DNA of 64,000 bases. Source: a virus. The notes beneath the pieces were generated by a model. The model saw only the letters and a program-made list of their open reading frames with translations. It did not search any database and was not told the origin of the DNA. Position numbers and translations under genes: made by a program. The stretch lies in the IMG/VR virus record IMGVR_UViG_3300031521_000024, positions 49,176 through 113,175 of that record, one strand, 5' to 3'. Each line of letters opens with the position of its first letter. The first letter of the stretch is position 1. Shown here piece by piece: positions 1 to 64,000 of this stretch.

Positions 1-1
1 T

Positions 2-94
2 TCTTTGAATAAAGGAGAATTTGAAGTTGAAAAAACTAAACATGATAACGGAGATTTTTCTGAGAAATATACAATTGTTAGAGTAACTAAATAA
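2..94 (+). CDS. C-terminal fragment of a gene cut by the window edge
   Basis: An open frame enters from the left edge and ends with TAA at 92-94, giving 30 residues that finish in VRVTK. The fragment is charged and too short to classify. It reads in the same direction as the next small gene and ends 12 bases before it, so the two probably share a transcript. Confidence 0.6.
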   Translation, partial: SLNKGEFEVEKTKHDNGDFSEKYTIVRVTK

Positions 95-106
95 TAATTG
101 AAAATA

Positions 107-328
107 ATGGAAAATAATTCAAACAAAAATGTATCAGAAACGTATAGTTCTGATTATTATTCTCTAATTGATAGACTAAAACGTCATTCAGAATGGAAAT
201 ATCCAGATAGACTATGGAATTTAGCATTCTACAATGAAGTGTCATTTATGTGGAAAGATAAAAAAGAAGCTCTTGAAGAAAGAATTTTAAAATTAGAAGA
301 TGATATGAAATCAGAAGGTGCATTATAA
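107..328 (+). CDS. small hypothetical protein (73 aa)
   Basis: Acidic, probably mostly helical protein with a charged C-terminal half (KEALEERILKLEDDMKSEG). An in-frame TTG lies 9 bases upstream, but the ATG at 107 is preferred because it sits after an A-rich stretch typical of starts here. Last gene before a bidirectional terminator. Function not recognised. Confidence 0.7.
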   Translation: MENNSNKNVSETYSSDYYSLIDRLKRHSEWKYPDRLWNLAFYNEVSFMWKDKKEALEERILKLEDDMKSEGAL

Positions 329-329
329 C

Positions 330-358
330 AAAAAGAGAGATTTTTAATCTCTCTTTTT
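330..358. terminator. bidirectional intrinsic terminator
   Basis: A perfect 12-bp A/T-flanked hairpin (AAAAAGAGAGAT pairing with ATCTCTCTTTTT) lies between convergent genes. It has T-runs on both strands, so it can end the rightward and leftward transcripts. It overlaps the last codons of the epimerase gene. Confidence 0.85.
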
Positions 359-1213
359 GTTTTTTATTAATTCTATCCAATCTTCTAATTTATGTTCTGG
401 TATCCATTTTAATTCACTTTCAGTATCATTCTCAAATTCTTCTGATGTATATCTCTCACCTTTTCTTTTAGATACAAATTTAAATTCTCCAAACATTTTA
501 GCGACATCAATAATGTTAGTATTTATTCCAGACCTTAAATACCATTCATGATTCATATTTGTAAATGATGATAATACTACTCCTCTAACAATGTCCTCAA
601 TGTGTGTAAAGTCTCTGCTCTGAGTACCTGGTTCAACAACTGTACATTTGCTACCTTCTATATATTGATGCTCAAATATACCTATTACAGTAGCATAATC
701 ACCTGTCATTATTTGACATTCACCATACACGTTAAAAAAATAGCAAATTTCATATTGTAAATTATACCAATTATTATAATTTTTGATAAGTTCAACAATC
801 TTTGATTTCATCCATGAATATGGAGCTAAATTTTCATTTTCTCCATTATTTCCAAATTTTGATGATGAAGCAGAATATATTAATTTTGCATTCCATTCTC
901 TACATAATTCCATTATTATTGGAGTGCCATATAAAATTGTTTTTTCTACATATTTAATATCATCAAATGATTTTACAATTCTTGAATATTCTCCAAAATG
1001 AAATACTGTATCAAATTTTTTATCTTTAAATATTTCAGGTGCATTCCATGTATTACCTTCGTAATATATGACTTCATCTACATGGTTTTCTTTTTTTCCT
1101 GTGAAGTAATTATCTAATGATGATATTTCTATGTCTTTATAATTTTTCTTTAAATATTTAATAAGATTAGTTCCTACAAATCCAGCACCTCCTGTTATTA
1201 ATACTTTATGCAT
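344..1213 (-). CDS. NAD-dependent epimerase/dehydratase (extended SDR)
   Basis: Sugar-nucleotide epimerase or dehydratase of the extended short-chain dehydrogenase family. The N-terminal Rossmann motif GGAGFVG is at residues 8-14, a Ser-rich catalytic strand (SASSSKFG) at about 114-121, and the Tyr-x-x-x-Lys pair (YSWMK) at 132-136. RDFTHIEDIV near residue 200 is a typical substrate-domain motif. At 289 aa it is slightly short for the family. With the GmhA-like and GT4 genes elsewhere in the window it suggests synthesis or modification of a glycan (virion, DNA or host surface). The exact substrate cannot be told from sequence. Confidence 0.9.
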   Translation of the reverse strand: MHKVLITGGAGFVGTNLIKYLKKNYKDIEISSLDNYFTGKKENHVDEVIYYEGNTWNAPEIFKDKKFDTVFHFGEYSRIVKSFDDIKYVEKTILYGTPIIMELCREWNAKLIYSASSSKFGNNGENENLAPYSWMKSKIVELIKNYNNWYNLQYEICYFFNVYGECQIMTGDYATVIGIFEHQYIEGSKCTVVEPGTQSRDFTHIEDIVRGVVLSSFTNMNHEWYLRSGINTNIIDVAKMFGEFKFVSKRKGERYTSEEFENDTESELKWIPEHKLEDWIELIKNKKRD

Positions 1214-1253
1214 TTTTTATTTTTATATATTATTATTTAATTATACAAAAACA

Positions 1254-1283
1254 AAAAAGATAATACATAAGTATTATCTTTTT
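1254..1283. terminator. intrinsic terminator
   Basis: A 13-bp hairpin (AAAAAGATAATAC / GTATTATCTTTTT, loop ATAA) with T-runs both ways separates the HD-domain gene from the epimerase gene. The 84 bases between this hairpin and the HD gene hold no convincing gene. Confidence 0.8.
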
Positions 1284-1368
1284 CTAAATATGCCTGATTT
1301 TACAGGACCTCTTGAGTTTAATTGTTTATCCTTTTTTGGGTATCAAGCGTGCTATTTTGCACTACATA

Positions 1369-2121
1369 TTATATCTTAAATGTTTCAATGTATTTAATAG
1401 CATCATCTTCAGTCCATTCACCTGATTTTATTTTTTCATCAGTTACTTTCTTTATATCTCCAACCATTCTACCAGTAGTTATTCCTAACATTTTCATTAT
1501 TATAATTCCTGTTATTGGAGAACGCCATTTAGATTCATTGTCTTTGTTACGAACTTCTAATATTCTTTTTTTTATTTCATCTAATCCTGAAACAATACGT
1601 TGTCTTTTATCTTCATATTTAGTGGTTATGTCACACTTACAGAACTCAATCAACTCTAATACTATATCAGGTCCAACTTCCACGTCAAGCCTTCTTATAG
1701 CTGATTCTGTTACATCTCTGTGCATTTTTACTCTACCATGATATTTAACCATTCTGTAAACATAATCAATAGTTTTCTTATTGGTTATATTAAATCTTTT
1801 CAAGATTTTTTTAACCATTTTTGCTCCTACATTTTCATGATCATGAAATGTCCAATTTCCATCATCATTTTTAGATCTAACAGAAATCTTTCCAATATCA
1901 TGTAATAATGCAACAATTTTCATTTTTAAGTTATCATTGTCATATTTAATTACATTATTAAGTACTCCTAATGTGTGGTAATAATTATTTTTATGACCAT
2001 CATTAGTTGTGTATAAGTTATATAATTCTGGTAAAATTATAGCTAAATCACCATCATCATATAACATGTTAATAGTGTCTACTAATGCTTTTGACTGCAA
2101 TAAACTTAATGCATTTTTCAT
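1369..2121 (-). CDS. HD-domain phosphohydrolase related to CCA-adding enzymes
   Basis: Metal-dependent phosphohydrolase of the HD superfamily. His49 (YYHTL), the HD pair at 74-75 (LLHDIGK) and HDHE near 93-96 form the metal site. The order of motifs, from LPEL..LY at the start through H..TL, LLHDIGK and FHDHENVGA, is that of the HD domain which follows the nucleotidyltransferase head in bacterial CCA-adding enzymes and poly(A) polymerases, but no head domain is present here. A separate GGxVRD nucleotidyltransferase lies at 56.7 kb. It may act on tRNA 3' ends or cyclic phosphates (inference). Confidence 0.85.
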   Translation of the reverse strand: MKNALSLLQSKALVDTINMLYDDGDLAIILPELYNLYTTNDGHKNNYYHTLGVLNNVIKYDNDNLKMKIVALLHDIGKISVRSKNDDGNWTFHDHENVGAKMVKKILKRFNITNKKTIDYVYRMVKYHGRVKMHRDVTESAIRRLDVEVGPDIVLELIEFCKCDITTKYEDKRQRIVSGLDEIKKRILEVRNKDNESKWRSPITGIIIMKMLGITTGRMVGDIKKVTDEKIKSGEWTEDDAIKYIETFKI

Positions 2122-2130
2122 AATATTAAA

Positions 2131-2931
2131 TTAAATTAAATTATAATCACTAAAAACATTTTTGAAAATTTCATAATTATTACCTACTGAGTTATTGTCA
2201 TTGATAATCGCAAATATTACTTTTTCAAAATATTTAGAATATCCTTCATTTACTAATAATTTCTTGAATATTTTAGCCATTTTTTCAGGATCATTTTTGA
2301 AAACTCCACATCCGAATGAGCCTAAAATTATAATATCAACATCATTTTTAATTGCAAGTGATAACATCAATCTTATTTTTTCCTTAGTAAGTTGTTCATA
2401 ATCCCAATTTGATATTGTTATTCCATCAGAATTTATTGATGATATATTTTCACTTGTTATTGTATCAGAATGACTATTAATATCAACATTTCTAAGATTT
2501 AATGCTGCAATAGTTACAACATCAGATTGAACGTCATTCATATAATTATAATATACATCCTTGAAAAATGTGGCATCTTTAGTGTATAATGCGTTATCAT
2601 CATTCAATGGATAATTATCAGTATTAATTAAATGAATCAAATTTGAGCATCTAAATAAGCATTCTTCCTGTGCTTTGGACCCTTTTGCAACTCCTCCACC
2701 TGGACGTTTAAATGATGCCATATTAAGAACACAAGTTTTTCCTAATTTACTATATTCTGTAACTGCAGATACACTATCAGAATTTATAACTTGTATGTTT
2801 TCATGACAAGGAATGCTAATATCTGGCATTAATCTATCATCAAATGAATGTATAGTAGTTTCTGATTTCAACATACATTCACTGTGTAATTTTGTGTCTT
2901 CAAACACTTGTATTAATTCTTCTTTATTCAT
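2131..2931 (-). CDS. poly(ADP-ribose) glycohydrolase-type macrodomain (TIGR02452-like)
   Basis: Predicted to hydrolyse ADP-ribose links. The microbial PARG signature is clear: NMASFKRPGGG (Gly triplet at 78-80) followed after seven residues by QEE at 88-90, then C-x(3)-C. The C-terminal half has a macrodomain-like strand (IIILGSFGCGVFKNDP) typical of this family. The length of 266 aa matches bacterial PARG-like proteins. A likely role is removal of ADP-ribose put on DNA or proteins by host defence toxins, or recycling together with the Nudix enzyme at 29.3 kb; both are inference. It sits 10 bases upstream of the HD gene, in one operon. Confidence 0.88.
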   Translation of the reverse strand: MNKEELIQVFEDTKLHSECMLKSETTIHSFDDRLMPDISIPCHENIQVINSDSVSAVTEYSKLGKTCVLNMASFKRPGGGVAKGSKAQEECLFRCSNLIHLINTDNYPLNDDNALYTKDATFFKDVYYNYMNDVQSDVVTIAALNLRNVDINSHSDTITSENISSINSDGITISNWDYEQLTKEKIRLMLSLAIKNDVDIIILGSFGCGVFKNDPEKMAKIFKKLLVNEGYSKYFEKVIFAIINDNNSVGNNYEIFKNVFSDYNLI

Positions 2932-2942
2932 TTTATATTTTT

Positions 2943-3173
2943 TTATTCATCATAAAACATATCAATATCATTTTCCCAAATTCTAAGAAAATATTCAGGA
3001 CAATCATTCGCCTTTCCTTTTATAGGATAATACCATATATTATATTGTTCATAAAACCATGGATTATCTGAAATTGTCATATCATAATCAAGAATAGATA
3101 AAAATTTATCATCTTCTAAAATTCGATATACATATATACATTTATCACCTTTTTTAAATTTAGGATCATTCAT
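2943..3173 (-). CDS. small hypothetical protein, SH3-like (76 aa)
   Basis: Starts MNDPKFKKGDKCIYVYR. The KxGDKCIY pattern is common at the first strand of small SH3/KOW-like barrels. Very aromatic and acidic at the C-terminus. The start overlaps the end of the gene upstream by 8 bases. No specific function recognised. Confidence 0.7.
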   Translation of the reverse strand: MNDPKFKKGDKCIYVYRILEDDKFLSILDYDMTISDNPWFYEQYNIWYYPIKGKANDCPEYFLRIWENDIDMFYDE

Positions 3174-3417
3174 CGTATTTTTTTACTATTCTAAATTGAT
3201 GAAAATTTTCAATACCTTCATATTTAATAAGATCGCTAAGAAAACTTTCAGTTACTTTTACGTTTATAAGTTCATTTCCAAATCTTTTACTGTTAGAAAC
3301 ATAAGCAACTGTATCGCCTACATGGATATTATATGGAAATATAATATCATTTATTTTTTCATATTCTCTAATTGATTCTTTTGCTTCAATATATTCCTCT
3401 TCATTATTAATTTTCAT
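3166..3417 (-). CDS. small hypothetical protein (83 aa)
   Basis: Helical N-terminus (EEEYIEAKESIREYEK) then a short beta segment with HVGDTVAYVSNSKRFG, again suggesting an SH3-like barrel. It overlaps its neighbours by about 8-11 bases on both sides, as in a tightly packed operon. Function unknown. Confidence 0.7.
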   Translation of the reverse strand: MKINNEEEYIEAKESIREYEKINDIIFPYNIHVGDTVAYVSNSKRFGNELINVKVTESFLSDLIKYEGIENFHQFRIVKKYDE

Positions 3418-3676
3418 AATGATTATTATTTTTTATATTCTGTATTTTTTTGTTTAATGTTTCTTTTTGCTGATTACTTATTTGTTCTTGAATATCTTTA
3501 AATTCATTAATCTGTTCATTTGTGAAATAATGCATATTCACAGTATGAGTATATTTGTCGTTTTTATAACATTTATATTCATAATATTGTTCATCAGGAA
3601 CATCAGTTACCACTTGAGTATACACTGGTTTAAATTCTCTGATAATATTTTTTATTACTTTTTTAATTATATTCAT
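3407..3676 (-). CDS. small hypothetical protein (89 aa)
   Basis: Basic N-terminus (MNIIKKVIKNIIREFKPVY) followed by a Tyr-rich beta segment and a Gln/Lys-rich helical C-terminus. It ends inside the next gene. No family recognised. Confidence 0.65.
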   Translation of the reverse strand: MNIIKKVIKNIIREFKPVYTQVVTDVPDEQYYEYKCYKNDKYTHTVNMHYFTNEQINEFKDIQEQISNQQKETLNKKIQNIKNNNHYEN

Positions 3677-4438
3677 TTATATATTTTTTACTGATTTAAG
3701 GCTTAATACTTTAAAATATTTATAGTCAAGTTCATCATTTTCTACTGTAACAACCTCCATTTCAAGAACTTTGTTTTTAATTCTTTTAGCCTTACCATTC
3801 ATTAAAGGTAATCCAAAATTATATCCAGAATAATATTGTTCAGAATATTCATTGAAATGAAAATCAAATGAAGCATCTGCATAATTTCCTTCACTGTTTA
3901 AAGAATGATTAAAATCATATGAAAAAATACCAGGTGTTTTATATTTATCATAAGTTTCACAAATAATCTTTGAAAGTTCCGCTTGTTTAGTTATTCTTTC
4001 AGTATACTGATTAAGTAATTCTATAGATGAAAATATCATATCATCATAAAAACCACATCCTAATTCAACTAATCTATTTTTTGTTATAGTAAGACGTTCA
4101 TCATACAAACCATTTTCATAGTACCAAATCAGATAAGATTGGTCTTTACACTCACTGATAAGTTGTCCCTGGTATTTACCAAAATGAAAACATTCAGCAG
4201 GGTATTCAAATTTTGGCTCTGTTGTCCAACTTGCACTTTTACCTTTTAATTCATCATCAATTACAACATCAGGATAAAGTTCTTTAACTTTATCTAAATC
4301 AAAAGATATATTCTTAATGTAATTATATATCTGTCTGATACCATATTGATATGATTGATTATTAACTGTGCTATACAAAGGTTCTTCTGAATAACTCCAA
4401 AGAGTGTAAAATTTATTTGCAAATCCAATTAATTCCAT
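3677..4438 (-). CDS. protein with an exonuclease-X C-terminal-like motif (253 aa)
   Basis: Contains FHFGKYQGQLI followed by SYLIWYYENG at about residues 85-113. This F-G-K-Y-x-G ... Y-L-x-W pattern is known from the C-terminal accessory domain of exodeoxyribonuclease X and related phage proteins. No DEDD nuclease core is visible, so nuclease activity is not claimed. The remainder is unrecognised. First gene of the leftward operon that continues through the PARG and HD genes; a host-type promoter lies just upstream. Confidence 0.75.
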   Translation of the reverse strand: MELIGFANKFYTLWSYSEEPLYSTVNNQSYQYGIRQIYNYIKNISFDLDKVKELYPDVVIDDELKGKSASWTTEPKFEYPAECFHFGKYQGQLISECKDQSYLIWYYENGLYDERLTITKNRLVELGCGFYDDMIFSSIELLNQYTERITKQAELSKIICETYDKYKTPGIFSYDFNHSLNSEGNYADASFDFHFNEYSEQYYSGYNFGLPLMNGKAKRIKNKVLEMEVVTVENDELDYKYFKVLSLKSVKNI

Positions 4439-4466
4439 ATTGTTTATATTTTAAATTAATGATATA

Positions 4467-4495
4467 CAAAAGTACAACAAAAATCTGATATACAA
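4467..4495 (-). promoter_or_regulatory. Bacteroidetes-type promoter for the leftward 4.4-1.4 kb operon
   Basis: On the minus strand TACTTTTG fits the TAnnTTTG -7 element and TTG lies 18 bases upstream. It sits about 30 bases before the ATG at 4438, in a divergent intergenic region. The match is by eye to the published Bacteroides/Flavobacterium consensus. Confidence 0.5.
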
Positions 4496-4590
4496 AAATA
4501 TATAAGAATTAATATCATTATATTGTAGTTAAATATTATTAAATATCAAACATAATAAATTAATAATTATATAAAATAAAAATAAAAATC

Positions 4591-4794
4591 ATGGGATTCA
4601 ACAAAAGATATATATCAAAAGATTCACTTAAAAATATTGCAAATAGTGGAGATTATTTAAGTTTTTTTAAATATTTTAAAAGTGATGTAGTATTATTTGA
4701 TGATACATTCTCTTTTAATATTATGAAAGATTTGAAGAAATATAATATTACTGATAAAGATGAAATTACAACAATAATGAATAAGTGCAAATGA
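4591..4794 (+). CDS. small hypothetical protein (67 aa)
   Basis: Lys/Asp-rich protein with an FFKYFKSDVVLFDD core. It is the first gene of a rightward set of four whose starts overlap the preceding stop or follow closely. No family recognised. Confidence 0.65.
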   Translation: MGFNKRYISKDSLKNIANSGDYLSFFKYFKSDVVLFDDTFSFNIMKDLKKYNITDKDEITTIMNKCK

Positions 4795-5006
4795 AATATT
4801 TATGTAAAAGAACATATTCAAAAGAAATTATTTCTGGTGAATATTATAATAGTTATTTAACAAATAATAAAGATTATGTTAAAATTGAAAAATTATTTTT
4901 TGTTATGAATACAAATAATCCATCAGAACCAAAAATATATAAATATTTTTATACTGTAAAAGAAATTAGAAAAATAAAATTAAAAAAATTGCTTGATATT
5001 AAATAA
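4791..5006 (+). CDS. small protein with CK..G.YY N-terminus and B-tail
   Basis: Starts MKYLCKRTYSKEIISGEYYN and ends with EIRKIKLKKLLDIK, the basic C-terminal motif R-K-x-K-[LI]-x-x-[IL] shared by about 19 small proteins here. A GTG 6 bases upstream opens the frame, but the ATG at 4791 is chosen because it overlaps the preceding stop (ATGA) and aligns with its paralogue starting at 5042. The C-x(n)-G-x-Y-Y head suggests a small beta barrel. Function unknown. Confidence 0.75.
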   Translation: MKYLCKRTYSKEIISGEYYNSYLTNNKDYVKIEKLFFVMNTNNPSEPKIYKYFYTVKEIRKIKLKKLLDIK

Positions 5007-5021
5007 TTTATTGTATCTTTG
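4993..5021 (+). promoter_or_regulatory. Bacteroidetes-type promoter
   Basis: TTG at 4993-4995 and TATCTTTG at 5014-5021, 18 bases apart, with the ATG of the next gene 20 bases further on. It overlaps the end of the preceding gene, so it gives the downstream pair its own transcription start. Confidence 0.6.
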
Positions 5022-5041
5022 CCTCATATAAAAAATTCATA

Positions 5042-5266
5042 ATGAAATATCTATGTAAAAAGGCAAAAAATGATTATTTTATTGTAGGTAAATACTATAA
5101 TACTGAAAATGATGATAACTATGTAAATGATGGATTTATTAAAATTAATGGACATATGTTTTATGATTTTCCTGAAATAAAAATGTCTAATATAAATGAT
5201 TATTTTGATACAACAAAAGAAATTAGAAGAAAAAAATTAGATAAATTAAAATATACAAACATATGA
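5042..5266 (+). CDS. small protein, paralogue of the gene at 4791, with B-tail
   Basis: MKYLCKKAKNDYFIVGKYYN at the start matches the neighbour at 4791 in the C-K-x ... G-x-Y-Y pattern. It ends EIRRKKLDKLKYTNI (B-tail core RRKKLDKL). The two genes are a tandem duplication with diverged middles. The last four bases overlap the next start. Function unknown. Confidence 0.78.
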   Translation: MKYLCKKAKNDYFIVGKYYNTENDDNYVNDGFIKINGHMFYDFPEIKMSNINDYFDTTKEIRRKKLDKLKYTNI

Positions 5267-5952
5267 AAGTAAGAATGTCAAGCAGTAATGAATATGATTC
5301 TAAGTATGATTGGAATTGTTTTTGTCAAGGAGGAGAATCTGGAATTGTTTTACCATCAGGTAGTTTTGATAAAGTATTTTCTGGTGATCCTTTAAAAGAA
5401 TTATCAGAAGGAATGTCAAGCAAGAAATGTTATGAAACAGCATTTTTTGAAGCATTTCCAAAAAATCCAGAATGCTTTATTAGAGGTGAAGGAAAAACAA
5501 TGGAAGAATCTGAAGAAAATGCTTGGAAAAAATATCAAAAAATTTTAACTTGTAATCATGAAATGGAACGTAGAAATAGAACTGATGGATATGCATACTG
5601 TAAACATTGTTCATATTCATCTACGGTATTTGAACCTTTGACAAAATGCTGTAAATGTGGTAAGCCTACTTCATATACTACTGATTATAAGGATAATTAT
5701 TATTGTAAAAAACATTCTTATACAAAACCAAAAAATCCAAATCCTTCTCATTGGGAAATGATTAGAAAAAGATTACCAAGAAAACGTAAGAAAATATTAA
5801 AAATATGTGCAAAAAAAATGTTTGAGTCAGAAGGACATTACAAAAATGTTATTTTTAGGTATTCAGTTGGAAAAATACTTAGCTGTGATGGATATAGACT
5901 AGATATATTATTTAGAAAATCTGAAATTGATTTCATAAAAAAATGGAAATAA
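5263..5952 (+). CDS. zinc-binding protein with multiple Cys/His pairs (229 aa)
   Basis: The centre carries at least three metal-binding clusters: C-N-H, CKHC, CCKCGKP and CKKH between about residues 96 and 151, consistent with two zinc sites. A basic stretch (KRLPRKRKKILKI) follows, which could contact nucleic acid. The N-terminal third is Gly/Ser-rich, without a recognisable fold. It closes the rightward operon, ending at a strong terminator. Confidence 0.75.
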   Translation: MKVRMSSSNEYDSKYDWNCFCQGGESGIVLPSGSFDKVFSGDPLKELSEGMSSKKCYETAFFEAFPKNPECFIRGEGKTMEESEENAWKKYQKILTCNHEMERRNRTDGYAYCKHCSYSSTVFEPLTKCCKCGKPTSYTTDYKDNYYCKKHSYTKPKNPNPSHWEMIRKRLPRKRKKILKICAKKMFESEGHYKNVIFRYSVGKILSCDGYRLDILFRKSEIDFIKKWK

Positions 5953-5955
5953 ATA

Positions 5956-5984
5956 AAAGCATCAATTTAATTGATGCTTTTTTA
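5956..5984. terminator. bidirectional intrinsic terminator
   Basis: AAAGCATCAATT pairs with AATTGATGCTTT almost without a loop, followed by T-runs on both strands. It overlaps the final codon of the convergent tagged gene at 5982, so that gene is at the end of its operon. Confidence 0.85.
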
Positions 5985-6491
5985 TAAGTTAAATTTTGAA
6001 CCAATTATATACATAGGCAATTTTTCAGTTATATCATCATATAAAATTTTAAAAGAATCAATTATATCTCCAATTGTTTCAGATTTTTTTATGACATCTT
6101 CTATTAGAGGCAAATAAAATTCACTTAACTCAGAATATACTTTATCTGGTAATTTAGAAACTTCAACTTTTGATGCATCTCCTATAAATCCATTAATTAC
6201 AGATGAATGATATTTAAGCTTATTTTTAAAATATTGTGGATCTAATGATAGCATAGCAAAAGATTTTTCATAACCAGTTAATTTAATTCTTCTTAACTCT
6301 GTATCATTTAAAAAAATTGATTTTTCTCTTATTTGATCTATCATACCATAAATAGGAGAACATGATCTATAATTTGTGTAATATGTCATATTATCATTTT
6401 TATTATTTATTATAATTGTAAAATCCTTATTTTTGTATAATATAGTATCTTCTTTTTCTTTACTCTTTTCAAAAGTTTTTAAATATTTCAT
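5982..6491 (-). CDS. double-tagged family protein (A-tag), unknown middle (169 aa)
   Basis: Begins MKYLKTFE and ends GSKFNL, the paired terminal motifs of the A-tag family. The 155 residues between them show no known domain; the middle is mixed alpha/beta with no cysteine cluster apart from one Cys. Because it is the last gene before a terminator, its K-F-N-L ending cannot be explained by a translation-start signal for a downstream gene. Confidence 0.82.
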   Translation of the reverse strand: MKYLKTFEKSKEKEDTILYKNKDFTIIINNKNDNMTYYTNYRSCSPIYGMIDQIREKSIFLNDTELRRIKLTGYEKSFAMLSLDPQYFKNKLKYHSSVINGFIGDASKVEVSKLPDKVYSELSEFYLPLIEDVIKKSETIGDIIDSFKILYDDITEKLPMYIIGSKFNL

Positions 6492-6493
6492 AT

Positions 6494-6706
6494 TTATAAT
6501 AATTTTTTAGATTGACTAGCTGTGATAAATAATATATAATCACCTGCAGTTGTTGATATATTATAAACAATCATTCCATCCTTTATAGCAGATAATATAT
6601 CAAGATATTCATCTATTTGATCTAAATCTAATGTGTTTGATTCAGAAAGTTTTTCTAATACTACTTCTTTAGTAATTTGGCTTAAATCTAATACTTTAAC
6701 TTTCAT
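6494..6706 (-). CDS. small untagged protein in a tagged-gene run (70 aa)
   Basis: Starts MKVKVLDLSQITKE and ends ASQSKKLL, lacking both family tags. Looks like an acidic helix followed by a beta hairpin (GMIVYNISTTAGDYILFIT). It lies 2 bases upstream of the tagged gene at 5982 in the same operon. Function unknown. Confidence 0.65.
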   Translation of the reverse strand: MKVKVLDLSQITKEVVLEKLSESNTLDLDQIDEYLDILSAIKDGMIVYNISTTAGDYILFITASQSKKLL

Positions 6707-6796
6707 AATTATATCATTATTTATTATATCAATAATTAATTATTGATAATCAGTTGATACGACTGTTATTATATATTAAATTTTAAATTTTACTTT

Positions 6797-7138
6797 TTAT
6801 AAATTAAATTTATCAGCATTTATCTCAAAATCCTGAAGTTTAATTCTTCCCATAAATTTTGAAATGTCTCTATTATCCTTTTCTGTTTGTAATCTCCATT
6901 GAGTCATAATATCATAGTCATCACGTAACCTATCATATAGTTTAACATCTTCTTTATATACATACACAATGTGATCTTCATCTACATATGTATCATTCCA
7001 TTCGTCAATCAAATCAGTTGGTACTCCTATTTTTTTTAACGATAAATTAAAATATGGTCTTTTTAATATAACTTCCCAATACATATTTTTATCCTCTTCC
7101 CAAGAGTTGTATTTTTCAAATATTTTTATGTGTTTCAT
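6797..7138 (-). CDS. A-tag family protein, unknown middle (113 aa)
   Basis: N-tag MKHIKIFE, C-tag ADKFNL. The middle is rich in Trp/Tyr and Asp (WEVILKRPYFNLSLKK, DDYDIMTQWRLQ) and has no known fold. Its start overlaps the stop of the gene upstream by four bases. Confidence 0.82.
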   Translation of the reverse strand: MKHIKIFEKYNSWEEDKNMYWEVILKRPYFNLSLKKIGVPTDLIDEWNDTYVDEDHIVYVYKEDVKLYDRLRDDYDIMTQWRLQTEKDNRDISKFMGRIKLQDFEINADKFNL

Positions 7139-7470
7139 AAGTTAAATTTTCTTGCATTAATTTTATATTCTAAATCTATTTTATTTTCTGAATAATCAAC
7201 AATACTGCTATATAAAAAATCTTTGAATCCTTTATTTTCATCAAATCCATAATTATTATATCCAAACAAGCTTGCTATTTCCATTGGAATATTTTCATAT
7301 TCAACAGTCAATGATGCATAATTTCTATTGTTTTCTATTTTTAAAATTTTACCAATAGTATTATCAATAAATTCATTCAGTTCAGGATTCATCATTGATG
7401 ATTTCATTAATACATAATAACCTTCTTTTGGATCATATTTTTTATCTTCAAATTTTTTGATATATTTCAT
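7135..7470 (-). CDS. A-tag family protein, SH3-like subfamily (111 aa)
   Basis: N-tag MKYIKKFE, C-tag ARKFNL. The middle fits a recurring pattern in this family: G-[YD]-Y-V-L, then N-x-x-I-G-K-I, then V-x-Y-E-N-I-P, followed by a helical stretch. This looks like a small SH3/KOW-type barrel repeated in about fourteen paralogues of the window. Four-base overlaps on both sides. Confidence 0.82.
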   Translation of the reverse strand: MKYIKKFEDKKYDPKEGYYVLMKSSMMNPELNEFIDNTIGKILKIENNRNYASLTVEYENIPMEIASLFGYNNYGFDENKGFKDFLYSSIVDYSENKIDLEYKINARKFNL

Positions 7471-7793
7471 ATGTTAAATTTTTTTGCTTCAATTTTAAAT
7501 TTTAAATGTTCTAAATCTTTATCAAATTCCACTATACTCTCAATATTAAATCTTTTAATATCATCATCAAAAAAATTTATTATATTTTTTGGTATGTTTT
7601 CATATTTTATATTAAAATAACAGCTATTTCTAATATGATCTAAACTATGAACAATTCCAATAGTATTATTTATAAAGTTTTTCAAATTATTAATAGAAGT
7701 ATTGAAGTCATTTTTACTGTTATATTTTGCTAATATATAATCTCCTACTTCTGGATTATCTTTAATTGATTCAAAATTCTTTATATATTTCAT
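7467..7793 (-). CDS. A-tag family protein, SH3-like subfamily (108 aa)
   Basis: N-tag MKYIKNFE, C-tag AKKFNI. It contains VGDYILAKY, NNTIGIVHSLD and IKYENIPKNI, the three landmarks of the SH3-like subfamily, plus the closing segment DLEHLKFKIEA. Closest in pattern to the neighbours at 7135 and 7790, suggesting local duplication and fast divergence. Confidence 0.82.
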   Translation of the reverse strand: MKYIKNFESIKDNPEVGDYILAKYNSKNDFNTSINNLKNFINNTIGIVHSLDHIRNSCYFNIKYENIPKNIINFFDDDIKRFNIESIVEFDKDLEHLKFKIEAKKFNI

Positions 7794-8101
7794 AAGTTAA
7801 ATTTGTTTGATTCTATTCTCATTTTTAATTCTTCTATTGTACTACCATAGGACACTAATAAATCAAGATCAAATGTTCTTGTACCATCATGAAAAAACAA
7901 ATCTATGTCTCCTGGTATATTTTCATATCTTACTATAATTTTTTGTTTAACAGATAGTTTATCAACATAAGAATTAATAAATATTCCATAATTATTTGTT
8001 ATGAATTCTACAACTTTAGGAATTCCATAACTATTCATTAATACATAATCTCCAACATCTGGTAAATCTATTTTTTTTTCAAATTTCTTTATATATTTCA
8101 T
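7790..8101 (-). CDS. A-tag family protein, SH3-like subfamily (103 aa)
   Basis: N-tag MKYIKKFE, C-tag SNKFNL. Landmarks: DVGDYVLMNSYG, NNYGIFINSY, VRYENIPGDI, then IEELKMRIES before the C-tag. The stop overlaps the next start by four bases. Confidence 0.82.
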   Translation of the reverse strand: MKYIKKFEKKIDLPDVGDYVLMNSYGIPKVVEFITNNYGIFINSYVDKLSVKQKIIVRYENIPGDIDLFFHDGTRTFDLDLLVSYGSTIEELKMRIESNKFNL

Positions 8102-8352
8102 ATGTTAAATTTATTTGCAGCTAAAGATAATGTAAATTCTTCAATTTCTAAATCAGTTAGATATCTCATAATTTGTTCTTTCACAATAGTTACAATGTGT
8201 CTATCATTTTGAACTAAATAAACTGAGTCATCCTTTTTAATTATTTTAGCATTGAATGTATAAAAATTCTGTCTATATCTTATATATTCATCTACCTTGC
8301 AATCATTTGGGTTAAATAATATTTTTTTTTCAAATTTCTTTATATATTTCAT
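8098..8352 (-). CDS. A-tag family protein, short barrel-like middle (84 aa)
   Basis: N-tag MKYIKKFE, C-tag ANKFNI. The middle (VDEYIRYRQNFYTFNAKIIKKDDSVYLV) looks like a four- or five-strand barrel but lacks the V-x-Y-E-N-I-P segment. The last twenty residues, EIEEFTLSLAANKFNI, resemble those of several tagged paralogues. Confidence 0.8.
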   Translation of the reverse strand: MKYIKKFEKKILFNPNDCKVDEYIRYRQNFYTFNAKIIKKDDSVYLVQNDRHIVTIVKEQIMRYLTDLEIEEFTLSLAANKFNI

Positions 8353-8690
8353 ATGTTAAATTTATTTGTTCTTATATCAATTTGTATGTCTTCCTTGTTT
8401 TCTGAAAAATTATAAATCATAAAAGAAGGAAATGTTATTTTATATGATTTGTCTTTTTTATCTATTGTAAATAAATCAACTTCTTCGTCTGGGGGTACAT
8501 CATAATACCTAATTTTAATGTTATCATAAAATTTAGTCTTTTTATCATCAGAATAAACTGGTGTTATATTAATAATTTTTCCTATTGAATTATTAATATA
8601 AAGAGTGAAAGCTTCATCATTAGCATTTGATATACACAAAACATAATCACCAACTTTTGGTTCCCCTTTATATTTTTTTATGTATTTCAT
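8349..8690 (-). CDS. A-tag family protein, SH3-like subfamily, diverged N-tag (113 aa)
   Basis: N-terminus MKYIKKYKGE (Glu of the tag displaced), C-tag TNKFNI. Landmarks: KVGDYVLCISN, NNSIGKIINI, IRYYDVPPDE. The Tyr-Lys in place of Phe-Glu shows which N-tag positions tolerate change. Confidence 0.8.
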   Translation of the reverse strand: MKYIKKYKGEPKVGDYVLCISNANDEAFTLYINNSIGKIINITPVYSDDKKTKFYDNIKIRYYDVPPDEEVDLFTIDKKDKSYKITFPSFMIYNFSENKEDIQIDIRTNKFNI

Positions 8691-9181
8691 AAGTTAAATT
8701 TATCTATATTATTATATAATCCAGGCGTACTATAAAGTTTTTTAAAAAAATTTGGTTTATAAAATTTTTCCTTTTTACAATCATAAACAAAAACAACTTT
8801 TACTTGTTTACAATCTTTTAAAAATACATGAAGATTACCAAATTCTGCTGATTCACCATCATAATTAACTCCTAATACAAAATCTGGACCTTCACTTGCA
8901 TAATCAAATTCATTGACTGCATTAACACTATTTTTTATTGATTCTATTGTTCCATCAAACCATTCACAAGCATCTTCAGCTACCTCTTCATAATCTCTGT
9001 CTGTTGCGCCATCACTAGGTATTCCAAATGCATATTCTAATACTTGAGTATTTAATGGAATTGGATCAGTAGATGGTAACGGATTACCATTACAATAACT
9101 AAATGCGACTTCTGATGTAACTTCTAAATAAAAATCTGTATCAGTATTATTATTCATTTCAAATTTTTTTATATATTTCAT
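8687..9181 (-). CDS. A-tag family protein, unique acidic middle (164 aa)
   Basis: N-tag MKYIKKFE, C-tag IDKFNL. The middle differs from all other members: acidic, with EVAEDACEWFDGTIESIKN and a C-terminal beta segment (QVKVVFVYDCKKEKFYKPN). No known domain recognised. Confidence 0.82.
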   Translation of the reverse strand: MKYIKKFEMNNNTDTDFYLEVTSEVAFSYCNGNPLPSTDPIPLNTQVLEYAFGIPSDGATDRDYEEVAEDACEWFDGTIESIKNSVNAVNEFDYASEGPDFVLGVNYDGESAEFGNLHVFLKDCKQVKVVFVYDCKKEKFYKPNFFKKLYSTPGLYNNIDKFNL

Positions 9182-9666
9182 AAGTTAAATTTAATTGCTT
9201 GATTTACTTTTTCTGGATCTTTTAATATTCTATATAATTTTAACCAATTATTTATTTCTTCTTCTTCGTCGTCATCATATCTCCATTCATTTGGTAATGT
9301 TGGATCATGAGCTATTTCTTCATCATCATACAATATTTGAAAATCTTCTTCTATTAATACATTAAGTTCTTCTTTTGTGACTCTTATTATATTTCTGCTA
9401 CCTAATGCATATATTTTTATCATACTTCTATATGACTTTAACCAATTTTTTATATCATCTTCTTCATCAGAATCATATCTCCATTCATCTGGATGGTTTG
9501 AATCATATCCTATTTCTTCATCATCATACAGAATTGTAAATTCTGATTCTATTAATTTGTCAAGTTCTTCTTGAGTAACTTTTATAATTTTAGAATCATT
9601 ATCCAAATTAATAATATTAATCATATGTAATTTCTTATTCGATTCAAATGTCTTTATGTATTTCAT
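9178..9666 (-). CDS. A-tag family protein with an internal tandem duplication (162 aa)
   Basis: N-tag MKYIKTFE, C-tag AIKFNL. The middle is two copies of an acidic module of about 65 residues: [IV]-T-[QK]-E-E-L-[DN]-x-L-I-E, then ILYDDEEI, then EWRYD-x-D-E-E followed by NWLK-[SL]-YR. The copies differ at about a quarter of positions. Fold unknown; strongly negative charge. Confidence 0.85.
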   Translation of the reverse strand: MKYIKTFESNKKLHMINIINLDNDSKIIKVTQEELDKLIESEFTILYDDEEIGYDSNHPDEWRYDSDEEDDIKNWLKSYRSMIKIYALGSRNIIRVTKEELNVLIEEDFQILYDDEEIAHDPTLPNEWRYDDDEEEEINNWLKLYRILKDPEKVNQAIKFNL

Positions 9667-9977
9667 ATATTAAATTTATTTGTATTATTATTAAGTTCTA
9701 TCCTTTTTTCCAAATCTTCAATTTTTACTTCAGCTCCAGATTCATCAACTAATTTATATGTATATTTGAATAATCCTTTATCATAAAGATAATGCTCAAT
9801 AGTATAATTTATTAATGATTCTTTTTCATTTACACTTGATGAATGTAATTCATTGTTTAAATAATAGTCATCCGCAATCAATTCAATTAAATTTATTTGA
9901 CGTTTATCTTCTGGTATAGTAACTATTGCATATATTCCTATATTATTTGAATTTTCATTGAATTTTTTTATTTCCAT
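9663..9977 (-). CDS. A-tag family protein, shortened N-tag (104 aa)
   Basis: Starts MEIKKFNEN (tag shortened by one residue, Phe kept), C-tag TNKFNI. The middle is alpha/beta with IYAIVTIPEDKRQINLIELI. First gene of the leftward array 9.98-5.98 kb. An AT-rich TTTTATATATAG lies about 35 bases upstream of the start; no host-type promoter is seen. Confidence 0.78.
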   Translation of the reverse strand: MEIKKFNENSNNIGIYAIVTIPEDKRQINLIELIADDYYLNNELHSSSVNEKESLINYTIEHYLYDKGLFKYTYKLVDESGAEVKIEDLEKRIELNNNTNKFNI

Positions 9978-10072
9978 ACTAAAAAATTAATTTCAACTAT
10001 ATATAAAATCTATAAGGTATTTTTTTAACTTGATTAAAATAAATTAATATTAATTTATTAATATATAAATAT

Positions 10073-10597
10073 ATGAAACATATCAAATTATACGAAGAAT
10101 TAAAAATTAATGAAAATCAATATCATACTTATGATTTATTAAATCTTATAAGACAAAAAGATTTAAATCAGAAAGGCCAAAATGAAATGATTAATATGAT
10201 AAAATCTGGACAAATAGATTTAGATTTACCAAATCAATTAAATGGAAAACCTGCATTGCATTTCGCTATTATAAATAGATATGAAAATGTGTTTGATGAA
10301 TTAATAAAATCAGGAGCAAATTTAGATATTCAAGATGAAAATGGAACAACAGCTTTGATATTATCATCTATGGGACTTACTGGTTCAAGCATTAATTATT
10401 TCGTATCAATAATTCAAAAATTAATAAAAGCAGGTTCAGATTGGAACATTAAACAAAATTATGGTAATAATATAATTCGTGATTTTATTTATTATTTAAA
10501 TAAAAATGAAGAAATTAAAAAATTTATATTAAAGAAATATCCTAATCAATATGAAATATATTTAACTAAAAAAAACTCAGATAAATTTAACATATGA
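10073..10597 (+). CDS. A-tag family protein with ankyrin repeats (174 aa)
   Basis: N-tag MKHIKLYE, C-tag SDKFNI. Two to three ankyrin repeats occupy residues 60-150: KPALHFAIINRYENVFDELI, then SGANLDIQDENGTTALILS and KAGSDWNIKQNYG. A TATAAATA motif lies only a few bases before the ATG. The final bases (ATGA) overlap the second ankyrin gene. It probably binds a protein partner; the target is unknown. Confidence 0.88.
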   Translation: MKHIKLYEELKINENQYHTYDLLNLIRQKDLNQKGQNEMINMIKSGQIDLDLPNQLNGKPALHFAIINRYENVFDELIKSGANLDIQDENGTTALILSSMGLTGSSINYFVSIIQKLIKAGSDWNIKQNYGNNIIRDFIYYLNKNEEIKKFILKKYPNQYEIYLTKKNSDKFNI

Positions 10598-11091
10598 AAC
10601 ATATAAAGAATTTTGAGCAGAATTCTAATCAACCAGATTTAAATGATCAATTAATTGCTGCTTGCTTAACTAATGACTTTGAAAAAGTTAAAATCTTAGT
10701 TAATAAAGGCGCTGATGTGAATTTTTTTAATAAAGATGGATATACTCCTTTAATATATTCTATTAATAAAGAATCTGATATAAAAATTGTTAATTTTTTG
10801 ATTAATAACGGAGCTGATGTAAATTTTCAAGATAATACTACTCAAGGTTGGACTCCATTATTATTATCAGGGTTCTATTCTTCCATTATTGAATTGAATG
10901 ATGTTGAATATTATAATATTTTGAAATTGTTAATAGACTCAAATGCAAATTGGAATATTAAAGGCAGAACAGTTAAAATTACATTTTTTGATTATTTAAA
11001 ACCAGAAATTAAGAAAAAAATAATGAGAGATTATCCAGATAAATATAAAGATTATTTATTGTGTCAAACTGCTGATAAATTTAACTTATAA
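10594..11091 (+). CDS. A-tag family protein with ankyrin repeats (165 aa)
   Basis: N-tag MKHIKNFE, C-tag ADKFNL. Ankyrin repeats: VNKGADVNFFNKDGYTPLIY, then NNGADVNFQD and GWTPLLLSG, then SNANWNIKGRT. Paralogue of the gene just upstream; both share the final segment with D-Y-P-x-x-Y before the C-tag. Last gene of the short rightward operon, so its C-tag is not followed by a start codon. Confidence 0.88.
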   Translation: MKHIKNFEQNSNQPDLNDQLIAACLTNDFEKVKILVNKGADVNFFNKDGYTPLIYSINKESDIKIVNFLINNGADVNFQDNTTQGWTPLLLSGFYSSIIELNDVEYYNILKLLIDSNANWNIKGRTVKITFFDYLKPEIKKKIMRDYPDKYKDYLLCQTADKFNL

Positions 11092-11096
11092 AGAAT

Positions 11097-11798
11097 TTAT
11101 ATATTATCTCTTTTAATATCTCTATTAATTTTACTGCATAACGGCTGCAAGTTTGTATAATGATTCAATTTTATTATCTCATCTTCTGTTTTTGCTTTTG
11201 ATGCTGGTATTATATGATCAATATCCCATCCAAAATTTAATTCTCCATTATATTTTCCATAATTGTCATAATTCATCCAAGGCTCAAATTTCGATTCTAA
11301 ATATATTTTAAATTCTAAATATGAACATCCTAATATTTTGTCAGTTTTAATAGTCTTTTTAAATCCCTTATTTTTAATTGTTCTTCTAATTGAACATCTT
11401 ACACTTTCACGAATTTTAAATAATGGATCTTCTAATTTTTTTTTATATCTAATCTTTCTTTTTGGTTTGTCAACTTCTCTTAAATGCTTTTTATTTTTTT
11501 TAACATAATCACTGGTTTGCTTGGCTATTTTTTCTGAATTTAATTCCCTCCATTTAGCTCTATATTCTTTTCTTTCAGGTGTTGATTCATACCCCTTATT
11601 ATTTTTTCTCCATTCTTTGCAATTATCATTTCTTTTTTGACTATCAGTATTAGCCCTATGTTCTTTACTAATTTTATTAGAACATATTTTACATTTATTT
11701 GTACAACCAAGCGGAGCACCTTTCTTCTTGTGAAATTCAGTTATATTTTTAATTTCTTCACAAATTCCACATTTTTTGTGTGATTCATCTATTATCAT
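11097..11798 (-). CDS. HNH endonuclease (233 aa)
   Basis: The C-terminal HNH motif is clear: DIDHIIPASKAKTEDEI then HYTNLQPLCSKINRDIK, with the paired metal-site residues DH, N and the final basic segment. The N-terminus has a zinc cluster (CGIC, then CTNKCKIC), typical of phage HNH proteins with a DNA-binding zinc finger, and a long Lys/Arg-rich middle. Possibly a free-standing homing endonuclease. It lies alone between two operons, convergent with the ankyrin genes. Confidence 0.92.
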   Translation of the reverse strand: MIIDESHKKCGICEEIKNITEFHKKKGAPLGCTNKCKICSNKISKEHRANTDSQKRNDNCKEWRKNNKGYESTPERKEYRAKWRELNSEKIAKQTSDYVKKNKKHLREVDKPKRKIRYKKKLEDPLFKIRESVRCSIRRTIKNKGFKKTIKTDKILGCSYLEFKIYLESKFEPWMNYDNYGKYNGELNFGWDIDHIIPASKAKTEDEIIKLNHYTNLQPLCSKINRDIKRDNI

Positions 11799-11874
11799 AT
11801 TTTATTATTATTTTTTACATAATTATATATAAAAATTAATAGATTTTATTCAATAATAAAAAATATGTGACAAA

Positions 11875-11906
11875 AAAAGCTCTCAATAAAATTGAGAGCT
11901 TTTTTA
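11875..11906. terminator. intrinsic terminator for the cold-shock gene
   Basis: AAAAGCTCTCAAT pairs with ATTGAGAGCTTTT, loop of three to four bases, T-runs on both strands. It lies 20 bases beyond the cold-shock gene stop. Confidence 0.85.
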
Positions 11907-11925
11907 AAATCTGTAAGAATATATG

Positions 11926-12126
11926 TTAACCTATAACTTCTACGTTTGAACATGCCAAACCTTTTTTACCTTCAACTAAATCAAAACTCACTTCATCATT
12001 TTCATAGATTTTATCTACCAAAGATGTAGCGTGTACAAAATATTCTTTACCTGTTTCTTTTTCAGAGACGAAACCAAATCCTTTTTCCGAATTATAAAAT
12101 TTTACGGAACCCTTTAACTTACTCAT
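11926..12126 (-). CDS. cold-shock domain protein (CspA family, 66 aa)
   Basis: Single-stranded nucleic-acid binding OB-fold. RNP1 is KGFGFV and RNP2 YFVHATSL; the whole protein (MSKLKGSVKFYNSEKG...) matches the usual 65-70 aa. A TTG two codons upstream opens the frame, but the ATG at 12126 gives the standard MSK start. It may act as RNA chaperone or antiterminator during infection. An inverted repeat (GTGGA ... TCCAC) lies in its leader at about 12151-12166. Confidence 0.95.
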   Translation of the reverse strand: MSKLKGSVKFYNSEKGFGFVSEKETGKEYFVHATSLVDKIYENDEVSFDLVEGKKGLACSNVEVIG

Positions 12127-12196
12127 TATCAACGTTATTTTTATTATTGTGGATAAATTTCCACATCTTATATAGTATGAAAAAACAATAAGTTTA

Positions 12197-12490
12197 TTAT
12201 TTTTTTAATGTACCATCAATATTTATATATTTAAGAGTATAATTTTTTACTTCTTCAAATGGTAATCCAAGTAATTGTTCAGCATCATATTCTTTTTTAT
12301 TATCATATTTTATGACAGGTTCTCCGTTAAAATTGAAAATATCACTACAAAGTATAACACCATATTCATTATATCTTTTAACTATCTTACCAACATGTTC
12401 TGACGCAATTCCTTTGTATAATGGTTGTCCATTATTTTTATGAATAGCTTTCTCTTCTGATGTCCATTGTTTTTTATTATCAAATTTCAT
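12197..12490 (-). CDS. small hypothetical protein (97 aa)
   Basis: Starts MKFDNKKQWTSEEKAIHKNN. Contains HVGKIVKRYNEYGVILCSD, which looks like a beta-barrel segment. It overlaps the neighbouring gene by four bases. No known family. Confidence 0.68.
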   Translation of the reverse strand: MKFDNKKQWTSEEKAIHKNNGQPLYKGIASEHVGKIVKRYNEYGVILCSDIFNFNGEPVIKYDNKKEYDAEQLLGLPFEEVKNYTLKYINIDGTLKK

Positions 12491-12843
12491 AGGATAGTTA
12501 TTTTATTCAATTCATTCAATTTAAACTTTCTTTCTAACTTTATAGGAATTTCATACTTAAATTCATATCCTATACTTCTCAAATAGTCAATTGCTATTAA
12601 TGGACAAATTTTTTCATAATTCATTCCACCCCAATTTCCATCATTTCTAGATAATGAAATAGTACCATTATAATCTATTGCAATATATGAATCATAATTG
12701 CTATTGTTTATTGTTGATGTAGTTTCAATTTGAACTGCTAATCCATGAGTCCAACTACCAGCCATATAACTTAGATATGGCTCACCATATATTTCACATA
12801 TTATTTTAACTTCTTCTTCAGTGATATCTTTTAAATCTTTCAT
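12487..12843 (-). CDS. hypothetical protein (118 aa)
   Basis: N-terminal short helix (KDLKDITEEEVKIICEIYG) then a beta-rich core (SYIAIDYNGTISLSRNDGNW) and a C-terminal LNELNK segment. The pattern E-E-V-x-x-I-x-x-x-x-G-E-P recalls small phage proteins of unknown function. Part of the leftward 13.86-12.2 kb operon. Confidence 0.68.
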   Translation of the reverse strand: MKDLKDITEEEVKIICEIYGEPYLSYMAGSWTHGLAVQIETTSTINNSNYDSYIAIDYNGTISLSRNDGNWGGMNYEKICPLIAIDYLRSIGYEFKYEIPIKLERKFKLNELNKITIL

Positions 12844-12854
12844 TTTTAAGATTT

Positions 12855-13151
12855 TTATAGTTTTAATTTTAATAGTGCTGTCATTTTTTCAGAATAAAAT
12901 CTTCTCCACCAGATATCAGTTCTATTTTCCATGACTAATGAATAATCAACTAATGAATCTAAATTTAGTTTTAATAAATCATCATTAGATAGAATATAAT
13001 AAAAATTCTCAATTATAGTTTCTTCTGTGCAATTTTTATGTATTTCATAAGATAAACCTTGCCTTGTTGTTTTTATCTGTATAATATTAAATCCAAGTTC
13101 TAAAACTACACTTTTCCAATCAATGTCTGTGTCAATAAAATAATTTTCCAT
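12855..13151 (-). CDS. hypothetical protein (98 aa)
   Basis: Mixed alpha/beta with DTDIDWKSVVLELGFNIIQI near the N-terminus and a basic C-terminal helix. No cysteine cluster or membrane segment. Function unknown. Confidence 0.65.
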   Translation of the reverse strand: MENYFIDTDIDWKSVVLELGFNIIQIKTTRQGLSYEIHKNCTEETIIENFYYILSNDDLLKLNLDSLVDYSLVMENRTDIWWRRFYSEKMTALLKLKL

Positions 13152-13185
13152 AATATATTTTATGATATTTTTAACTATTTAGCTT

Positions 13186-13374
13186 TTAAGATTTTAATTT
13201 TTTGTTTCTTATTTTTTTATTTATAACTGCTAAAATTAAAGCTGATATAATGGCAGATATTAAAACGAATATCCACCATTCAAATGATACATATTCTATT
13301 TTTAGCCAAATTGCGACTTGTCCTATAATAAGTCCAATAATAAAACTTATAATGTATGTTTTGTAATTTTCCAT
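13186..13374 (-). CDS. small membrane protein, two transmembrane segments (62 aa)
   Basis: Two hydrophobic stretches (about residues 7-24 and 31-50) joined by a short loop with Trp residues, then a Lys-rich cytoplasmic tail (NKKIRNKKLKS). Could be a lysis, superinfection-exclusion or regulatory peptide; there is no specific support. It overlaps the coiled-coil gene upstream by 28 bases. Confidence 0.7.
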   Translation of the reverse strand: MENYKTYIISFIIGLIIGQVAIWLKIEYVSFEWWIFVLISAIISALILAVINKKIRNKKLKS

Positions 13375-13643
13375 AATTTTTTTGTTTTTGTTTCCATTTC
13401 TATCAATTTTTTGTAAATCTCATGATATTCTTCGTCCGAAATTTTATCAACTTTACTTATTTCATTTTTTAAATGAATATCATCCAATTCAGACTTTAAT
13501 GAATCAAGTTCAATTTGAGATTTCTCATAATTTTTCAATCTTAATTGAATAGAATCATATTCTTCTTGTTTTTTTAAAAGTCTTTTTTGATGATATCCAA
13601 GTGGTATAATCATATTATCAGGTGTAATTTTTTCTTTATACAT
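13347..13643 (-). CDS. coiled-coil protein (98 aa)
   Basis: Heptad-like pattern through most of the length (QKRLLKKQEEYDSIQLRLKN, then LDSLKSELDDI). Adjacent to the small membrane protein, so a spanin-like or membrane-associated pair is possible but unproven. Confidence 0.7.
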   Translation of the reverse strand: MYKEKITPDNMIIPLGYHQKRLLKKQEEYDSIQLRLKNYEKSQIELDSLKSELDDIHLKNEISKVDKISDEEYHEIYKKLIEMETKTKKLWKITKHTL

Positions 13644-13649
13644 AATTTT

Positions 13650-13859
13650 TTAAATTATTTTGTTCTTAAAATTATCAACTTCTTCCTTAGTTATATCATT
13701 ATCATAATATTCATCATACTTTTCTGAATACCAGTATGTATCATCTCCTTCATATCTATAATCACACCCAAATTTTTCTAAGTTATCAATAAAAATTGAA
13801 TCAGATTTATTTATATAATCATCATAATAATCAGACCAAACAGTCTCTTCCGCTTTCAT
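13650..13859 (-). CDS. small acidic hypothetical protein (69 aa)
   Basis: Extremely Asp/Glu/Tyr-rich (WSDYYDDYINKSDS, EGDDTYWYSEKYDEYYDNDI). The DNA-mimic-like charge is notable but no family is recognised. First gene of the leftward operon, just after a host-type promoter. Confidence 0.7.
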   Translation of the reverse strand: MKAEETVWSDYYDDYINKSDSIFIDNLEKFGCDYRYEGDDTYWYSEKYDEYYDNDITKEEVDNFKNKII

Positions 13860-13886
13860 ATAATTCTTTTTTATTTATTTAATTTA

Positions 13887-13894
13887 CAAAGATA
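13887..13894 (-). promoter_or_regulatory. Bacteroidetes-type -7 element
   Basis: TATCTTTG on the minus strand 28 bases before the ATG at 13859. No clear TTG at the expected -33 position, so this is a partial match. Confidence 0.45.
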
Positions 13895-13941
13895 CAAAAA
13901 TAAAAATGAATATGATATAAATTTTAATATTATTTAATACT

Positions 13942-14061
13942 ATGGGCTCAATTAAAAATTATATATAGTAATGTCGCACTTAAAGGGGCAAGGTTCATTT
14001 TTTTGGGTTGTGTTAGTTTAGAGTCATTATGACTTTGGAATTGTTGAAAAGCAATAAATGA
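13942..14061 (+). other. leader region with three tiny in-line reading frames
   Basis: The 239-base divergent gap upstream of the gene at 14099 is less AT-rich than its surroundings. It holds consecutive tiny frames: MGSIKNYI (13942-13968), MSHLKGQGSFFWVVLV (13971-14021) and MTLELLKSNK (14029-14061). The gaps between them are only 2 and 7 bases, and the last overlaps a fourth ATG. It could be a translated or structured leader; chance is not excluded. Confidence 0.25.
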
Positions 14062-14098
14062 ATTAGCAAACTAAAAATATAAAAAAAAATAAAAAAAT

Positions 14099-15004
14099 AT
14101 GAAAAACAACAAATTGTTGGATAGACAACCGTCTGTTCAAATCACTAGCAAAAGAAACGAATTAAAAGTTTATCAGGATAACATCATTTACCTGAATGAT
14201 GGTGATAACTTTGAACTTAGATTTTTTAACCCATTAAAAGAAAAAATAGGGGTAGAAGTAATTTTCAATTCAGTAAAAAAAGGAGATTCTTATTTAATTT
14301 TAAATCCAGGACAAGATATATTCTTAGATAGATTTTTAGATGAACAACGTAAAATGGTATTTGAAACTTATAACATTGACGGTAATAATAAAGAAGCAGT
14401 TGAAGCAGTTGAAAATAATGGATTAATTACTTTTAATTTTTATAAAGAATATTTTAGAAGTAATACAAATAATGAAGTCAATGTAAAATATGAGTTTCCG
14501 CCTAAACCTGACAAAAATGGATCATTTAACGGTATATACTATAATAATTTTTCATTATCTGCAGGAAATTCTAATGGATTTTCTCAATTTGGTAATAGTA
14601 ATTCAAATTCAAGAATATATTCTACTAATGATATTAATTATGCATATACTCAAAGTTGTAATTCTTTTAACAATTCAACATTTAACACTACTGGTAATGT
14701 TGGATTAGGTTCAATATCTACATCAAGTTTAAATATTAATTCTACTCCAACATCATCAACAACAAGTATAAATTCAATTGAAACTGGAAGGATTGAAAAA
14801 GGAGAATTATCAGATCAAAAATTAAAGAATGTTAATGTTGAATTTTCAAATACTTCATTCTATTCTATAGCTTATAAACTTATGCCAAACTCTACTAAAT
14901 CCCAGAGCATCAATGAGATAAGAGAATATTGTGGTGATTGCGGTTATAGATTAAGAAAATCTACTTGGAAATTTTGTCCAAAATGCGGAAATAAAATTTT
15001 ATAA
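14099..15004 (+). CDS. beta-rich protein with C-terminal zinc ribbon (301 aa)
   Basis: Residues 1-135 look like a beta-sandwich (GDNFELRFFNPLKEKIGVE...). A long Asn/Ser/Thr-rich low-complexity linker follows (about 150-235), then a C-terminal zinc ribbon with C-x2-C and C-x2-C at about 277-297. The VWA-domain gene starts 2 bases after its stop, so the two likely form a functional pair. Ser/Asn linkers are common in virion or surface proteins. Function unknown. Confidence 0.8.
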   Translation: MKNNKLLDRQPSVQITSKRNELKVYQDNIIYLNDGDNFELRFFNPLKEKIGVEVIFNSVKKGDSYLILNPGQDIFLDRFLDEQRKMVFETYNIDGNNKEAVEAVENNGLITFNFYKEYFRSNTNNEVNVKYEFPPKPDKNGSFNGIYYNNFSLSAGNSNGFSQFGNSNSNSRIYSTNDINYAYTQSCNSFNNSTFNTTGNVGLGSISTSSLNINSTPTSSTTSINSIETGRIEKGELSDQKLKNVNVEFSNTSFYSIAYKLMPNSTKSQSINEIREYCGDCGYRLRKSTWKFCPKCGNKIL

Positions 15005-15005
15005 T

Positions 15006-15614
15006 ATGAATAAGATAGATATAGTATGCATATTAGATATGTCTGGCTCAATGAGTTCGATAATAGTGAAAGCGAGAGAAGGATTTAATAAATTCTTAAT
15101 GGAACAGAAGGAAAGCGGAAATAAAATAAATTTTTCATTGATGTTTTTTGATACTGATTTTTATATGCCATATAAAAATGTAGATATTAATGATGTAGAA
15201 GAACTTAATGAAGATACTTATTATGCTAACGGCGGAACTAGTTTGTATGATTCAATTGGTACTTGTATTGATAATTATTTAGACTTGTTAGGATCAACTA
15301 AAAAAAGTAAAAGAAGTGATAAAACATTATTTGTTATTCTAACTGATGGTGAAGAAAATTCATCAAGAGTATATCATAGAGAATTAATTAAAAATATGGT
15401 AACAGAAATGAGAGAAGAATTTGATGTTGAATATATATACCTTGGTGCAAATCAAGATTCTTGCTTTGTTGCAGAATCAATGGGAATGAGTAGAAGTAAT
15501 GCGTTTAATTATGACGCTACTGACGATGGAATAACTGCTGCATACTCAAATATATCTGCAGCTACAATTTATTACTCCTCAAATGATGTAAAGGATAATC
15601 TTTTTCAAAAATAA
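15006..15614 (+). CDS. von Willebrand factor A domain protein (202 aa)
   Basis: Complete MIDAS metal site: DMSGSMS at residues 11-17 (D-x-S-x-S), GGTSLYD (Thr) in the middle and TDGEEN (Asp) after strand 4. The whole protein is a single VWA domain, as in TerY-type proteins. It binds a partner through a divalent metal. Co-operonic with the zinc-ribbon protein at 14099, which is the obvious candidate partner. Confidence 0.92.
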   Translation: MNKIDIVCILDMSGSMSSIIVKAREGFNKFLMEQKESGNKINFSLMFFDTDFYMPYKNVDINDVEELNEDTYYANGGTSLYDSIGTCIDNYLDLLGSTKKSKRSDKTLFVILTDGEENSSRVYHRELIKNMVTEMREEFDVEYIYLGANQDSCFVAESMGMSRSNAFNYDATDDGITAAYSNISAATIYYSSNDVKDNLFQK

Positions 15615-15648
15615 ATAATAATGTGAGATTTAATGAACCTTAAATAGC

Positions 15649-15681
15649 AAAAGAGAGAATCAAATGATTCTCTCTCTTTTT
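15649..15681. terminator. bidirectional intrinsic terminator
   Basis: AAGAGAGAATCA pairs with TGATTCTCTCT; T-runs both ways between the VWA gene and the convergent tagged array. Confidence 0.85.
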
Positions 15682-16081
15682 ATACATTAAATTTTAATGC
15701 TTGTAAATAAAGTTCATATTTTTCTTGTGTAATATCTTTTGTTATTTTATCTACATTTGAGCAGTTTATTATACCAAATTCAGTATATTTATCCATTACA
15801 TATTTCATAAATCTTGATAAATTTTCAATTTTTTCTGGTATCCAATCTGGATTGTGCATTATTGGATATATATCAAATAATATTTCATCATTATTTAATT
15901 TTAGATTTAAAAAATAATTTACATCTGTTTCATCCACGTTATAGCCAAAGCAATAATCATATTCGTATGATGATACATAAATTTTTTCGTTTTGATTATT
16001 GTTAAAAAATTCTTTCAAATGATTAGCTAACTTTTTTATATCACTACTATTCTTACTTTTAAAATCTTTAATATATTTCAT
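15680..16081 (-). CDS. A-tag family protein, helix-rich subfamily 2 (133 aa)
   Basis: N-tag MKYIKDFK, C-tag ALKFNV. The middle starts with IKKLANHLKEFF and includes FGYNVDETDVNYFLNLKLNN and LSRFMKYVMDKYTEFG. It is a close paralogue of the next gene. Last gene of the leftward array, so its C-tag stands without a following gene. Confidence 0.84.
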   Translation of the reverse strand: MKYIKDFKSKNSSDIKKLANHLKEFFNNNQNEKIYVSSYEYDYCFGYNVDETDVNYFLNLKLNNDEILFDIYPIMHNPDWIPEKIENLSRFMKYVMDKYTEFGIINCSNVDKITKDITQEKYELYLQALKFNV

Positions 16082-16085
16082 TTGT

Positions 16086-16490
16086 TTATAAATTATATTT
16101 TAATGTATTTAAATAAATTTCATAATTTTCTTTTGTGATATCTGTTATAATATTATTTATATTTGAACAATTTATTCTACCAAATTCATTATATTTATTC
16201 ATTATAAATGTTATAAATTTTGATAAAATTTCAATTTTATCATTTACCCATCCTGGATTTTGTATTATTGTATTAATATCAAATAGCATATAATCTTCAT
16301 TTGTTGATAATCTTAAATTTAAAAAATATTTCTTTTGAACTTCTTTAATTGTATAATTAAATGCATAATCCCCATTATATGTTGTATAATCAACATTATC
16401 ATGATAATGACTTATGAATTCTTGTATATGATCAGCAAGTTTTTTAATTTCAAAATAATTCAAGTTTTCAAATTCTTTAATATACTTCAA
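16086..16490 (-). CDS. A-tag family protein, helix-rich subfamily 2 (134 aa)
   Basis: N-tag MKYIKEFE, C-tag TLKYNL (Tyr for Phe). Aligns along its whole length with the gene at 15680 (IKKLADHIQEF; INCSNINNIITDITKENYEIY). Recent tandem duplicates. Confidence 0.84.
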   Translation of the reverse strand: MKYIKEFENLNYFEIKKLADHIQEFISHYHDNVDYTTYNGDYAFNYTIKEVQKKYFLNLRLSTNEDYMLFDINTIIQNPGWVNDKIEILSKFITFIMNKYNEFGRINCSNINNIITDITKENYEIYLNTLKYNL

Positions 16491-16491
16491 T

Positions 16492-16737
16492 TTATTTAAA
16501 TTTTATTTTTTCTTTTGCATTAGTTTTCTTATCTATTTCTTCTTCATCAATCCAAATTTTGATTCTTTCCTGAGTTTTATTATTAAATGCTTCGACATAA
16601 TAATCTGGATGTTCTATCTCATTATTTATATCTAAAATACGTACTAATTTTTCAATCTCCCAATTATCATCAATTAATTTAACATAATCACCTATTTTAT
16701 ATTTAGGCTTTGTTTCTGCTGATTTAATGTTTCTCAT
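16492..16737 (-). CDS. SH3-like protein with degenerate tags (81 aa)
   Basis: Starts MRNIKSAE and ends KIKFK, weak versions of the family tags. The middle has KIGDYVKLID, VRILDINNE and IKIWIDEEEID, matching the gene at 17283. Probably a decaying or drifting member of the same family. Confidence 0.7.
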   Translation of the reverse strand: MRNIKSAETKPKYKIGDYVKLIDDNWEIEKLVRILDINNEIEHPDYYVEAFNNKTQERIKIWIDEEEIDKKTNAKEKIKFK

Positions 16738-16760
16738 AAGACATTATTTTTTTAAATATA

Positions 16761-17279
16761 TTACAAATTAAATTTCTTTACTGTTTTATCAAATTTCTTT
16801 TTCTTTCTATGTTCTTCTAAATCAAAAGTTTTATATCTATCATTAGATTCACAATGTATTTTACCATCGCCTCCTACATAAGTTTCAACAGTTCCAAGTA
16901 TATTACACAATTCTTCAATTGTTTCTAATTTTTCACTGTCATTTATTCTTTCAAAAAAACCAGAACCATGTCCATTTCTTGTTAACCAAAAATCATGTCC
17001 AATTTGGTCATCTGTTAGTTCTTCAAATACATCACCTGCGGAATTAATAAACCATTCTACTTCTTTTTCAATCTCAACTTTTGTATCAGTATCAATATCA
17101 GATAATGTTTTATCCTCCATTGTATCATTGCCATATTCATCTTCATGAACACCTTCTTCTGTAAAAAATAATGCGTCTAAATATCCATCTACAATAACAT
17201 CTAAATCATGATCAGTTTCAAATTCATCAATATCTTCATATTCTTCATCAAATTCTTCAAATATTTTTATGTGTTTCAT
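16761..17279 (-). CDS. A-tag family protein, acidic middle (172 aa)
   Basis: N-tag MKHIKIFE, C-tag VKKFNL. Strongly acidic throughout. Contains HDFWLTRNGHGSGFFERIND and ETYVGGDGKIHCES, which resembles small phage and bacterial proteins in which a Gly/His-rich loop follows an acidic helical region. Function not identified. Confidence 0.83.
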   Translation of the reverse strand: MKHIKIFEEFDEEYEDIDEFETDHDLDVIVDGYLDALFFTEEGVHEDEYGNDTMEDKTLSDIDTDTKVEIEKEVEWFINSAGDVFEELTDDQIGHDFWLTRNGHGSGFFERINDSEKLETIEELCNILGTVETYVGGDGKIHCESNDRYKTFDLEEHRKKKKFDKTVKKFNL

Positions 17280-17282
17280 TTT

Positions 17283-17627
17283 TTATAAATTAAATTTACT
17301 TGCTGTTAACAATAGTTCAAGTTCTGTAATTTCAGATGATTCTAAATCTCTATCAATCTCACTCTCACCGATCCAAAACTCTTCTAATTCTCTGGTTATT
17401 TTGTGAATTGATACGACTTTATACCTTGGTTCAAACATTTCATTGTCATATTCATCATATTTTTTATTATTCACTTCAATTATTTTAACAAATGATCCTA
17501 CAACATTCCATTCACTTTCAGAATCATCTAATTTAACATAATCACCTAAATCTTGACTAGTATGATGATCTATTTCTTCATCATCATCTTCATCTTCAAA
17601 TTCTTCAAATATTTTCATGTGTTTCAT
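17283..17627 (-). CDS. A-tag family protein, SH3-like (114 aa)
   Basis: N-tag MKHMKIFE, C-tag ASKFNL. Acidic stretch EDEDDDEEIDHH, then LGDYVKLDDSESEW, FVKIIEVNNK and EEFWIGESEID. Paralogue of the shorter gene at 16492. Confidence 0.82.
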   Translation of the reverse strand: MKHMKIFEEFEDEDDDEEIDHHTSQDLGDYVKLDDSESEWNVVGSFVKIIEVNNKKYDEYDNEMFEPRYKVVSIHKITRELEEFWIGESEIDRDLESSEITELELLLTASKFNL

Positions 17628-17630
17628 TTT

Positions 17631-19010
17631 TTATATATTAAATTTATCTACATCTACAATATAACTAAATTCATTTTCAATTTTTGAGTTTAGTATACCT
17701 GAGTTTTTTATTACTTTATAATTATCCATATCATTCATAATTAATTTTTTCTGAAAATCATATGTTTTAAACCATTCTAAAATTTTTCCATTATAAAGTT
17801 TAGCCATCACTAATAAATTTTCTCTTTTTCTATTTGAAATAAACCAAAAATCATAAACCAAATCATATTCTGAAAATTTTAAATAAATATGTTCATTCTT
17901 TTTAAACATATCTAAGTTGTCTTTTTCAATCCAAATTGGAAATATTTTATCAGGATCGTCTAAATATTTATCAACAGTATCATCAATAGATTTTGATAAA
18001 TCATCATAATTAATATAACTATAACTATCTTCATACTCAATTGTTTCTGGTCTCAACTCATCAGCATCAGAAATGTTTGATAAAAATTCTTTAATTGTTT
18101 TAACCTCCAATTTATATTTTTTCATATACTCAATGATAGTTTTATACTCAAAAATTAATTCTATGTTATATTTTTGTCTATCACTATCACTATTGCTATT
18201 ATCATTAATATTAAAAGGTAATTTTTTCAACGCATCTCCTGCTGCTTCTTCAACTGCACGTTCATGAGCCATACTCATTTCACCTTGAAATGTTTCTAAA
18301 TCATCAGTCAAATCTAAATATTCAAATATCTCAACTATTTTACCTTGATCTGATGGATTTATTTTAGACTTAAATCCAAACAGTCTAGCTAATTTTACTA
18401 TTTTGCTATTGACTTCTTTTTTTGTATAAAGACCCAAATACTCTAATTCACTTTTATCAACATCATATTCATAACTATTATAATGACCAAACTGTAATGA
18501 AAATTGTAATGAATTATGTTCAATATCGAATAAATCTTCAAGAACTTTAGAATTTATTATTAATGTGAATCCTTCATCATCATATGTTGGATTTGATTCA
18601 TACGGATATTGATATTCTTTATCTGAATTTATAACTGCATCATTTTCATCAAATCCAATATATTTTTCAATGTCTTCTGGTTTGAAATTATCTGAAGATA
18701 GAACTTCAATTAAATTAGGTGAATTATCTTCAATATCAGAACTTTCTTTTATTGGATTATATTTTAAATATGCAACTTGTTTAGTTTGTTTAAAAGTCAA
18801 ATCACTAAGTCTTTTTACTTTTTCACTTATCTCTTTATTTAATTCTGCTTGAGTTTTTCTATCTTTTTCATTTTGAACTCTCTTTCTAAGTTTTTTAAGA
18901 CTATCTTGAATATATGCAATTTTATCTGCAATTTTATCATCAATTTTGAAAGGTCTTTCATTATTTATTTTAATAGGAGTGTAATATTCATATGTCTTAA
19001 TGTATCTCAT
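17631..19010 (-). CDS. largest A-tag family protein (459 aa)
   Basis: N-tag MRYIKTYE, C-tag VDKFNI. After the tag comes a coiled-coil region (about residues 25-85, KLRKRVQNEKDRKTQAELNK) and then a long acidic alpha/beta part without a known domain. Its size shows the tags are not limited to small proteins. Acidic clusters recur (NDNSNSDSD; SYINYDDLSKSIDDTVDKYL). Confidence 0.82.
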   Translation of the reverse strand: MRYIKTYEYYTPIKINNERPFKIDDKIADKIAYIQDSLKKLRKRVQNEKDRKTQAELNKEISEKVKRLSDLTFKQTKQVAYLKYNPIKESSDIEDNSPNLIEVLSSDNFKPEDIEKYIGFDENDAVINSDKEYQYPYESNPTYDDEGFTLIINSKVLEDLFDIEHNSLQFSLQFGHYNSYEYDVDKSELEYLGLYTKKEVNSKIVKLARLFGFKSKINPSDQGKIVEIFEYLDLTDDLETFQGEMSMAHERAVEEAAGDALKKLPFNINDNSNSDSDRQKYNIELIFEYKTIIEYMKKYKLEVKTIKEFLSNISDADELRPETIEYEDSYSYINYDDLSKSIDDTVDKYLDDPDKIFPIWIEKDNLDMFKKNEHIYLKFSEYDLVYDFWFISNRKRENLLVMAKLYNGKILEWFKTYDFQKKLIMNDMDNYKVIKNSGILNSKIENEFSYIVDVDKFNI

Positions 19011-19028
19011 ATTGATATATATAATTTT

Positions 19029-19490
19029 TTATAGATTAAATTTATTCGCACTTTTTTTAATTAAAAGATTATTAATATATTCTTTTAACTCTATCATATC
19101 ATCTGATGTTTTTATAGTAAATTTTGTCCATTTAGTGCCAATATTATTATATGTCCTGAATTTATTTTCGTACCAATTTAATGGTAATCTATTTAATATA
19201 TTATCTTTATTTCTATCATTATATTCATCAGAAAGTGGAATTACATGTTCAGTATTATTAAAACCATATGGCAATAAATCAATAGAATTAGTAGAATTTA
19301 ATATAATAAAAAAATATACACTATTCGTGAATAACTCAAATTTTATATTTTTTGATTTTAAAAAATTTATAATATATGGTATTTTTTCAAAAAATTTATC
19401 ACTAATAATAACTCCTGGTAATTTTCCATACCCTCCTCCAACTTTAATATCATCAGGATTTATTTCTTTATAACTCTCTAAATATTTCAT
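19029..19490 (-). CDS. A-tag family protein, diverged N-tag (153 aa)
   Basis: N-terminus MKYLESYK, C-tag ANKFNL. The middle has a Gly-rich N-part (KVGGGYGKLPGVIISD) and an alpha/beta core of unknown type. Confidence 0.8.
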   Translation of the reverse strand: MKYLESYKEINPDDIKVGGGYGKLPGVIISDKFFEKIPYIINFLKSKNIKFELFTNSVYFFIILNSTNSIDLLPYGFNNTEHVIPLSDEYNDRNKDNILNRLPLNWYENKFRTYNNIGTKWTKFTIKTSDDMIELKEYINNLLIKKSANKFNL

Positions 19491-19502
19491 TTTAATATTT
19501 TT

Positions 19503-19925
19503 TTATATGTTGAATTTGTCTGATGACATTTTCAATTCATGTTCTTTCAATTCTGGTAAATCTATTAAATTAATTCCACAAATTTCTTTTATTTTATTTA
19601 AATAATGTGTTGTTTTTATATCTGTATGCCCAAATAGTACATTACACATTAAATTTTTATCTATATCATTTACTTTTCTATAACTATCAGTATTTAATAT
19701 CTTTTTTTCTATACATACTGCACTTTCATTAAATGCAATATTATAGTATGGATCTGAATATTTAGTAATACATCCAATATAAATGCCTGTGAATTTTTCA
19801 TCAGACACATAAGCATCCTTTAAAACTAAAAATATTTCACTAGTTTTATACCATTCACAAATTATTATATCATTTTTTCTATATAATAAAGTATTGCTAT
19901 CTTCATAATATTTTAAATATTTCAT
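19503..19925 (-). CDS. A-tag family protein, unknown middle (140 aa)
   Basis: N-tag MKYLKYYE, C-tag SDKFNI. Beta-rich N-terminal half (NDIIICEWYKTSEIFLVLKD) and helical C-terminal half. Four-base overlap with the ankyrin gene upstream. Confidence 0.8.
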   Translation of the reverse strand: MKYLKYYEDSNTLLYRKNDIIICEWYKTSEIFLVLKDAYVSDEKFTGIYIGCITKYSDPYYNIAFNESAVCIEKKILNTDSYRKVNDIDKNLMCNVLFGHTDIKTTHYLNKIKEICGINLIDLPELKEHELKMSSDKFNI

Positions 19926-20689
19926 AAATTGAATTTCTCTGTTTTTTTAATCAATGAATATTTTTCATATTGTATTGGATAATTTTTAATAACGTATTTC
20001 TGATCCAATTTTGATAATAAAGAAAATGCATCAACTCTATCTTTATTTTTAGCATTTAAATTTGCTCCTCCTTCAATTAACAAGAATGTTATTTCTTTAC
20101 TTTTAGTTGATATTGATACTAATAATGGTGTTATATCTCTGATTTTATATTCCAAATCAGCACCAGCATGTATCAATAATTCTATAATTTTAATGTATTC
20201 TCCATCATGTTTTTTATCCTTGTCATTATACCACATATTATACAAATCTATTGCTTTTAATAATGGTGAATTATGATATATATTAATTGACCTAATAGCA
20301 TAATCATTTTTCATTATATAATTAACATCAGCACCAGCATTTATCAATAATTCAACGATATTCACATAACCTTTACTTATTGCATAAAATAATGGAGTAA
20401 TATCTTTACCATCTGGAATATTCACATCTGCTCCTAAATCAATTAATAATTTCGTTACATTATCAAGTCTAATACTATTATTAATTGATTTTATTAATGG
20501 TGTTTTAGGATTATCGTCATTTCCATCAGAAAGATTAATTAAGTTTTTATATCTACTTAAAATTATTTTAATTTTATTTATGTTATTAACTTCAACAGCA
20601 TGTATCAATTCATGTAGTTTGTTTATTAATTCATAATAATCAGTATCATTTTCACTTATAACTCTCTCGTATTTTTTTAAATATTTCAT
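19922..20689 (-). CDS. A-tag family protein with about five ankyrin repeats (255 aa)
   Basis: N-tag MKYLKKYE, C-tag TEKFNL. Ankyrin consensus is well preserved: LIDLGADVNIPDGKDITPLF, LINAGADVNYI, LIHAGADLEYKIRDITPLL, LIEGGANLNAKN. The last segment with N-Y-P-x-Q-Y-E-K-Y resembles the tail of the two ankyrin genes at 10-11 kb, so all are true paralogues. First gene of the leftward array; TTTTTTATATATAATAT lies upstream. Confidence 0.9.
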   Translation of the reverse strand: MKYLKKYERVISENDTDYYELINKLHELIHAVEVNNINKIKIILSRYKNLINLSDGNDDNPKTPLIKSINNSIRLDNVTKLLIDLGADVNIPDGKDITPLFYAISKGYVNIVELLINAGADVNYIMKNDYAIRSINIYHNSPLLKAIDLYNMWYNDKDKKHDGEYIKIIELLIHAGADLEYKIRDITPLLVSISTKSKEITFLLIEGGANLNAKNKDRVDAFSLLSKLDQKYVIKNYPIQYEKYSLIKKTEKFNL

Positions 20690-20739
20690 ATATAAACTTT
20701 ATTTTGATATTATATTATATATAAAAAATATAAAATCAT

Positions 20740-20770
20740 TTGTACATATGCTATTTAATTACTACATTTG
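20740..20770 (+). promoter_or_regulatory. Bacteroidetes-type promoter
   Basis: TTG at 20740-20742, 20 bases, TACATTTG at 20763-20770. Spacing and both elements fit the consensus; the start codon at 20794 follows after a leader of about 17 bases. Confidence 0.65.
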
Positions 20771-20793
20771 ATAAATTAAAAAATAAAATATAT

Positions 20794-21069
20794 ATGGCTA
20801 AGAAAAAAGATGCTCATGTTTGTTCAGAGTGTTTGAATGAATTTACATCCAAAGAAGTATTTGTTGCATTAGTACCTAATAGGGAATACTACACAAATTA
20901 TTGCAAAAAATGCTTAATCGAATTAGAAATTGATAAGTGTAGAGCATACACAAGTAACACATTTAAAGGTCCTTATATTTTAGTTAAAGACATTGGAACT
21001 GAAAAAAAAGTAGAAAAAAAGAAAACAACTACTAAAAAGACAACTAAAAAGACTATTAAAGAAAAATAA
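20794..21069 (+). CDS. zinc-finger protein with Lys/Thr-rich tail (91 aa)
   Basis: C-S-E-C near residue 10 and C-K-K-C near 39 form a four-cysteine zinc site. The C-terminus (VEKKKTTTKKTTKKTIKEK) resembles histone-H1-like tails and suggests nucleic-acid binding. The longer frame starting with TTG at 20740 overlaps the promoter, so the ATG at 20794 is used. Confidence 0.8.
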   Translation: MAKKKDAHVCSECLNEFTSKEVFVALVPNREYYTNYCKKCLIELEIDKCRAYTSNTFKGPYILVKDIGTEKKVEKKKTTTKKTTKKTIKEK

Positions 21070-21078
21070 TTATTTTTT

Positions 21079-21495
21079 ATGATTGAAGATAGCAAAGAAA
21101 AATTAAAAGAATTAAGAAAATATTATGGTGAGAATACAACTCATTTAGATAGAACAGAGATGTCATGGCGTCAAACTATTTTAAAAGATAAAATAGTTTC
21201 AATGTTTGATAATTTTAATTTATCAGAATTAATTGATGATAATGAACTAACTATTTTAAAGTTATTAATAGATGATTGTATAAAGCAAGTTAAATATGAT
21301 AAAAAAGATGGATATTTAAGATACTTGAATTATAAATTTGAATGGAGATGTAAATCTTCAAATAACTGTATGGAAAAAGAAAAAATTCAAAAAATATTCT
21401 ATGATTTTTATAACAGAGAATTTGAAGATATAGAAGAATCTGAATTAGATGTATTCGCTGATATAATGCAAAAATTTATGTATAGTAAAAAATGA
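21079..21495 (+). CDS. hypothetical helical protein (138 aa)
   Basis: Charged, mostly helical; a central DGYLRYLNYKFEWRCKSSNN segment and an acidic C-terminal helix. The last four bases overlap the gmhA start, so the two are translationally coupled. Family not recognised. Confidence 0.7.
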   Translation: MIEDSKEKLKELRKYYGENTTHLDRTEMSWRQTILKDKIVSMFDNFNLSELIDDNELTILKLLIDDCIKQVKYDKKDGYLRYLNYKFEWRCKSSNNCMEKEKIQKIFYDFYNREFEDIEESELDVFADIMQKFMYSKK

Positions 21496-22067
21496 ATAGA
21501 ATTAAAGATATAATAAGAGAATCAATAAATGTAAAAGAACTAATATATTCTAATGACACTTTAATTAGCACAATTAAAGATATCTCAGATTTATTGATTG
21601 TTTGCTTTAAGAATGGAGGTAAAGTTCTTTTGTGTGGAAACGGAGGTAGTGCTGCTGATGCTCAGCATATTGCTGCAGAATTATCAGGCAGATTTTATAT
21701 AGATAGAGATCCATTATTTGCAGAGGCATTACATGTAAATTCTTCATATTTGACTTCTGTTGCAAATGATTATTCATTTGATGATATATACTCAAGATTA
21801 GTAAAAGGAATGGGCAGAAAAAACGATATTCTAATAGGAATATCAACATCAGGCAACTCAAAAAATGTTTTAAATGCATTTAAAGAAGCCAATGATTTAG
21901 GAATGTTAACTATTGCATTCACTGGTAAGGATGGTGGAAATCTCAAAGGAATGTGTGATGCCATGATTAATGTACCGTCTGATAATACACCAAGGGTACA
22001 GGAATCACATATTATGATTGGACATATTATATGTGAAATAGTAGAAGAATATATGTTCAAAAAATAA
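21492..22067 (+). CDS. gmhA: sedoheptulose-7-phosphate isomerase (SIS domain, GmhA-like)
   Basis: First enzyme of ADP/GDP-heptose synthesis. The SIS-domain phosphosugar loops are complete: GNGGSAADAQHIAAEL at residues 49-64, the second Ser loop ISTSGNSKN near 117-125, and the C-terminal QESHIMIGHIICE helix carrying metal/catalytic residues. At 191 aa it has the normal length. Phage copies are known and may feed glycan modification or heptose-type signalling interference; the purpose here is inference. It shares the 20.8-23 kb operon with small unknowns. Confidence 0.95.
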   Translation: MNRIKDIIRESINVKELIYSNDTLISTIKDISDLLIVCFKNGGKVLLCGNGGSAADAQHIAAELSGRFYIDRDPLFAEALHVNSSYLTSVANDYSFDDIYSRLVKGMGRKNDILIGISTSGNSKNVLNAFKEANDLGMLTIAFTGKDGGNLKGMCDAMINVPSDNTPRVQESHIMIGHIICEIVEEYMFKK

Positions 22068-22084
22068 AAAAGAATATTAAATAA

Positions 22085-22573
22085 ATGAGTATTGAATCAA
22101 GTAGTTTTGTTGTTTTAAAAAAATATTTAAGCAAAAAACAAAAAGAAATGATTATTGATTATGTATATTGGATTGACATATTTAAAAATTATGAAGATGA
22201 TATTGAAAAATTTAAAAATTATGAATCAAAATCTTGGAATATAACTGAGTATAATGATTTAATATTTGGAGAAACATCTAATTTCATTTTTAATATGAGT
22301 GATTATTTGAAATATATAAGTATTGATAATAAATATATAATGTTTGATGATGGATGTACTTCACCGAGCGAAAAACAACTTGATTTTATTAAAGAAATTA
22401 AAGAAGTTAATCAAGTTATTAAAATAACTGAGGAAATTGAAAAATCTGAAAATATAAAAAAAGATTTCAAACCATCATCAAGTGGTTTAGATTTTAGTCG
22501 ATCAAAGCCAAGTATTAGTGGAATAAATTTTGATAGATCTAAACCAAAAAGGCACGAAAAGAAAAAGAAATGA
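22085..22573 (+). CDS. hypothetical protein with short C-terminal repeats (162 aa)
   Basis: Helical N-terminal part (KKYLSKKQKEMIIDYVYWID) and a C-terminal tail with two copies of a motif S-G-[LI]-[DN]-F-[SD]-R-S-K-P followed by KRHEKKKK. The repeats look like linear binding motifs. Overlaps the next start by four bases. Unknown function. Confidence 0.72.
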   Translation: MSIESSSFVVLKKYLSKKQKEMIIDYVYWIDIFKNYEDDIEKFKNYESKSWNITEYNDLIFGETSNFIFNMSDYLKYISIDNKYIMFDDGCTSPSEKQLDFIKEIKEVNQVIKITEEIEKSENIKKDFKPSSSGLDFSRSKPSISGINFDRSKPKRHEKKKK

Positions 22574-22833
22574 GTCAAAAATTTTTAAAATATAATTTTA
22601 ACGAAGTTGATGATACTCCAAATATTCATAAATATGTAGATAACGATAATTTGTTGGTATTATTCATATTTAAATCTAGTTGGGTGAGATATTATATATG
22701 TGTAGAAGAATGGGGTGATGAAGATACATCAGAATTAAAATGTATAACAGCAAAAGAGATAAGTAAAATTTACGGTATTAATAGTTTTTTAAGAAAAGAA
22801 AAAATAAATGAAATAAATGATAGCTCATTGTAA
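22570..22833 (+). CDS. small B-tail protein (87 aa)
   Basis: Beta-rich core (NLLVLFIFKSSWVRYYICVE) and C-terminal FLRKEKINEINDSSL, carrying the B-tail core RKEKINEIN. The final 17 bases overlap the next gene. Confidence 0.72.
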   Translation: MSQKFLKYNFNEVDDTPNIHKYVDNDNLLVLFIFKSSWVRYYICVEEWGDEDTSELKCITAKEISKIYGINSFLRKEKINEINDSSL

Positions 22834-23074
22834 AAAAAATTTCAATTGTTTTAAAAATAATGAATATTATACTATTTTTGGTATTAATTCAGTATTTGAG
22901 AAAGATGATTTTATAACTCTTGAATGTGACAATAATTTATATAGATTTAGATTAAATACTTCTAATGAATATGTTGATGATTACATAGGGGTCAATGAAT
23001 ATTATTTTTATGATTTCTTTTATTCATTAAAAAAAGAAAGAAAAAATAAAATAATACAATTATCGAATTTATAA
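22817..23074 (+). CDS. small protein with CK head and B-tail (85 aa)
   Basis: Starts MIAHCKKNFNCFKNNEYYTI, similar to the C-K ... Y-Y heads at 4791 and 5042, and ends LKKERKNKIIQLSNL (core RKNKIIQL). Last gene of the operon, followed directly by a terminator, so the tail is not a start signal for another gene. Confidence 0.75.
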   Translation: MIAHCKKNFNCFKNNEYYTIFGINSVFEKDDFITLECDNNLYRFRLNTSNEYVDDYIGVNEYYFYDFFYSLKKERKNKIIQLSNL

Positions 23075-23106
23075 AAAGTTAGTAATTTTTACTAACTTTT
23101 TTTTAT
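23073..23106. terminator. intrinsic terminator
   Basis: AAAAAGTTAGTAA pairs with TTACTAACTTTTT, followed by further T residues. It ends the 20.8-23 kb operon. Confidence 0.85.
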
Positions 23107-23116
23107 ATATATTATT

Positions 23117-23674
23117 ATGATTAAAAAATTTAAAGAATTCGAAAACTATGATTTAAGAGGAGAATATGGTGATATTTTTGAACCTATGAAAGAAGAAGAT
23201 ATGCCTCAAGATGTACCAGGATTTGAAAGCGGTACAATAGATCCAGAGGATGATGAAGTATATCACAATTTACATTCTGACTTCAATGAACTTAGTGAAA
23301 AAGAACTATATGAGAAATTCAAAATAGTAACAAAGGAAAGAAATTTCAAAGAAACAAAAAATGAAATAAAAATAAATATATCAAAATTGTATCATGATTT
23401 TATTATGTCAATATATAATCCTAATAAGCATTATTCAAAATTTCTAAGAGAAGAAATTATAGGCAAATATATATCAGATGGAGTAATTGATTTTATGACT
23501 GATATAAAATATTATGGTATAATAAAAGGATTAAACTTTCAATATGTTAATGAAAGTGCTCTTGTTTCTGCAGAATTAGTTGGAATAGATGAGTTAAAAT
23601 ACGAAAATTCAATGTGTAATAATATTATTACTATTGATAAACTAAAGTCTAATGCAAATAAATTTAATTTATGA
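23117..23674 (+). CDS. A-tag family protein, acidic (185 aa)
   Basis: N-terminus MIKKFKEFENY (tag shifted by a few residues), C-tag ANKFNL. The N-terminal third is acidic and Pro/Gly-rich (EPMKEEDMPQDVPGFE); the remainder is helical, with no known domain. The stop overlaps the start of the next tagged gene. Confidence 0.8.
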   Translation: MIKKFKEFENYDLRGEYGDIFEPMKEEDMPQDVPGFESGTIDPEDDEVYHNLHSDFNELSEKELYEKFKIVTKERNFKETKNEIKINISKLYHDFIMSIYNPNKHYSKFLREEIIGKYISDGVIDFMTDIKYYGIIKGLNFQYVNESALVSAELVGIDELKYENSMCNNIITIDKLKSNANKFNL

Positions 23675-23964
23675 AACATATCAAGAAATTTGAAATAAAT
23701 GACATATCAGATGATGAGATTCAAAAATATAGAAAAAATGATTATGTTAAATTAAAATCATCAGGATTTGTTGATAAATTACCAAGATATGCTAAAATAA
23801 CATCTATTGATCCACCTACACTTAATAGCTGTATTTATTATTTTTGTGTGACTCCTGATAATAATAAGCTTTGGATGCCTGATGATAGAATTGAAAGAGA
23901 ATTAGATAAATATGAAATAGAAAAATATGAATTTGATTTAATAGCAAATAAATTTAATTTATGA
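23671..23964 (+). CDS. A-tag family protein, SH3-like (97 aa)
   Basis: N-tag MKHIKKFE, C-tag ANKFNL. Contains KNDYVKLKSSG, YAKITSIDPPT and LWMPDDRIERELDKYEIE, a small barrel like those at 16492 and 17283. Confidence 0.82.
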   Translation: MKHIKKFEINDISDDEIQKYRKNDYVKLKSSGFVDKLPRYAKITSIDPPTLNSCIYYFCVTPDNNKLWMPDDRIERELDKYEIEKYEFDLIANKFNL

Positions 23965-24299
23965 ATAATCACAAGTCAGAAATAATAATTGAGAATGAAA
24001 TTGAATATCATTCATTAAAATTCAATTATATAGATAAAAACGATTTTAAAATAATAGAAAAATTTATAAAGAATTATAAATATGTTAAAATTATACATAA
24101 CAATTCTTGTGGATTATCTGGTATATCATATTATAAGAATAATTCAATACATAATGATTTTGGTCCATCTATAATAAAAACATCAAAAAATGGAGAGATT
24201 AAAAATGAATATTATTATTTAAATGGAGTTGAATTAAATTATGAAAAATGGAAAAATAAATTTCGTAATTATAAGTTATTAAAATTAAAAAATCTATAA
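23961..24299 (+). CDS. hypothetical protein with MORN-like segment (112 aa)
   Basis: No A-tags (starts MNNHKSEI, ends LKLKNL). The middle has GISYYKNNSIHNDFGPSII and EYYYLNGVELNYEKWKN, a pattern (G-x-x-H-x-x-x-G-P-A/S) seen in MORN/toxin-antitoxin-like repeat proteins. The final FRNYKLLKLKNL is faintly like a B-tail. It shares an ATGA overlap with the tagged gene upstream. Confidence 0.68.
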   Translation: MNNHKSEIIIENEIEYHSLKFNYIDKNDFKIIEKFIKNYKYVKIIHNNSCGLSGISYYKNNSIHNDFGPSIIKTSKNGEIKNEYYYLNGVELNYEKWKNKFRNYKLLKLKNL

Positions 24300-24316
24300 T
24301 TAAATTATAGATTTTT
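24287..24316. terminator. bidirectional intrinsic terminator
   Basis: AAAAAATCTATAATT pairs with AATTATAGATTTTT; it overlaps the last codons of the rightward gene and abuts the stop of the convergent tagged gene at 24315. Confidence 0.8.
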
Positions 24317-24974
24317 ATAAATTAAATTTGTTGATAGATTTTTTTATCTTTAAATAATCTTCAACTTCTTTTTTACTTTTAGAATATAATTTAATATCTT
24401 TAATTCTAAATTCATGTTTTCCTAAATCTTTAATAATAGGATTTGTATCATTATAAAACTGATTTATTTCTCCTATCATTTCTTTAGGTATATCTCTATA
24501 TTCAATTACATATGCATTTTTCTCGTTTTGGCTAGTAACTCTTCCAATGTTATTATTTATATACTCATCAAAAATATTGTCATCATCACTATATTTATTA
24601 CTTTTTATTTCGCACAATACATAATCTCCTATCATTGGTTCATCTGGAATCTTCCATTCAGATTTCAATGTAAACATATATGCTTTTTTCATAGTTATTA
24701 TTTCATCAGTTTTAATATCTTGAACATCTACATAAGCATTATATAATAAATTAGTTGTTACATTCCTATAACCTCTTCCACTCCAATATATTTGTATAAC
24801 TTTATATTCTCTACCATATTTAATTTCTTTTTCATTACCATATTCTAATTCACCATCCTGAGTTATTCTACCTGTATAGTCACGATATGCGTCGAATTTT
24901 GTAGAACAAATCACAATATCATTTAATGAATAAACAATATAATCATTACTTTCAAATTTTTTTATATATTTCAT
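24315..24974 (-). CDS. A-tag family protein, two barrel modules fused (219 aa)
   Basis: N-tag MKYIKKFE, C-tag INKFNL. Residues 10-115 form one barrel-like module (LNDIVICSTKFDAYRDYTG...); residues about 120-215 are a second module of the SH3-like subfamily (MIGDYVLCEI, NNNIGRVTS, IEYRDIPKEMI). A fusion of two cassettes under one pair of tags. Last gene of the 29.3-24.3 kb array. Confidence 0.84.
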   Translation of the reverse strand: MKYIKKFESNDYIVYSLNDIVICSTKFDAYRDYTGRITQDGELEYGNEKEIKYGREYKVIQIYWSGRGYRNVTTNLLYNAYVDVQDIKTDEIITMKKAYMFTLKSEWKIPDEPMIGDYVLCEIKSNKYSDDDNIFDEYINNNIGRVTSQNEKNAYVIEYRDIPKEMIGEINQFYNDTNPIIKDLGKHEFRIKDIKLYSKSKKEVEDYLKIKKSINKFNL

Positions 24975-24977
24975 ATT

Positions 24978-25166
24978 TTAAAATTTTGTTTGAAATGATA
25001 CCATATCTTTAGTTTTATTAGACATTACATCAACTGGTTCAAGTGTTCCTCCACCATTTTTCTTTTTCTTTTTCTTTTTCTCCTCATTTTTATATGATTT
25101 GTGTTGTGGTTTATATGGCACATATTCAACTCCAACGTATTCTTCAAAAGTTTTTAAGTTTTTCAT
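24978..25166 (-). CDS. small A-tag protein with poly-Lys/Gly linker (62 aa)
   Basis: N-tag MKNLKTFE; ends FQTKF, a shortened C-tag. Between them are a Lys run of about nine residues and GGG. It appears to lack any folded domain, so it is almost tags plus linker. Confidence 0.72.
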   Translation of the reverse strand: MKNLKTFEEYVGVEYVPYKPQHKSYKNEEKKKKKKKNGGGTLEPVDVMSNKTKDMVSFQTKF

Positions 25167-25615
25167 ATATTAAATTTATTTGTATTGTATTTTAATTCAA
25201 AATCATTTTTTGATATTTTTTTAATTAATATATTAATATCTTCATTTATAATATATCTTGAAAATTTTATGAAATCGTCAATTATTTTCAATCCTTCTAT
25301 TTCTTTAAAATAATCAATAACAAAATTTGACAACGAATCATAGTCATCAATTATCTTAATACTTATAATATAACTAGTTGTAGAATAATCTATATTTTGA
25401 GTTAACTCTATTTCAAATAAATCTTGAAATCTTGAGCAACCATATTCATCAGTTATTAAATTTATTGATCTACAACGTAATGTATATTCTTTAATTTTAT
25501 TATATTCATTATATATAGTTGAACATCTTACTCCAATATCGCTGAACATTTTTGATAAATGTTCTATTAAATTTTTAAGTTCAGTTATATTTTCATACAA
25601 CTTTAAATATTTCAT
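25163..25615 (-). CDS. A-tag family protein, subfamily 2 (150 aa)
   Basis: N-tag MKYLKLYE, C-tag TNKFNI. Contains ELKNLIEHLSKMFSDIGVRC and YFKEIEGLKIIDDFIKFSRY, matching the genes at 27761 and 28189 (helix, strand with Cys/Tyr, TIKG-like segment, final D-I-x-x-x-I-x-x-I). No known domain. Confidence 0.82.
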   Translation of the reverse strand: MKYLKLYENITELKNLIEHLSKMFSDIGVRCSTIYNEYNKIKEYTLRCRSINLITDEYGCSRFQDLFEIELTQNIDYSTTSYIISIKIIDDYDSLSNFVIDYFKEIEGLKIIDDFIKFSRYIINEDINILIKKISKNDFELKYNTNKFNI

Positions 25616-25914
25616 ATATTGAATTTTTTTGCATTATATTCTGTTTCAGATATAAAAACAGATGGATGCCAATTTACTGTTTCTTTTCCAGTTTCTACAT
25701 TAACTACATTAACTTTATTTAAATTAATTTCTTTTACAATATATTTTTCTCCTTTTGTTATTAAATCAAGTAACATAGGATTGAATTTTTCATTATCTTT
25801 ATTATGCATAGATGGTAAGCCTTTAACAGTTTCTACACAAATAACAGTATCTCCTACTTTATATTTGTATTTTTTATCTATATCAATTTCCTCATATGAT
25901 TTTAAAAATTTCAT
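25612..25914 (-). CDS. A-tag family protein, SH3-like (100 aa)
   Basis: Start chosen at 25914 (MKFLKSYE), which gives the family N-tag and leaves one base to the upstream stop; the longer frame would run far into that gene. C-tag AKKFNI. The middle has YKVGDTVICVETVKG and GEKYIVKEINLNKVNVVNVE, a small barrel. Confidence 0.8.
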   Translation of the reverse strand: MKFLKSYEEIDIDKKYKYKVGDTVICVETVKGLPSMHNKDNEKFNPMLLDLITKGEKYIVKEINLNKVNVVNVETGKETVNWHPSVFISETEYNAKKFNI

Positions 25915-25915
25915 A

Positions 25916-26314
25916 TTATATGTTGAATTTTTTAGTTCTAATATAAAATAAAATATTTTCATCTTCAATATTTACATTATAAAAATTTATTGTGACTCCT
26001 TTTACGTTTTGATCATTAGATGCTTTTAAATATCCATAACTAAAAACATAGTTACCTATTCTTAATGCAAAATCATCACCTTTATTAATATAAAATTCAT
26101 CCTGTACAATTTTTTCACGCATTTCTATATTATCAGATTTTTTATAATAATGTTCATTTTGAGTTTCTGAAATAATAAATCCAATTGCATCAGAATTATC
26201 TTTCAAATCAATTAATTTTTGAATTGATTTGAACATACCAAAAAAATCACAGAATCCAAAAAGATCAATTGATATTACTTGTTCTGTTGATTCATATTTT
26301 TTTAAATATTTCAT
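25916..26314 (-). CDS. A-tag family protein, unknown middle (132 aa)
   Basis: N-tag MKYLKKYE, C-tag TKKFNI. Contains SIDLFGFCDFFGMFKSIQ and a beta-rich second half (GDDFALRIGNYVFSYGYLKA). Not similar to the other members. Confidence 0.81.
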   Translation of the reverse strand: MKYLKKYESTEQVISIDLFGFCDFFGMFKSIQKLIDLKDNSDAIGFIISETQNEHYYKKSDNIEMREKIVQDEFYINKGDDFALRIGNYVFSYGYLKASNDQNVKGVTINFYNVNIEDENILFYIRTKKFNI

Positions 26315-26683
26315 TTATATATTGTATTTGTTTGATTTTGATTTCATTTTATAATCTTCTATGTGAGGAATTACTATATGACTAGCTATATATGTTTCAC
26401 TAAATGAAATATCACCTACTTGTCCATGATCACCTTTTGTAACTTCATCAATTTCCTCAATTGTTATTTCATTATTTTCTAACGCTTTTAATAATGATTC
26501 ACCATTTTTTATATATTTACTTGATAATAATTCTCTACCACCGAATTGTTCTATCCAGTTAAATGCTGTTTGAAATTCATTATGTCCTAATGAATCATCC
26601 AAATTAGAATTAGGATGATTTTCACTATCAGCCCAATCTTTTATTCTGGTACTATAATCAGTAAATTCTTTTAGATATTTCAT
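26315..26683 (-). CDS. A-tag family protein, helical (122 aa)
   Basis: N-tag MKYLKEFT, C-tag SNKYNI. Helical, with FQTAFNWIEQFGGRELL and NNEITIEEIDEVTKGDHGQV. No known domain; the acidic middle is unique in the window. Confidence 0.8.
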   Translation of the reverse strand: MKYLKEFTDYSTRIKDWADSENHPNSNLDDSLGHNEFQTAFNWIEQFGGRELLSSKYIKNGESLLKALENNEITIEEIDEVTKGDHGQVGDISFSETYIASHIVIPHIEDYKMKSKSNKYNI

Positions 26684-26698
26684 CTTAATTTTTTGTTT

Positions 26699-27025
26699 TT
26701 ATATATTAAATTTATTTGTTATATTATATAATTTATATTTTTTTATTTCTTCTTTTGTTGCTAATCTGATATTCTCTGGATAAAAATCATGAATATCATT
26801 TTTAAATACCCATTTTAAATCTGAAGGAATATTTGTATATTTTACATTATATGCAGTATATGGTTTATCATTATATCCAAAGTTTTTGCTTATGCCAATA
26901 ATTTGACCTATGTTATTTTCCAAGAAATTCTTAATATCAGGCTTAAATGGAACATATTCTGATATTACATATTGTCCTACTTTAAAAACTTTTTTTCTAC
27001 TTTCAAATGTTTTAATGTATTTCAT
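26699..27025 (-). CDS. A-tag family protein, SH3-like subfamily (108 aa)
   Basis: N-tag MKYIKTFE, C-tag TNKFNI. Landmarks: KVGQYVISEYVPFKP, ENNIGQIIGISKN, VKYTNIPSDLKWVF. The four-base ATGA overlap with the next array gene preserves the junction repeat. Confidence 0.82.
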   Translation of the reverse strand: MKYIKTFESRKKVFKVGQYVISEYVPFKPDIKNFLENNIGQIIGISKNFGYNDKPYTAYNVKYTNIPSDLKWVFKNDIHDFYPENIRLATKEEIKKYKLYNITNKFNI

Positions 27026-27342
27026 ATATTAAATTTATTTGCCTTTAGTTTCATATTAAAAAATTCAATCTCTTCTGGAGTCATTAGTCTTTCTATCTCA
27101 TCAAATTTAATGAATAATCCTTCATCATCTTCTCCAGGGGTATATGTTTTAACAATATAAGGGTATGGAAGATCATCATAATATTCTCTATTGGTGACAA
27201 TTCCAAATTTGTTAGGTAATTCATCTATTTTATTATCTATTTTATTATTTTTTGTGAATTTTTCTATATCTAATACAACATAATCTCCATCATTATATTT
27301 TAATGGCTCAAATTGTTTTTCAAATGTTTTTATATACTTCAT
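27022..27342 (-). CDS. A-tag family protein, SH3-like (106 aa)
   Basis: N-tag MKYIKTFE, C-tag ANKFNI. Contains NDGDYVVLDIEKF, NKFGIVTNREYYD and LFIKFDEIERLMTPEEIEFF. The closing PEEIEFFNMKLKANKFNI resembles the ends of the genes at 8098 and 23671. Confidence 0.82.
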   Translation of the reverse strand: MKYIKTFEKQFEPLKYNDGDYVVLDIEKFTKNNKIDNKIDELPNKFGIVTNREYYDDLPYPYIVKTYTPGEDDEGLFIKFDEIERLMTPEEIEFFNMKLKANKFNI

Positions 27343-27764
27343 ACATTAAATTTATTTGTATTATCAAGAAATATTTTTTCAGAATCATCAAGAACTAATT
27401 TATTGATATCTATTTTTAGCTCACCTTTGAAATCATAAATATTTGCGTTTAACTGATTTTTATATATTCTGAATTTATCATCTTCATTATGTAATATCGA
27501 ATAAGAAAATCCAAACAAACTAAAATATAAATATACTCCTATAATATCATCATTAATATCATCATTAATATCTTTATCTCTAAATATTCTATTTATTGTT
27601 CTATTTAATTCTATCTCATGATCATTACTAGGAAAATATTTCTTAAATTTTGAAATAACTGACATTATATTAGAAACATCTCCATAAATTATCCAATATG
27701 ATCCTGCTATAATTTCAATGTCATCAGAATTAGTTATTTTTTCGTATTTCTTTATATATTTCAT
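27339..27764 (-). CDS. A-tag family protein, unknown middle (141 aa)
   Basis: N-tag MKYIKKYE, C-tag TNKFNV. The middle has SYWIIYGDVSNIMSVISKF and an aromatic strand (YLYFSLFGFSYSILHNED). No match recognised. Confidence 0.81.
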   Translation of the reverse strand: MKYIKKYEKITNSDDIEIIAGSYWIIYGDVSNIMSVISKFKKYFPSNDHEIELNRTINRIFRDKDINDDINDDIIGVYLYFSLFGFSYSILHNEDDKFRIYKNQLNANIYDFKGELKIDINKLVLDDSEKIFLDNTNKFNV

Positions 27765-28189
27765 ATGTTAAATTTATTTACATCAGTAATCAAATTATAT
27801 TTAGAGTCAAAATCTTCATTTGATATTTGATTAATAATATCATCAATATTACCAATTATATCATATACTATTTTAGTTGTACTTTCAAAATTATACTTTA
27901 ATCCTTTTATAGTTTTGAAATATTGTAACATATATTTATAGAAAATTTCATTTTTAAATATATGAATAGATAAGTGCTTACCAAGAATTGTATCAACTGA
28001 TATATCAAATAATGCTTCACCAGAAGTAGAAAATTCAGTTTCATATTTTCTATTGTCATAATAATTTGAATATTCTATACCATAATAAGAAAAAATCTTT
28101 GTTAAATGACTAATTAATTTTTTAACATCGGTTACATCACTATCATCAAAAAAATCAGTTATTTTTTCAAATGTTTTTATATGCTTCAT
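27761..28189 (-). CDS. A-tag family protein, subfamily 2 (142 aa)
   Basis: N-tag MKHIKTFE, C-tag VNKFNI. Contains DVKKLISHLTKIFSYYGIEY and QYFKTIKGLKYNFESTTKIV, closely paralleling the genes at 25163 and 28189. Confidence 0.83.
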   Translation of the reverse strand: MKHIKTFEKITDFFDDSDVTDVKKLISHLTKIFSYYGIEYSNYYDNRKYETEFSTSGEALFDISVDTILGKHLSIHIFKNEIFYKYMLQYFKTIKGLKYNFESTTKIVYDIIGNIDDIINQISNEDFDSKYNLITDVNKFNI

Positions 28190-28626
28190 TATACATTATA
28201 TTTTTTTGCACTAGCAAACATAGTCAATTTATCTTTATCTATTTGATCAATAACGTCATTAATATCTCCTGTAATATAAAATTCATATTCATCTAATATT
28301 TGTTTATTAAATCTAATTCCTTTTATTGTTTTTAAATACTCAGGAATTTCTGATACCATAATATTATTACTATTATTAAAAGAATCTAATACTATATATT
28401 CATCATCTCCTGTCATTATAGAAAATAATATTTTATCTGTATTCTTAACATAAAATGAAAACATGACATCATCTCCTTCACTCATATCAGAACACTCGTA
28501 TCCAAATTGAGTTATAAAATTTCTAATGAATTTTGCAAATATAGGTAATTTATTTTTAAATTCTTCTAGATCTTCTTCAGTATAATATTCTTCTTCGAAT
28601 ATTTTATAATCTTTAATGTATTTCAT
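28189..28626 (-). CDS. A-tag family protein, subfamily 2 (145 aa)
   Basis: N-terminus MKYIKDYKIFEE (tag extended by three residues), C-tag AKKYNV. Contains FIRNFITQFGYECSDMSEGD and EYLKTIKGIRFNKQ. Shares the TIKG segment with 27761. Confidence 0.82.
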   Translation of the reverse strand: MKYIKDYKIFEEEYYTEEDLEEFKNKLPIFAKFIRNFITQFGYECSDMSEGDDVMFSFYVKNTDKILFSIMTGDDEYIVLDSFNNSNNIMVSEIPEYLKTIKGIRFNKQILDEYEFYITGDINDVIDQIDKDKLTMFASAKKYNV

Positions 28627-28955
28627 ATATTATATTTATTTGTCATCAATACTTTTTCTAAATCTTCTTTATTTTTAGACCAATATTTTATATCTTCAAT
28701 ATTTAATGATATCGCTTCTTCATCATATATCTTAAATTTATAAAAATCTAACTCTTTTGGTATATTATCATATATTATTGTATATGATAAATCATCTGCA
28801 TATAAAGGTTTAAATATATTATATAATTTACCAATTCTATTTTTAGTGAATTCATTTAAATCAGTAAGAAAATCATTTGATTCTGCTATCACATAATCAC
28901 CAACTTCTGGATCATTCACATTCATTTTTTCATATATTCTAAATTTTGTAATCAT
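28623..28955 (-). CDS. A-tag family protein, SH3-like subfamily (110 aa)
   Basis: N-terminus MITKFRIYE, C-tag TNKYNI. Landmarks: EVGDYVIAESNDF, KNRIGKLYNIFKP, IIYDNIPKELDFY, then IKYWSKNKEDLEKVL. Pairs closely with the next gene upstream. Confidence 0.82.
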   Translation of the reverse strand: MITKFRIYEKMNVNDPEVGDYVIAESNDFLTDLNEFTKNRIGKLYNIFKPLYADDLSYTIIYDNIPKELDFYKFKIYDEEAISLNIEDIKYWSKNKEDLEKVLMTNKYNI

Positions 28956-29284
28956 AAGTTAAATTTATTTGCTTGTAAAATAGTTTCTAATTCTTCTTTG
29001 TTTTTAGTCCATTTTATCAAATCCTCTTTTTTGAATCTAAAAGATGTATCATTATTCATAGACTTATATAATTTTAACTCATCTGGTATATTATTATATT
29101 TTACTAAAAAAGATGTTTCATCGTATTTATCAGTTTCAATTTTAATTAATTCTCCTATATTATTTGTAGCAAAAATATTAGCAGGATGTTCATCCTCAGC
29201 ATGTTTCCATTTTGCAAATATGTAATCACCAACTTCTGGTTCAATTGAATTTTCATATTCCTCATACAATTTTAAATGTGTCAC
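28952..29284 (-). CDS. A-tag family protein, SH3-like subfamily (110 aa)
   Basis: N-terminus MTHLKLYE, C-tag ANKFNL. Landmarks: EVGDYIFAKWKHAED, TNNIGELIKIETD, VKYNNIPDELKLY, LIKWTKNKEELETIL. Near-identical layout to 28623 indicates recent duplication. Overlaps the Nudix stop by four bases, so this array is read from the Nudix transcript. Confidence 0.84.
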   Translation of the reverse strand: MTHLKLYEEYENSIEPEVGDYIFAKWKHAEDEHPANIFATNNIGELIKIETDKYDETSFLVKYNNIPDELKLYKSMNNDTSFRFKKEDLIKWTKNKEELETILQANKFNL

Positions 29285-29865
29285 ATTGATTCAATTCTTT
29301 TTAATAATTTTGTTATTAGACATTTAGTAACTAAATCATTATTTACTATTTGATTAACATCTGCAATGGAAACTCTTATACATTTAGACAATTTTTCGTT
29401 TTTTGAGCCATCTGTTGGAGGCTTCATTTGACGGTAAGTATTTACTGGCAATTCTAAAAAACATATATATAACTGATTTGTACTATACTTGTCAGTGAAG
29501 AAAGGTCCTTCAATTTCAAATGGATATAAATTATTTAATACTATTCCACCTTCTTCATATAATTCTCTTCTTATTGTTTGCTCTGGTGTTTCACTTTTTT
29601 CTATACCTCCAGTTATTACTGTTAAATAATTTGTAACATTTCTTAGATTTGGCGCTTCTCTATTTTTATATTGATATGCAGGAAGATATTCTAATCTCAT
29701 AAGAAATGTTGCCTCATCCCTAAAATATGGTAATATAGCAACACAATCATGTCCTTTTAGTATTTCAGTTTCTTTATATTCAACCACATCTAAATATTTA
29801 CCATTAAATAAAATTTCTTCATCTGGTATAACTGGCTTATCTTTTATCTGTGTAAATTTTTCCAT
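29281..29865 (-). CDS. Nudix hydrolase, ADP-ribose pyrophosphatase-like (194 aa)
   Basis: A complete Nudix box runs from Gly86 to Ile108 (G-x5-E-x7-R-E-L-x-E-E-x-G-I), preceded by a beta-rich N-terminal domain as in ADP-ribose/NDP-sugar pyrophosphatases. An in-frame longer start exists, but ATG at 29865 (MEKFTQIKDK) is the natural start; the upstream extension is hydrophobic and lies in the divergent promoter region. Together with the PARG-like gene it hints at ADP-ribose metabolism; substrate unproven. It heads the leftward tagged-gene array. Confidence 0.92.
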   Translation of the reverse strand: MEKFTQIKDKPVIPDEEILFNGKYLDVVEYKETEILKGHDCVAILPYFRDEATFLMRLEYLPAYQYKNREAPNLRNVTNYLTVITGGIEKSETPEQTIRRELYEEGGIVLNNLYPFEIEGPFFTDKYSTNQLYICFLELPVNTYRQMKPPTDGSKNEKLSKCIRVSIADVNQIVNNDLVTKCLITKLLKRIESM

Positions 29866-29941
29866 TAAAATTCTTTTTTCTTTATATATTAAAAAACTAA
29901 AATCTTTTTTTAATCTATAAAAATAAAAATAATTTTTTAAA

Positions 29942-30415
29942 ATGAATACTGACATATCAATAAACAATATCAAATTAACAACAAAATTAGAAAGATATGC
30001 AAAAACTATGAATGATAATTTTAATTTGATTCAATATGGATTATCTCAATTAGATTATTGTAATATGATACAATTTTTTAATTATGTAATAATTATGGGA
30101 GATATTGGATCTATTAATTATTCAAAATATTTATTAACTATAACAGAAGAATCAAAAAAAGGAAAAATTAGCGAAAAATTAGAAGAATATGCAAATTATA
30201 TGAATAACTGTATAGAAAACAACTTTGAAAATTTTTCAGAATCAAAATATAATGAATATTTATATGACATAAAATACATTATTTTGAATAAATCTGATTA
30301 TTATAATAGTATAGTAGAATATGCTGAATATCTATTGAAAAACAATAAAATCAGTACCAATATAAGAAAATACAAATTAACAAAAATAAATAATATTAAT
30401 GAATCCAACAATTAA
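29942..30415 (+). CDS. helical protein with B-tail (157 aa)
   Basis: Mostly helical, with two similar segments: K-L-E-R-Y-A-K-T-M-N-D-N-F and K-L-E-E-Y-A-N-Y-M-N-N-C, plus YNSIVEYAEYLLKNN, suggesting helical repeats of about 60 residues. Ends IRKYKLTKINNINESNN (B-tail core RKYKLTKIN). First gene of the long rightward operon 29.9-36.7 kb. Confidence 0.74.
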   Translation: MNTDISINNIKLTTKLERYAKTMNDNFNLIQYGLSQLDYCNMIQFFNYVIIMGDIGSINYSKYLLTITEESKKGKISEKLEEYANYMNNCIENNFENFSESKYNEYLYDIKYIILNKSDYYNSIVEYAEYLLKNNKISTNIRKYKLTKINNINESNN

Positions 30416-31247
30416 TATATTAGAATTAGATAATGACATGTTCACAATATCACCTGTTAATGAATTAAGGTGTCAAATAAGTTATATGAGTTACAATTCA
30501 AATGCAACTCAACATATTATTCCAAGTTCCAATACATATCCATCACAATTATCTATTAATTTGAACAGTAAAATTATAAGTCTTAAAAGAATTAGTTTTT
30601 CAATAAATAGAAATTATACAGAAGATCAAATAAATAGTTATGTGAAATCTATTGTAAAAACTGAGTTAAGAAGTAAATTCATTCCTATAATTTTAGAATT
30701 AGGAAATAAAAATATATTTAATATAAACTCAGATACAAAAAAAATAGACAATTTTGATATTATTATAGATAAAATAGAAAAAAAACATAGTCAAGAAATA
30801 GGCAATAAAAAAAATGATAAAATAAGAAATGATATTTGTAGTAAAATTAATATTTCTAGTAGTTATATAGCAATTAACGGTAGAATTGGTCCAGCAAATT
30901 TTTATTTATCAAACAGTAAAACTCATAATTTTTTAAATAAATATCTATATGATGGTAATAAAGTTAAATATGAAATAGATAATTCAATTAAAGAAAGTTG
31001 TATCATTATAGGGAGAAAGAATACAATTGACAATAATGGAGTTCATTGTTTTATATATTCAGATAATAAAAAAAATATAATATTTGATAAAACTGAAACT
31101 CCATATAGCACAGATTATTCTTTTTATTATTCTATTGAATCGATTGGAAGTTCTTCAGAAAATCAATATTTATCACTTCACACAAAAAGTATATCTCAAT
31201 ATCGGCTTGAAAAGATTAAAAAAATAAATGAAAGTATATATGAATAA
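30399..31247 (+). CDS. hypothetical protein with B-tail, possibly capsid-fold-like (282 aa)
   Basis: Contains YIAINGRIGPANFYLSNSKT at about residues 157-176 and a helical LKRISFSINRNYTEDQI region before it. The G-R-x-G-x-x-N-F pattern after a long helical domain vaguely recalls T4 gp23-type capsid proteins, but length and context do not fit a working capsid protein. Ends YRLEKIKKINESIYE (B-tail). Overlaps both neighbours slightly. Function uncertain. Confidence 0.7.
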   Translation: MNPTINILELDNDMFTISPVNELRCQISYMSYNSNATQHIIPSSNTYPSQLSINLNSKIISLKRISFSINRNYTEDQINSYVKSIVKTELRSKFIPIILELGNKNIFNINSDTKKIDNFDIIIDKIEKKHSQEIGNKKNDKIRNDICSKINISSSYIAINGRIGPANFYLSNSKTHNFLNKYLYDGNKVKYEIDNSIKESCIIIGRKNTIDNNGVHCFIYSDNKKNIIFDKTETPYSTDYSFYYSIESIGSSSENQYLSLHTKSISQYRLEKIKKINESIYE

Positions 31248-31644
31248 TTTTGAAATTCCAACCAACTTAGAAGAAACATATAAAGTTATTGATGATTTAG
31301 AAATTACTGGAAAATCTGAATGGCTAAGTAAAAATGAAGAAGATTCCATTTCAATTTCACATATGGGATTAGGAATTTGGATACGAAATAATTTTAAATT
31401 ATGGGAAGATAAAAATGAGTTGAAAAATTGGTTTATTGACAATTATTTTATTGATCATCCTGATGACATATCATGTATTATATTATTATATTATCATCAA
31501 AAAAAGAATAATCATAAAATTGAATTACAAAAAACATTGAATATATTTCATAAGCATTGGGAAAGATGGGATCCAAAATATAACAAAAAAATAAGAAAAT
31601 TTAAATTAAGAAAAATTAATAAATCATATGGAGAAAGATTATAA
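31240..31644 (+). CDS. DUF6794-like protein with B-tail (134 aa)
   Basis: The motif LGIWIRNNFKLW followed by HPDDISCIILLYYH is characteristic of a family of small proteins annotated as DUF6794 (name from memory). Start at 31240 overlaps the preceding stop; an ATG four codons upstream is also possible. Ends KIRKFKLRKINKSYGERL (core RKFKLRKIN). Function of the family is unknown to me. Confidence 0.75.
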   Translation: MNNFEIPTNLEETYKVIDDLEITGKSEWLSKNEEDSISISHMGLGIWIRNNFKLWEDKNELKNWFIDNYFIDHPDDISCIILLYYHQKKNNHKIELQKTLNIFHKHWERWDPKYNKKIRKFKLRKINKSYGERL

Positions 31645-32107
31645 AATTCATATTGTAGAAAATAATTTTTCCATTATAATAGAAAACAAAGAATATTATA
31701 TTTATGAATCTTACATATTAAACGGTTCTGGATATACATTTAGAATATATAATAATTCTAAATGTAGAAAGGGTAGAGAAAATTGTTATGGTATAGATGC
31801 AAATAATAATAAAATTGTTATTGTTGGTAAAAAATATAATTATTTATTAATTAAGAAAAAAGATAGTTTTGAATATGATATCAATACTTACACAAAAGAC
31901 ATATTAAGACTTGAAATACTTTATTATAAAGGTACAATCAATCCATACACATTTAAATGTATATTTTTTAATGATGAGAAACTTGCTACTTATGCATCAG
32001 ATATAAATAATCCAGATAAGTTGTTTTTAAATGAGATTGAATTACGTAAAAAAATTATTAGAAAGAAAAAAATAGATAACTTAAACTATGAATCTGATAG
32101 AATTTAA
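31628..32107 (+). CDS. hypothetical protein with B-tail (159 aa)
   Basis: Beta-rich first two thirds (FSIIIENKEYYIYESYILNG; KIVIVGKKYNYLLIKKKD) and C-terminal ELRKKIIRKKKIDNLNYESD (core RKKKIDNLN). It overlaps neighbours by 17-20 bases on both sides. Confidence 0.72.
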   Translation: MEKDYKIHIVENNFSIIIENKEYYIYESYILNGSGYTFRIYNNSKCRKGRENCYGIDANNNKIVIVGKKYNYLLIKKKDSFEYDINTYTKDILRLEILYYKGTINPYTFKCIFFNDEKLATYASDINNPDKLFLNEIELRKKIIRKKKIDNLNYESDRI

Positions 32108-32402
32108 AATAATTAAATGTTCAGGAAATGAATTATGGTGGTATCATAGTTTGGTAGGAAAATACATTACAATTGATTTAGATACAAGTTCTTTTAATAA
32201 TGAGGTATGGTATGAAAAAAATATTGCAAAAAAATATGATTGTTTATGCTTTGATATTATAGATGATTTTTATTTGAAAATATATCACAAACACAATAGA
32301 GTTAAATATCATAAAGATAATACTATGTCTATAATATTATTAGAAGATATAAATTATTATAAACAAATTAGAAAGAAAAAATTAATTAGAATAAATGAAT
32401 AA
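32088..32402 (+). CDS. small B-tail protein (104 aa)
   Basis: Core with WWYHSLVGKYITIDLDTSS and a C-terminal YYKQIRKKKLIRINE, the cleanest example of the B-tail (RKKKLIRIN then E and stop). The stop overlaps the glycosyltransferase start. Confidence 0.74.
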   Translation: MNLIEFKIIKCSGNELWWYHSLVGKYITIDLDTSSFNNEVWYEKNIAKKYDCLCFDIIDDFYLKIYHKHNRVKYHKDNTMSIILLEDINYYKQIRKKKLIRINE

Positions 32403-33621
32403 TTATTTAATAAAAGCAAATACAAGTTTCATTGGACAAACTGGATATAATGCCCATTCAAGAGATTTCTTTACAGCACTAAGCAAAAAAAATCCTTTGA
32501 CTATTAGAAATTTTACAGTAGGAAGTAGTTGGAGTGGATTAGGTTCAAAAATGTCAAATGGTAAATATGGAGATCCTCACACAAAAGAAAAATATTTAAA
32601 TAATTATCAAAGAAAATTAATATCTGAGCAATCATTACATTCAGAACCAAAAACAGAAGGATATTATAATGGCTTGTGCGATTATGAAATAAATGATGGA
32701 CTTGATTACTTAAATAAATATAAATCTAATGATATTATAAATATTGTACTTAATGGAAATGATCATCCATATTTTCATTGTATTGATAAATATAAAGGAT
32801 TTAAAATAGTATATAATGCTTGGGAATCAACAACATATGATGATGTTTTTTTTGAATTATTGAAGAAATATGATCAATTTTGGTGTCCATCAGAATGGCA
32901 ACGTAAATGTATAATAAATCAAGGATATCCAGAAGATAAAGTGTTTGTTGTACCTGAAGCTGTGGATGGTACAATATTCAATCCTGATTATTTCAATTCA
33001 AATTTAGATTTGTACAAAGACAATAGATTTAAATTTGTAATGTTTGGTAAATGGGAATATAGAAAATCTACAATTGAAATAATAGAAACATTTTTAAATA
33101 CATTTAAAAAAGATGAACCAGTAGATTTAATATTATCGGTTGATGATAATAACAATTCAACTGATGGACTCAAATCAACAGAAGATAGGTTATCATATTT
33201 TAATCTTAATGATGATAGATTGAAAGTTTTACATTTTGTAGATAGAAATGATTATATAAATTATTTGAAAAATGGTCATGTATTCTTATCTTGTGCAAGG
33301 TCAGAAGGTTGGAATCTTCCATTAATAGAATCTATGGCTTGTGGAACTCCATCAATATATTCTAATTGTAGTGGTCAATTAGAATTTGCAGAAGGAAAAG
33401 GACATCCTGTTAAGATTTTAGGTGAAAAAAAATCTCCTTATTGCTCTGGTAATTATTATGAACCAGATTTTGATGATTTATCAAAAGTTATGAGAGATGT
33501 ATATGTAAATTATTGGAAATATAAAGAAAAATCGATAAAAGAGTCAGAAATAATAAGAAATGAATTCACATGGGAAAAATCTGCTGATAAAGCAATTAAA
33601 ATACTAAATAATATAAAATGA
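32395..33621 (+). CDS. glycosyltransferase family 4 (GT-B) (408 aa)
   Basis: Transfers sugar from a nucleotide donor. GT4 hallmarks: CPSEWQRKCII and VPEAVDGTIFNP in the linker, VMFGKWEYRKS at the start of the C-terminal Rossmann domain, and the donor-binding E-x7-E motif SEGWNLPLIESMACGTPSI near residues 300-320. Full length for the family. Lacks a B-tail although both neighbours have one. Probably decorates virion proteins, phage DNA bases or host glycan; the acceptor is unknown. Confidence 0.93.
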   Translation: MNNYLIKANTSFIGQTGYNAHSRDFFTALSKKNPLTIRNFTVGSSWSGLGSKMSNGKYGDPHTKEKYLNNYQRKLISEQSLHSEPKTEGYYNGLCDYEINDGLDYLNKYKSNDIINIVLNGNDHPYFHCIDKYKGFKIVYNAWESTTYDDVFFELLKKYDQFWCPSEWQRKCIINQGYPEDKVFVVPEAVDGTIFNPDYFNSNLDLYKDNRFKFVMFGKWEYRKSTIEIIETFLNTFKKDEPVDLILSVDDNNNSTDGLKSTEDRLSYFNLNDDRLKVLHFVDRNDYINYLKNGHVFLSCARSEGWNLPLIESMACGTPSIYSNCSGQLEFAEGKGHPVKILGEKKSPYCSGNYYEPDFDDLSKVMRDVYVNYWKYKEKSIKESEIIRNEFTWEKSADKAIKILNNIK

Positions 33622-33902
33622 CAATCTGGTTCAATAAAAAATTCAATGGTAAAAAAAGATTTTGTAGCAAATCAATATCAATAAATTATCATATAAGGCA
33701 TTGGAAACTTTTTCAGTGTTATACAAATGGAGCAATTAAAGGTAGAAAAGAAGATACATGTTTTGATTCAACGATTAATTTCTTTGGTCTGTTTTTATCT
33801 TACACAAATTGGGATTATAATTGTGAATATAGATATAATGATAATACTATTCGTTTGAATAAATTAAAAAGAATAAATAAAATAAGAAAATGGAAAATAT
33901 AG
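33618..33902 (+). CDS. small Cys/Trp-rich B-tail protein (94 aa)
   Basis: Contains FNGKKRFCSKSISINYHIRH and a Gly-Leu-rich aromatic strand (FFGLFLSYTNWDYNCEY), ending NTIRLNKLKRINKIRKWKI (core RLNKLKRIN). Overlaps the methyltransferase start by 13 bases. Confidence 0.72.
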   Translation: MTIWFNKKFNGKKRFCSKSISINYHIRHWKLFQCYTNGAIKGRKEDTCFDSTINFFGLFLSYTNWDYNCEYRYNDNTIRLNKLKRINKIRKWKI

Positions 33903-34663
33903 AAATAAATAAAATTTACAATGAAGATAATTTGATTACTATGTCTAATATGTCTAATGATTTATTAAACGGAATAATTTGCAGTCCGCCCTATAATATG
34001 GGTAAAAATCCTAATCATAGAAGAAAAGATCAAGATGATTTTAACTTATATGAAAATAATGTTGATAATCTTACAACTGAAGAATATTTAGAATTGAGAT
34101 TAAATGAATTTAAAGAATTTGATAGAATACTTAAACCTGATGGGGTAATTTGCTATAATATGTCATACTCAGGTGATAATCCTATTTTACCAACTCTTCT
34201 TTTAAGTAAGATTAATGAAGAAACTAACTTAACCCTTACAGATATTGTAATATGGAAAAAGAACTCAGCCAGCCCATTTCAAACAAGCTCAAATAAAGTT
34301 ACAAGATTGTGCGAATTGGTTTATATAATTGTACATAAAGATTATCTAAATACATTTAAAGCGAATAAAGAAGTAAGTTCTATAAATGAAAGAACTGGAC
34401 AAAAATTTTATAAAAATTATACTAATCTTATAGAGGCTAAAAATAATGACGGTTTTAAATCTGTTCTTAAAGCATCATACTCAAGTGAATTTGTAGAGAA
34501 ATTAATTAATATCTATTTTCCTGAAAATTCATTAATTTATGATCCATTCATGGGAATTGGTACGACTGCAAAAGGCTGTATTAATAAAAAATGTAATTTT
34601 ATTGGAAGTGAAAGAGTTTCAAATTTTTATGAAGATTCTAAAATAAATATTAAATATGATTGA
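33890..34663 (+). CDS. DNA methyltransferase, N4-cytosine/N6-adenine (SPPY type)
   Basis: Beta-class amino-methyltransferase. Catalytic motif IV is SPPY at residues 32-35 (more typical of N4-cytosine enzymes), and the AdoMet motif I FMGIGTTA is near residues 222-229, giving the motif IV-before-I order of the beta class. It ends GSERVSNFYEDS, the usual x-E-R segment. No restriction nuclease is adjacent, so it is an orphan enzyme that could protect phage DNA from host restriction. Recognition site unknown. Confidence 0.92.
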   Translation: MENIEINKIYNEDNLITMSNMSNDLLNGIICSPPYNMGKNPNHRRKDQDDFNLYENNVDNLTTEEYLELRLNEFKEFDRILKPDGVICYNMSYSGDNPILPTLLLSKINEETNLTLTDIVIWKKNSASPFQTSSNKVTRLCELVYIIVHKDYLNTFKANKEVSSINERTGQKFYKNYTNLIEAKNNDGFKSVLKASYSSEFVEKLINIYFPENSLIYDPFMGIGTTAKGCINKKCNFIGSERVSNFYEDSKINIKYD

Positions 34664-34768
34664 ACTGATTGATAAATGTATAAAATGATAAATTGTAGTA
34701 TTTATCATAGAAAAGAAAATTAAAACATTATTTTAATAATTAGATATAAATAAAAAACAAATTATAAA

Positions 34769-35092
34769 ATGAATTTTAGATTAAAATATAAAAAAACAAC
34801 AATAGTTGATATTGAAGTATATAAAAAAGATAATTATATAGAAATTGATTCAGTGGTTTGCATAGAACCATATTCTGACTTACTACTAAGAACATATTCA
34901 GATGATAAAAATAAAGCAACAGAATTAATAGAAACTTTTGATGAATTACAAGAATTAAGAGGTTGGCTTTGGGAAGTATATTTCATGGACAATAAAAATA
35001 CTATTGATAAATATGATGATGTTATTGATGACATTGAAAATAGGTTAAAAGATGTAGCAAGCAAATTTGAATTATTTTTAATTAAAAATTGA
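34769..35092 (+). CDS. hypothetical protein (107 aa)
   Basis: Beta-rich start (FRLKYKKTTIVDIEVYKKDN) and acidic helical end; no B-tail (ends KFELFLIKN). It follows a 105-base gap with an imperfect inverted repeat (GATAAAT ... ATTTATC), which might hold a promoter or weak terminator. Function unknown. Confidence 0.7.
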   Translation: MNFRLKYKKTTIVDIEVYKKDNYIEIDSVVCIEPYSDLLLRTYSDDKNKATELIETFDELQELRGWLWEVYFMDNKNTIDKYDDVIDDIENRLKDVASKFELFLIKN

Positions 35093-35093
35093 T

Positions 35094-35411
35094 ATGTACG
35101 ATGTCGGAGTCAGCTTACTTTTAATAAAAGATTTTGAATCATATAACAACTCATATAATAAGTATACACTTAATAATAAATATAAAATTTTATTTATTAA
35201 AGATACATTGTATTACATTGAAAATGATGAGACTTCAAATACAAGAGATTTTTTAAACAAAAAATCATATCTTACTTATGAAGAAAATCAAAAAAAGATA
35301 ATAAAAGAATGCTCTATTTGGTTCGAAAATGACATAAATGAATATTTTATAAATATTAAAGAACAGAGAAAAAATAAAATCAAAGAAATACTAAAATCTA
35401 ATGGTGAATGA
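35094..35411 (+). CDS. small B-tail protein (105 aa)
   Basis: Contains KYKILFIKDTLYYIENDETS and ends IKEQRKNKIKEILKSNGE (core RKNKIKEIL). The stop overlaps the next start. Function unknown. Confidence 0.72.
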   Translation: MYDVGVSLLLIKDFESYNNSYNKYTLNNKYKILFIKDTLYYIENDETSNTRDFLNKKSYLTYEENQKKIIKECSIWFENDINEYFINIKEQRKNKIKEILKSNGE

Positions 35412-35664
35412 ATATTTTACTTTGCAAGGTGTTATCATATATTGTGATCAATATATGGAAGATAATAAAATGATAGTTTCTAATGACTCATCTTATATTA
35501 TCACAACTGTTAAAATAGCAAAACTTATTAAAGAATCTTTTCTGAAAAAAGAAAGAAAACGTAAGTTGTTAAATATCAATGATTTTAATGATAAAAAATC
35601 ATCAAAAACTAATAAGAGCGCATCATCAAAAACTAATAAGAGCACATCAATAAAAAATTTATAA
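35401..35664 (+). CDS. small protein with internal B-motif and tandem-repeat tail (87 aa)
   Basis: KKERKRKLLNINDF (core RKRKLLNIN) lies about 25 residues before the end. It is followed by a low-complexity tail, SSKTNKSASSKTNKSTS, encoded by two tandem 24-base repeats at about 35599-35646. This suggests the B-tail was once terminal and was extended by repeat expansion. Confidence 0.72.
   Translation: MVNEYFTLQGVIIYCDQYMEDNKMIVSNDSSYIITTVKIAKLIKESFLKKERKRKLLNINDFNDKKSSKTNKSASSKTNKSTSIKNL
35599..35646 (+). repeat. two tandem 24-base repeats inside a coding region
   Basis: The unit TCATCAAAAACTAATAAGAG plus four more bases occurs twice with one substitution, encoding S-S-K-T-N-K-S-[AT]. A slippage-prone in-frame repeat. 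Confidence 0.85.
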
Positions 35665-35670
35665 ATTAAT

Positions 35671-35871
35671 ATGTTTGGAGAAATAAGAGAAAGAAATGTT
35701 TATTATTGTGAAGAATGCAATAAAATTCACAAAAGTTGTTATGAATTGGAGGATGAATATATGTGCTCAATTTGTTGGTCAGATGTAACCGTTATTGAAG
35801 AAATAAATATTAAAGCTTTCATAAGAAATAAAAGATTAAAAAGATTAAACGAAATATCCAATAATGAATAG
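35671..35871 (+). CDS. zinc-ribbon protein with B-tail (66 aa)
   Basis: C-E-E-C near residue 13 and C-S-I-C near residue 33 make a zinc ribbon; the rest is AFIRNKRLKRLNEISNNE (core RNKRLKRLN). A minimal domain-plus-tail architecture. The stop overlaps the start of the Dam-like gene. Confidence 0.8.
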   Translation: MFGEIRERNVYYCEECNKIHKSCYELEDEYMCSICWSDVTVIEEINIKAFIRNKRLKRLNEISNNE

Positions 35872-36712
35872 CTACATAAACACTCCTTTTTCTTATACTG
35901 GAAGTAAATATAAACTTCTTGAACAAATATTACCAGAAATGGATTATACTAAAGATTATTTTATTGACTTATTTTGTGGAGGTGGATCTATTTATACAAA
36001 TGTTGTTGATAAATATAAAAAAGTATTAGCAAATGATATAATATCAGATTTGGTAGGAATTCACAAAGGATTGCTTGAATCTGATGATATAATTGTAAAA
36101 ACTAAAAAATTATGTCCAGATAAAGAAATTCAAAATGATTATCTAAATCTTAGAGAAAATTATAATAATAACAAAACTCCTGAAGGACTATGGGCTTTGA
36201 TGTTATGCTGTAATTCAAATCTTATGAGATTTAATAAGTCAGGAGATTTTAATCAAACTTGGGGAAATCGATCCTGGAATAAGAGTACAGAAAAAAAAGT
36301 ATTTGAGTTTACAAATTATATCAGGCAATATAAAAATAATATTAGTTTTAGTAATAAAAATTTCAATGATATTAAAATATTAAAGCCTTCATTTGTTTAT
36401 GCTGATCCACCATATGGATATTGTGAAGATACAGACGGAAACATCACAAAAAATCAAATATCAGAGGCTGGGTACAACGTTGTATATAAGCAAGAGATGG
36501 ATATTCAATTACATGATTATCTTTTAAATTTGAGCAATAATGGATCAACTTTTATGATTAGTGGATTATTAGAACATAACAATAAAAAATCATGGATATT
36601 AAATCAATTAATAAGAGATGGTTTCAGATATAAAGAATTAATGTTTGATTATAATAAAATATCTAAAAATGGAGAAAAGAACTCAATTGAAATAATAGTA
36701 ATGAACTATTAA
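35864..36712 (+). CDS. dam: Dam-type DNA adenine methyltransferase (282 aa)
   Basis: D12-class N6-adenine methyltransferase. PFSYTGSKYKLL at residues 8-19 is the typical N-terminal motif X, FCGGGS at 38-43 is motif I (AdoMet), and ADPPYGY near 187-193 is catalytic motif IV. The length matches Dam enzymes of T4-like phages. Possible roles are protection from restriction or transcriptional control. Target presumably GATC-like but not provable here. Ends the rightward operon at a strong terminator. Confidence 0.95.
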   Translation: MNSYINTPFSYTGSKYKLLEQILPEMDYTKDYFIDLFCGGGSIYTNVVDKYKKVLANDIISDLVGIHKGLLESDDIIVKTKKLCPDKEIQNDYLNLRENYNNNKTPEGLWALMLCCNSNLMRFNKSGDFNQTWGNRSWNKSTEKKVFEFTNYIRQYKNNISFSNKNFNDIKILKPSFVYADPPYGYCEDTDGNITKNQISEAGYNVVYKQEMDIQLHDYLLNLSNNGSTFMISGLLEHNNKKSWILNQLIRDGFRYKELMFDYNKISKNGEKNSIEIIVMNY

Positions 36713-36752
36713 AAAAAACTCAGTAAAAAATTATTTTTTACTGAGTTTTTTT
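36712..36752. terminator. bidirectional intrinsic terminator
   Basis: A long stem, AAAAAACTCAGTAAAAAA with TTTTTTACTGAGTTTTTT, lies between the convergent Dam-like gene and the leftward gene at 36731, overlapping the latter's end. Confidence 0.85.
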
Positions 36753-36946
36753 ATTTTTTCTTTTCTTAATATTGATTTTGATTCTGAGTAATAATTAACA
36801 TATTTATCCCTATTTTTAAAAAAATTACAACTTGCTTCATATACAAATCTACGATTATTTTTATTTTCATTCCAATATAATCTATATGCTAAATTGTCTA
36901 ACTCGGATATTCCTGGAATTTTATAAATCTTATCATAATTCATCAA
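36731..36946 (-). CDS. small B-tail protein (71 aa)
   Basis: Contains PGISELDNLAYRLYWNENKN and ends SILRKEKIKKLSKK (core RKEKIKKLS). It overlaps the next gene by four bases and is the last gene before the terminator. Confidence 0.72.
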   Translation of the reverse strand: MMNYDKIYKIPGISELDNLAYRLYWNENKNNRRFVYEASCNFFKNRDKYVNYYSESKSILRKEKIKKLSKK

Positions 36947-37407
36947 ATTTCAATATTAATCAGTGACATTTCAATTACATTTAATTTTGATATTAAATTA
37001 TTATGAACTTCTGTTGCTTCTTCAATAGTATCAAAAATCTTAGAATTCATATATTTAATATCAATTTTATTATTTTCTCCTGAATATGAAACATATTCAA
37101 TAGAAATAGTAAATAAAAATTTATCACTATCCATATTAAAATTTGATTTAATAATATGATCAATATTATTTGTTCCGTCTTCATTTTTTAAATAATTGAC
37201 AACATTTCCTGTTGATTTGTTATTACTAATAACATAATTATAAACCATATTCATTTTAACTTTTTGATTCATATCACCACTAAACCAATTATAATCATGA
37301 TTACAATTAAAAAATTTTATAATATTATCAGTTGTTATTTTTTCAATTTTACTAATATTTTTAATTGAACTAGTATGTAAAGGTTCCCCATTAATTTTTA
37401 TCCACAT
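36943..37407 (-). CDS. hypothetical protein, one of a tandem pair (154 aa)
   Basis: Begins MWIKINGEPLHTSSIKNISK. It aligns with the next gene across the whole length (M-W-I-K-I-N-x-x-P-L-H; SKIEKIT; NMDSDKFLF; IFDTIEEA; VIEMSLINIEI). The W-x-I-N-G-x-x-L pattern suggests a small beta domain. Function unknown. Confidence 0.76.
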   Translation of the reverse strand: MWIKINGEPLHTSSIKNISKIEKITTDNIIKFFNCNHDYNWFSGDMNQKVKMNMVYNYVISNNKSTGNVVNYLKNEDGTNNIDHIIKSNFNMDSDKFLFTISIEYVSYSGENNKIDIKYMNSKIFDTIEEATEVHNNLISKLNVIEMSLINIEI

Positions 37408-37419
37408 ATTGTTATATTG

Positions 37420-37875
37420 TTATATTTTAATATTACTTACTGACATTTCAATATAGTTCATTTTTGATAATAAAAAGTCTTGTGATTTTTCAGAATCTTC
37501 AAAAGTATCATATATTTCTGATGATATTTTATATATTTCATCATCATTCATTTTTTTATAATTAACTTCAAATAAAAATTTGTCACTATCCATTTTTATA
37601 TTTGAATTTTTCCTAATTATATTTTCAGTCAATTCTTCTTTTTCAATATGCCATAGATCACCTGTACTGTTTTGTTTGGCGTGTTTATATACACGTTCTA
37701 ATCTTAAACCAAGTTCAGTATTATCAGCAGAATTTCTATAACGCATATCTGATAAATTAAATTTGTGATACGCATCATAAAAATTATTAATATCATCACT
37801 AGTAATTTTTTCAATTTTACTAACGTTTAAGATTAAACTCATATGTAAAGGCACATCATTAATTTTTATCCACAT
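37420..37875 (-). CDS. hypothetical protein, paralogue of 36943 (151 aa)
   Basis: Begins MWIKINDVPLHMSLILNVSK and ends YIEMSVSNIKI. Tandem duplicate of the gene 12 bases downstream; the middle is the most diverged part. A partial host-type promoter lies upstream. Confidence 0.76.
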   Translation of the reverse strand: MWIKINDVPLHMSLILNVSKIEKITSDDINNFYDAYHKFNLSDMRYRNSADNTELGLRLERVYKHAKQNSTGDLWHIEKEELTENIIRKNSNIKMDSDKFLFEVNYKKMNDDEIYKISSEIYDTFEDSEKSQDFLLSKMNYIEMSVSNIKI

Positions 37876-37904
37876 AATATTTAAGTTTTAATTGATTAAT
37901 AGTA

Positions 37905-37912
37905 CAAAAATA
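37905..37912 (-). promoter_or_regulatory. Bacteroidetes-type -7 element
   Basis: TATTTTTG on the minus strand about 30 bases before the ATG at 37875; no clear -33 TTG. Weak prediction. Confidence 0.35.
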
Positions 37913-38000
37913 GTTAATTATAAATTATACACCAAATATATGTACTATTATTAATTGAAATTAATATTTTTTATATATAAGATAAATAATATATCATATC

Positions 38001-39284
38001 GTGCCAACAATAAAATTAGCTACAAATAGAATAACTATAAATACATCAGGTGTTACATCATCAAATGTGTCATCATCATTGAATGGTAATATTAATTTGA
38101 TAAAATCACAAATAGCTCAAAAAACTAATGATTATATTAACATTAAAAACGCAGTTAATATATTAGAGATATATTCAAATTGGAATGGCTACATAAAAAT
38201 TTATACTGAAGTTCAAAGTAACTTTGTAATAGGTGATACTGCATACATTACATATACTTCAACATTATCGGGAAATACAATATTTAACCTTGAAAATCCT
38301 TCTGTGCCTGATGAGGGTAGAAATAGATTTTATTTAGGATATAAAATATTATATATTAATCAATCAAAAAATGAAATTGTAATAAATAGACATTATAACG
38401 ATATTCCTACTGGATATTCTTTGAAAAATCAACAAATAAGTAAAATATCATGCAGAGGAGGATATTTATATAAATCTATATCTGATGGTGCCGTTTTTTA
38501 TAATTGTAATATTCTTAACATTGGATTTTCAACAATAAGTGGAATTGTCAGTGTTGGAGGAGTTCCAATTTCAGGAGTAATGATTACACTATCAGGGACA
38601 AAAAAAATTCACATAACAGATTCAAATGGATATTATATTTTAAATGCTATAAAAGGTGAAAATATAATAAAAAGTTATATGAATGGATATATTATAAATA
38701 CTACAAGTGTACTTATAAACTCAGAAGATAAAATAACTCAAAATATACCAATAAATCAAGGAGAAAATAAAATAACTATATATTCTGATATATTACCTAA
38801 TTTATTTGATGGTAAAGTTTCAGTTTGTTTAAATTATTACATCAATTTCACATCAACAACAATAGGATATTCAACTAATACCACCTATCAATGGTATATT
38901 ATTAGAAATGAAAATGAAATTTTAGTAGGAACTAATAATATAAAATTATCTTATAATAACTTTAACATGAATGATATTGTATATTGCATTGTTACAGATA
39001 AGGATTTTAATATTAATAGCAGAAGTAACAATTTTACTATAGATGTTTTATTACCATCAGTTTATATTTATGCTGATAAAACTACTATTACAGAAGATGA
39101 TATTGTTACTTTTACTGCAGTTAATCAATGTTATAAAAATCCATCCTTCCAATGGACTATAAATGCAGAATCAGTAGGAACAAATAACAATGAATACAAA
39201 ACAAAAATTTCAAAGGATTCAACTGTATTATGTTTAATGGGTAATATTACTAGTAATCCAATAAAAATAACTATAATTCAATAA
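38001..39284 (+). CDS. fibre-like protein with carboxypeptidase-regulatory and Ig-like domains (427 aa)
   Basis: Starts with GTG at 38001 (MPTIKLATNR); the frame has no nearby ATG. Residues about 178-245 read as a carboxypeptidase regulatory-like fold (SGIVSVGGVPISGVMITLSG, then DSNGYYILNAIKG). Two Ig/PKD-like modules follow (QWYIIRNENE; VYIYADKTTITEDDIVTF; FQWTINAESVG). Likely an exposed virion protein for adhesion or host-surface contact. TTTTTATATATAAGA lies about 25 bases upstream. Confidence 0.82.
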   Translation: MPTIKLATNRITINTSGVTSSNVSSSLNGNINLIKSQIAQKTNDYINIKNAVNILEIYSNWNGYIKIYTEVQSNFVIGDTAYITYTSTLSGNTIFNLENPSVPDEGRNRFYLGYKILYINQSKNEIVINRHYNDIPTGYSLKNQQISKISCRGGYLYKSISDGAVFYNCNILNIGFSTISGIVSVGGVPISGVMITLSGTKKIHITDSNGYYILNAIKGENIIKSYMNGYIINTTSVLINSEDKITQNIPINQGENKITIYSDILPNLFDGKVSVCLNYYINFTSTTIGYSTNTTYQWYIIRNENEILVGTNNIKLSYNNFNMNDIVYCIVTDKDFNINSRSNNFTIDVLLPSVYIYADKTTITEDDIVTFTAVNQCYKNPSFQWTINAESVGTNNNEYKTKISKDSTVLCLMGNITSNPIKITIIQ

Positions 39285-39296
39285 CTATAATTCAAT

Positions 39297-39328
39297 AAAA
39301 AACTCTTTACAAATTGTAAAGAGTTTTT
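39297..39328. terminator. bidirectional intrinsic terminator
   Basis: AAAAACTCTTTACAA pairs with TTGTAAAGAGTTTTT between convergent genes; it encodes the last residues (KTLYNL) of the leftward gene. Confidence 0.85.
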
Positions 39329-39594
39329 ATATTTATTAATTTTAATTTTCTAATATATTTTAAACAATCTAATTTGTTATTCACTAAATTTGATATTTTA
39401 GTTGAAGTTAATGAATCAGGAATTTTATATAATCTTTCATATTTAGCTATATCAAACTTATTTACAAATCCAACCCGTCTAATTAAAAGTAAATATTGTT
39501 CTCCTGTTGTAGAAAGTCCATATTCATATAATTCTTTTCTGGTGAATTTTTCATGTGAATTAACAAATTCTTTGATATTATACCATTCTGTCAT
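39307..39594 (-). CDS. small B-tail protein (95 aa)
   Basis: Start ATG at 39594 (MTEWYNIKEFVNSHEKF); the longer frame begins with TTG at 39615. Contains FTRKELYEYGLSTTGEQYLL, a helix-turn-helix-like stretch, and ends YIRKLKLINIKTLYNL (core RKLKLINI). The final six residues come from the terminator hairpin. Confidence 0.7.
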   Translation of the reverse strand: MTEWYNIKEFVNSHEKFTRKELYEYGLSTTGEQYLLLIRRVGFVNKFDIAKYERLYKIPDSLTSTKISNLVNNKLDCLKYIRKLKLINIKTLYNL

Positions 39595-39751
39595 TTCTAA
39601 ATTGTACTTGTTCAATTTTTTCTAATTTAGTTTTTCTATCTTCTTTTCTTTTCTTATTCGCCATTTTTATATAAAAATCTTCACAAGATTTTCTAAGCAA
39701 TTCATTAGGATAAATCCTACCATTTTTATTAGGTATCATATTGACTTCCAT
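39578..39751 (-). CDS. very small basic B-tail-like protein (57 aa)
   Basis: ATG at 39751, TAA at 39578. Reads MEVNMIPNKNGRIYPNELLR, later KRKEDRKTKLEKIEQVQFRN; the core RKTKLEKIE matches the B-tail and the neighbour's KREDRKNKLFEI. It overlaps both neighbouring genes by 16-17 bases in the same way as other genes of this operon, which supports it as real. Confidence 0.65.
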   Translation of the reverse strand: MEVNMIPNKNGRIYPNELLRKSCEDFYIKMANKKRKEDRKTKLEKIEQVQFRNDRMV

Positions 39752-39969
39752 ATTTCAAATAATTTATTTTTTCTATCTTCACGTTTTTTAACACAGATTA
39801 GGTTATTTAACCAATCATTATCAATATTTCTTAATATATCTATAGCTTTTTTTGTTTTTTTACAACCAAATACATCTAATGGTACAGAAATGATTTTTCT
39901 ATTATTTGGCAAATCTTCAACTGTTATAGTTATAGTATGCTTATTATCTATTTGTAAATTTAATTCCAT
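39736..39969 (-). CDS. small B-tail protein (77 aa)
   Basis: ATG at 39969 (MELNLQIDNKHTITITVEDL) is chosen because it follows the upstream stop by one base; a longer frame would run into that gene. Ends KKREDRKNKLFEIWKSI (core RKNKLFEIW). Function unknown. Confidence 0.72.
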   Translation of the reverse strand: MELNLQIDNKHTITITVEDLPNNRKIISVPLDVFGCKKTKKAIDILRNIDNDWLNNLICVKKREDRKNKLFEIWKSI

Positions 39970-39970
39970 A

Positions 39971-40777
39971 TTACCATTGTAAAATACTATAATGAAGTCC
40001 AAAACCTATACTCCATCCAAATTGAGGATTTCCTAAATTTGGAGCAGTGTTCAATCCAAATCCACCATAAGGTCCAATTCCCCATTTTTTTACTTTAATT
40101 GGTTTTTGAATTTGCTTATCAATAAAATATCCTCCTGTCAAATCATTTATTTTAACTTTATCTGATTTTGATACCGCAAATACTTGATATTTATTATCTA
40201 GTTCTTTAAATCCATAAGTTACACTAATACTAGTTAAATTTGTATCAAGAACAGTAACATCAGGTTTTAATGTCCATTTCTTTGTATCTTCATTTGGAAT
40301 TGCATAAAATTTGCTTGTGCCAACAATTTTTTGTTGAAATCCACTATCTACATAATTAGTTGAAAACTTCAATCCGTAATGATTTGACGCACTATCTAAA
40401 ACTGTCAAATCATTTGATCCTTGTATTCCTCCAAGATTTCCTTCAACATTTGTTTGAATTGCAGATAATACTGCACCCTTAACATTCTTAAGTTGATCAG
40501 AAAATGATTTATTATATTGCTCTAATTCTGATAATTTATTTAAAACTAAATTGTCTTTTGTAAACTCATACGCACTTAGTTTTGTATTGAATACTTTTGT
40601 TATACTATCAGTCATTGCTTTAACATTTTGAGTGTATAATTTTGATTGAAATTCACTATTTGCTTTTTCTTTACTAAGATTTGAACAAGTCTGAAAAAGA
40701 AATATTGATAACAAAATAATTACAGCAAAAAATAATAAAGGATAGTATTTTTTTATAAACACTAAAATTTTTTCCAT
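39971..40777 (-). CDS. membrane-anchored protein with coiled coil and beta-rich C-terminus (268 aa)
   Basis: One N-terminal transmembrane segment (residues about 11-31) then Cys, a helical/coiled stretch to about 100, and a long beta-rich part that ends GIGPYGGFGLN ... GWSIGFGLHYSILQW, with alternating pattern like an outer-membrane beta hairpin. The topology would suit a spanin-like or envelope-spanning protein in a didermal host, but this is inference. It lies between fibre-type genes and small B-tail genes. Confidence 0.75.
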   Translation of the reverse strand: MEKILVFIKKYYPLLFFAVIILLSIFLFQTCSNLSKEKANSEFQSKLYTQNVKAMTDSITKVFNTKLSAYEFTKDNLVLNKLSELEQYNKSFSDQLKNVKGAVLSAIQTNVEGNLGGIQGSNDLTVLDSASNHYGLKFSTNYVDSGFQQKIVGTSKFYAIPNEDTKKWTLKPDVTVLDTNLTSISVTYGFKELDNKYQVFAVSKSDKVKINDLTGGYFIDKQIQKPIKVKKWGIGPYGGFGLNTAPNLGNPQFGWSIGFGLHYSILQW

Positions 40778-40826
40778 ATTGTTTTATTTTATTTTAATCT
40801 ATTATTTAAAAAATAATAAGTTTAAG

Positions 40827-41195
40827 TTAAATCAATTTTTCAATAAAAGTTTTATTATTTATTGTAGATTTATTAATATCATAGCCATTCAATGAACCAT
40901 AATTAAAAGTACCACCTCCAAAAAATCCCTCAAAAATTCCACCATAAAAATGTCCTCCTGTCCAATATTCTGGATAATTAGACAATTCTAAATCGACTGA
41001 AAAATTTCCTATATTACTAAATAATACTGTACAGCCACTTTCAGTACTAATCAATGTTCTATTACTATCTGATATTAAATACCATTTATATGTAGAGTAT
41101 GAAGTAGAACCACTAGTTACAAAAAAATTAATTGTTTGTCCAGATATAATATCTCCTGATGGAAATCTATCTATAATTACTGTTGATGTTGGCAT
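40827..41195 (-). CDS. Ig-like protein with Gly/Phe repeat end (122 aa)
   Basis: Residues 1-75 resemble a single Ig/PKD module (PSGDIISGQTINFFVTSGST ... STYKWYLISD). The end has HFYGGIFEGFFGGGTFNYGS, the same G-G-x-F turns as the large solenoid protein next to it. Probably a short fibre component or a detached module of the neighbour. Confidence 0.76.
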   Translation of the reverse strand: MPTSTVIIDRFPSGDIISGQTINFFVTSGSTSYSTYKWYLISDSNRTLISTESGCTVLFSNIGNFSVDLELSNYPEYWTGGHFYGGIFEGFFGGGTFNYGSLNGYDINKSTINNKTFIEKLI

Positions 41196-41213
41196 TATTT
41201 ATTTATTTTTTTT

Positions 41214-43205
41214 TTAACAATTTCCAGCTACTAAAATTTTTCCATTAGCATCTAATTGACACCAAACTTTAGAACTATCTTTTGATAACCCTAAAAATTT
41301 ACCTGCATATCCAGAGCATGGCATTGTCAAATTATAATCATTATATACTATGTTATCTTTTATAACTCCACTTGAATTAGTATAATAAGGTCTAATTTTT
41401 GCATCTAATGAACATGAACTTAAACTTGATGTTTGAGTTGGATTTCCAGGACCACTATAAGTAACGTGTTGAATTGGACTAGTTGTAGTTGTAGTAGTTG
41501 TAGTAGCAGGTGCAGAATTATCATATTCATAAATATTTGAATAAACGAATGTTCCTGGAATATCAGCTTCTAATTTAAATTTCAATATACCTTTTGGTTG
41601 TGTTGAAATATAAAATTGTATAGGTGAAGAATTATATGCCATTTCAGGTGTTGAAAATATAACTGGTAGTCCAGAGTTATATATAAATACATCACCTGAA
41701 GAACACCAAATTATTATTTGGTTTGTTCCTATTGGAACTCCACTGAATGATACATCAACATATCCAGGTTCTGTTATTCTATTAACAACACTATTAATTG
41801 TGAATGGAGCGATTGTAGTTGTAGTTGTAGTACTAGATGATGTTGTTGTAGTACTAGATGAAGTTGTTGTAGTAGTAATAGATGATGCTGTTGTAGTAGT
41901 TGTAGTAGTAGGAATTAATGCTGAATTTACAATTATTGATAATGAATTAGATACACCAGAATTTACTACAGTAGTAATAAATGAGCCATCATTCCAATAT
42001 CCATCATTCCAACCGCAATCAAGCATATTTCCATCTGTATACACTCCATATTCAAAAAGACTATCTTTTGAATCACAATTAGTAAAATTACCATTTTTAA
42101 TATTTGTATCTTTAAAAAAACTATTTCTAAATGTACCATTATGAATAGTTAATCCAAAAGATAAATGATTTGAATTTTTTTCAAATAATGCAGTACTACC
42201 ATTTTCCATTATTAACATGTTATAATTTTCACTCAACATACCAAATATTGATGATGTTATATTAGAATAAAAACCATTGTATATATCACCACCATAAAAA
42301 TTTATATTTTTATATTTACCATTATAGAAATTACCTCCTACAACATTCAAATTTGAAAAATTACCATTATATACATTTGCATTATTAATTGAATATATAA
42401 TCGAATCATTTTCAATATGTCCCCCATTAATATCAACATCTCCGTCAATATTACAATCAAAAATTATTCCACCATTTATAACAGATTTTACTGATGTACC
42501 AGAAATATTTGAATTTTTCATTGTTCCTCCATTAAAATATCCTCCATTAAATGAACTATCTGTAAATGTACCATTATTAAAAACACCATCTTCAAACACG
42601 CAACCATCAATAAAATCAGCAGAACGAACTAATCCATCAGAAAATATTATACCTATAAAAGTACCACCATTTACTGTACCGCCTGACCAAAAACTATTTT
42701 CAAATGTTCCTCCATTAAATGTTCCGCCATACCATCCATACGGATTATTAAATGTTCCACTATTCCATACTCCACTTGTCCATGGCTTTGTCCATTCAAA
42801 ATCAGAATTCTCATTATCCCAAAATCCATTATTAAAAACATTTGTATTATCTATAGAACAGTCAATAAATTTTCCGTCATCAATAATATAATTATAAAAT
42901 GTACAACCACTAAAATATCCATTTTTAATATAATTTGAGCCATCTACATTTCCAGTTATAAAGCAATTAATAAATCTACCAGTTTCAATATTACAATTAT
43001 TTAAAGAGCAATCTTCAACAATATTATAATATGTATTATCATCTGATAGAACAGTAGAGGTTTGAGATGTATTAGTGTTGGCTTTATCTAAAAATTTAGA
43101 AGTATATCCTTCACTAGTGATAATAGATTTTATTCCTGAATATTTATCTATAAATGTCATTCCATAGATACTAGTATTTTTAAAAACTCCTTGAGTTACG
43201 TTCAT
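41214..43205 (-). CDS. beta-solenoid fibre protein with Thr-rich linkers (663 aa)
   Basis: Residues about 60-400 are imperfect short repeats with N-G-x-F, G-G-[TY]-F or C-x-F every 5-6 residues (GGTFNGGTFENSFWSGGTVN; DGVFNNGTFTDSSFNGGYFN), as expected for a beta-helix. A threonine/serine linker near 430-465, an Ig-like module, a second Thr run, and a C-terminal domain with four Cys (SSCSLDAKIRPYY ... GQ-like WCQLDANGKIL) follow. The domain order suits a tail or head fibre; the C-terminal domain may be the receptor tip. Confidence 0.86.
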   Translation of the reverse strand: MNVTQGVFKNTSIYGMTFIDKYSGIKSIITSEGYTSKFLDKANTNTSQTSTVLSDDNTYYNIVEDCSLNNCNIETGRFINCFITGNVDGSNYIKNGYFSGCTFYNYIIDDGKFIDCSIDNTNVFNNGFWDNENSDFEWTKPWTSGVWNSGTFNNPYGWYGGTFNGGTFENSFWSGGTVNGGTFIGIIFSDGLVRSADFIDGCVFEDGVFNNGTFTDSSFNGGYFNGGTMKNSNISGTSVKSVINGGIIFDCNIDGDVDINGGHIENDSIIYSINNANVYNGNFSNLNVVGGNFYNGKYKNINFYGGDIYNGFYSNITSSIFGMLSENYNMLIMENGSTALFEKNSNHLSFGLTIHNGTFRNSFFKDTNIKNGNFTNCDSKDSLFEYGVYTDGNMLDCGWNDGYWNDGSFITTVVNSGVSNSLSIIVNSALIPTTTTTTTASSITTTTTSSSTTTTSSSTTTTTTIAPFTINSVVNRITEPGYVDVSFSGVPIGTNQIIIWCSSGDVFIYNSGLPVIFSTPEMAYNSSPIQFYISTQPKGILKFKLEADIPGTFVYSNIYEYDNSAPATTTTTTTTSPIQHVTYSGPGNPTQTSSLSSCSLDAKIRPYYTNSSGVIKDNIVYNDYNLTMPCSGYAGKFLGLSKDSSKVWCQLDANGKILVAGNC
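41815..41915. repeat. trinucleotide-type microsatellite encoding a Thr/Ser linker
   Basis: Runs of GTTGTAGTA-type trinucleotides on the plus strand encode long Thr/Ser stretches on the minus strand. Similar shorter tracts occur at about 41480-41510 and 45240-45320 in the neighbouring genes. Length changes in steps of three would alter the linker without breaking the frame. Confidence 0.8.
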
Positions 43206-43280
43206 TTATTTATGTTACTTTTTTCATTATTATATATAAAAATTAATAACTTACAAAAAAAAATAATTATATATAAAAGT

Positions 43281-43637
43281 ATGAGAATATATGAAAGAAA
43301 AAAGGTAATAAAAGAAGCTTTAGTTAATTCTTTTGTTGAAGAACATGATGCATATAAAAACACTATAAGTTTTATCAATAAGGAATTATGTGATAATGAA
43401 ATAATATATCAATACACTTATGATGAGTTTTGCGTTGATTTCTTAGATCAAACACTAAAAGAAATTGAAAATGTTGATATCTTTGATTTTGATGAATCTG
43501 AATCATTTTATTCAAACTTTTGGGTATTTAATCTATACAATCTAAAAAATATGTTATCAATTAAACTTGATACTCTTGGTTATAAATATGATGATGTTTA
43601 TAATAACGATGTTAATAGGGACATTTTTTTAATTTAA
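43281..43637 (+). CDS. hypothetical acidic protein (118 aa)
   Basis: Start at 43281 (MRIYERKKVIKEALVNSFVE); the open frame extends upstream through the divergent promoter region but has no support there. Acidic C-terminal half with FDFDESESFYSNFWVFNLYN. TTATATATAAAAGT lies directly before the start. Unknown. Confidence 0.7.
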   Translation: MRIYERKKVIKEALVNSFVEEHDAYKNTISFINKELCDNEIIYQYTYDEFCVDFLDQTLKEIENVDIFDFDESESFYSNFWVFNLYNLKNMLSIKLDTLGYKYDDVYNNDVNRDIFLI

Positions 43638-43646
43638 TAAAAAATT

Positions 43647-43991
43647 ATGAATTTTGATCCAAAAATCAAACTATTTACAAAATTTCTAATACATATAATA
43701 GGAAACAATGTTATTGGAATTACACTTTGTCCATTTGGTATTTATGTTAAAAACATTAAAGATGAAAATACAATTTATCATGAAAAAATTCATTGGAAGC
43801 AACAATTAGAAATGTTAATTATTATATTCTATTTGTTATATTTAATTGAATGGTTCATAAAAATATTTTTTTATAAAGATGCATACAGAAATATATCATT
43901 TGAAAGAGAAGCTTATTCAAATAGTAAAAATTCAAATTATTTAATAAATAGAAAACATTTTTCTTGGATTAAATATATTTTTAAAAATTAA
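43647..43991 (+). CDS. membrane protein with HExxH motif (114 aa)
   Basis: YHEKIHWKQQLEML at about residues 44-57 contains HExxH, followed by a hydrophobic segment (IIIFYLLYLIEWFIKIFFY) and ISFEREAYSNSKN, whose second Glu could be a further zinc ligand. This matches a small family of putative membrane metallopeptidases common in Bacteroidetes (from memory). Enzyme activity untested. Confidence 0.78.
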   Translation: MNFDPKIKLFTKFLIHIIGNNVIGITLCPFGIYVKNIKDENTIYHEKIHWKQQLEMLIIIFYLLYLIEWFIKIFFYKDAYRNISFEREAYSNSKNSNYLINRKHFSWIKYIFKN

Positions 43992-44028
43992 ATCAAACTT
44001 TTTATATATTATCATATATAAATTATAA

Positions 44029-44097
44029 ATGTTTCAAACTTTAATAGGTTTGGAATATTTAAAGCTAAAAGGCTATAAAAAAAAATTAAAGGCATGA
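44029..44097 (+). CDS. short reading frame overlapping the gp32 start (22 aa)
   Basis: ATG at 44029 opens MFQTLIGLEYLKLKGYKKKL plus KA, ending with TGA at 44095-44097, which overlaps the gp32 ATG at 44094 (ATGA). This is the same overlap used for coupled translation elsewhere in the window. It may be a leader peptide controlling gp32 synthesis. No protein family; could be chance. Confidence 0.4.
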   Translation: MFQTLIGLEYLKLKGYKKKLKA

Positions 44098-45065
44098 AAG
44101 AATTTGAAAATGTCGATTTATTCGACGCAATTGACGCACAAAGCGAAACTCTAGATTTTCTAGAAAAAAAAGGCGGTAGTTTAGATGGTATTTATCGTCC
44201 AAAAATTACTGACAAAAAGAAAGGTTATGTTGCTACTATTAGGTTTTTACCTAATTTAACAAAAGATGGTAAAGTATCTTTATCTGCAATTGAAAAACAT
44301 CAGCATTATGTTGATTTTAAAAATCATCCAGAACTTCAAGGTTACTATGATTGTATGAAAAATTTCACAGATAAATGTGATATTTGTACTATGTATTGGA
44401 AGTTGAAAAACTCAAAAAACGCATCTGAAGTTGAAAAAGCTGAATTGATTAGTAGAAGTACTAAGTATTATTCATATATTTTAGTAATTGAAGATGAACA
44501 AAATCGTGATTCAGAAGGTAAGATTTTAATCTATCCTTATGGTTACAAAATCAAAGAAAAAATCAAAGATCAAAAAGATGGTATCTCAGGTGATCCTTGC
44601 AATGTATTTGATTTGGCGAATGGTAAAGACTTCAAATTAGTTATGAAACAACTTGGTGAATATCCTAATTATGATTCTAGTACTTTCTTGGAAGTATCTC
44701 CTATCAAAATTATGACTCCAAAAGGATTAGCTAAGGTTCCAGTTGAAGTTGATGAAAAAACAGGAAAAAATAGAATTACTAATCCTAAAGTTAAAGAAAA
44801 AGTAATGTCATTTTTGAAAGAACGTACTGTTGATCTTGAAGATCATCAACCAAAAGAATGGCAAGCTGAAGATAAATATAAAGTATCTCAAATACTTGAT
44901 ATAATTTCTGGCAATGAAACATCATTTGCAAAGAAAGAAGCTGAAAACTCATCACATGATAATGTTTCTACAAAAGAATCAAAAAATGTTAAAAGCAATG
45001 AAGATACTTTTGGTGGAGATGATGATGATGCAAATAATTTCTTTGACATTGACAGTGAAGAATAA
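44094..45065 (+). CDS. 32: single-stranded DNA-binding protein, T4 gp32-like (323 aa)
   Basis: Core replication/recombination protein. A zinc subdomain inside the OB-fold is visible: His71, then Cys87, Cys95 and Cys98 (CMKN..DKCDIC), the H-C-C-C order of T4 gp32. The C-terminus is strongly acidic (EDTFGGDDDDANNFFDID), as in gp32, where it recruits partner proteins. T4 gp32 represses its own translation by binding its leader; here a 22-codon frame overlaps the start. Length is close to T4 gp32 (301 aa). The best evidence that this is a T4-like phage. Confidence 0.93.
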   Translation: MKEFENVDLFDAIDAQSETLDFLEKKGGSLDGIYRPKITDKKKGYVATIRFLPNLTKDGKVSLSAIEKHQHYVDFKNHPELQGYYDCMKNFTDKCDICTMYWKLKNSKNASEVEKAELISRSTKYYSYILVIEDEQNRDSEGKILIYPYGYKIKEKIKDQKDGISGDPCNVFDLANGKDFKLVMKQLGEYPNYDSSTFLEVSPIKIMTPKGLAKVPVEVDEKTGKNRITNPKVKEKVMSFLKERTVDLEDHQPKEWQAEDKYKVSQILDIISGNETSFAKKEAENSSHDNVSTKESKNVKSNEDTFGGDDDDANNFFDIDSEE

Positions 45066-45083
45066 AATGTATAACATATAAAT

Positions 45084-45117
45084 AAAAAAAGTCACTATTA
45101 ATAGTGACTTTTTTTTA
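45084..45117 (+). terminator. intrinsic terminator after gp32
   Basis: AAAAAAAGTCACTATT pairs with AATAGTGACTTTTTTT, directly after the gp32 stop. Confidence 0.88.
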
Positions 45118-45160
45118 TTAAAAATATTAAATTTATAATAAATAATGTTAAATTTATAAT

Positions 45161-45224
45161 AAACAAAAAAAGACAATATAATCCAATGTTAATTTAACAT
45201 TAGAATATATTGTCTTTTTTGTTT
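45161..45224. terminator. long bidirectional hairpin terminator
   Basis: AAACAAAAAAAGACAATATA pairs with TATATTGTCTTTTTTGTTT around an inner stem AATGTTAA / TTAACATT. It ends the leftward gene at 45232. Just before it (about 45128-45160) a 16-base AT-rich sequence (TTAAATTTATAATAAA) is repeated directly; no function is assigned. Confidence 0.75.
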
Positions 45225-45231
45225 ATATCAA

Positions 45232-45588
45232 TTATGCAACTGCAGTTGTTGTAGTAGTTGTAATTGGCGCTAAAGTTGTTGTAGTTGTAGCTGGTGCTAA
45301 AGTTGTTGTATTAGTAGTAGTTGGATATGCATAAATACTAACTGTTCCTGTTACTACTGTATTACCAGATAAATAACTATAATCAACATAAACATCATTA
45401 TCAACTGGTAATGTAGTTCCTGTAATCATTTGATCATCTATAGTTCTCATTCCAGTAATTTGAAATCCTGGATAATTTAAAATTTCTGATTGGTTTTCAT
45501 GAAATTTATATCCTTCACCCCAAGGTGTGGTACTTCCAGTTGGTTGATAGCTAAAAAATGCTCCATCTATAATTTTAGTTCTTTTCAT
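45232..45588 (-). CDS. small virion-like protein with Thr-rich C-terminus (118 aa)
   Basis: Beta-rich body (DGAFFSYQPTGSTTPWGEGY; DNDVYVDYSYLSGNTVVTG) followed by a low-complexity tail of Thr runs broken by LAP (TTTLAPATTTTTLAPITTTT). The same linker style occurs in the fibre protein at 41214, so it probably belongs to the same structural group; the end may be truncated in its linker. Confidence 0.76.
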   Translation of the reverse strand: MKRTKIIDGAFFSYQPTGSTTPWGEGYKFHENQSEILNYPGFQITGMRTIDDQMITGTTLPVDNDVYVDYSYLSGNTVVTGTVSIYAYPTTTNTTTLAPATTTTTLAPITTTTTTAVA

Positions 45589-45711
45589 ATTTTTAATTTA
45601 TTTTTTTAATTCTATTTCTCTTATATATTAAATTAAAAAACTCATTTTTAATTTAATTTTAAATTTCACTTTAAAAATTAATATATATATTAAATTAAAA
45701 ACAATAATTTT

Positions 45712-46566
45712 ATGATAACCATTTTTAAAATATTTGAAAAAACATCTCTTATTAATATAGGAGTACCAAATTCTGTAATGAAAAGTATGCAAAAAAACTA
45801 TGAGATTTCAAGTGATGCAGAATGGAAATTATTAAAAGCAAAAAGAGATATTATAAAATATTTAACAGAGCCAACTAACAATTTAATAATATCTATTTGT
45901 AAAGATAGTATATTTGTATCATTCTCTTATGAATCAGAGTATTATATAGAAACATTTGAATTAATTGAAAAAGATGATTTTGGAAACGAAGATTGGAAAA
46001 AATTAGACAGAGTAAAAACAACAATAACTGATATTTTAAGTAAAATTAAAAGAGGATGCAAATCTTATGTTATCATATCAGGAGGTTGGTTACCTGAATA
46101 TTCATCAGAAAGAAAAATAAAAAAATCTGAAATAGAATTTGACTCATTAACAAATCAATTCAAAATAGATTTTGCTGAGAACTTCACAAGAATTGTTAAA
46201 AATATGTATGGAAAAAAAGCAGATATTGTTTCAGACATTATTGTTAATCATTTAAAAAATGTACAATCTAATATAAGTGATGAAGAAATTCGTGAAATTT
46301 TATTTATAAATGTAGAACGAGCAAAAAATGTAGATGAATTTAAGAAAAAATCAAAAGATAAAGATCCATATAAAATTTATTCTAAGATTATAATGGACAA
46401 TTCACTCACCATATTTGATGAGTATTTAATAAATTTTGAAGACGAAATGTCAGATAAGTACAAAGAATATCTAAATATACCTATTATGATAGAAAATTAT
46501 AGCAGAGATAAGATATTTACCGCTTTTATGTATTATCTTTACACCAAAAAATTGATGAATCTATAA
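45712..46566 (+). CDS. A-tag-like protein, C-tag degenerate (284 aa)
   Basis: N-terminus MITIFKIFEK (tag variant), end KKLMNL instead of KKFNL. The middle has GVPNSVMKSMQKNYEISSDA and a long helical C-terminal half. It heads the rightward tagged array at 45.7-50.4 kb. TATATATATTAAATT lies upstream. Confidence 0.75.
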   Translation: MITIFKIFEKTSLINIGVPNSVMKSMQKNYEISSDAEWKLLKAKRDIIKYLTEPTNNLIISICKDSIFVSFSYESEYYIETFELIEKDDFGNEDWKKLDRVKTTITDILSKIKRGCKSYVIISGGWLPEYSSERKIKKSEIEFDSLTNQFKIDFAENFTRIVKNMYGKKADIVSDIIVNHLKNVQSNISDEEIREILFINVERAKNVDEFKKKSKDKDPYKIYSKIIMDNSLTIFDEYLINFEDEMSDKYKEYLNIPIMIENYSRDKIFTAFMYYLYTKKLMNL

Positions 46567-46887
46567 ATGAAATATATTAAATCATTTGAAAAAAAATTAA
46601 CTTTAGAAGAAAAAGACAGAATAGGACATTATGTTATAATAAATCCTATACATGCTACTCCTAATGAAAGAAAATTTTTTAATAATAATATTGGTAAAAT
46701 AGTAGGAATAAATATAAATCCAATTGGAAAAGAGAACTTAATAAAAGTAGAATACGATAAAGATATAATTCCTTTTAATGTAATATTAGGTAAAGATAAT
46801 ACATATTTAGTTAAAAATTACGAAATAACAAATGAAAATCAAGATGAATTGAAATCTATATTATCATCAAAAAAATTCAATTTATAA
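46567..46887 (+). CDS. A-tag family protein, SH3-like subfamily (106 aa)
   Basis: N-tag MKYIKSFE, C-tag SKKFNL. Landmarks: RIGHYVIINPIHATP, NNNIGKIVGININ, VEYDKDIIPFN. Follows the preceding stop with no gap. Confidence 0.82.
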   Translation: MKYIKSFEKKLTLEEKDRIGHYVIINPIHATPNERKFFNNNIGKIVGININPIGKENLIKVEYDKDIIPFNVILGKDNTYLVKNYEITNENQDELKSILSSKKFNL

Positions 46888-47169
46888 ATGAAACACCTTA
46901 AAACATATGAAATGGTTCATACATATCCAAAAGAAGGAGATTATGTAATAATTAAATCTGAACAATATATAACCAAAAACCCAGAATTTTACGAAGAATC
47001 AAAGAATAAAATTTTTAAAATTGATTCTATCGAAGATGATTATCATTTTTTTATATATTGTAAGTCAATAGGATATACTGCAGAATTTCCAATGTCAGAA
47101 TTGAAATATTGGTCTGATAACGAAGATGAATTAAAAGTTTATCTTGATACAAATAAATTCAATCTATAA
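46888..47169 (+). CDS. A-tag family protein, SH3-like (93 aa)
   Basis: N-tag MKHLKTYE, C-tag TNKFNL. Contains KEGDYVIIKSEQY and MSELKYWSDNEDELKVYLD. The last part parallels the WSK-x-KEEL segment of the paralogues at 28.6-29.3 kb. Confidence 0.82.
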   Translation: MKHLKTYEMVHTYPKEGDYVIIKSEQYITKNPEFYEESKNKIFKIDSIEDDYHFFIYCKSIGYTAEFPMSELKYWSDNEDELKVYLDTNKFNL

Positions 47170-47170
47170 T

Positions 47171-47632
47171 ATGAAATATATTAAAACATATGAAAAAAAG
47201 ACAATGAAGATTAGTGATTTAAAAAAATCTAATAACACATTATATACCATAGCTAATAGATTTAAAAACCTTTTATCAGAAATTAAAAAATTAGAAATAA
47301 CAGAGGAAAATAAAACTACTCTTAATATGAGAATTGATTCATATGAAAAGATTATTATAGATTATAATTATTACTCAGATTGCTTATTTGAAATTGTATT
47401 ATATTTAGATTTTGATTATAACTATAGATTAGATACTGTTATTCAAGTAAAATCGGTATATAATCAAATTCTATATGATTTAATAAATTCAATTTTTAAT
47501 ATTTATATGATATACAATAGTAATAATAATTTTGGTACTTATATAATACCGTCAGATAAAATTATTGACGGATTGACTAATTTAGAAAAAAGTTTTTATG
47601 CAACAATAAATTCTGAAAAATTCAATTTATAA
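47171..47632 (+). CDS. A-tag family protein, unknown middle (153 aa)
   Basis: Start at 47171 (MKYIKTYE) restores the N-tag; a longer in-frame start would overlap the previous gene. C-tag SEKFNL. Helical, with ANRFKNLLSEIKKLEITEEN. Unknown fold. Confidence 0.8.
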   Translation: MKYIKTYEKKTMKISDLKKSNNTLYTIANRFKNLLSEIKKLEITEENKTTLNMRIDSYEKIIIDYNYYSDCLFEIVLYLDFDYNYRLDTVIQVKSVYNQILYDLINSIFNIYMIYNSNNNFGTYIIPSDKIIDGLTNLEKSFYATINSEKFNL

Positions 47633-47633
47633 A

Positions 47634-47981
47634 ATGAAACATATCAAAACATATGAAAATATTAGTAATTATGAAATAAAAATAGGAGATTATGTATTAG
47701 CATATATTCAAGGATATAGTGGGATGGATGCTAAAGAATTTATGCATTTTATAAATAATAATATTGGAATAATTATAGAAATAGAAAATCCTGATAAAAA
47801 GTTTGATAATGTATCAATAGAATATAAAAATGTACCTGAAGATATACGTCATCCATGGTTTAGATATGATGAAATAAATGATAAAATATTCAAAAAAGTT
47901 AGATATGGAAGAATAGTAGCAAACTCTATAAATAAAGAAGATGTCGAAGGAATATTAATGACAAAAAAATTCAATATATGA
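47634..47981 (+). CDS. A-tag family protein, SH3-like subfamily (115 aa)
   Basis: N-tag MKHIKTYE, C-tag TKKFNI. Landmarks: KIGDYVLAYIQGYSG, NNNIGIIIEIENP, IEYKNVPEDIRHPWF. Four-base overlap with the next gene. Confidence 0.83.
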   Translation: MKHIKTYENISNYEIKIGDYVLAYIQGYSGMDAKEFMHFINNNIGIIIEIENPDKKFDNVSIEYKNVPEDIRHPWFRYDEINDKIFKKVRYGRIVANSINKEDVEGILMTKKFNI

Positions 47982-48388
47982 TATATATTAAAGAGGATGA
48001 AAATACTGATGATAATATGGTTGGATATCCAAATTTGATACCAGGACAAATGTATATGGAAGATGGTACAATTTGCTGTTACATAGGTAACAATAATATG
48101 TCAAAATATAATTTGGTATTTTTATTATTTCATTATGACAAAACAATAGATAATTATTTTTTCATTGAATGGGTAAATTGGTTAAAATTTACTCCTCTTA
48201 ATATTGATATTAAAGACTATATTATTAAAAATAACGTAGTACTTAAAACAATTGAATCTATAAAAAAGCATGAATTTTCTGGTAAAGAAAATGGAAATAG
48301 TTTAAATTTGATAAAAAATATTTATAATTCATTATTAGATGATATAGACATATCTATGTTTATAAATATAAATAAATTTAATATATAA
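47978..48388 (+). CDS. A-tag family protein, diverged N-tag (136 aa)
   Basis: N-terminus MIYIKEDE, C-tag INKFNI. Contains GYPNLIPGQMYMEDGTICCY, a barrel-like strand pair. The C-tag is followed by 20 bases before the next start, so it does not overlap a start codon. Confidence 0.8.
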   Translation: MIYIKEDENTDDNMVGYPNLIPGQMYMEDGTICCYIGNNNMSKYNLVFLLFHYDKTIDNYFFIEWVNWLKFTPLNIDIKDYIIKNNVVLKTIESIKKHEFSGKENGNSLNLIKNIYNSLLDDIDISMFININKFNI

Positions 48389-48408
48389 AATAAATAAATA
48401 AATATAAA

Positions 48409-48669
48409 ATGTTAAAAAAATTCGAAAATTTCAATAAAATAACAGAAGATTTCAGACCTGGCATATCAGCACAAGCATTTTGGGAAAGCAAAGATGAATT
48501 GAGAAAAATAATAATTAACAATTTACTGCAAGACAAAACATTAACATTAGATAATTATATAAAATCAAATCAATCATATATCAACAGACTTAGTATAGAT
48601 GATAGAAAAGAGTTTGATGAAGTAATTGACAACTTAAATTTACCAGTTTGGCAAAAACAAAGAAGATAA
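48409..48669 (+). CDS. small protein with N-tag variant only (86 aa)
   Basis: Starts MLKKFENFNK (N-tag-like) but ends VWQKQRR, with no C-tag. Helical. It shows that the two tags can occur separately. Confidence 0.72.
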   Translation: MLKKFENFNKITEDFRPGISAQAFWESKDELRKIIINNLLQDKTLTLDNYIKSNQSYINRLSIDDRKEFDEVIDNLNLPVWQKQRR

Positions 48670-48674
48670 AAAAT

Positions 48675-49139
48675 ATGAAACACGTTAAAGTATATGAGTC
48701 TAAAGATGAAGAACAAATGAAAAAAGATCAAGAAAAAGTTGATTTACTAGGAGATTTGTTGAATGAAAATCCAAATAATGAAACACATGATTTTTATGTA
48801 TTTCTTGCATCAGATGTTTTCAAAGAAACAAAAAGTGGGTTATTTAAAAAGGAGTTAAACATTGAAAATATGGTTAGAATAACACCTGACTATAACAGCG
48901 TAATGTCAATGGCTGGAATAGAAATGAGAGAAAGATTTCAACCAGACACAAAAATGTATCATATATGGTTACCAAAAGAAGAAAGAGAAGATATTGAAGG
49001 CAAAAGTTCAAGTACAATGGAACCTTGGTTAATCAAAATGATAGATAAGAATAAAAAAAGAGGAGGAGATGAGCATGGTAAAAAAGTTTATAATGATGCA
49101 ATTCAAAGAAGAAAAGATTTATCAAAATTTAATATATGA
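48675..49139 (+). CDS. A-tag family protein, acidic/helical (154 aa)
   Basis: Start at 48675 (MKHVKVYE), five bases after the preceding stop; a longer frame starts inside the preceding gene. C-tag LSKFNI. Contains MAGIEMRERFQPDTKMYHIW and GGDEHGKKVYNDAIQRRKD. No known domain. Confidence 0.8.
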   Translation: MKHVKVYESKDEEQMKKDQEKVDLLGDLLNENPNNETHDFYVFLASDVFKETKSGLFKKELNIENMVRITPDYNSVMSMAGIEMRERFQPDTKMYHIWLPKEEREDIEGKSSSTMEPWLIKMIDKNKKRGGDEHGKKVYNDAIQRRKDLSKFNI

Positions 49140-49399
49140 AAATTAAAAAATTTAATGGGGTAAAAGATAAATATTTATATGTATCTCCATTTACTGAAGA
49201 AGGTATTTATTATATTTGTAATGAATGCTATAGTAATAAATTAAGAATGATAAAAAAAGGAGGATTTCAAACTCCAAGTTACGAGTGTGATAATTGTGGT
49301 TCGACTGTTTATGCCCCAATGAATCTAACTCCTAATAGATACAAAGAATATCTAATAGATAAAATAATTAGGAATAAAACAAAAAAATTCAACATATAA
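49136..49399 (+). CDS. A-tag family protein with zinc ribbon (87 aa)
   Basis: N-terminus MKIKKFNGV, C-tag TKKFNI. C-N-E-C near residue 28 and C-D-N-C near residue 52 form a zinc ribbon. Shows the same tags on a metal-binding cargo domain. Confidence 0.84.
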   Translation: MKIKKFNGVKDKYLYVSPFTEEGIYYICNECYSNKLRMIKKGGFQTPSYECDNCGSTVYAPMNLTPNRYKEYLIDKIIRNKTKKFNI

Positions 49400-49401
49400 T
49401 A

Positions 49402-49782
49402 ATGGAAAAATACACTAAAATATATGAAGATATTAAAAAGGAAAAATGGGATAATTATTGTATAATTATAAGTTATTCTAATGTAGATGATGGTGAAGAT
49501 CCAGATGTTTATCTTTGTGATAATGAAAATCAAGGATTTATATATCTTAAAAATTTAATTTATAATTCATATCATAATCAAATTGATATAGATTTTTACA
49601 AATCAATGCTAATTGAATATAGTAGTGCAGAAAATCTTAATGACTTATATGAAATTTATATGTCTAGAAATAGAGATATAAAAGTTATGCTAATTTATTG
49701 TGAATTAAATGAAAACATTGAACTTGAAAAATGGATAATAGATTTTGAAATAGTAAACACATCTAGTAAATTTAATTTATAA
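49402..49782 (+). CDS. A-tag family protein, unknown middle (126 aa)
   Basis: N-terminus MEKYTKIYED, C-tag SSKFNL. Alpha/beta with NYCIIISYSNVDDGEDPDVY near the start; overall acidic. Function unknown. Confidence 0.8.
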   Translation: MEKYTKIYEDIKKEKWDNYCIIISYSNVDDGEDPDVYLCDNENQGFIYLKNLIYNSYHNQIDIDFYKSMLIEYSSAENLNDLYEIYMSRNRDIKVMLIYCELNENIELEKWIIDFEIVNTSSKFNL

Positions 49783-49783
49783 T

Positions 49784-50449
49784 ATGAAACACATAAAATA
49801 TTTTGAGAATATATATGATATAAATAAAGATGAAAATAGACTTTTAACTTTAAGCTATCATGAAAATGAATTAACTTTACCTATATTTAAAAAATTTCTT
49901 GATGAACATAAAAACATTAATATTAATGTTCAAAATGCTGATCGTGGTTGGACTCCTTTATTAATTGCGGTTAATAATAATGGATTTGAATTTGCTAAAA
50001 TGCTTCTTGATAGAGGAGCAGATCCAAATATTTTTTCTAATACACCAGAACTTGGAAAATTTCCATTTGATAATGACTCAGTAATGAAAAAAATGATAGA
50101 TACTGCACATGAATTAGATCATCAATCTAATGATTTTATAAATGAGTATTGGAATTTTTTAGATACATTAATTCCATTTACAGATTTAGATAAACAGACA
50201 GAAATTTTCAAAAGAACTCCATTAATTATAGTTGCAGAAAATATAGGAATTAGAATAAATACTGAAGTTGGTTTAAAATTAATGAAAAATTTTCTGAAAG
50301 AAAAACCAAATTTGAGTATAAAAGATAATAAAGATTATGACTTTATAGATCATTTGATTAGAAAATCAAATTATGATATTATTGAAGAATTAAGTAATGA
50401 ATTTAATAGTGTTGATTTATTATATAAATCTAAAAAATTTAATATATAA
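49784..50449 (+). CDS. A-tag family protein with ankyrin repeats (221 aa)
   Basis: N-tag MKHIKYFE, C-tag SKKFNI. Two clear ankyrin units (NVQNADRGWTPLLIAVNNNG; LLDRGADPNIFSN) and two weaker ones further on (RTPLIIVAENIG; LKEKPNLSIKDNKDYDFID). Last gene of the array before a terminator, again with the C-tag intact. Confidence 0.87.
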   Translation: MKHIKYFENIYDINKDENRLLTLSYHENELTLPIFKKFLDEHKNININVQNADRGWTPLLIAVNNNGFEFAKMLLDRGADPNIFSNTPELGKFPFDNDSVMKKMIDTAHELDHQSNDFINEYWNFLDTLIPFTDLDKQTEIFKRTPLIIVAENIGIRINTEVGLKLMKNFLKEKPNLSIKDNKDYDFIDHLIRKSNYDIIEELSNEFNSVDLLYKSKKFNI

Positions 50450-50466
50450 AAAATATTTAATAATAC

Positions 50467-50505
50467 AAAAAAAGCATAAAGATAATTTACTTTATGCTTT
50501 TTTTA
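50467..50505 (+). terminator. intrinsic terminator
   Basis: AAAAAAAGCATAAAG pairs with CTTTATGCTTTTTTT, ending the 45.7-50.4 kb tagged array. Confidence 0.88.
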
Positions 50506-50527
50506 TTTTTAATCAATAATAAATTAT

Positions 50528-50535
50528 TATCTTTG
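50528..50535 (+). promoter_or_regulatory. Bacteroidetes-type -7 element
   Basis: TATCTTTG 19 bases before the ATG at 50555; the -33 TTG is not evident. Confidence 0.45.
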
Positions 50536-50554
50536 TATTCAAATCACTGAATTT

Positions 50555-50878
50555 ATGGAAAATATAAATATATCAGATAAAGAACAATACACATTTGAAA
50601 AATATCCAAAATTATCATCCAGTAAATTTACATATGAAAATAGTTGTAGAAACATAGGATGTCAATTTCCAGATTTTTATAAAATTGAAAGCGGAAATGA
50701 TAGAAATTGGACTATACTTGGTTATACATTAAATCCACCTTTTGATAGTAATGTAAAAGAGCCTCTTGCTATAATGTATGAAAATACTAAAACATTTGAT
50801 ATTGTTTGGTATCATCACGATTTAGATATGTTTAAAGAAGTGAAAGTTAGTATATTAAAAAATAACATTAATAGATAA
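50555..50878 (+). CDS. hypothetical protein (107 aa)
   Basis: Mixed, with NWTILGYTLNPPFDSNVKEP and FDIVWYHHDLDMFKEVKVSI. No tags. Paired with the next small gene (one base apart). Function unknown. Confidence 0.7.
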   Translation: MENINISDKEQYTFEKYPKLSSSKFTYENSCRNIGCQFPDFYKIESGNDRNWTILGYTLNPPFDSNVKEPLAIMYENTKTFDIVWYHHDLDMFKEVKVSILKNNINR

Positions 50879-50879
50879 T

Positions 50880-51107
50880 ATGGAAAATGGATTTTATTTT
50901 TGTGTTCTAAAACAATATCCTGATGAACAATTTAAAGTTAAAGTAGAATGGAGAGGAGTTAATAGGACTAGAATAACTTTTCCAAACGGCACTCCAACTA
51001 TAGATGAATGTGGATATTCTAAAATATACTTTACTGATGAATTTCTTAATGTATATGAATTATTAGATTATATTCGGCCAATTAATCATGAAGATTTATT
51101 AGATTAA
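50880..51107 (+). CDS. small hypothetical protein (75 aa)
   Basis: Beta-rich (FYFCVLKQYPDEQFKVKVEW). Last gene before a convergent terminator. No known family. Confidence 0.68.
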   Translation: MENGFYFCVLKQYPDEQFKVKVEWRGVNRTRITFPNGTPTIDECGYSKIYFTDEFLNVYELLDYIRPINHEDLLD

Positions 51108-51112
51108 AAAAT

Positions 51113-51140
51113 AAAGATTAGTAATAAATTACTAATCTTT
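51113..51140. terminator. bidirectional intrinsic terminator
   Basis: AAAGATTAGTAA pairs with TTACTAATCTTT between convergent genes. Confidence 0.8.
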
Positions 51141-52362
51141 ATAAATTTTTAATCAATTCTTTAAAATGTTTATCAAATATAACTTTAACTTTATCATAAT
51201 TAGACTTAGAGCATACTATTGAATCATGAACAGTAAATAATACAATATTAGGATACGTTTCATATATTTCTTTTAATACCACATTAAATATGAAATTACT
51301 TTCCATTTTTTGTAGTTCATGAGATAATTCTTTATAATTTTTTTTATTTTCTTTGAATTCTAAAATATATTCATAAACAGATGGATATAATTTCTGAAAT
51401 ATCTTATTCAATTTTTTGTTTGTTTTTAAATTATTACCAAACAATACTTTATACATAAGTTCTTTAGCTTCATATCTTTCAGTTAACTTAGAATTCTTAA
51501 TAATATCTTCATATATTAATCCTTCTTTTACTAACTCAAAATATCTTTTCGTGTCACCATTTATTTCAGATAAATCTTTTTTTAATAGAACTGCAAAGAA
51601 TAATGGCTGAGAGTTTTTAATGTCAATTTCAGAAATCATCTCATTCTCAATACTCAAATATTGTGTTCTAATTTCTTTTTTAAGAATTGTAAAATTTGTA
51701 TGAAATCTACCATAATCATCAAAATTAAAATAAATACTTTTGGAATTTATATTTTCAATTGATATTAAATTTTTCTGATATTTAGGCTCACACATTTCTC
51801 CGCTTTTTCTTCTATCATTAAGAAGCTTCAATGCACCATCATAATCAATATCAACCTTAGTTAATGATTCTATTATTTTTACTCTTATATCTACTTGGAT
51901 AGAGCTAAAACTCATCTCTGTGATAGATGTTTCATACCTATTATTGATTTTTTTCAATAACATATTATCATAGTTTTTCCATCTTAATACATCATATGTA
52001 TACTCAATATTTAATTTATATGTCTTAGTTTTCTTACCTACACAATAATTAGATACCATGCTCATAAATCCTTGCTCACATAAATAATTTATATAATAAT
52101 TATAATGTTCTCCATATCTTTTTTTTAATATGATTGATGATAATTTAAACTTAGAATCAGTATTATTACTAAAATAATATTTGATAATAAGCTCATGTAC
52201 AATATTAATAAGATATGAGCATTTTAAATTTATACCTTTATATTCTAATTTTTTTTGCTGAGTTAAATACTGAAAGTCCTTTGAAACAAATTGCCAAATA
52301 TAATCACTAGATTTTGAAACCACTGAATGTAATTTTTTCTTTAATATAGAAGATTTGAGCAT
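51139..52362 (-). CDS. family-A-polymerase-like palm protein (407 aa)
   Basis: Three motifs in order suggest the palm/fingers of a family A polymerase or related single-subunit RNA polymerase. SEIDIKNSQPLF has the motif A Asp at 247 and Gln at 252, YEAKELMYKVLFGN near 297-310 is like motif B (Lys ... Gly), and FTVHDSIV has the motif C His-Asp at 379-380. There is no 3'-5' exonuclease and the N-terminal 200 residues are unrecognised. The HDS instead of HDE is closer to T7-type RNA polymerases. Related proteins occur in Bacteroidetes mobile elements (from memory). Role: primer, repair or replication enzyme; uncertain. Confidence 0.75.
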   Translation of the reverse strand: MLKSSILKKKLHSVVSKSSDYIWQFVSKDFQYLTQQKKLEYKGINLKCSYLINIVHELIIKYYFSNNTDSKFKLSSIILKKRYGEHYNYYINYLCEQGFMSMVSNYCVGKKTKTYKLNIEYTYDVLRWKNYDNMLLKKINNRYETSITEMSFSSIQVDIRVKIIESLTKVDIDYDGALKLLNDRRKSGEMCEPKYQKNLISIENINSKSIYFNFDDYGRFHTNFTILKKEIRTQYLSIENEMISEIDIKNSQPLFFAVLLKKDLSEINGDTKRYFELVKEGLIYEDIIKNSKLTERYEAKELMYKVLFGNNLKTNKKLNKIFQKLYPSVYEYILEFKENKKNYKELSHELQKMESNFIFNVVLKEIYETYPNIVLFTVHDSIVCSKSNYDKVKVIFDKHFKELIKNL

Positions 52363-52461
52363 TTTTGTTTTATTAAATATTTATTTATTTCAATGTATAT
52401 TTTTAAATAAATTATAAACTTTTAATAATAACTAAAATATAAACAACAAACAATTAAAGAC

Positions 52462-52647
52462 ATGAACACACTTATATTTATATTAAATATTCTTTTTCTG
52501 ATAGTAATGATGACTTTAGTATCATTAAACATAAAATATGGAGATAAATCACCAATATTTAAAATATTTGGAATAATAATAATATCAGTATTAATTTTAA
52601 CCGCACTATCATATGCATTATTTAATACACCAATAATGGCATTATAA
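52462..52647 (+). CDS. small membrane protein, two transmembrane segments (61 aa)
   Basis: Hydrophobic stretches at residues about 3-22 and 36-54 separated by a short charged loop (NIKYGDKSP). Lies alone in the gap between the palm-protein gene and a host-type promoter. Function unknown. Confidence 0.72.
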   Translation: MNTLIFILNILFLIVMMTLVSLNIKYGDKSPIFKIFGIIIISVLILTALSYALFNTPIMAL

Positions 52648-52667
52648 ATAATAAATATAATTTTATT

Positions 52668-52697
52668 TTGATTATCTAAATAATTGTATTATCTTTA
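52668..52697 (+). promoter_or_regulatory. Bacteroidetes-type promoter
   Basis: TTG at 52668-52670, 19 bases, TATCTTTA at 52690-52697 (one mismatch to TAnnTTTG). The start codon at 52722 follows after about 24 bases. Confidence 0.55.
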
Positions 52698-52721
52698 CAG
52701 TCAATTTTAAAATATATTGTA

Positions 52722-53168
52722 ATGAAAAGATTTATAACCATCTCTCAAAATGAAAAAGATTTTTTTAAAATGATTAATCAAACTGAAAGCGGATTTGATT
52801 TAATTGCTACAACAGATCATGCAATGGAATCATTATTAAAGAATATAAATTTTAATAATCAAGATGATGAAATTTATATTGCATGGCAGCAAAAATTCAG
52901 AACTGAGAACTATTCATTATATAGAAAATGTATTTTTTCAAAACCAGAAAATAATTTTTTTAAATCACCAGGATTATACTCAATCAACAAAAAATGTGGA
53001 ATGAAAATGCATGTTAGTTGTTCTGGTATATCTTATTTTACATCTAATAAAACATTTATAAATAAAAATGTTAGATATTCTACTCACACATATAAAGATT
53101 CAAAATTATTAACTAGAATGCTAAAAATTGGAGAGTTAAACTCAACTGAATATGAAAATAACTATTAA
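52722..53168 (+). CDS. hypothetical protein (148 aa)
   Basis: Alpha/beta with ATTDHAMESLLKNI and a Cys-containing second half (YRKCIFSKPENNFF; NKKCGMKMHVSCSGI). Four Cys could bind metal. Overlaps the next start by 17 bases. Confidence 0.7.
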   Translation: MKRFITISQNEKDFFKMINQTESGFDLIATTDHAMESLLKNINFNNQDDEIYIAWQQKFRTENYSLYRKCIFSKPENNFFKSPGLYSINKKCGMKMHVSCSGISYFTSNKTFINKNVRYSTHTYKDSKLLTRMLKIGELNSTEYENNY

Positions 53169-53493
53169 AAAAGGAATTATACCTAATAATATAATCAGAC
53201 AAATAAAACTTGAGAATATTAATGGTACGAATATAAATAAAGATCCAATAATATACAATTATGGAACTCAGCCTGAAAATTCAGATGAAGATATTAGGGA
53301 TCTTCATTTATTTTGCATATCAATTACAATGAGTTTAGTTGGAGGTAGCATACTAATAAATGAAACTGATAGAATAGAATATAAGAAATCACAAGATTCT
53401 ATTAATATAAATACAGAATTAATAAAAATAAGTAATTATATTTCTAATGATAAAAGATGTAATCCTGATAAATATAAAAAGAGTAATAATTAA
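53152..53493 (+). CDS. hypothetical protein (113 aa)
   Basis: Contains LHLFCISITMSLVGGSILIN, a possible amphipathic or membrane-touching strand, and a polar C-terminus. Followed by a terminator. Function unknown. Confidence 0.68.
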   Translation: MKITIKKGIIPNNIIRQIKLENINGTNINKDPIIYNYGTQPENSDEDIRDLHLFCISITMSLVGGSILINETDRIEYKKSQDSININTELIKISNYISNDKRCNPDKYKKSNN

Positions 53494-53507
53494 TTATTAC
53501 TCTTTTT
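53476..53507 (+). terminator. intrinsic terminator
   Basis: AAAAAGAGTAATAATT pairs with AATTATTACTCTTTTT, overlapping the last codons of the preceding gene. Confidence 0.85.
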
Positions 53508-53560
53508 TATTTAACAACTTTTGATTTTTATAATAATACAATATTATAAAAAATTATATT

Positions 53561-54157
53561 ATGGCATTAGGGAAAAAAGTTGTGGATAAAAATAAAACCT
53601 CAAAAAAAGATGACGCACCAATAGTATTAGTCAAAGGTGAAGATTTCTCAAAAAAATTAAATAATTTTATCACACTCAAAGATGAAATTAAAACAAAAAC
53701 ATCAGAACAAAAATTAATAGATAATTATATTAAAGAAATTGGGCTTAAAGAATATATAAATCTATATAATTCAATGAAATGTAATCCAGAAACTATCAAG
53801 TTACAAAGTGACGATGGTAAAAAAATTATGTTTTTAGCTATGAAAAAATATTCAGGCACAATTGATGAAGAAAGAGCGGAAGAACTTCGTGAAAAATATG
53901 GTGATGATTTTATAGTAGAAAAATCTGAAGTTATCATGAACAATGAAATATTAGATAAACATAATGATAAACTTGAAGAACTTATCATGAGTGCTGATTT
54001 TATGACAGATGACGAAAAAGATGATTTATTTATAAATAAGATTACATACAGTATTAAAAATGAAGCTCTTGATGACGCATTTATTATAGCTAAAGGAAAT
54101 GTAAATGAATTTATTAGTGACATAAGTCCTGTTCTGATGTTAAAAGATACTAAATGA
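53561..54157 (+). CDS. hypothetical helical protein (198 aa)
   Basis: Basic N-terminus (MALGKKVVDKNKTSKKDD) then a long charged alpha-helical body, including MKKYSGTIDEERAEELREKY and MTDDEKDDLFINKITYSIKN. No catalytic motif recognised. The careful codon use and isolated position suggest its own transcription unit, possibly a core phage protein of unknown role. Confidence 0.75.
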   Translation: MALGKKVVDKNKTSKKDDAPIVLVKGEDFSKKLNNFITLKDEIKTKTSEQKLIDNYIKEIGLKEYINLYNSMKCNPETIKLQSDDGKKIMFLAMKKYSGTIDEERAEELREKYGDDFIVEKSEVIMNNEILDKHNDKLEELIMSADFMTDDEKDDLFINKITYSIKNEALDDAFIIAKGNVNEFISDISPVLMLKDTK

Positions 54158-54201
54158 TTTATATATTTATCTCTTAATTTTCATATATCACAAAAAACAT
54201 G

Positions 54202-54209
54202 TATCTTTG
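54202..54209 (+). promoter_or_regulatory. Bacteroidetes-type -7 element of a non-coding transcript
   Basis: TATCTTTG followed by a 270-base region without a normal gene and then a terminator. The -33 TTG is not obvious. Confidence 0.5.
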
Positions 54210-54215
54210 CATTGT

Positions 54216-54512
54216 AATTAAAACTCAATATATAAACTCTAAAAAATTATTTAATATGATAAAAAGTTGTAATTCACCGCCAAGGCAATAAACTATAAAT
54301 TATAATAAACTAATAGATAAAGCCAAAAAAGCAAAATTATAGATAAATAATAGATAATATAGAAAATATAGAAAATATAGAAAATATGAAAACTAGTTGC
54401 AACTCACCGCCAAGGTAATAGATATAAAATATAAAATATAAAATATAATAGATAAAGCCAAAAAAGCAAAAATGAAAAAAAAGTCATTCTTAAATATAAG
54501 AATGACTTTTTC
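54216..54512 (+). ncRNA. putative RNA with two copies of a conserved element
   Basis: Between a host-type -7 element and a terminator lie two copies of a two-part element. Part 1 is AGTTGYAAYTCACCGCCAAG (54265 and 54395); part 2 is ATAGATAAAGCCAAAAAAGC (54313 and 54448). The GC-bearing block CACCGCCAAGG stands out in this AT-rich genome. Each copy contains a tiny reading frame, MIKSCNSPPRQ (ATG at 54256) and MKTSCNSPPR (ATG at 54386); the two differ at silent third positions inside SCN. Short repeats of TAGAAAATA separate the copies. Function unknown. Confidence 0.6.
54476..54511. terminator. bidirectional intrinsic terminator
   Basis: AAAAAGTCATTCTTA pairs with TAAGAATGACTTTTT; it ends the transcript above and the leftward gene at 54530. 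Confidence 0.88.
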
Positions 54513-54529
54513 CATATAATTTAATTGTA

Positions 54530-55006
54530 TTATACTTCTTCTGCTGCTTCTTGAGCATTTTCTAATTTCTTAGCAAGATTAATACCTTCTTCACCTAATT
54601 CTCCATTATTCAATTTATCAATAATATCGTTGTAATGTTTTAACTCAATGTTAACTTCATCAACAACTTCTTCATCAACATCTTTTCTTTTAAATAATGA
54701 TGCACTTTTTTGTCCTAATCTTGTTATTAAATCTGCAAATTCCTTACCACGCTCACCTAATTTATAATTTCTAAGTAATTCTATTGCTCCACTAGTTGCT
54801 ACAGAAGCAATGTTTCTTCCAATTAAGCCTACCGCTAATGCATCAATTGAAATCCCTAGCCAATAATAAACTTGCTCTAATGAACTTAATGATGACGCAT
54901 GAGTAAATAATTCAGCCCATACATTTTCATTTATTTTATCTTTGTTTTCTTTGTTTTCTTTGTTTTCTTCTGATACAAATGAATCAAAATATTTAATTTT
55001 TTTCAT
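54530..55006 (-). CDS. protein with N-tag variant and possible membrane segment (158 aa)
   Basis: Starts MKKIKYFDSFVSEE (N-tag-like), then ENKENKENKDK (encoded by a short tandem repeat), a hydrophobic region (GISIDALAVGLIGRNIASVA) and an acidic helical end (AQEAAEEV) with no C-tag. Resembles an inner or scaffold-type protein in composition; inference only. Confidence 0.75.
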   Translation of the reverse strand: MKKIKYFDSFVSEENKENKENKDKINENVWAELFTHASSLSSLEQVYYWLGISIDALAVGLIGRNIASVATSGAIELLRNYKLGERGKEFADLITRLGQKSASLFKRKDVDEEVVDEVNIELKHYNDIIDKLNNGELGEEGINLAKKLENAQEAAEEV

Positions 55007-55047
55007 AATTCTTATTTTATTTTTATTTTATAACCTATATATAAATT

Positions 55048-55572
55048 TTATATATTGAATTTATCAGCATTTAATATATATGATAATTCTTTTTTTACAT
55101 TAGAACTAAAATTGTCTGAATATTTTTTATAATATTCTTTAAATTTTGATAAATCTGTGAAATTAGATACTACTTCAATTATTTTATTATCCAATTTATC
55201 AATCAAATCAGGTTTATAATATTTATAAATTTTATCCTCTATCTTAAATATTGAATTTCTATTAACTTGTGTAGAAGAATTAATATTTTTTTCTTTAATA
55301 AATTTATCTATATTATTGTAAAAACTATTTTTATCAGAATATGAATTATTTATTCCAATAAGATTATTGAAAATTGTTCTATATTCAAATCTATCGTATT
55401 CTAGTTCAGATAAAGTTAAGATATCAATTTTATCTAAAATGTTCAATTTTTTTATATAATCAGTCATAAAATCAGTGAGTAAATTATCTTCTTCTGTAGT
55501 TAAATATTTATATTCTGAGCGTTTATTGTAATCAGATGACTCTCTTCCTTCAAATGTTTTTAAATATTTCAT
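55048..55572 (-). CDS. A-tag family protein, helical (174 aa)
   Basis: N-tag MKYLKTFE, C-tag ADKFNI. Helical with DFMTDYIKKLNILDKIDILT and a Tyr/Lys-rich end. Unknown fold. Confidence 0.82.
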   Translation of the reverse strand: MKYLKTFEGRESSDYNKRSEYKYLTTEEDNLLTDFMTDYIKKLNILDKIDILTLSELEYDRFEYRTIFNNLIGINNSYSDKNSFYNNIDKFIKEKNINSSTQVNRNSIFKIEDKIYKYYKPDLIDKLDNKIIEVVSNFTDLSKFKEYYKKYSDNFSSNVKKELSYILNADKFNI

Positions 55573-55904
55573 ATATTAAATTTTTTTGTTTCTAACTTCA
55601 TTTTTAATTCCTCAATTGTTTTACTATGTTCAACTATTCTACGAATATCAAAATTTCTTGTACATAAATCATTTTTAATATTAAAATAACTTTTTATACT
55701 TTCAGGTACGTCATCATATAATACATAAATATCAGTATTTTTATGCCTATTATCAATACTGTATATTTTTCCAATCGTACTATTTATAAAATTTTCTATA
55801 TCTGTCAGTTTTTGAGTATACTTAGATATATTAATTTTAACTAATACATAATCTCCAACTGTTAATTCATCTTCTATATTTTCATAAAATTTAAAAATTT
55901 TCAT
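55569..55904 (-). CDS. A-tag family protein, SH3-like subfamily (111 aa)
   Basis: N-terminus MKIFKFYE, C-tag TKKFNI. Landmarks: TVGDYVLVKINIS, NSTIGKIYSIDNR, VLYDDVPESIKSYF, then HSKTIEELKMKLE. Very similar in layout to the gene at 7790 although 48 kb away, showing the subfamily is dispersed. Confidence 0.83.
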   Translation of the reverse strand: MKIFKFYENIEDELTVGDYVLVKINISKYTQKLTDIENFINSTIGKIYSIDNRHKNTDIYVLYDDVPESIKSYFNIKNDLCTRNFDIRRIVEHSKTIEELKMKLETKKFNI

Positions 55905-56001
55905 AACATATATATAATTTTTGTAGTATTGTTTTTTTATTCCAAAATATTGTTGTATATTTGTTTAAAATATAGTACTTAAATCACTAAATAATAATAT
56001 C

Positions 56002-56229
56002 ATGAAAAAGAAGGCAATAATTTTAATCTCGGTTATGATTGGATATCCTATCATTGGTTGTTTAATTGGCGCATTAATGTATTCATTTACAGGTGCATTA
56101 TTAGGATTTTTATTAGGTGTAGTATTAGATTTTATTTTTATGGAAATGTTAAAATGCATAACTCATGGAGAAAAACTATATGAAGAATATGAAAACATTG
56201 GTAGTACATCCAATCGACAGAACGACTGA
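56002..56229 (+). CDS. small membrane protein (75 aa)
   Basis: Two adjacent hydrophobic segments (residues about 4-25 and 29-48), Gly-rich (GALMYSFTGALLGFLLGVVL), then a hydrophilic acidic tail. Overlaps the next gene. Possibly holin-like by topology, without further support. Confidence 0.72.
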   Translation: MKKKAIILISVMIGYPIIGCLIGALMYSFTGALLGFLLGVVLDFIFMEMLKCITHGEKLYEEYENIGSTSNRQND

Positions 56230-56719
56230 TTCTTTATCTGAAATTTACAAAGGAAAAGATTGGAAAATCATTAGATCAATACCGTCAAAATCTGAACTCA
56301 AGAGATTAATAAAATCTCATGATAGAATTATTATGATGGGACATGGTTGTCCTAATGGATTATTGTCTGCTGATAAAAAAAGACTTATTATTGATTCAAG
56401 CATGGTTCAATTTCTTAGAGATAAACAGTGTATTGGAATATGGTGTTATGCTGACCAATTTTTCAGAAAATATAAAATTCCATACGCATGTACAGGAATG
56501 ATAATTTCTGAATATGATGAAGCTATAGATAATTGTATAAGTTGTTGTTTGAAAGATATTGATGATTCAAATGAAAAATTTGCTAAAACAATAGCAGAAA
56601 ATATAGATAATGATTTATTTATTGATTTAGTTATTGAAAATTATAAAATTGAATTGAATCCGATCGTAGAATTCAATTCAAAAAACATATTTAAATGGAA
56701 TAATGGCTATTATTATTGA
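56189..56719 (+). CDS. caspase-like-fold protein with His/Cys pair (176 aa)
   Basis: Start chosen at 56189 (MKTLVVHPIDRTT); an ATG eight codons earlier is possible. RIIMMGHGCPNGLL (His52) and GIWCYADQFF (Cys86) give the strand-His-Gly ... strand-Cys layout of clan CD (caspase/CHAT) peptidases, with MIISEYDEA after them. This family (HG-x-P-x-G-L / IWC-x-A) is widespread in phages and bacteria from memory. Proteolytic activity is a hypothesis. Confidence 0.72.
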   Translation: MKTLVVHPIDRTTDSLSEIYKGKDWKIIRSIPSKSELKRLIKSHDRIIMMGHGCPNGLLSADKKRLIIDSSMVQFLRDKQCIGIWCYADQFFRKYKIPYACTGMIISEYDEAIDNCISCCLKDIDDSNEKFAKTIAENIDNDLFIDLVIENYKIELNPIVEFNSKNIFKWNNGYYY

Positions 56720-56728
56720 AAATTAAAA

Positions 56729-57505
56729 ATGAAATTACAAGAAATTACTAATAAAATAATAAAAAGAATATCAGAATATATAGATTTTGACGTAAATGAA
56801 ATATTTGATCAGTCAGATTGTATCACCATATATGGAGGAGCAGTTAGAGATAGTATAGCAGAACTTGAAATACATGATATAGACATACTTTGTATGCCAA
56901 AATCATCAGAGAAATTGAGAAATTTTTTAATTGATTATAAAAATTATAAAATTCTAGATTTCTATGATATTGATACATTAAACATGTACAAAGGAATTTC
57001 AATAATTCAAAATCCATGGACATTAATAAATAAAAATAATAAAATAATTCAAATAATTAGACCAAAATTTGGGGACGCACGATTTCAGAATGCTGATGAA
57101 CTTTATAAAACTGCGTATTATTCTCTAATTAAAAATGTTGATTTATCTTGTTGTGGAGTTTTTATTGAAAAAAAAAATAATATAATATCACTCAAAGAAT
57201 CATGCAAAAATTCTATTGTTCAATGTATATCAAAAACATTTGAAATTAATAAATGGGCAACTTTATATAATAGTGATAGAACAAATTTCAGAGAAGATAA
57301 GTTAATCAGAAGAGGATGGATTAATTTAAATCCTGATATATATTATTCAGCATCAAATAAAATTAAAAGAAATAAAATAAAATTAAAATATCAAAGAATG
57401 ATGAAAATAATTTTATTAGAATTAGAATTTGAATACGATTATAAAATATGGACAGATGAGGAATATATTAAATATTTAATGTTTTCTCTTCCTACTCCAT
57501 TTTAA
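56729..57505 (+). CDS. CCA-adding-enzyme-like nucleotidyltransferase (258 aa)
   Basis: Pol-beta-superfamily nucleotidyltransferase head: GGAVRD at residues 36-41, followed by the metal-binding D-I-D at 50-52 (HDIDIL). This is the class II CCA-adding enzyme / poly(A) polymerase signature G-G-x-V-R-D ... D-x-D. The rest does not show the usual neck and tail motifs. The four tRNA genes here do not encode CCA, so a role in tRNA 3'-end addition or repair is attractive but unproven. Confidence 0.8.
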   Translation: MKLQEITNKIIKRISEYIDFDVNEIFDQSDCITIYGGAVRDSIAELEIHDIDILCMPKSSEKLRNFLIDYKNYKILDFYDIDTLNMYKGISIIQNPWTLINKNNKIIQIIRPKFGDARFQNADELYKTAYYSLIKNVDLSCCGVFIEKKNNIISLKESCKNSIVQCISKTFEINKWATLYNSDRTNFREDKLIRRGWINLNPDIYYSASNKIKRNKIKLKYQRMMKIILLELEFEYDYKIWTDEEYIKYLMFSLPTPF

Positions 57506-57530
57506 AATAAATAAATAAATAAAATAAAAT

Positions 57531-57845
57531 ATGAAAACAAAATCAGAAATAATTAAAGAAGAAATTGAATTAAAGAAAAAAGAACTTGAACAATTAGAAA
57601 AAGAGGAAAAATTAGAATTACGACACTCAGTTATTAAAGATTTATCTGAATATACAACACAAGAAAAATGTGATTATTTTGATAAAATATACAATCGTGC
57701 AGAACTAGTGTTAAAGTTAGCTGAAGAAGAATCAGATGAAGAAGACACTGATCGTGATTCATGGGAGAAAATGATGGAAACATTAGCAAGAGATACTGAG
57801 TCATTTTGGACTTATTATAATAATATATTTGAAGGAGACGAATAA
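57531..57845 (+). CDS. coiled-coil protein, one of a tandem pair (104 aa)
   Basis: N-terminal coiled coil (SEIIKEEIELKKKELEQLEK) then a conserved domain (IKDLSEYTTQEKCDYFDKIY ... DTESFWTYYNN). Paralogue lies three bases downstream. Function unknown. Confidence 0.78.
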   Translation: MKTKSEIIKEEIELKKKELEQLEKEEKLELRHSVIKDLSEYTTQEKCDYFDKIYNRAELVLKLAEEESDEEDTDRDSWEKMMETLARDTESFWTYYNNIFEGDE

Positions 57846-57848
57846 AAA

Positions 57849-58157
57849 ATGAAAACAGAAATAGAAAGTCTTAGAGCAGAAATTGAAAGAAAGAAAGAAG
57901 AACTTGAACAATTAGAATTACAAGAAAAATTAGGAGTTAAAGGATTATCAATTAAAGATTTATCTGAATTTACAGATTTTGAAAAATGTAATTTTTTTGA
58001 TTATTTATATAAATCATCATTAGACAGATTAAATAATACAATAGAAAATGAATATGAAGACGATGATGATGAACATTATGCATGGGAGGAATGTATGTTA
58101 ATACTAGCTCGTGATAAAGATTCTTTTTGGACTTATTATAATAAATTAATAAAATAA
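57849..58157 (+). CDS. coiled-coil protein, paralogue of 57531 (102 aa)
   Basis: Same layout: IESLRAEIERKKEELEQLEL, IKDLSEFTDFEKCNFFDYLY, KDSFWTYYNKL. A tandem duplication; the acidic centre is the variable part. Confidence 0.78.
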   Translation: MKTEIESLRAEIERKKEELEQLELQEKLGVKGLSIKDLSEFTDFEKCNFFDYLYKSSLDRLNNTIENEYEDDDDEHYAWEECMLILARDKDSFWTYYNKLIK

Positions 58158-58198
58158 AAATAAATTATAATTATTTTTATATAATCATTAAAAAAGTA

Positions 58199-58233
58199 TA
58201 AAAGTCAATCATTTTTGATTGACTTTTTTTTTA
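58199..58233 (+). terminator. intrinsic terminator
   Basis: AAAAGTCAATCA pairs with TGATTGACTTTT, with a long T-run after the stem. Confidence 0.88.
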
Positions 58234-58249
58234 TACCAATAATTATGTA

Positions 58250-58257
58250 TATCTTTG
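58250..58257 (+). promoter_or_regulatory. promoter -7 element directly at a start codon
   Basis: TATCTTTG ends only four bases before the ATG at 58262. With a TSS about 5-7 bases after the element, the mRNA would be leaderless or nearly so. Confidence 0.5.
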
Positions 58258-58261
58258 CAAT

Positions 58262-58531
58262 ATGAAAAAAAAAGATAAAATACAGCAAGTAATTGATTTA
58301 TCAGAACAAAAAACAACATTATTAAAAGAGTTGAAAGAGTCTGTTATATATGAACAGAAAAAATACGACTTAGTAAGGTTTGATATGGGATTTAATAAAT
58401 CTCACATTTTATTTAATATATCTAAAAAAACAGAAGTCACATCAGGAAGGCTTGATAGTATTAAATCATATATAAATTTAAGGAATATTGATATTACCAC
58501 TATCTATAACAATATCATGTTATTATCATGA
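58262..58531 (+). CDS. small hypothetical protein (89 aa)
   Basis: Helical N-terminus (KIQQVIDLSEQKTTLLKELK) and a beta/helical end. It would be made from a leaderless transcript if the promoter call is right. Four-base overlap with the next gene. Confidence 0.7.
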   Translation: MKKKDKIQQVIDLSEQKTTLLKELKESVIYEQKKYDLVRFDMGFNKSHILFNISKKTEVTSGRLDSIKSYINLRNIDITTIYNNIMLLS

Positions 58532-58800
58532 AAATAGATTTTAAATTTGATTTGTGTATTGACAGTGCGATATTAATAGATTATGTTTCACAAAATTCTG
58601 GATGTGAGTGGGATGATGTTTGCTGCATGGAAAGAGAATACAGGCATTCTGGTGAATTTGAAACCTCAGATGCTTATCCATTAATTGAATTAGGAGAAAA
58701 AGATATAACAACTTTTCAATATTGGGTTGAAAAATTTATAGAAGATTATAAAGAAGAAATAGGAAATAAAACAGTTTATTCATTATTCATAAATTATTAA
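58528..58800 (+). CDS. small hypothetical protein (90 aa)
   Basis: Beta-rich start (KIDFKFDLCIDSAILIDYVS), two Cys (SGCEWDDVCCMEREY), acidic end. No family recognised. Confidence 0.7.
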   Translation: MKIDFKFDLCIDSAILIDYVSQNSGCEWDDVCCMEREYRHSGEFETSDAYPLIELGEKDITTFQYWVEKFIEDYKEEIGNKTVYSLFINY

Positions 58801-58804
58801 AGTC

Positions 58805-59182
58805 ATGAAAGTAAGTTTCGAAAAAGTGAGTGCTATTGCACTTGATGAAGTATCAAAAAGTAAATATCTTTACTTTAATCAAATGACAGGTGTCATAGGC
58901 ACAATATTGGATAGGGCAGGAGTAGAAAAAATTAATCCTATTCCAGAAGATTATTTTATTGCAATTAAAAATGCAATTTCAGATGAATTTCACGGTGGAA
59001 TGGAGCCTGAATTTGAAACAAAAGAGCAATTTGAAAAATGGGAAAATATTAACTCTGATCACTATTTATTTATAACAGTCGAAGAAACAAAAACTGATCC
59101 AAGGTTCAGACACATAAATTCTCCATTTAAAGACAAAAAAATTCCTTTTTTAGCTTCTATAAATAATGTATGGCAAGCATAA
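58805..59182 (+). CDS. hypothetical protein (125 aa)
   Basis: Contains GVEKINPIPEDYFIAIKNAI and FHGGMEPEFETKEQFEKWEN, ending with INNVWQA. Looks like a compact alpha/beta protein. Overlaps the next start by 13 bases. Confidence 0.7.
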   Translation: MKVSFEKVSAIALDEVSKSKYLYFNQMTGVIGTILDRAGVEKINPIPEDYFIAIKNAISDEFHGGMEPEFETKEQFEKWENINSDHYLFITVEETKTDPRFRHINSPFKDKKIPFLASINNVWQA

Positions 59183-59772
59183 TATTAACAAATAAACAAC
59201 TACTTTTAATTCAAAAATCTTTGGATTTATATTCAAGAATTGGAATGCTACAACTGGATGAAATATTAGAACATCCAACCATTGACAATAGTATAACTAA
59301 TCAATTCACAGATAAAAAACCTCTTGATGTTGGTGATGAAACCATGAGAGGTAAAATAGTACAAATTGGTAAGAATTTTATAAAAACCGAAGGAAGCTGG
59401 GGTAAAGAGAAAGAAGTAAAAACCTGGAAAGATATTGAAAAGGTAAAATTGGCTCCAGATTGGTCTAAATTACATCAAAGAAAAGATGAAATTAAGATTA
59501 AATTAAATGAAATTAAATATTTAATAACTGGTGATATTACTTTTTATAGTGCGAGTTTTGGAATTCATAATAAAGAAACTGATGAAACATGCAGAGAAGC
59601 ATATGACATTATACAAGTTATAAGGCATGAATTTTGGAAAAATCAAAAAAATAAAAGCAATATGACAGTAGACTCATCTATTTCAAAATCATCAACAGAA
59701 GATTCTGTTGTAGTAAAATTAGATGATATTCAAGATATAAGAAAAAGAAAAATCACTAAAATAAATAAATAA
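59170..59772 (+). CDS. hypothetical protein with B-tail (200 aa)
   Basis: Middle: DVGDETMRGKIVQIGKNFIK, a short SH3-like barrel, then a helical part. Ends DIQDIRKRKITKINK (core RKRKITKIN). The largest B-tail protein after the one at 30399. Confidence 0.76.
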   Translation: MASIILTNKQLLLIQKSLDLYSRIGMLQLDEILEHPTIDNSITNQFTDKKPLDVGDETMRGKIVQIGKNFIKTEGSWGKEKEVKTWKDIEKVKLAPDWSKLHQRKDEIKIKLNEIKYLITGDITFYSASFGIHNKETDETCREAYDIIQVIRHEFWKNQKNKSNMTVDSSISKSSTEDSVVVKLDDIQDIRKRKITKINK

Positions 59773-59777
59773 ATAAT

Positions 59778-59945
59778 ATGAATTACTACCTATTTTTATG
59801 TGGAGATACCTTAGTTTGGTGTGCGTCTGAAAAAAATTTCAATGATATGTACAATGACGACAAATACAAGTACATGGGATCAATATTAGAACGTGGAATT
59901 AGCACAGGACCAAACATTGAACCTTTTAATGGAAAAAATTTATGA
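59778..59945 (+). CDS. small Cys-containing protein (55 aa)
   Basis: ATG at 59778, TGA at 59943 overlapping the next ATG (ATGA). Reads MNYYLFLCGDTLVWCASEKN, then FNDMYNDDKYKYMGS and a Pro/Asn end. It fills an otherwise empty 169-base gap in a dense operon and its overlap style matches its neighbours, which supports it as coding. Function unknown. Confidence 0.7.
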   Translation: MNYYLFLCGDTLVWCASEKNFNDMYNDDKYKYMGSILERGISTGPNIEPFNGKNL

Positions 59946-60373
59946 TTAATTTAATATTTTTATTGTCAATTGGTACATTTCTTGCATTTGAATTCCATAA
60001 ATTGATAAAATTCAGTTTGTTTTATAGAATGAGTGTAATATCATCATTTTATGGAAAAAATATAATGAAAAGATTAAATCCTGAAATCATTAGACTATTT
60101 GCTAAAATTGCATTAGTAGATATTATTTATAGCATTTTATTAATCATTGGAATGTTTACTATAAATGTCAATTTATTTTCATCATTAATAATAATATCAT
60201 TTTTAAAGGTAAGCTCTTTTAAGCACTATAAAAATGTATATTTTAGAAAATCTCTTTTGATTTTTGACTCATTTTTAACAATTTTAATATTAACTATAAT
60301 AATAGTAAATTTGTTATTTTATAATATATCTGATTTTCTATTATTAACAAATATTTATAATAGTATGTTCTGA
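59942..60373 (+). CDS. membrane protein, about four transmembrane segments (143 aa)
   Basis: Hydrophobic stretches near residues 2-18, 58-78, 80-92 and 106-128 separated by short basic loops (RMSVISSFYGKNIMKR). No motif identifies a transporter. Possibly a membrane-modifying or exclusion protein. Confidence 0.75.
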   Translation: MINLIFLLSIGTFLAFEFHKLIKFSLFYRMSVISSFYGKNIMKRLNPEIIRLFAKIALVDIIYSILLIIGMFTINVNLFSSLIIISFLKVSSFKHYKNVYFRKSLLIFDSFLTILILTIIIVNLLFYNISDFLLLTNIYNSMF

Positions 60374-60379
60374 TAAATT

Positions 60380-60589
60380 ATGGACATTGAGACTGAAAAA
60401 ATATTCAATGAAGTAAAAAAAATTATTCCTACATTAAATATCATCATTACTTATGATACTGGAATAATATTAATTGAAAATAATCTCATATATTCAACAC
60501 AAGGTCCTATGACTGAAAAATTTATACAATGTTATCTATATGGATTATATGAAGGAATAATAGGAGGACTTAAACACACAAAATATTAA
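60380..60589 (+). CDS. small protein, one of a tandem pair (69 aa)
   Basis: METEK-like start (MDIETEKIFNEVKKIIPTLN), then DTGIILIENNLIYSTQGPMT. Pairs with the next gene at more than half of positions. Function unknown. Confidence 0.76.
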   Translation: MDIETEKIFNEVKKIIPTLNIIITYDTGIILIENNLIYSTQGPMTEKFIQCYLYGLYEGIIGGLKHTKY

Positions 60590-60592
60590 AAA

Positions 60593-60814
60593 ATGAACGT
60601 AGAAACTGAAAAAATAATAACTGATATAAAAGAGGTAATATCATCATTAAATGTTATTATTACTGGTAACACTGGAATAATATTGATAGACAACAAACTT
60701 ATATATTCAACCCAAGGTGATGTGACAGATCAACTTATTCAAAGTTATTTATCTGGATTACATAGAGGAATATTAAGTGGAATGAAATATCAAAATAACC
60801 AAAAAATTAAATAA
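60593..60814 (+). CDS. small protein, paralogue of 60380 (73 aa)
   Basis: MNVETEKIITDIKEVISSLN, then NTGIILIDNKLIYSTQGDVT; a clear tandem duplicate. The conserved G-I-I-L-I-[ED]-N-x-L-I-Y-S-T-Q-G block is probably a beta hairpin. Confidence 0.78.
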   Translation: MNVETEKIITDIKEVISSLNVIITGNTGIILIDNKLIYSTQGDVTDQLIQSYLSGLHRGILSGMKYQNNQKIK

Positions 60815-61555
60815 ATGGATCACGAAATCACTATAAAATCTCCATTAAAAATTATTTGTGTAAATCCAAAGGCATCTACAAAATTACTAAAAGGAGGTGT
60901 GTATTATGCAACTGAATTGTATAATACTGGCGCTGGTACAAATAGTGAAAAAAGAGTTCTTATAAAAGGATTAACATATTATTCAGCTATTAATTTTAAA
61001 TTAGAAAATGGAGAATGTTTAGATAATCAAGAAACTTTCATTGTATCATCAAAATCATTAGATGCTGAGAATATTGACTATACTGGACAATATGTTAGAT
61101 GTAATCATAGTGACTCAAGTCACACAAAAGAAGGATCAATTTATTATGTACAATCTCAATTCAATAAACGCCGAACTGGATATTCATTTGATTATTACTA
61201 TCTAAAATTAAGTGGAATAAATAAAAATGTATATGCATATCAATTTGATGAGATTTCTATAAGTGAGCAAAGAAAATTAAAATTAAATAATATTAATGGA
61301 ATTCAAATTGAAACTGGAAACATCAGAAAATTTACACAATATTCAGAAAAAGAAAAAATTGTCATTTTCTTACAAGGTTTAATAAAATCATTATCAGATA
61401 TTAACAAAACTGAAAACTCAAATGAAATAAATATAGACATTTATAAGTCAATAGTTAATAAAAGCAAAAAATATGATGCAATAGAAAAAGATTTTGAAGA
61501 ATTTCTTAAACTTGACATAAAAACTATACTCGAAATGTATAATATAAAAATATAA
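60815..61555 (+). CDS. hypothetical protein with two beta modules and internal B-motif (246 aa)
   Basis: Two barrel-like modules (LKIICVNPKASTKLLKGGVY; YVRCNHSDSSHTKEGSIYYV), then SEQRKLKLNNINGIQIE (B-motif core RKLKLNNIN) near residue 155, then a helical C-terminal part. It looks like a B-tail protein fused to another segment. The C-x-N/H ... G-x-x-Y-Y heads match the small proteins at 4791 and 5042. Confidence 0.76.
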   Translation: MDHEITIKSPLKIICVNPKASTKLLKGGVYYATELYNTGAGTNSEKRVLIKGLTYYSAINFKLENGECLDNQETFIVSSKSLDAENIDYTGQYVRCNHSDSSHTKEGSIYYVQSQFNKRRTGYSFDYYYLKLSGINKNVYAYQFDEISISEQRKLKLNNINGIQIETGNIRKFTQYSEKEKIVIFLQGLIKSLSDINKTENSNEINIDIYKSIVNKSKKYDAIEKDFEEFLKLDIKTILEMYNIKI

Positions 61556-61578
61556 CGTTGTCATAAATGATTATTGGT

Positions 61579-61640
61579 AATAAGTGGTAAGTTAGTATAT
61601 CTGGGAAGATAGAAACACTAATAATAGCACTTATTTTTTT
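61579..61640 (+). ncRNA. structured RNA element ending in a terminator
   Basis: Nested pairings: AATAAGTG (61579) with CACTTATT (61628), TTAGT (61592) with ACTAA (61617), ATCT (61599) with AGAT (61607) around a GGGA loop, followed by a T-run. The multi-step stem with internal loops is unlike the simple terminators elsewhere in the window. It may be an elaborate terminator, an RNA-processing signal or a ligand-binding element. It lies between the gene at 60815 and the tagged gene at 61664. Confidence 0.45.
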
Positions 61641-61663
61641 TATATATAAAAGAAAAATGAAGC

Positions 61664-61942
61664 ATGAAGCATATCAAGATTTATGAATATTTTAAAGATA
61701 ATATAGAAATAGATAACTATGATTTGGCACTTGAATTAGAATTCAAATTTAGAACATCTAATCAAGAAGATAAGAAAAATAAAAGCATCTTTGATGTTTT
61801 AAATGAATTAGGTATTCAGAAAGGAGATTTAACTGGAGTAGATTTAGGAAAAATTCTACAACTTCAAATGAAATTCAAAAAACAATCTGATGAAGAATTC
61901 TTAAAAATGTACAATGAACACAAAAAAAACTCTGAAATTTAA
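61664..61942 (+). CDS. small protein with N-tag only (92 aa)
   Basis: N-tag MKHIKIYE; ends KKNSEI with no C-tag. Helical (DVLNELGIQKGDLTGVDLGK). TTTTTTATATATAAAAG lies upstream. The stop falls inside the terminator stem, so the C-tag could have been lost by terminator insertion. Confidence 0.74.
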   Translation: MKHIKIYEYFKDNIEIDNYDLALELEFKFRTSNQEDKKNKSIFDVLNELGIQKGDLTGVDLGKILQLQMKFKKQSDEEFLKMYNEHKKNSEI

Positions 61943-61958
61943 ATTTCAGAGTTTTTTT
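61925..61958. terminator. bidirectional intrinsic terminator
   Basis: AAAAACTCTGAAATTT pairs with AAATTTCAGAGTTTTT, between the rightward gene at 61664 and the leftward tRNA cluster, so it can end both transcripts. Confidence 0.88.
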
Positions 61959-61961
61959 ATG

Positions 61962-62033
61962 TTCTCACACCAGGAATCGGACCTGGATTATTTGTTCCAA
62001 AAACAAATGTAATAGCCTTTATACCATATGAGA
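61962..62033 (-). tRNA. tRNA-Gln (anticodon UUG)
   Basis: Read on the minus strand: acceptor TCTCATA with TGTGAGA (one G-U), D-stem GTA/TAC with a GG-containing loop, anticodon stem TTTGT/ACAAA around loop TTTTGGA, variable region of four bases, T-arm CCAGG-TCCGATT-CCTGG, discriminator A. CCA is not encoded. U1 fits glutamine tRNAs. Fourth and last of the cluster in transcription order. Confidence 0.85.
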
Positions 62034-62041
62034 ATGTATTG

Positions 62042-62112
62042 TTGTTCATGAAAGGATCAAACTTTCTCTCCAAAATCCAAATTTTTGTGTGCTATCTTTA
62101 CACCAATGAACA
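62042..62112 (-). tRNA. tRNA-Gln (anticodon UUG), second copy
   Basis: Minus strand: acceptor TGTTCAT with ATGAACA (7 perfect pairs), D-stem GTG/CAC, anticodon stem CAAAA/TTTTG around ATTTGGA, T-arm GAAAG-TTTGATC-CTTTC, discriminator A, no encoded CCA. The D-loop (TAAAGATAG) lacks the usual GG pair, so tertiary contacts may be weak. Eight bases from the previous tRNA. Confidence 0.82.
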
Positions 62113-62122
62113 ATATAATTTG

Positions 62123-62207
62123 TCGCCTTAGTGGGGTTCGAACCCACAAGCTCATATGAGCATCAGTTTCAAAGACTGACATGTTTAGCCAATTCCATCA
62201 CAAGGCA
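62123..62207 (-). tRNA. type II tRNA with UUG anticodon (Gln-like anticodon, Leu-like body)
   Basis: Minus strand, 85 bases: acceptor TGCCTTG with TAAGGCG (U-G and G-U at the ends), D-arm ATG-GAATTGG...-CAT resembling tRNA-Leu, anticodon stem TCAGT/ACTGA around CTTTGAA (anticodon TTG), a long variable arm with GCTC-ATAT-GAGC hairpin, T-arm GTGGG-TTCGAAC-CCCAC, discriminator A. Long variable arms belong to Leu/Ser tRNAs, not Gln, so amino-acid identity is uncertain. No encoded CCA. Confidence 0.8.
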
Positions 62208-62221
62208 GTGACATTCTATTG

Positions 62222-62293
62222 TTGCTCTATTAGGATTCAAACCTAAACTGCAGGATCCAGATTCCTGATTGCTATCATTACAAACATAGAGCA
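62222..62293 (-). tRNA. tRNA-Gln (anticodon CUG)
   Basis: Minus strand: acceptor TGCTCTA with TAGAGCA (perfect), weak D-arm (TTG/CAA, loop without GG), anticodon stem CAGGA/TCCTG around ATCTGGA, variable region of about four bases, T-arm TTAGG-TTTGAAT-CCTAA, discriminator A, no encoded CCA. First tRNA of the cluster, starting about 10 bases after the last attenuator terminator. Confidence 0.82.
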
Positions 62294-62302
62294 TTATATA
62301 AA

Positions 62303-62329
62303 CAAAAAATCCAACTTAAAAAGTTGGGC
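62303..62329 (-). terminator. intrinsic terminator (segment 4:5) before the tRNAs
   Basis: Minus strand CCAACTT-TTT-AAGTTGG followed by ATTTTTTG. It lies directly upstream of the first tRNA in the same direction, so it would cut off the tRNAs unless disabled. Confidence 0.75.
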
Positions 62330-62330
62330 A

Positions 62331-62361
62331 TAAAAAAACCCAAACCATTTCAGGATTGGGT
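62331..62361 (-). terminator. intrinsic terminator (segment 2:3) before the tRNAs
   Basis: Minus strand ACCCAA ... TTGGGT with a loop of about eleven bases, followed by seven or more T residues. Confidence 0.75.
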
Positions 62362-62387
62362 AAAAAGTAAACATGATTCTAACCCAA

Positions 62388-62441
62388 TCAAACGTAAGTT
62401 TGTTGTTGTTGCTGAATCATATTTAAAATATTGTTGTTCAT
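62388..62441 (-). CDS. putative glutamine-rich leader peptide (17 aa)
   Basis: ATG at 62441, TGA at 62390-62388; reads MNNNILNMIQQQQQTYV. It holds five consecutive Gln codons (CAG then four CAA) and four Asn codons, directly upstream of four tRNAs with Gln anticodons. The second ATG (codon 8) could also serve. The stop abuts the first pairing segment of the attenuator. Far too short for a folded protein; best explained as a sensor of charged tRNA-Gln. Confidence 0.6.
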   Translation of the reverse strand: MNNNILNMIQQQQQTYV

Positions 62442-62486
62442 AAGAATTTTAATTTTTATTGTAATGTATATAGTAATATAAAAATA

Positions 62487-62690
62487 TTAAGTTTTTTCTA
62501 TTTTTAATGCTTCTAAATCTTTTTTTGTTGCTATTTCAAGCAACTGTATATATTCATGTAATTCTAAATCACACAGTCTGTTTTTTTCGAATAATCTGAA
62601 CATTGTTTCCCATCTATCAGATTCATTCCAATCTAGTAAATAATAATATCCTCTACCTGGAACTAATGTATCATCTATTAACTCTTTCAT
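62487..62690 (-). CDS. small acidic hypothetical protein (67 aa)
   Basis: Reads MKELIDDTLVPGRGYYYLLD, then WNESDRWETMFRLFEKNRLC. Ends 45 bases before the Gln leader frame and is on the same strand, so it may be the first full gene of the tRNA operon. No known family. Confidence 0.68.
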   Translation of the reverse strand: MKELIDDTLVPGRGYYYLLDWNESDRWETMFRLFEKNRLCDLELHEYIQLLEIATKKDLEALKIEKT

Positions 62691-62737
62691 TATTATTAAA
62701 TAAAATTATTTATTATTATATTATAACTTTTTAATTT

Positions 62738-62770
62738 TTAAAACTCTCACTGAATTTTCATCAGTGAGAG
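62738..62770 (-). terminator. strong hairpin in the leader of the tRNA operon
   Basis: Minus strand CTCTCACTGA pairs with TCAGTGAGAG (10 bp, 7-base loop), followed by TTTT. It lies between a promoter and the gene at 62690, in the transcribed leader, so it may be a second attenuator or the end of a small RNA of about 100 bases. Confidence 0.65.
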
Positions 62771-62796
62771 GTTTTCAAAAATTATGAAATTAGAAA

Positions 62797-62832
62797 TTAA
62801 ACGTCAGTTGTTTCACAACAAGTAGTAGACAT
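62797..62832 (-). CDS. putative leader peptide (11 aa)
   Basis: ATG at 62832, TAA at 62799-62797; reads MSTTCCETTDV. It begins about eight bases after the predicted transcription start and precedes a terminator-like hairpin. It has two adjacent Cys codons and four Thr codons. The final codons ACT-GAC-GTT resemble the ACT-TAC-GTT end of the Gln leader. Possibly a regulatory micro-ORF. Confidence 0.4.
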   Translation of the reverse strand: MSTTCCETTDV

Positions 62833-62845
62833 TATAAAAGCACAA

Positions 62846-62876
62846 CAAAGATAATACAAATATTTTTATTGCGCAA
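62846..62876 (-). promoter_or_regulatory. Bacteroidetes-type promoter of the leftward tRNA operon
   Basis: On the minus strand TTG (62876-62874), 20 bases, TATCTTTG (62853-62846). One of the best consensus matches in the window. It reads toward the small leader frame, the hairpin, the gene at 62690 and the tRNAs. Confidence 0.7.
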
Positions 62877-62906
62877 GTTTTTTTATATATAAATATAAAA
62901 TATTTT

Positions 62907-63338
62907 ATGAATCATATCAAATCATATAAAATATATGAATCAGAAGGATGGAATAAAGATGTTGACTGGAAATATGTCATAGAACATCCTGATGATAAAA
63001 GTGATGAAGCAAGTTTAATTAGAGATTTACAGGAAAAACTAGATGATGTGATATCTATGTTAGATAATTATAACATATTCGAAATTGTTAATATTAAAGG
63101 AAATGATTTAGATTATGGTTCTTATGCGATAGTTAGTATATTTGATAAAAACTATAAAATAAGTGAAGTATATTCAATAGATAAATTATGCATTGAAGAT
63201 TTTCCAATAAATAATCCTAATGAAGATGAAACAACTGGATATATAGGAGATACAAATGAAATAGCAGAATTATTAAATATGATTTATAAATCTGGCGGAA
63301 TGGAAATATACCAATCAATAAAAAAATATAATATATAA
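62907..63338 (+). CDS. A-tag family protein, one of a tandem pair (143 aa)
   Basis: N-terminus MNHIKSYKIYESEG (tag extended), C-tag IKKYNI. Contains DVDWKYVIEHPDDKSDEASL and GDTNEIAELLNMIYKSGGME. Aligns end to end with the next gene. TATAAATA is found at 62888-62895, 12 bases before the start. Confidence 0.84.
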   Translation: MNHIKSYKIYESEGWNKDVDWKYVIEHPDDKSDEASLIRDLQEKLDDVISMLDNYNIFEIVNIKGNDLDYGSYAIVSIFDKNYKISEVYSIDKLCIEDFPINNPNEDETTGYIGDTNEIAELLNMIYKSGGMEIYQSIKKYNI

Positions 63339-63342
63339 AAAT

Positions 63343-63789
63343 ATGAAGCACTTAAAACAGTATAAAATATATGAGGCAGGAGAATGGAGCAGAGGGATTA
63401 ATTGGGAATATGTCAAAGAAAATCCAGATGATGACAGTGAAGAAGCAAGTTTAATTAAATATTTAGAAGAAAGATTAGATTATATAATTTCAAATTTAGA
63501 TGACGATAACATATTAAAAATTGATGATATCAGGGGACATGATTTATATCAAGGTGCTTATGCATTAGTTAAAATATTTGGGGTAAGATATACTATATGG
63601 AACACTGGCGCTCAATCAGGAGGATCAGAAGATACATTATATATTGAAGGATTTCCGATAAATAATCTTGATGAAGATTCAAATCCTGGATTTATTGGTG
63701 TTCCTAATGATATATATGATTTATTGAATTGTATTTATCAAGTTGGAGGAATAGAAATATATAAAACAACAAAAAAATATAATATCTAA
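63343..63789 (+). CDS. A-tag family protein, paralogue of 62907 (148 aa)
   Basis: N-terminus MKHLKQYKIYEAGE, C-tag TKKYNI. Shares GINWEYVKENPDDDSEEASL and GVPNDIYDLLNCIYQVGGIE with its neighbour. Both have Tyr for Phe in the C-tag, so the pair arose by duplication after that change. Confidence 0.85.
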   Translation: MKHLKQYKIYEAGEWSRGINWEYVKENPDDDSEEASLIKYLEERLDYIISNLDDDNILKIDDIRGHDLYQGAYALVKIFGVRYTIWNTGAQSGGSEDTLYIEGFPINNLDEDSNPGFIGVPNDIYDLLNCIYQVGGIEIYKTTKKYNI

Positions 63790-63790
63790 C

Positions 63791-64000
63791 ATGAAATATA
63801 TATATTCATTCAAAGAAATAAATGAATCAAATTTAGAACAAACTAAAAATTATCTTACTATATTATTTGAAAATGAAAATTGGAAAATTGAAAAAGCTAA
63901 TTCATTTGAAGCATTAACTGAGTGGTCAGAAGATGGTAATATTAATATGAGTTCATATAAAGGAAATTTTGAGAATCTTTTTTTAAATACAAACAAAAAA
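63791..64000 (+). CDS. N-terminal part of a further tagged gene, cut by the window edge
   Basis: Starts MKYIYSFKEINESNLEQTKN, one base after the previous stop, and stays open to the last base (70 codons). The N-tag is diverged. The array therefore continues beyond the window. Confidence 0.72.
   Translation, partial: MKYIYSFKEINESNLEQTKNYLTILFENENWKIEKANSFEALTEWSEDGNINMSSYKGNFENLFLNTNKK

Follow-up and report, generated by a model that had tools for sequence, protein, structure and literature searches.

A predicted ribosome-mediated attenuator before a phage tRNA-Gln array, and leaders matching other tRNA arrays of giant phages

Leader frame, pairing segments and tRNA genes in the window

The window, which is the whole stretch of 64,000 nucleotides analyzed here (IMG/VR record IMGVR_UViG_3300031521_000024, positions 49,176 to 113,175), carries on its minus strand a short leader frame, a chain of complementary segments and an array of tRNA genes with glutamine anticodons. 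These features are listed in the direction of transcription, with the basis for each.

62388..62441, minus: leader ORF MNNNILNMIQQQQQTYV* (17 codons); frame kept in three haplotype groups of relatives, divergent form MKNLSNMVQQQQM in L065
62400..62414, minus: putative sensor, Gln codons CAG CAA CAA CAA CAA; invariant among near relatives
62398..62405, minus: region 1, CAACAAAC, pairing with GTTTG-A-TTG around the stop codon; predicted anti-antiterminator; 8 pairs kept, 2 compensatory changes
62382..62389, minus: region 2 (segment 1), GATTGGGT, overlapping the leader stop; invariant
62354..62361, minus: region 3 (segment 2), ACCCAATC; predicted antiterminator with region 2 and terminator with region 4; folding, alignment of relatives
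62332..62346, minus: region 4 (segment 3), GGTTTGGGT and T-run; predicted intrinsic terminator 1; folding, alignment of relatives
62304..62327, minus: second terminator hairpin (segments 4:5) and T-run; terminator scan, one compensatory pair in the L007 group, absent in L065
62222..62293, minus: divergent tRNA-Gln-like gene 1, anticodon CTG; read by eye, without an ARAGORN or Rfam call in the window; counterpart called tRNA-Gln(ttg) by ARAGORN in L005/L006
62122..62207, minus: tRNA 2, anticodon TTG, class II (long variable arm); ARAGORN and Rfam
62042..62112, minus: tRNA 3, anticodon TTG; Rfam, anticodon read from the sequence
61961..62033, minus: tRNA 4, anticodon TTG; ARAGORN and Rfam
61923..61958, minus: terminator ending the tRNA array; terminator scan

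The initial annotation of this DNA had described a 17-codon frame whose glutamine run leads up to the first of five pairing segments, and this was confirmed: the frame starts with ATG at 62441, its five Gln codons occupy 62414-62400, and its TGA (62390-62388) overlaps segment 1 (62389-62382). The segment chain is also present as described, with GGTTTGGGT at 62346-62338 followed by T7 and with segments 4 and 5 forming a hairpin at 62327-62311 followed by A-T6. Folding of the 139-nt segment gives -36.1 kcal/mol vs -21.1 kcal/mol in shuffles (z -4.7, 0/200). Five terminator-like sites were found vs 0.4 expected, and both hairpins that had been read as terminators with T-runs are among them. The locus combines a short ORF, complete with start and stop codons and lying shortly before a terminator, a terminator and an antiterminator that exclude each other, and a leader enriched in codons of the amino acid carried by the putatively regulated tRNAs.

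The five-segment anatomy stood, but it had overlooked a trp-like hairpin of regions 1 and 2: the two final Gln codons, together with the first part of the Thr codon, pair with GUUUG-A-UUG around the stop codon. All eight pairs of this helix are kept in four sequences, and its two compensatory changes occur in the divergent relative L065. An outer helix of the minimum-energy fold is not conserved and was set aside. No Shine-Dalgarno sequence was found before the leader ORF in the window.

The array begins ten bases after the attenuator, and its anticodons, in order, are CTG, TTG, TTG and TTG. The earlier count of four Gln-anticodon genes thus holds, with a divergent first member that ARAGORN accepts only in the relatives L005/L006; in the window itself ARAGORN calls two tRNAs and Rfam three. 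In every near relative the second gene is better conserved than the other tRNAs of the array. It joins the Gln anticodon to a class II, tRNA-Leu-like body, and its charging identity is putative.

Relatives of the locus and leaders before other tRNA arrays

Conservation of the leader frame and of the pairing segments in relatives had been proposed as a test capable of refuting the attenuation hypothesis, and its result favors the hypothesis. The leader is kept in 11 IMG/VR contigs that contain the upstream 67-aa gene; these fall into three haplotype groups, the first two with four Gln tRNAs each and the third with two. Within the leader frame, substitutions lie mostly at third codon positions (AAC/AAT, ATT/ATC), the exception being Leu/Ser at codon 6, whereas among near relatives tRNAs are gained, lost and altered in anticodon, which makes the leader the steadiest part of the locus. 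The suggested check on the Gln run gave a similar picture, the Gln codons being unchanged in near relatives and represented by QQQQ in L065. Covariation across segments 1-5 was found in part: the second terminator (4:5), present in the three near-relative groups and absent from L065, has one compensatory change, but R2:R3 and R3:R4, the core helices, show no sequence changes in the family to which the window belongs and give no covariation signal, so that they neither strengthen nor weaken the model there.

A search blind to tRNAs, using the leader-core pattern CAACAACAA...TTGGGT...ACCCAA in IMG/VR, returned 84 loci. Apart from unrelated hits, none of which has a tRNA within 900 nt, these comprised the known relatives and one new phage, L065, which has the same switch before three Gln tRNAs and a neighboring 246-aa protein with 41% identity. 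The three-segment pattern had one other hit, L107, which matches by chance inside coding sequence. L014-L016, which are distant homologues of the upstream 67-aa protein, were rejected, having no tRNA array. Distant blastn of the region in INPHARED gave no match. A second Gln-run leader, MRTTTQFQQQQINRTD, was found at 6-nt stringency before Gln tRNAs in G010.

On protein similarity, the window phage is probably related to huge phages of 462-735 kb, those above 634 kb forming the Mahaphage clade. Its gp32-like protein shares 42-47% identity with proteins of LR756504, LR756502, LR745206 and LR756501, and one further shared protein has 26% identity. The window's record (113 kb) is likely a fragment; no terminase of family PF17289 was found in the fragments. 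Genomes above 634 kb were assigned to the Mahaphage clade, with Bacteroidetes hosts, by Al-Shayeb et al. 2020 (PMC7162821), who reported up to 67 tRNAs per huge-phage genome. The genomes and arrays considered below are the same ones; in the main text of that paper the words attenuation and leader are absent and control of the arrays is not described.

Leaders before other arrays were sought in the tRNA regions of these genomes with a fixed rule blind to amino acids, consisting of an intrinsic terminator, a short ORF upstream of it, antiterminator complementarity of at least 7 nt and a tRNA within 900 nt. An earlier rule was looser and slightly different, and a relaxed rule accepted 5-6 nt of complementarity. 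Most tRNA arrays checked in the huge phages and in Prevotella phage Lak-C1 have a leader naming amino acids of the tRNAs that follow; for some arrays and single tRNAs no leader was detected. The initial annotation presented the locus in the window as a single case; this phage group has at least 33 leader-array pairs that are not identical, the window locus among them. Examples of leaders, each followed by its array, are given below; the fixed rule also finds leaders in LR756500 and Lak-C1.

MNNINNIYSIYRNCNINYNMEEICIDMINDYINDDENNVGRTG (G002/G005, other clusters): Tyr, Asp, Glu, Asn, Met, Cys, Ile
MRNYCYILEMLISNLNFVQICDYRNININDEDTMRTG (G002/G005, other clusters): Glu, Tyr, Asp, Cys, Met, Ile, Asn
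MKTIAMIIRMRIIRPKMLG (giant phage): Arg Ile Met
MNNILHINLLNSLCLLGIKLIG (giant phage): five Leu tRNAs
MLFNSNISVKFTPAPAVAFRRGTGTGTGT... (giant phage): Arg Thr Val Ala Gly Pro
MKTVNTNIAIVEIAVIGGAEEGV... (giant phage): Glu Ala Ile Val Gly Glu
SKHSKHFSSSSKWF (MLQTSKHSKHFSSSSKWF...) (giant phage): Trp His His Phe Lys Ser Lys
MKAMILSLCLSLSLSLQKLG... (added by the relaxed rule, 5-6 nt): Leu Leu Ser Cys Ser Ser Leu Leu
MKAISVHIIHIWEHLLEEV... (added by the relaxed rule, 5-6 nt): His Glu Val Trp Leu

Pattern searches extended this set. The switch of the G002/G005 leaders, used as a pattern, retrieved nine contigs whose leaders belong to this type. A pattern built from the leader start only retrieved seven contigs, all with leaders of the same type and six with a matching array; in the seventh, L168, the available sequence ends just past the leader, and the same leader in LR756504 precedes Asp, then Tyr Tyr Gln. 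These seven overlap in part, as L167 and L168 repeat LR756504 leaders and L169 and L170 share one leader. For the leader EARGYEAYEAGY / MRTIVNISIEARGYEAYEAGYRLP the array was predicted before the sequence was retrieved: Glu, Ala, Gly and Tyr were expected and Tyr Gly Ala Gly Ala was found, so that the prediction was largely confirmed, the Glu tRNA being the one not found in that array. In bacterial and archaeal genomes the leader-start pattern gave eight hits, none with a tRNA nearby.

In the first Mahaphage set, 5 of 22 hits of the rule do not precede tRNAs: one before ileS, two homologous ones upstream of a gene group, and two apparently spurious. The first is an Ile-rich leader with attenuator, MNFNTIIIIRYSIPWSIPIG, in LR745206 (L131:40399-40459), upstream of a phage isoleucyl-tRNA synthetase gene (L131:40548-42755) whose product matches the ileS equivalog model at 674 bits vs a cut-off of 621. 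The homologous leaders are MKTLHTYKNVIDWM and MRALHTYKITIDLG (L129:5658-5700; L131:3585-3627), and the gene group that follows in L129 contains two genes of the RNA ligase family and a partial gene similar to that of histidyl-tRNA synthetase. The control phages T5, XacN1 and phage G yielded no credible leader; the one phage G hit before tRNAs was discarded as spurious, its antiterminator being poly-T. In Synechococcus phage S-PM2 a short ORF, MSNISKQIEIIMESDCRYWHIAQS..., and a terminator (L154:1368-1470) precede a 14-tRNA array. This ambiguous case may represent a cyanophage leader of similar kind, and its match is weak evidence because the array covers most amino acids.

Leader-array matching, ribosome geometry and the proposed mechanism

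The correspondence between leaders and arrays was assessed by permutation. Across 24 pairs the summed excess of matched residues was 167 vs 0 +/- 15.9 when permuted (0/200,000). Five of these pairs came from the looser rule, including L130, where the terminator call was spurious and the true terminator was read by eye; with the five removed, the remaining 19 rule-only pairs gave 0/100,000. The pooled rule set of 33 pairs scored 221.7 vs 0.1 +/- 19.0 (0/100,000), with the qualification that pooled pairs are not fully independent because arrays are homologous across related genomes. Permutation within genomes answers this in part: four genomes were tested separately, and in every one no other pairing scores as well as the true one (1/120, 1/720, 1/120 and 1/24). 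Complete coverage of the amino acids of the array is reached by 31 of the 33 leaders vs a shuffled mean of 9.5 and maximum of 17, the other two leaders omitting some tRNA of their own array.

These results bear on a simpler reading, in which the short frame arose as a chance ORF and the hairpins serve only to end transcription or to insulate the tRNA array from the gene upstream of it. Compact phage genomes often hold tandem terminators, and the leader is short and lacks a Shine-Dalgarno sequence. A chance ORF would nevertheless have to account for the amino-acid match over 33 pairs, for a leader better conserved than the tRNAs it precedes, and for antiterminator complementarity near the stop codon in loci that otherwise share no sequence, and we regard this explanation as very improbable.

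A second alternative is that the leader senses the general speed of translation during infection and that the codon match only tunes the response. Polyvalent leaders, which name up to eight or more amino acids, are in keeping with such a role, as is the modeled tendency of most leaders to be on by default without a ribosome. Leaders for one or two amino acids (Gln, Leu, Lys, Arg/Ser), each matched specifically to its own array, argue for sensing of particular amino acids instead, and so do the codon sets that differ among the arrays of a single genome, where the observed pairing is the unique best. Sensing of translation speed is accordingly unlikely as the main function, if better placed than a chance ORF.

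Ribosome movement was represented in a geometric folding model, in which a ribosome was placed at each codon with 12 nt hidden beyond the A-site codon (an assumed footprint) and the readout was whether region 3 is already paired upstream before region 4 is made. In nearly every leader the antiterminator is predicted to be favored with the ribosome on the matched codons and to collapse just after them. Matched residues make up 240 of 327 (73%) of the last ten codons before the modeled switch vs 96 of 339 (28%) after it (p = 4e-32). In the model, a stall at the cognate codons frees region 2 and completion of the leader hides it. With no ribosome present, Gln leaders in the family of the window are predicted to be off (antiterminator 0.02-0.04), while most polyvalent leaders are predicted to be on (about 0.6-1.0; exceptions 0.11, 0.32 and 0.44). 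A region 1:2 hairpin that would impose termination without translation is accordingly a modeled property of the Gln leaders and not of most polyvalent ones. Most other leaders have no region 1 and would be on unless a ribosome passes the sensor; such a default-on state suits a sensor of many amino acids, since a stall at any one of them leaves the switch open.

The dependence of the modeled switch position on ribosome geometry also speaks against direct sensing of uncharged tRNA in the manner of a T-box. A T-box would share both the input (tRNA charging) and the kind of output (terminator/antiterminator), which is what recommends it. The window, however, has no match at the Rfam gathering score to the T-box, with its stem I, specifier loop and T-box bulge, and the cognate triplets are in frame, repeated and placed inside an ORF with start and stop. 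This is the least probable of the explanations considered.

We therefore read 62441-62303 (minus) as a probable ribosome-mediated transcription attenuator controlling the phage tRNA-Gln array, one of a set of leaders that name the amino acids of each array, and put the probability of this reading at about 90%, from sequence comparison and folding models. Leader-peptide attenuation, as the initial annotation had proposed it, draws support from the anatomy, from conservation and from the way the design recurs, with different amino acids, before other arrays. The reading presumes that the leader is translated, that termination and read-through occur in vivo and that they respond to charging. When charged tRNA-Gln is plentiful, the ribosome would reach the stop codon and cover region 2, the terminators would form and the array would be off. 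When it is scarce, the ribosome would stall on the Gln run and cover region 1, region 2 would pair with region 3, and read-through would yield more Gln tRNA. With no ribosome on the leader, region 1:2 would form and the array would again be off. Attenuation of this kind would presuppose coupling of transcription and translation in these phages and their hosts.

The likely use of such control is to supply tRNAs when the host pool is short or destroyed, and the presence of matched leaders before most arrays checked suggests that these phages make tRNAs on demand. A broader proposal, which we hold tentatively and at somewhat under even odds, is that in giant phages of Bacteroidota each array is held at a silent or low level until its cognate charged tRNAs run short and only then released, through switches that are specific to particular amino acids, extend genome-wide and also precede ileS, and that would replace host tRNAs, for instance after cleavage by antiphage nucleases. 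The RNA ligase genes near one array are compatible with a tRNA-replacement purpose, without proving it.

Relation to known regulation and other observations

Ribosome-mediated attenuation is itself a classical mechanism, familiar from the amino-acid operons trp, his, leu, thr, ilv and pheA. The phage loci resemble these in their leader peptides with cognate codons, their mutually exclusive antiterminator and terminator, a stop codon over region 2 and, in the Gln case, a region 1:2 hairpin. They differ in that the system belongs to phages, that the predicted output consists of tRNA genes rather than biosynthetic enzymes, with one leader per tRNA array, and that leaders may name eight or more amino acids, most of them having no region 1 and being default-on in the model. 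Leader attenuators are also known for pheST and other aminoacyl-tRNA synthetase genes, which likewise control the supply of charged tRNA and have a counterpart in the Ile-rich leader before ileS in LR745206; unlike these, the main targets in phages would be the tRNAs themselves. T-box riboswitches also sense tRNA charging and act on a terminator, but they bind tRNA directly and have no leader peptide.

The initial annotation was aware of no earlier account of a phage tRNA array under such control, in agreement with our searches: no description of ribosome-mediated attenuation of phage tRNA genes was found in the literature searched, most subscription papers and preprints lying outside that search. 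What is new here is the target class (tRNA arrays), the setting (giant phages) and the matching of leaders to whole sets of amino acids. It has long been asked why phages carry tRNA genes by the dozen. Where leaders spell out the content of an array, their codons hint directly at the signal to which that array may respond, which makes the question testable. Such leaders also offer a route from sequence to function in uncultured giant phages, and candidate natural sensors of several amino acids at once.

Several further features of these phages were observed. In two of them an ORF with a conserved in-frame TAG (...LLDHK-TAG-VQTWNNQY...; L115:473-793 and L111, about 610-930) lies immediately before a tRNA whose anticodon, CTA, is that of an amber suppressor; translated with Gln at TAG, this ORF had no Pfam match. 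In three phages (L108:840-1020, L110 and L112) a conserved stretch of ~180 nt, GAGACACTTAACGATTTATCATTTACG..., lies upstream of a class II tRNA and is possibly a structured RNA. Near-identical tRNA-like copies at about 835-905 and 2748-2818 of L113 flank a ~1.9 kb stretch of genes (G003/G004). In the window, positions 2131-2931 (minus) encode a microbial PARG-like protein (PF10021).
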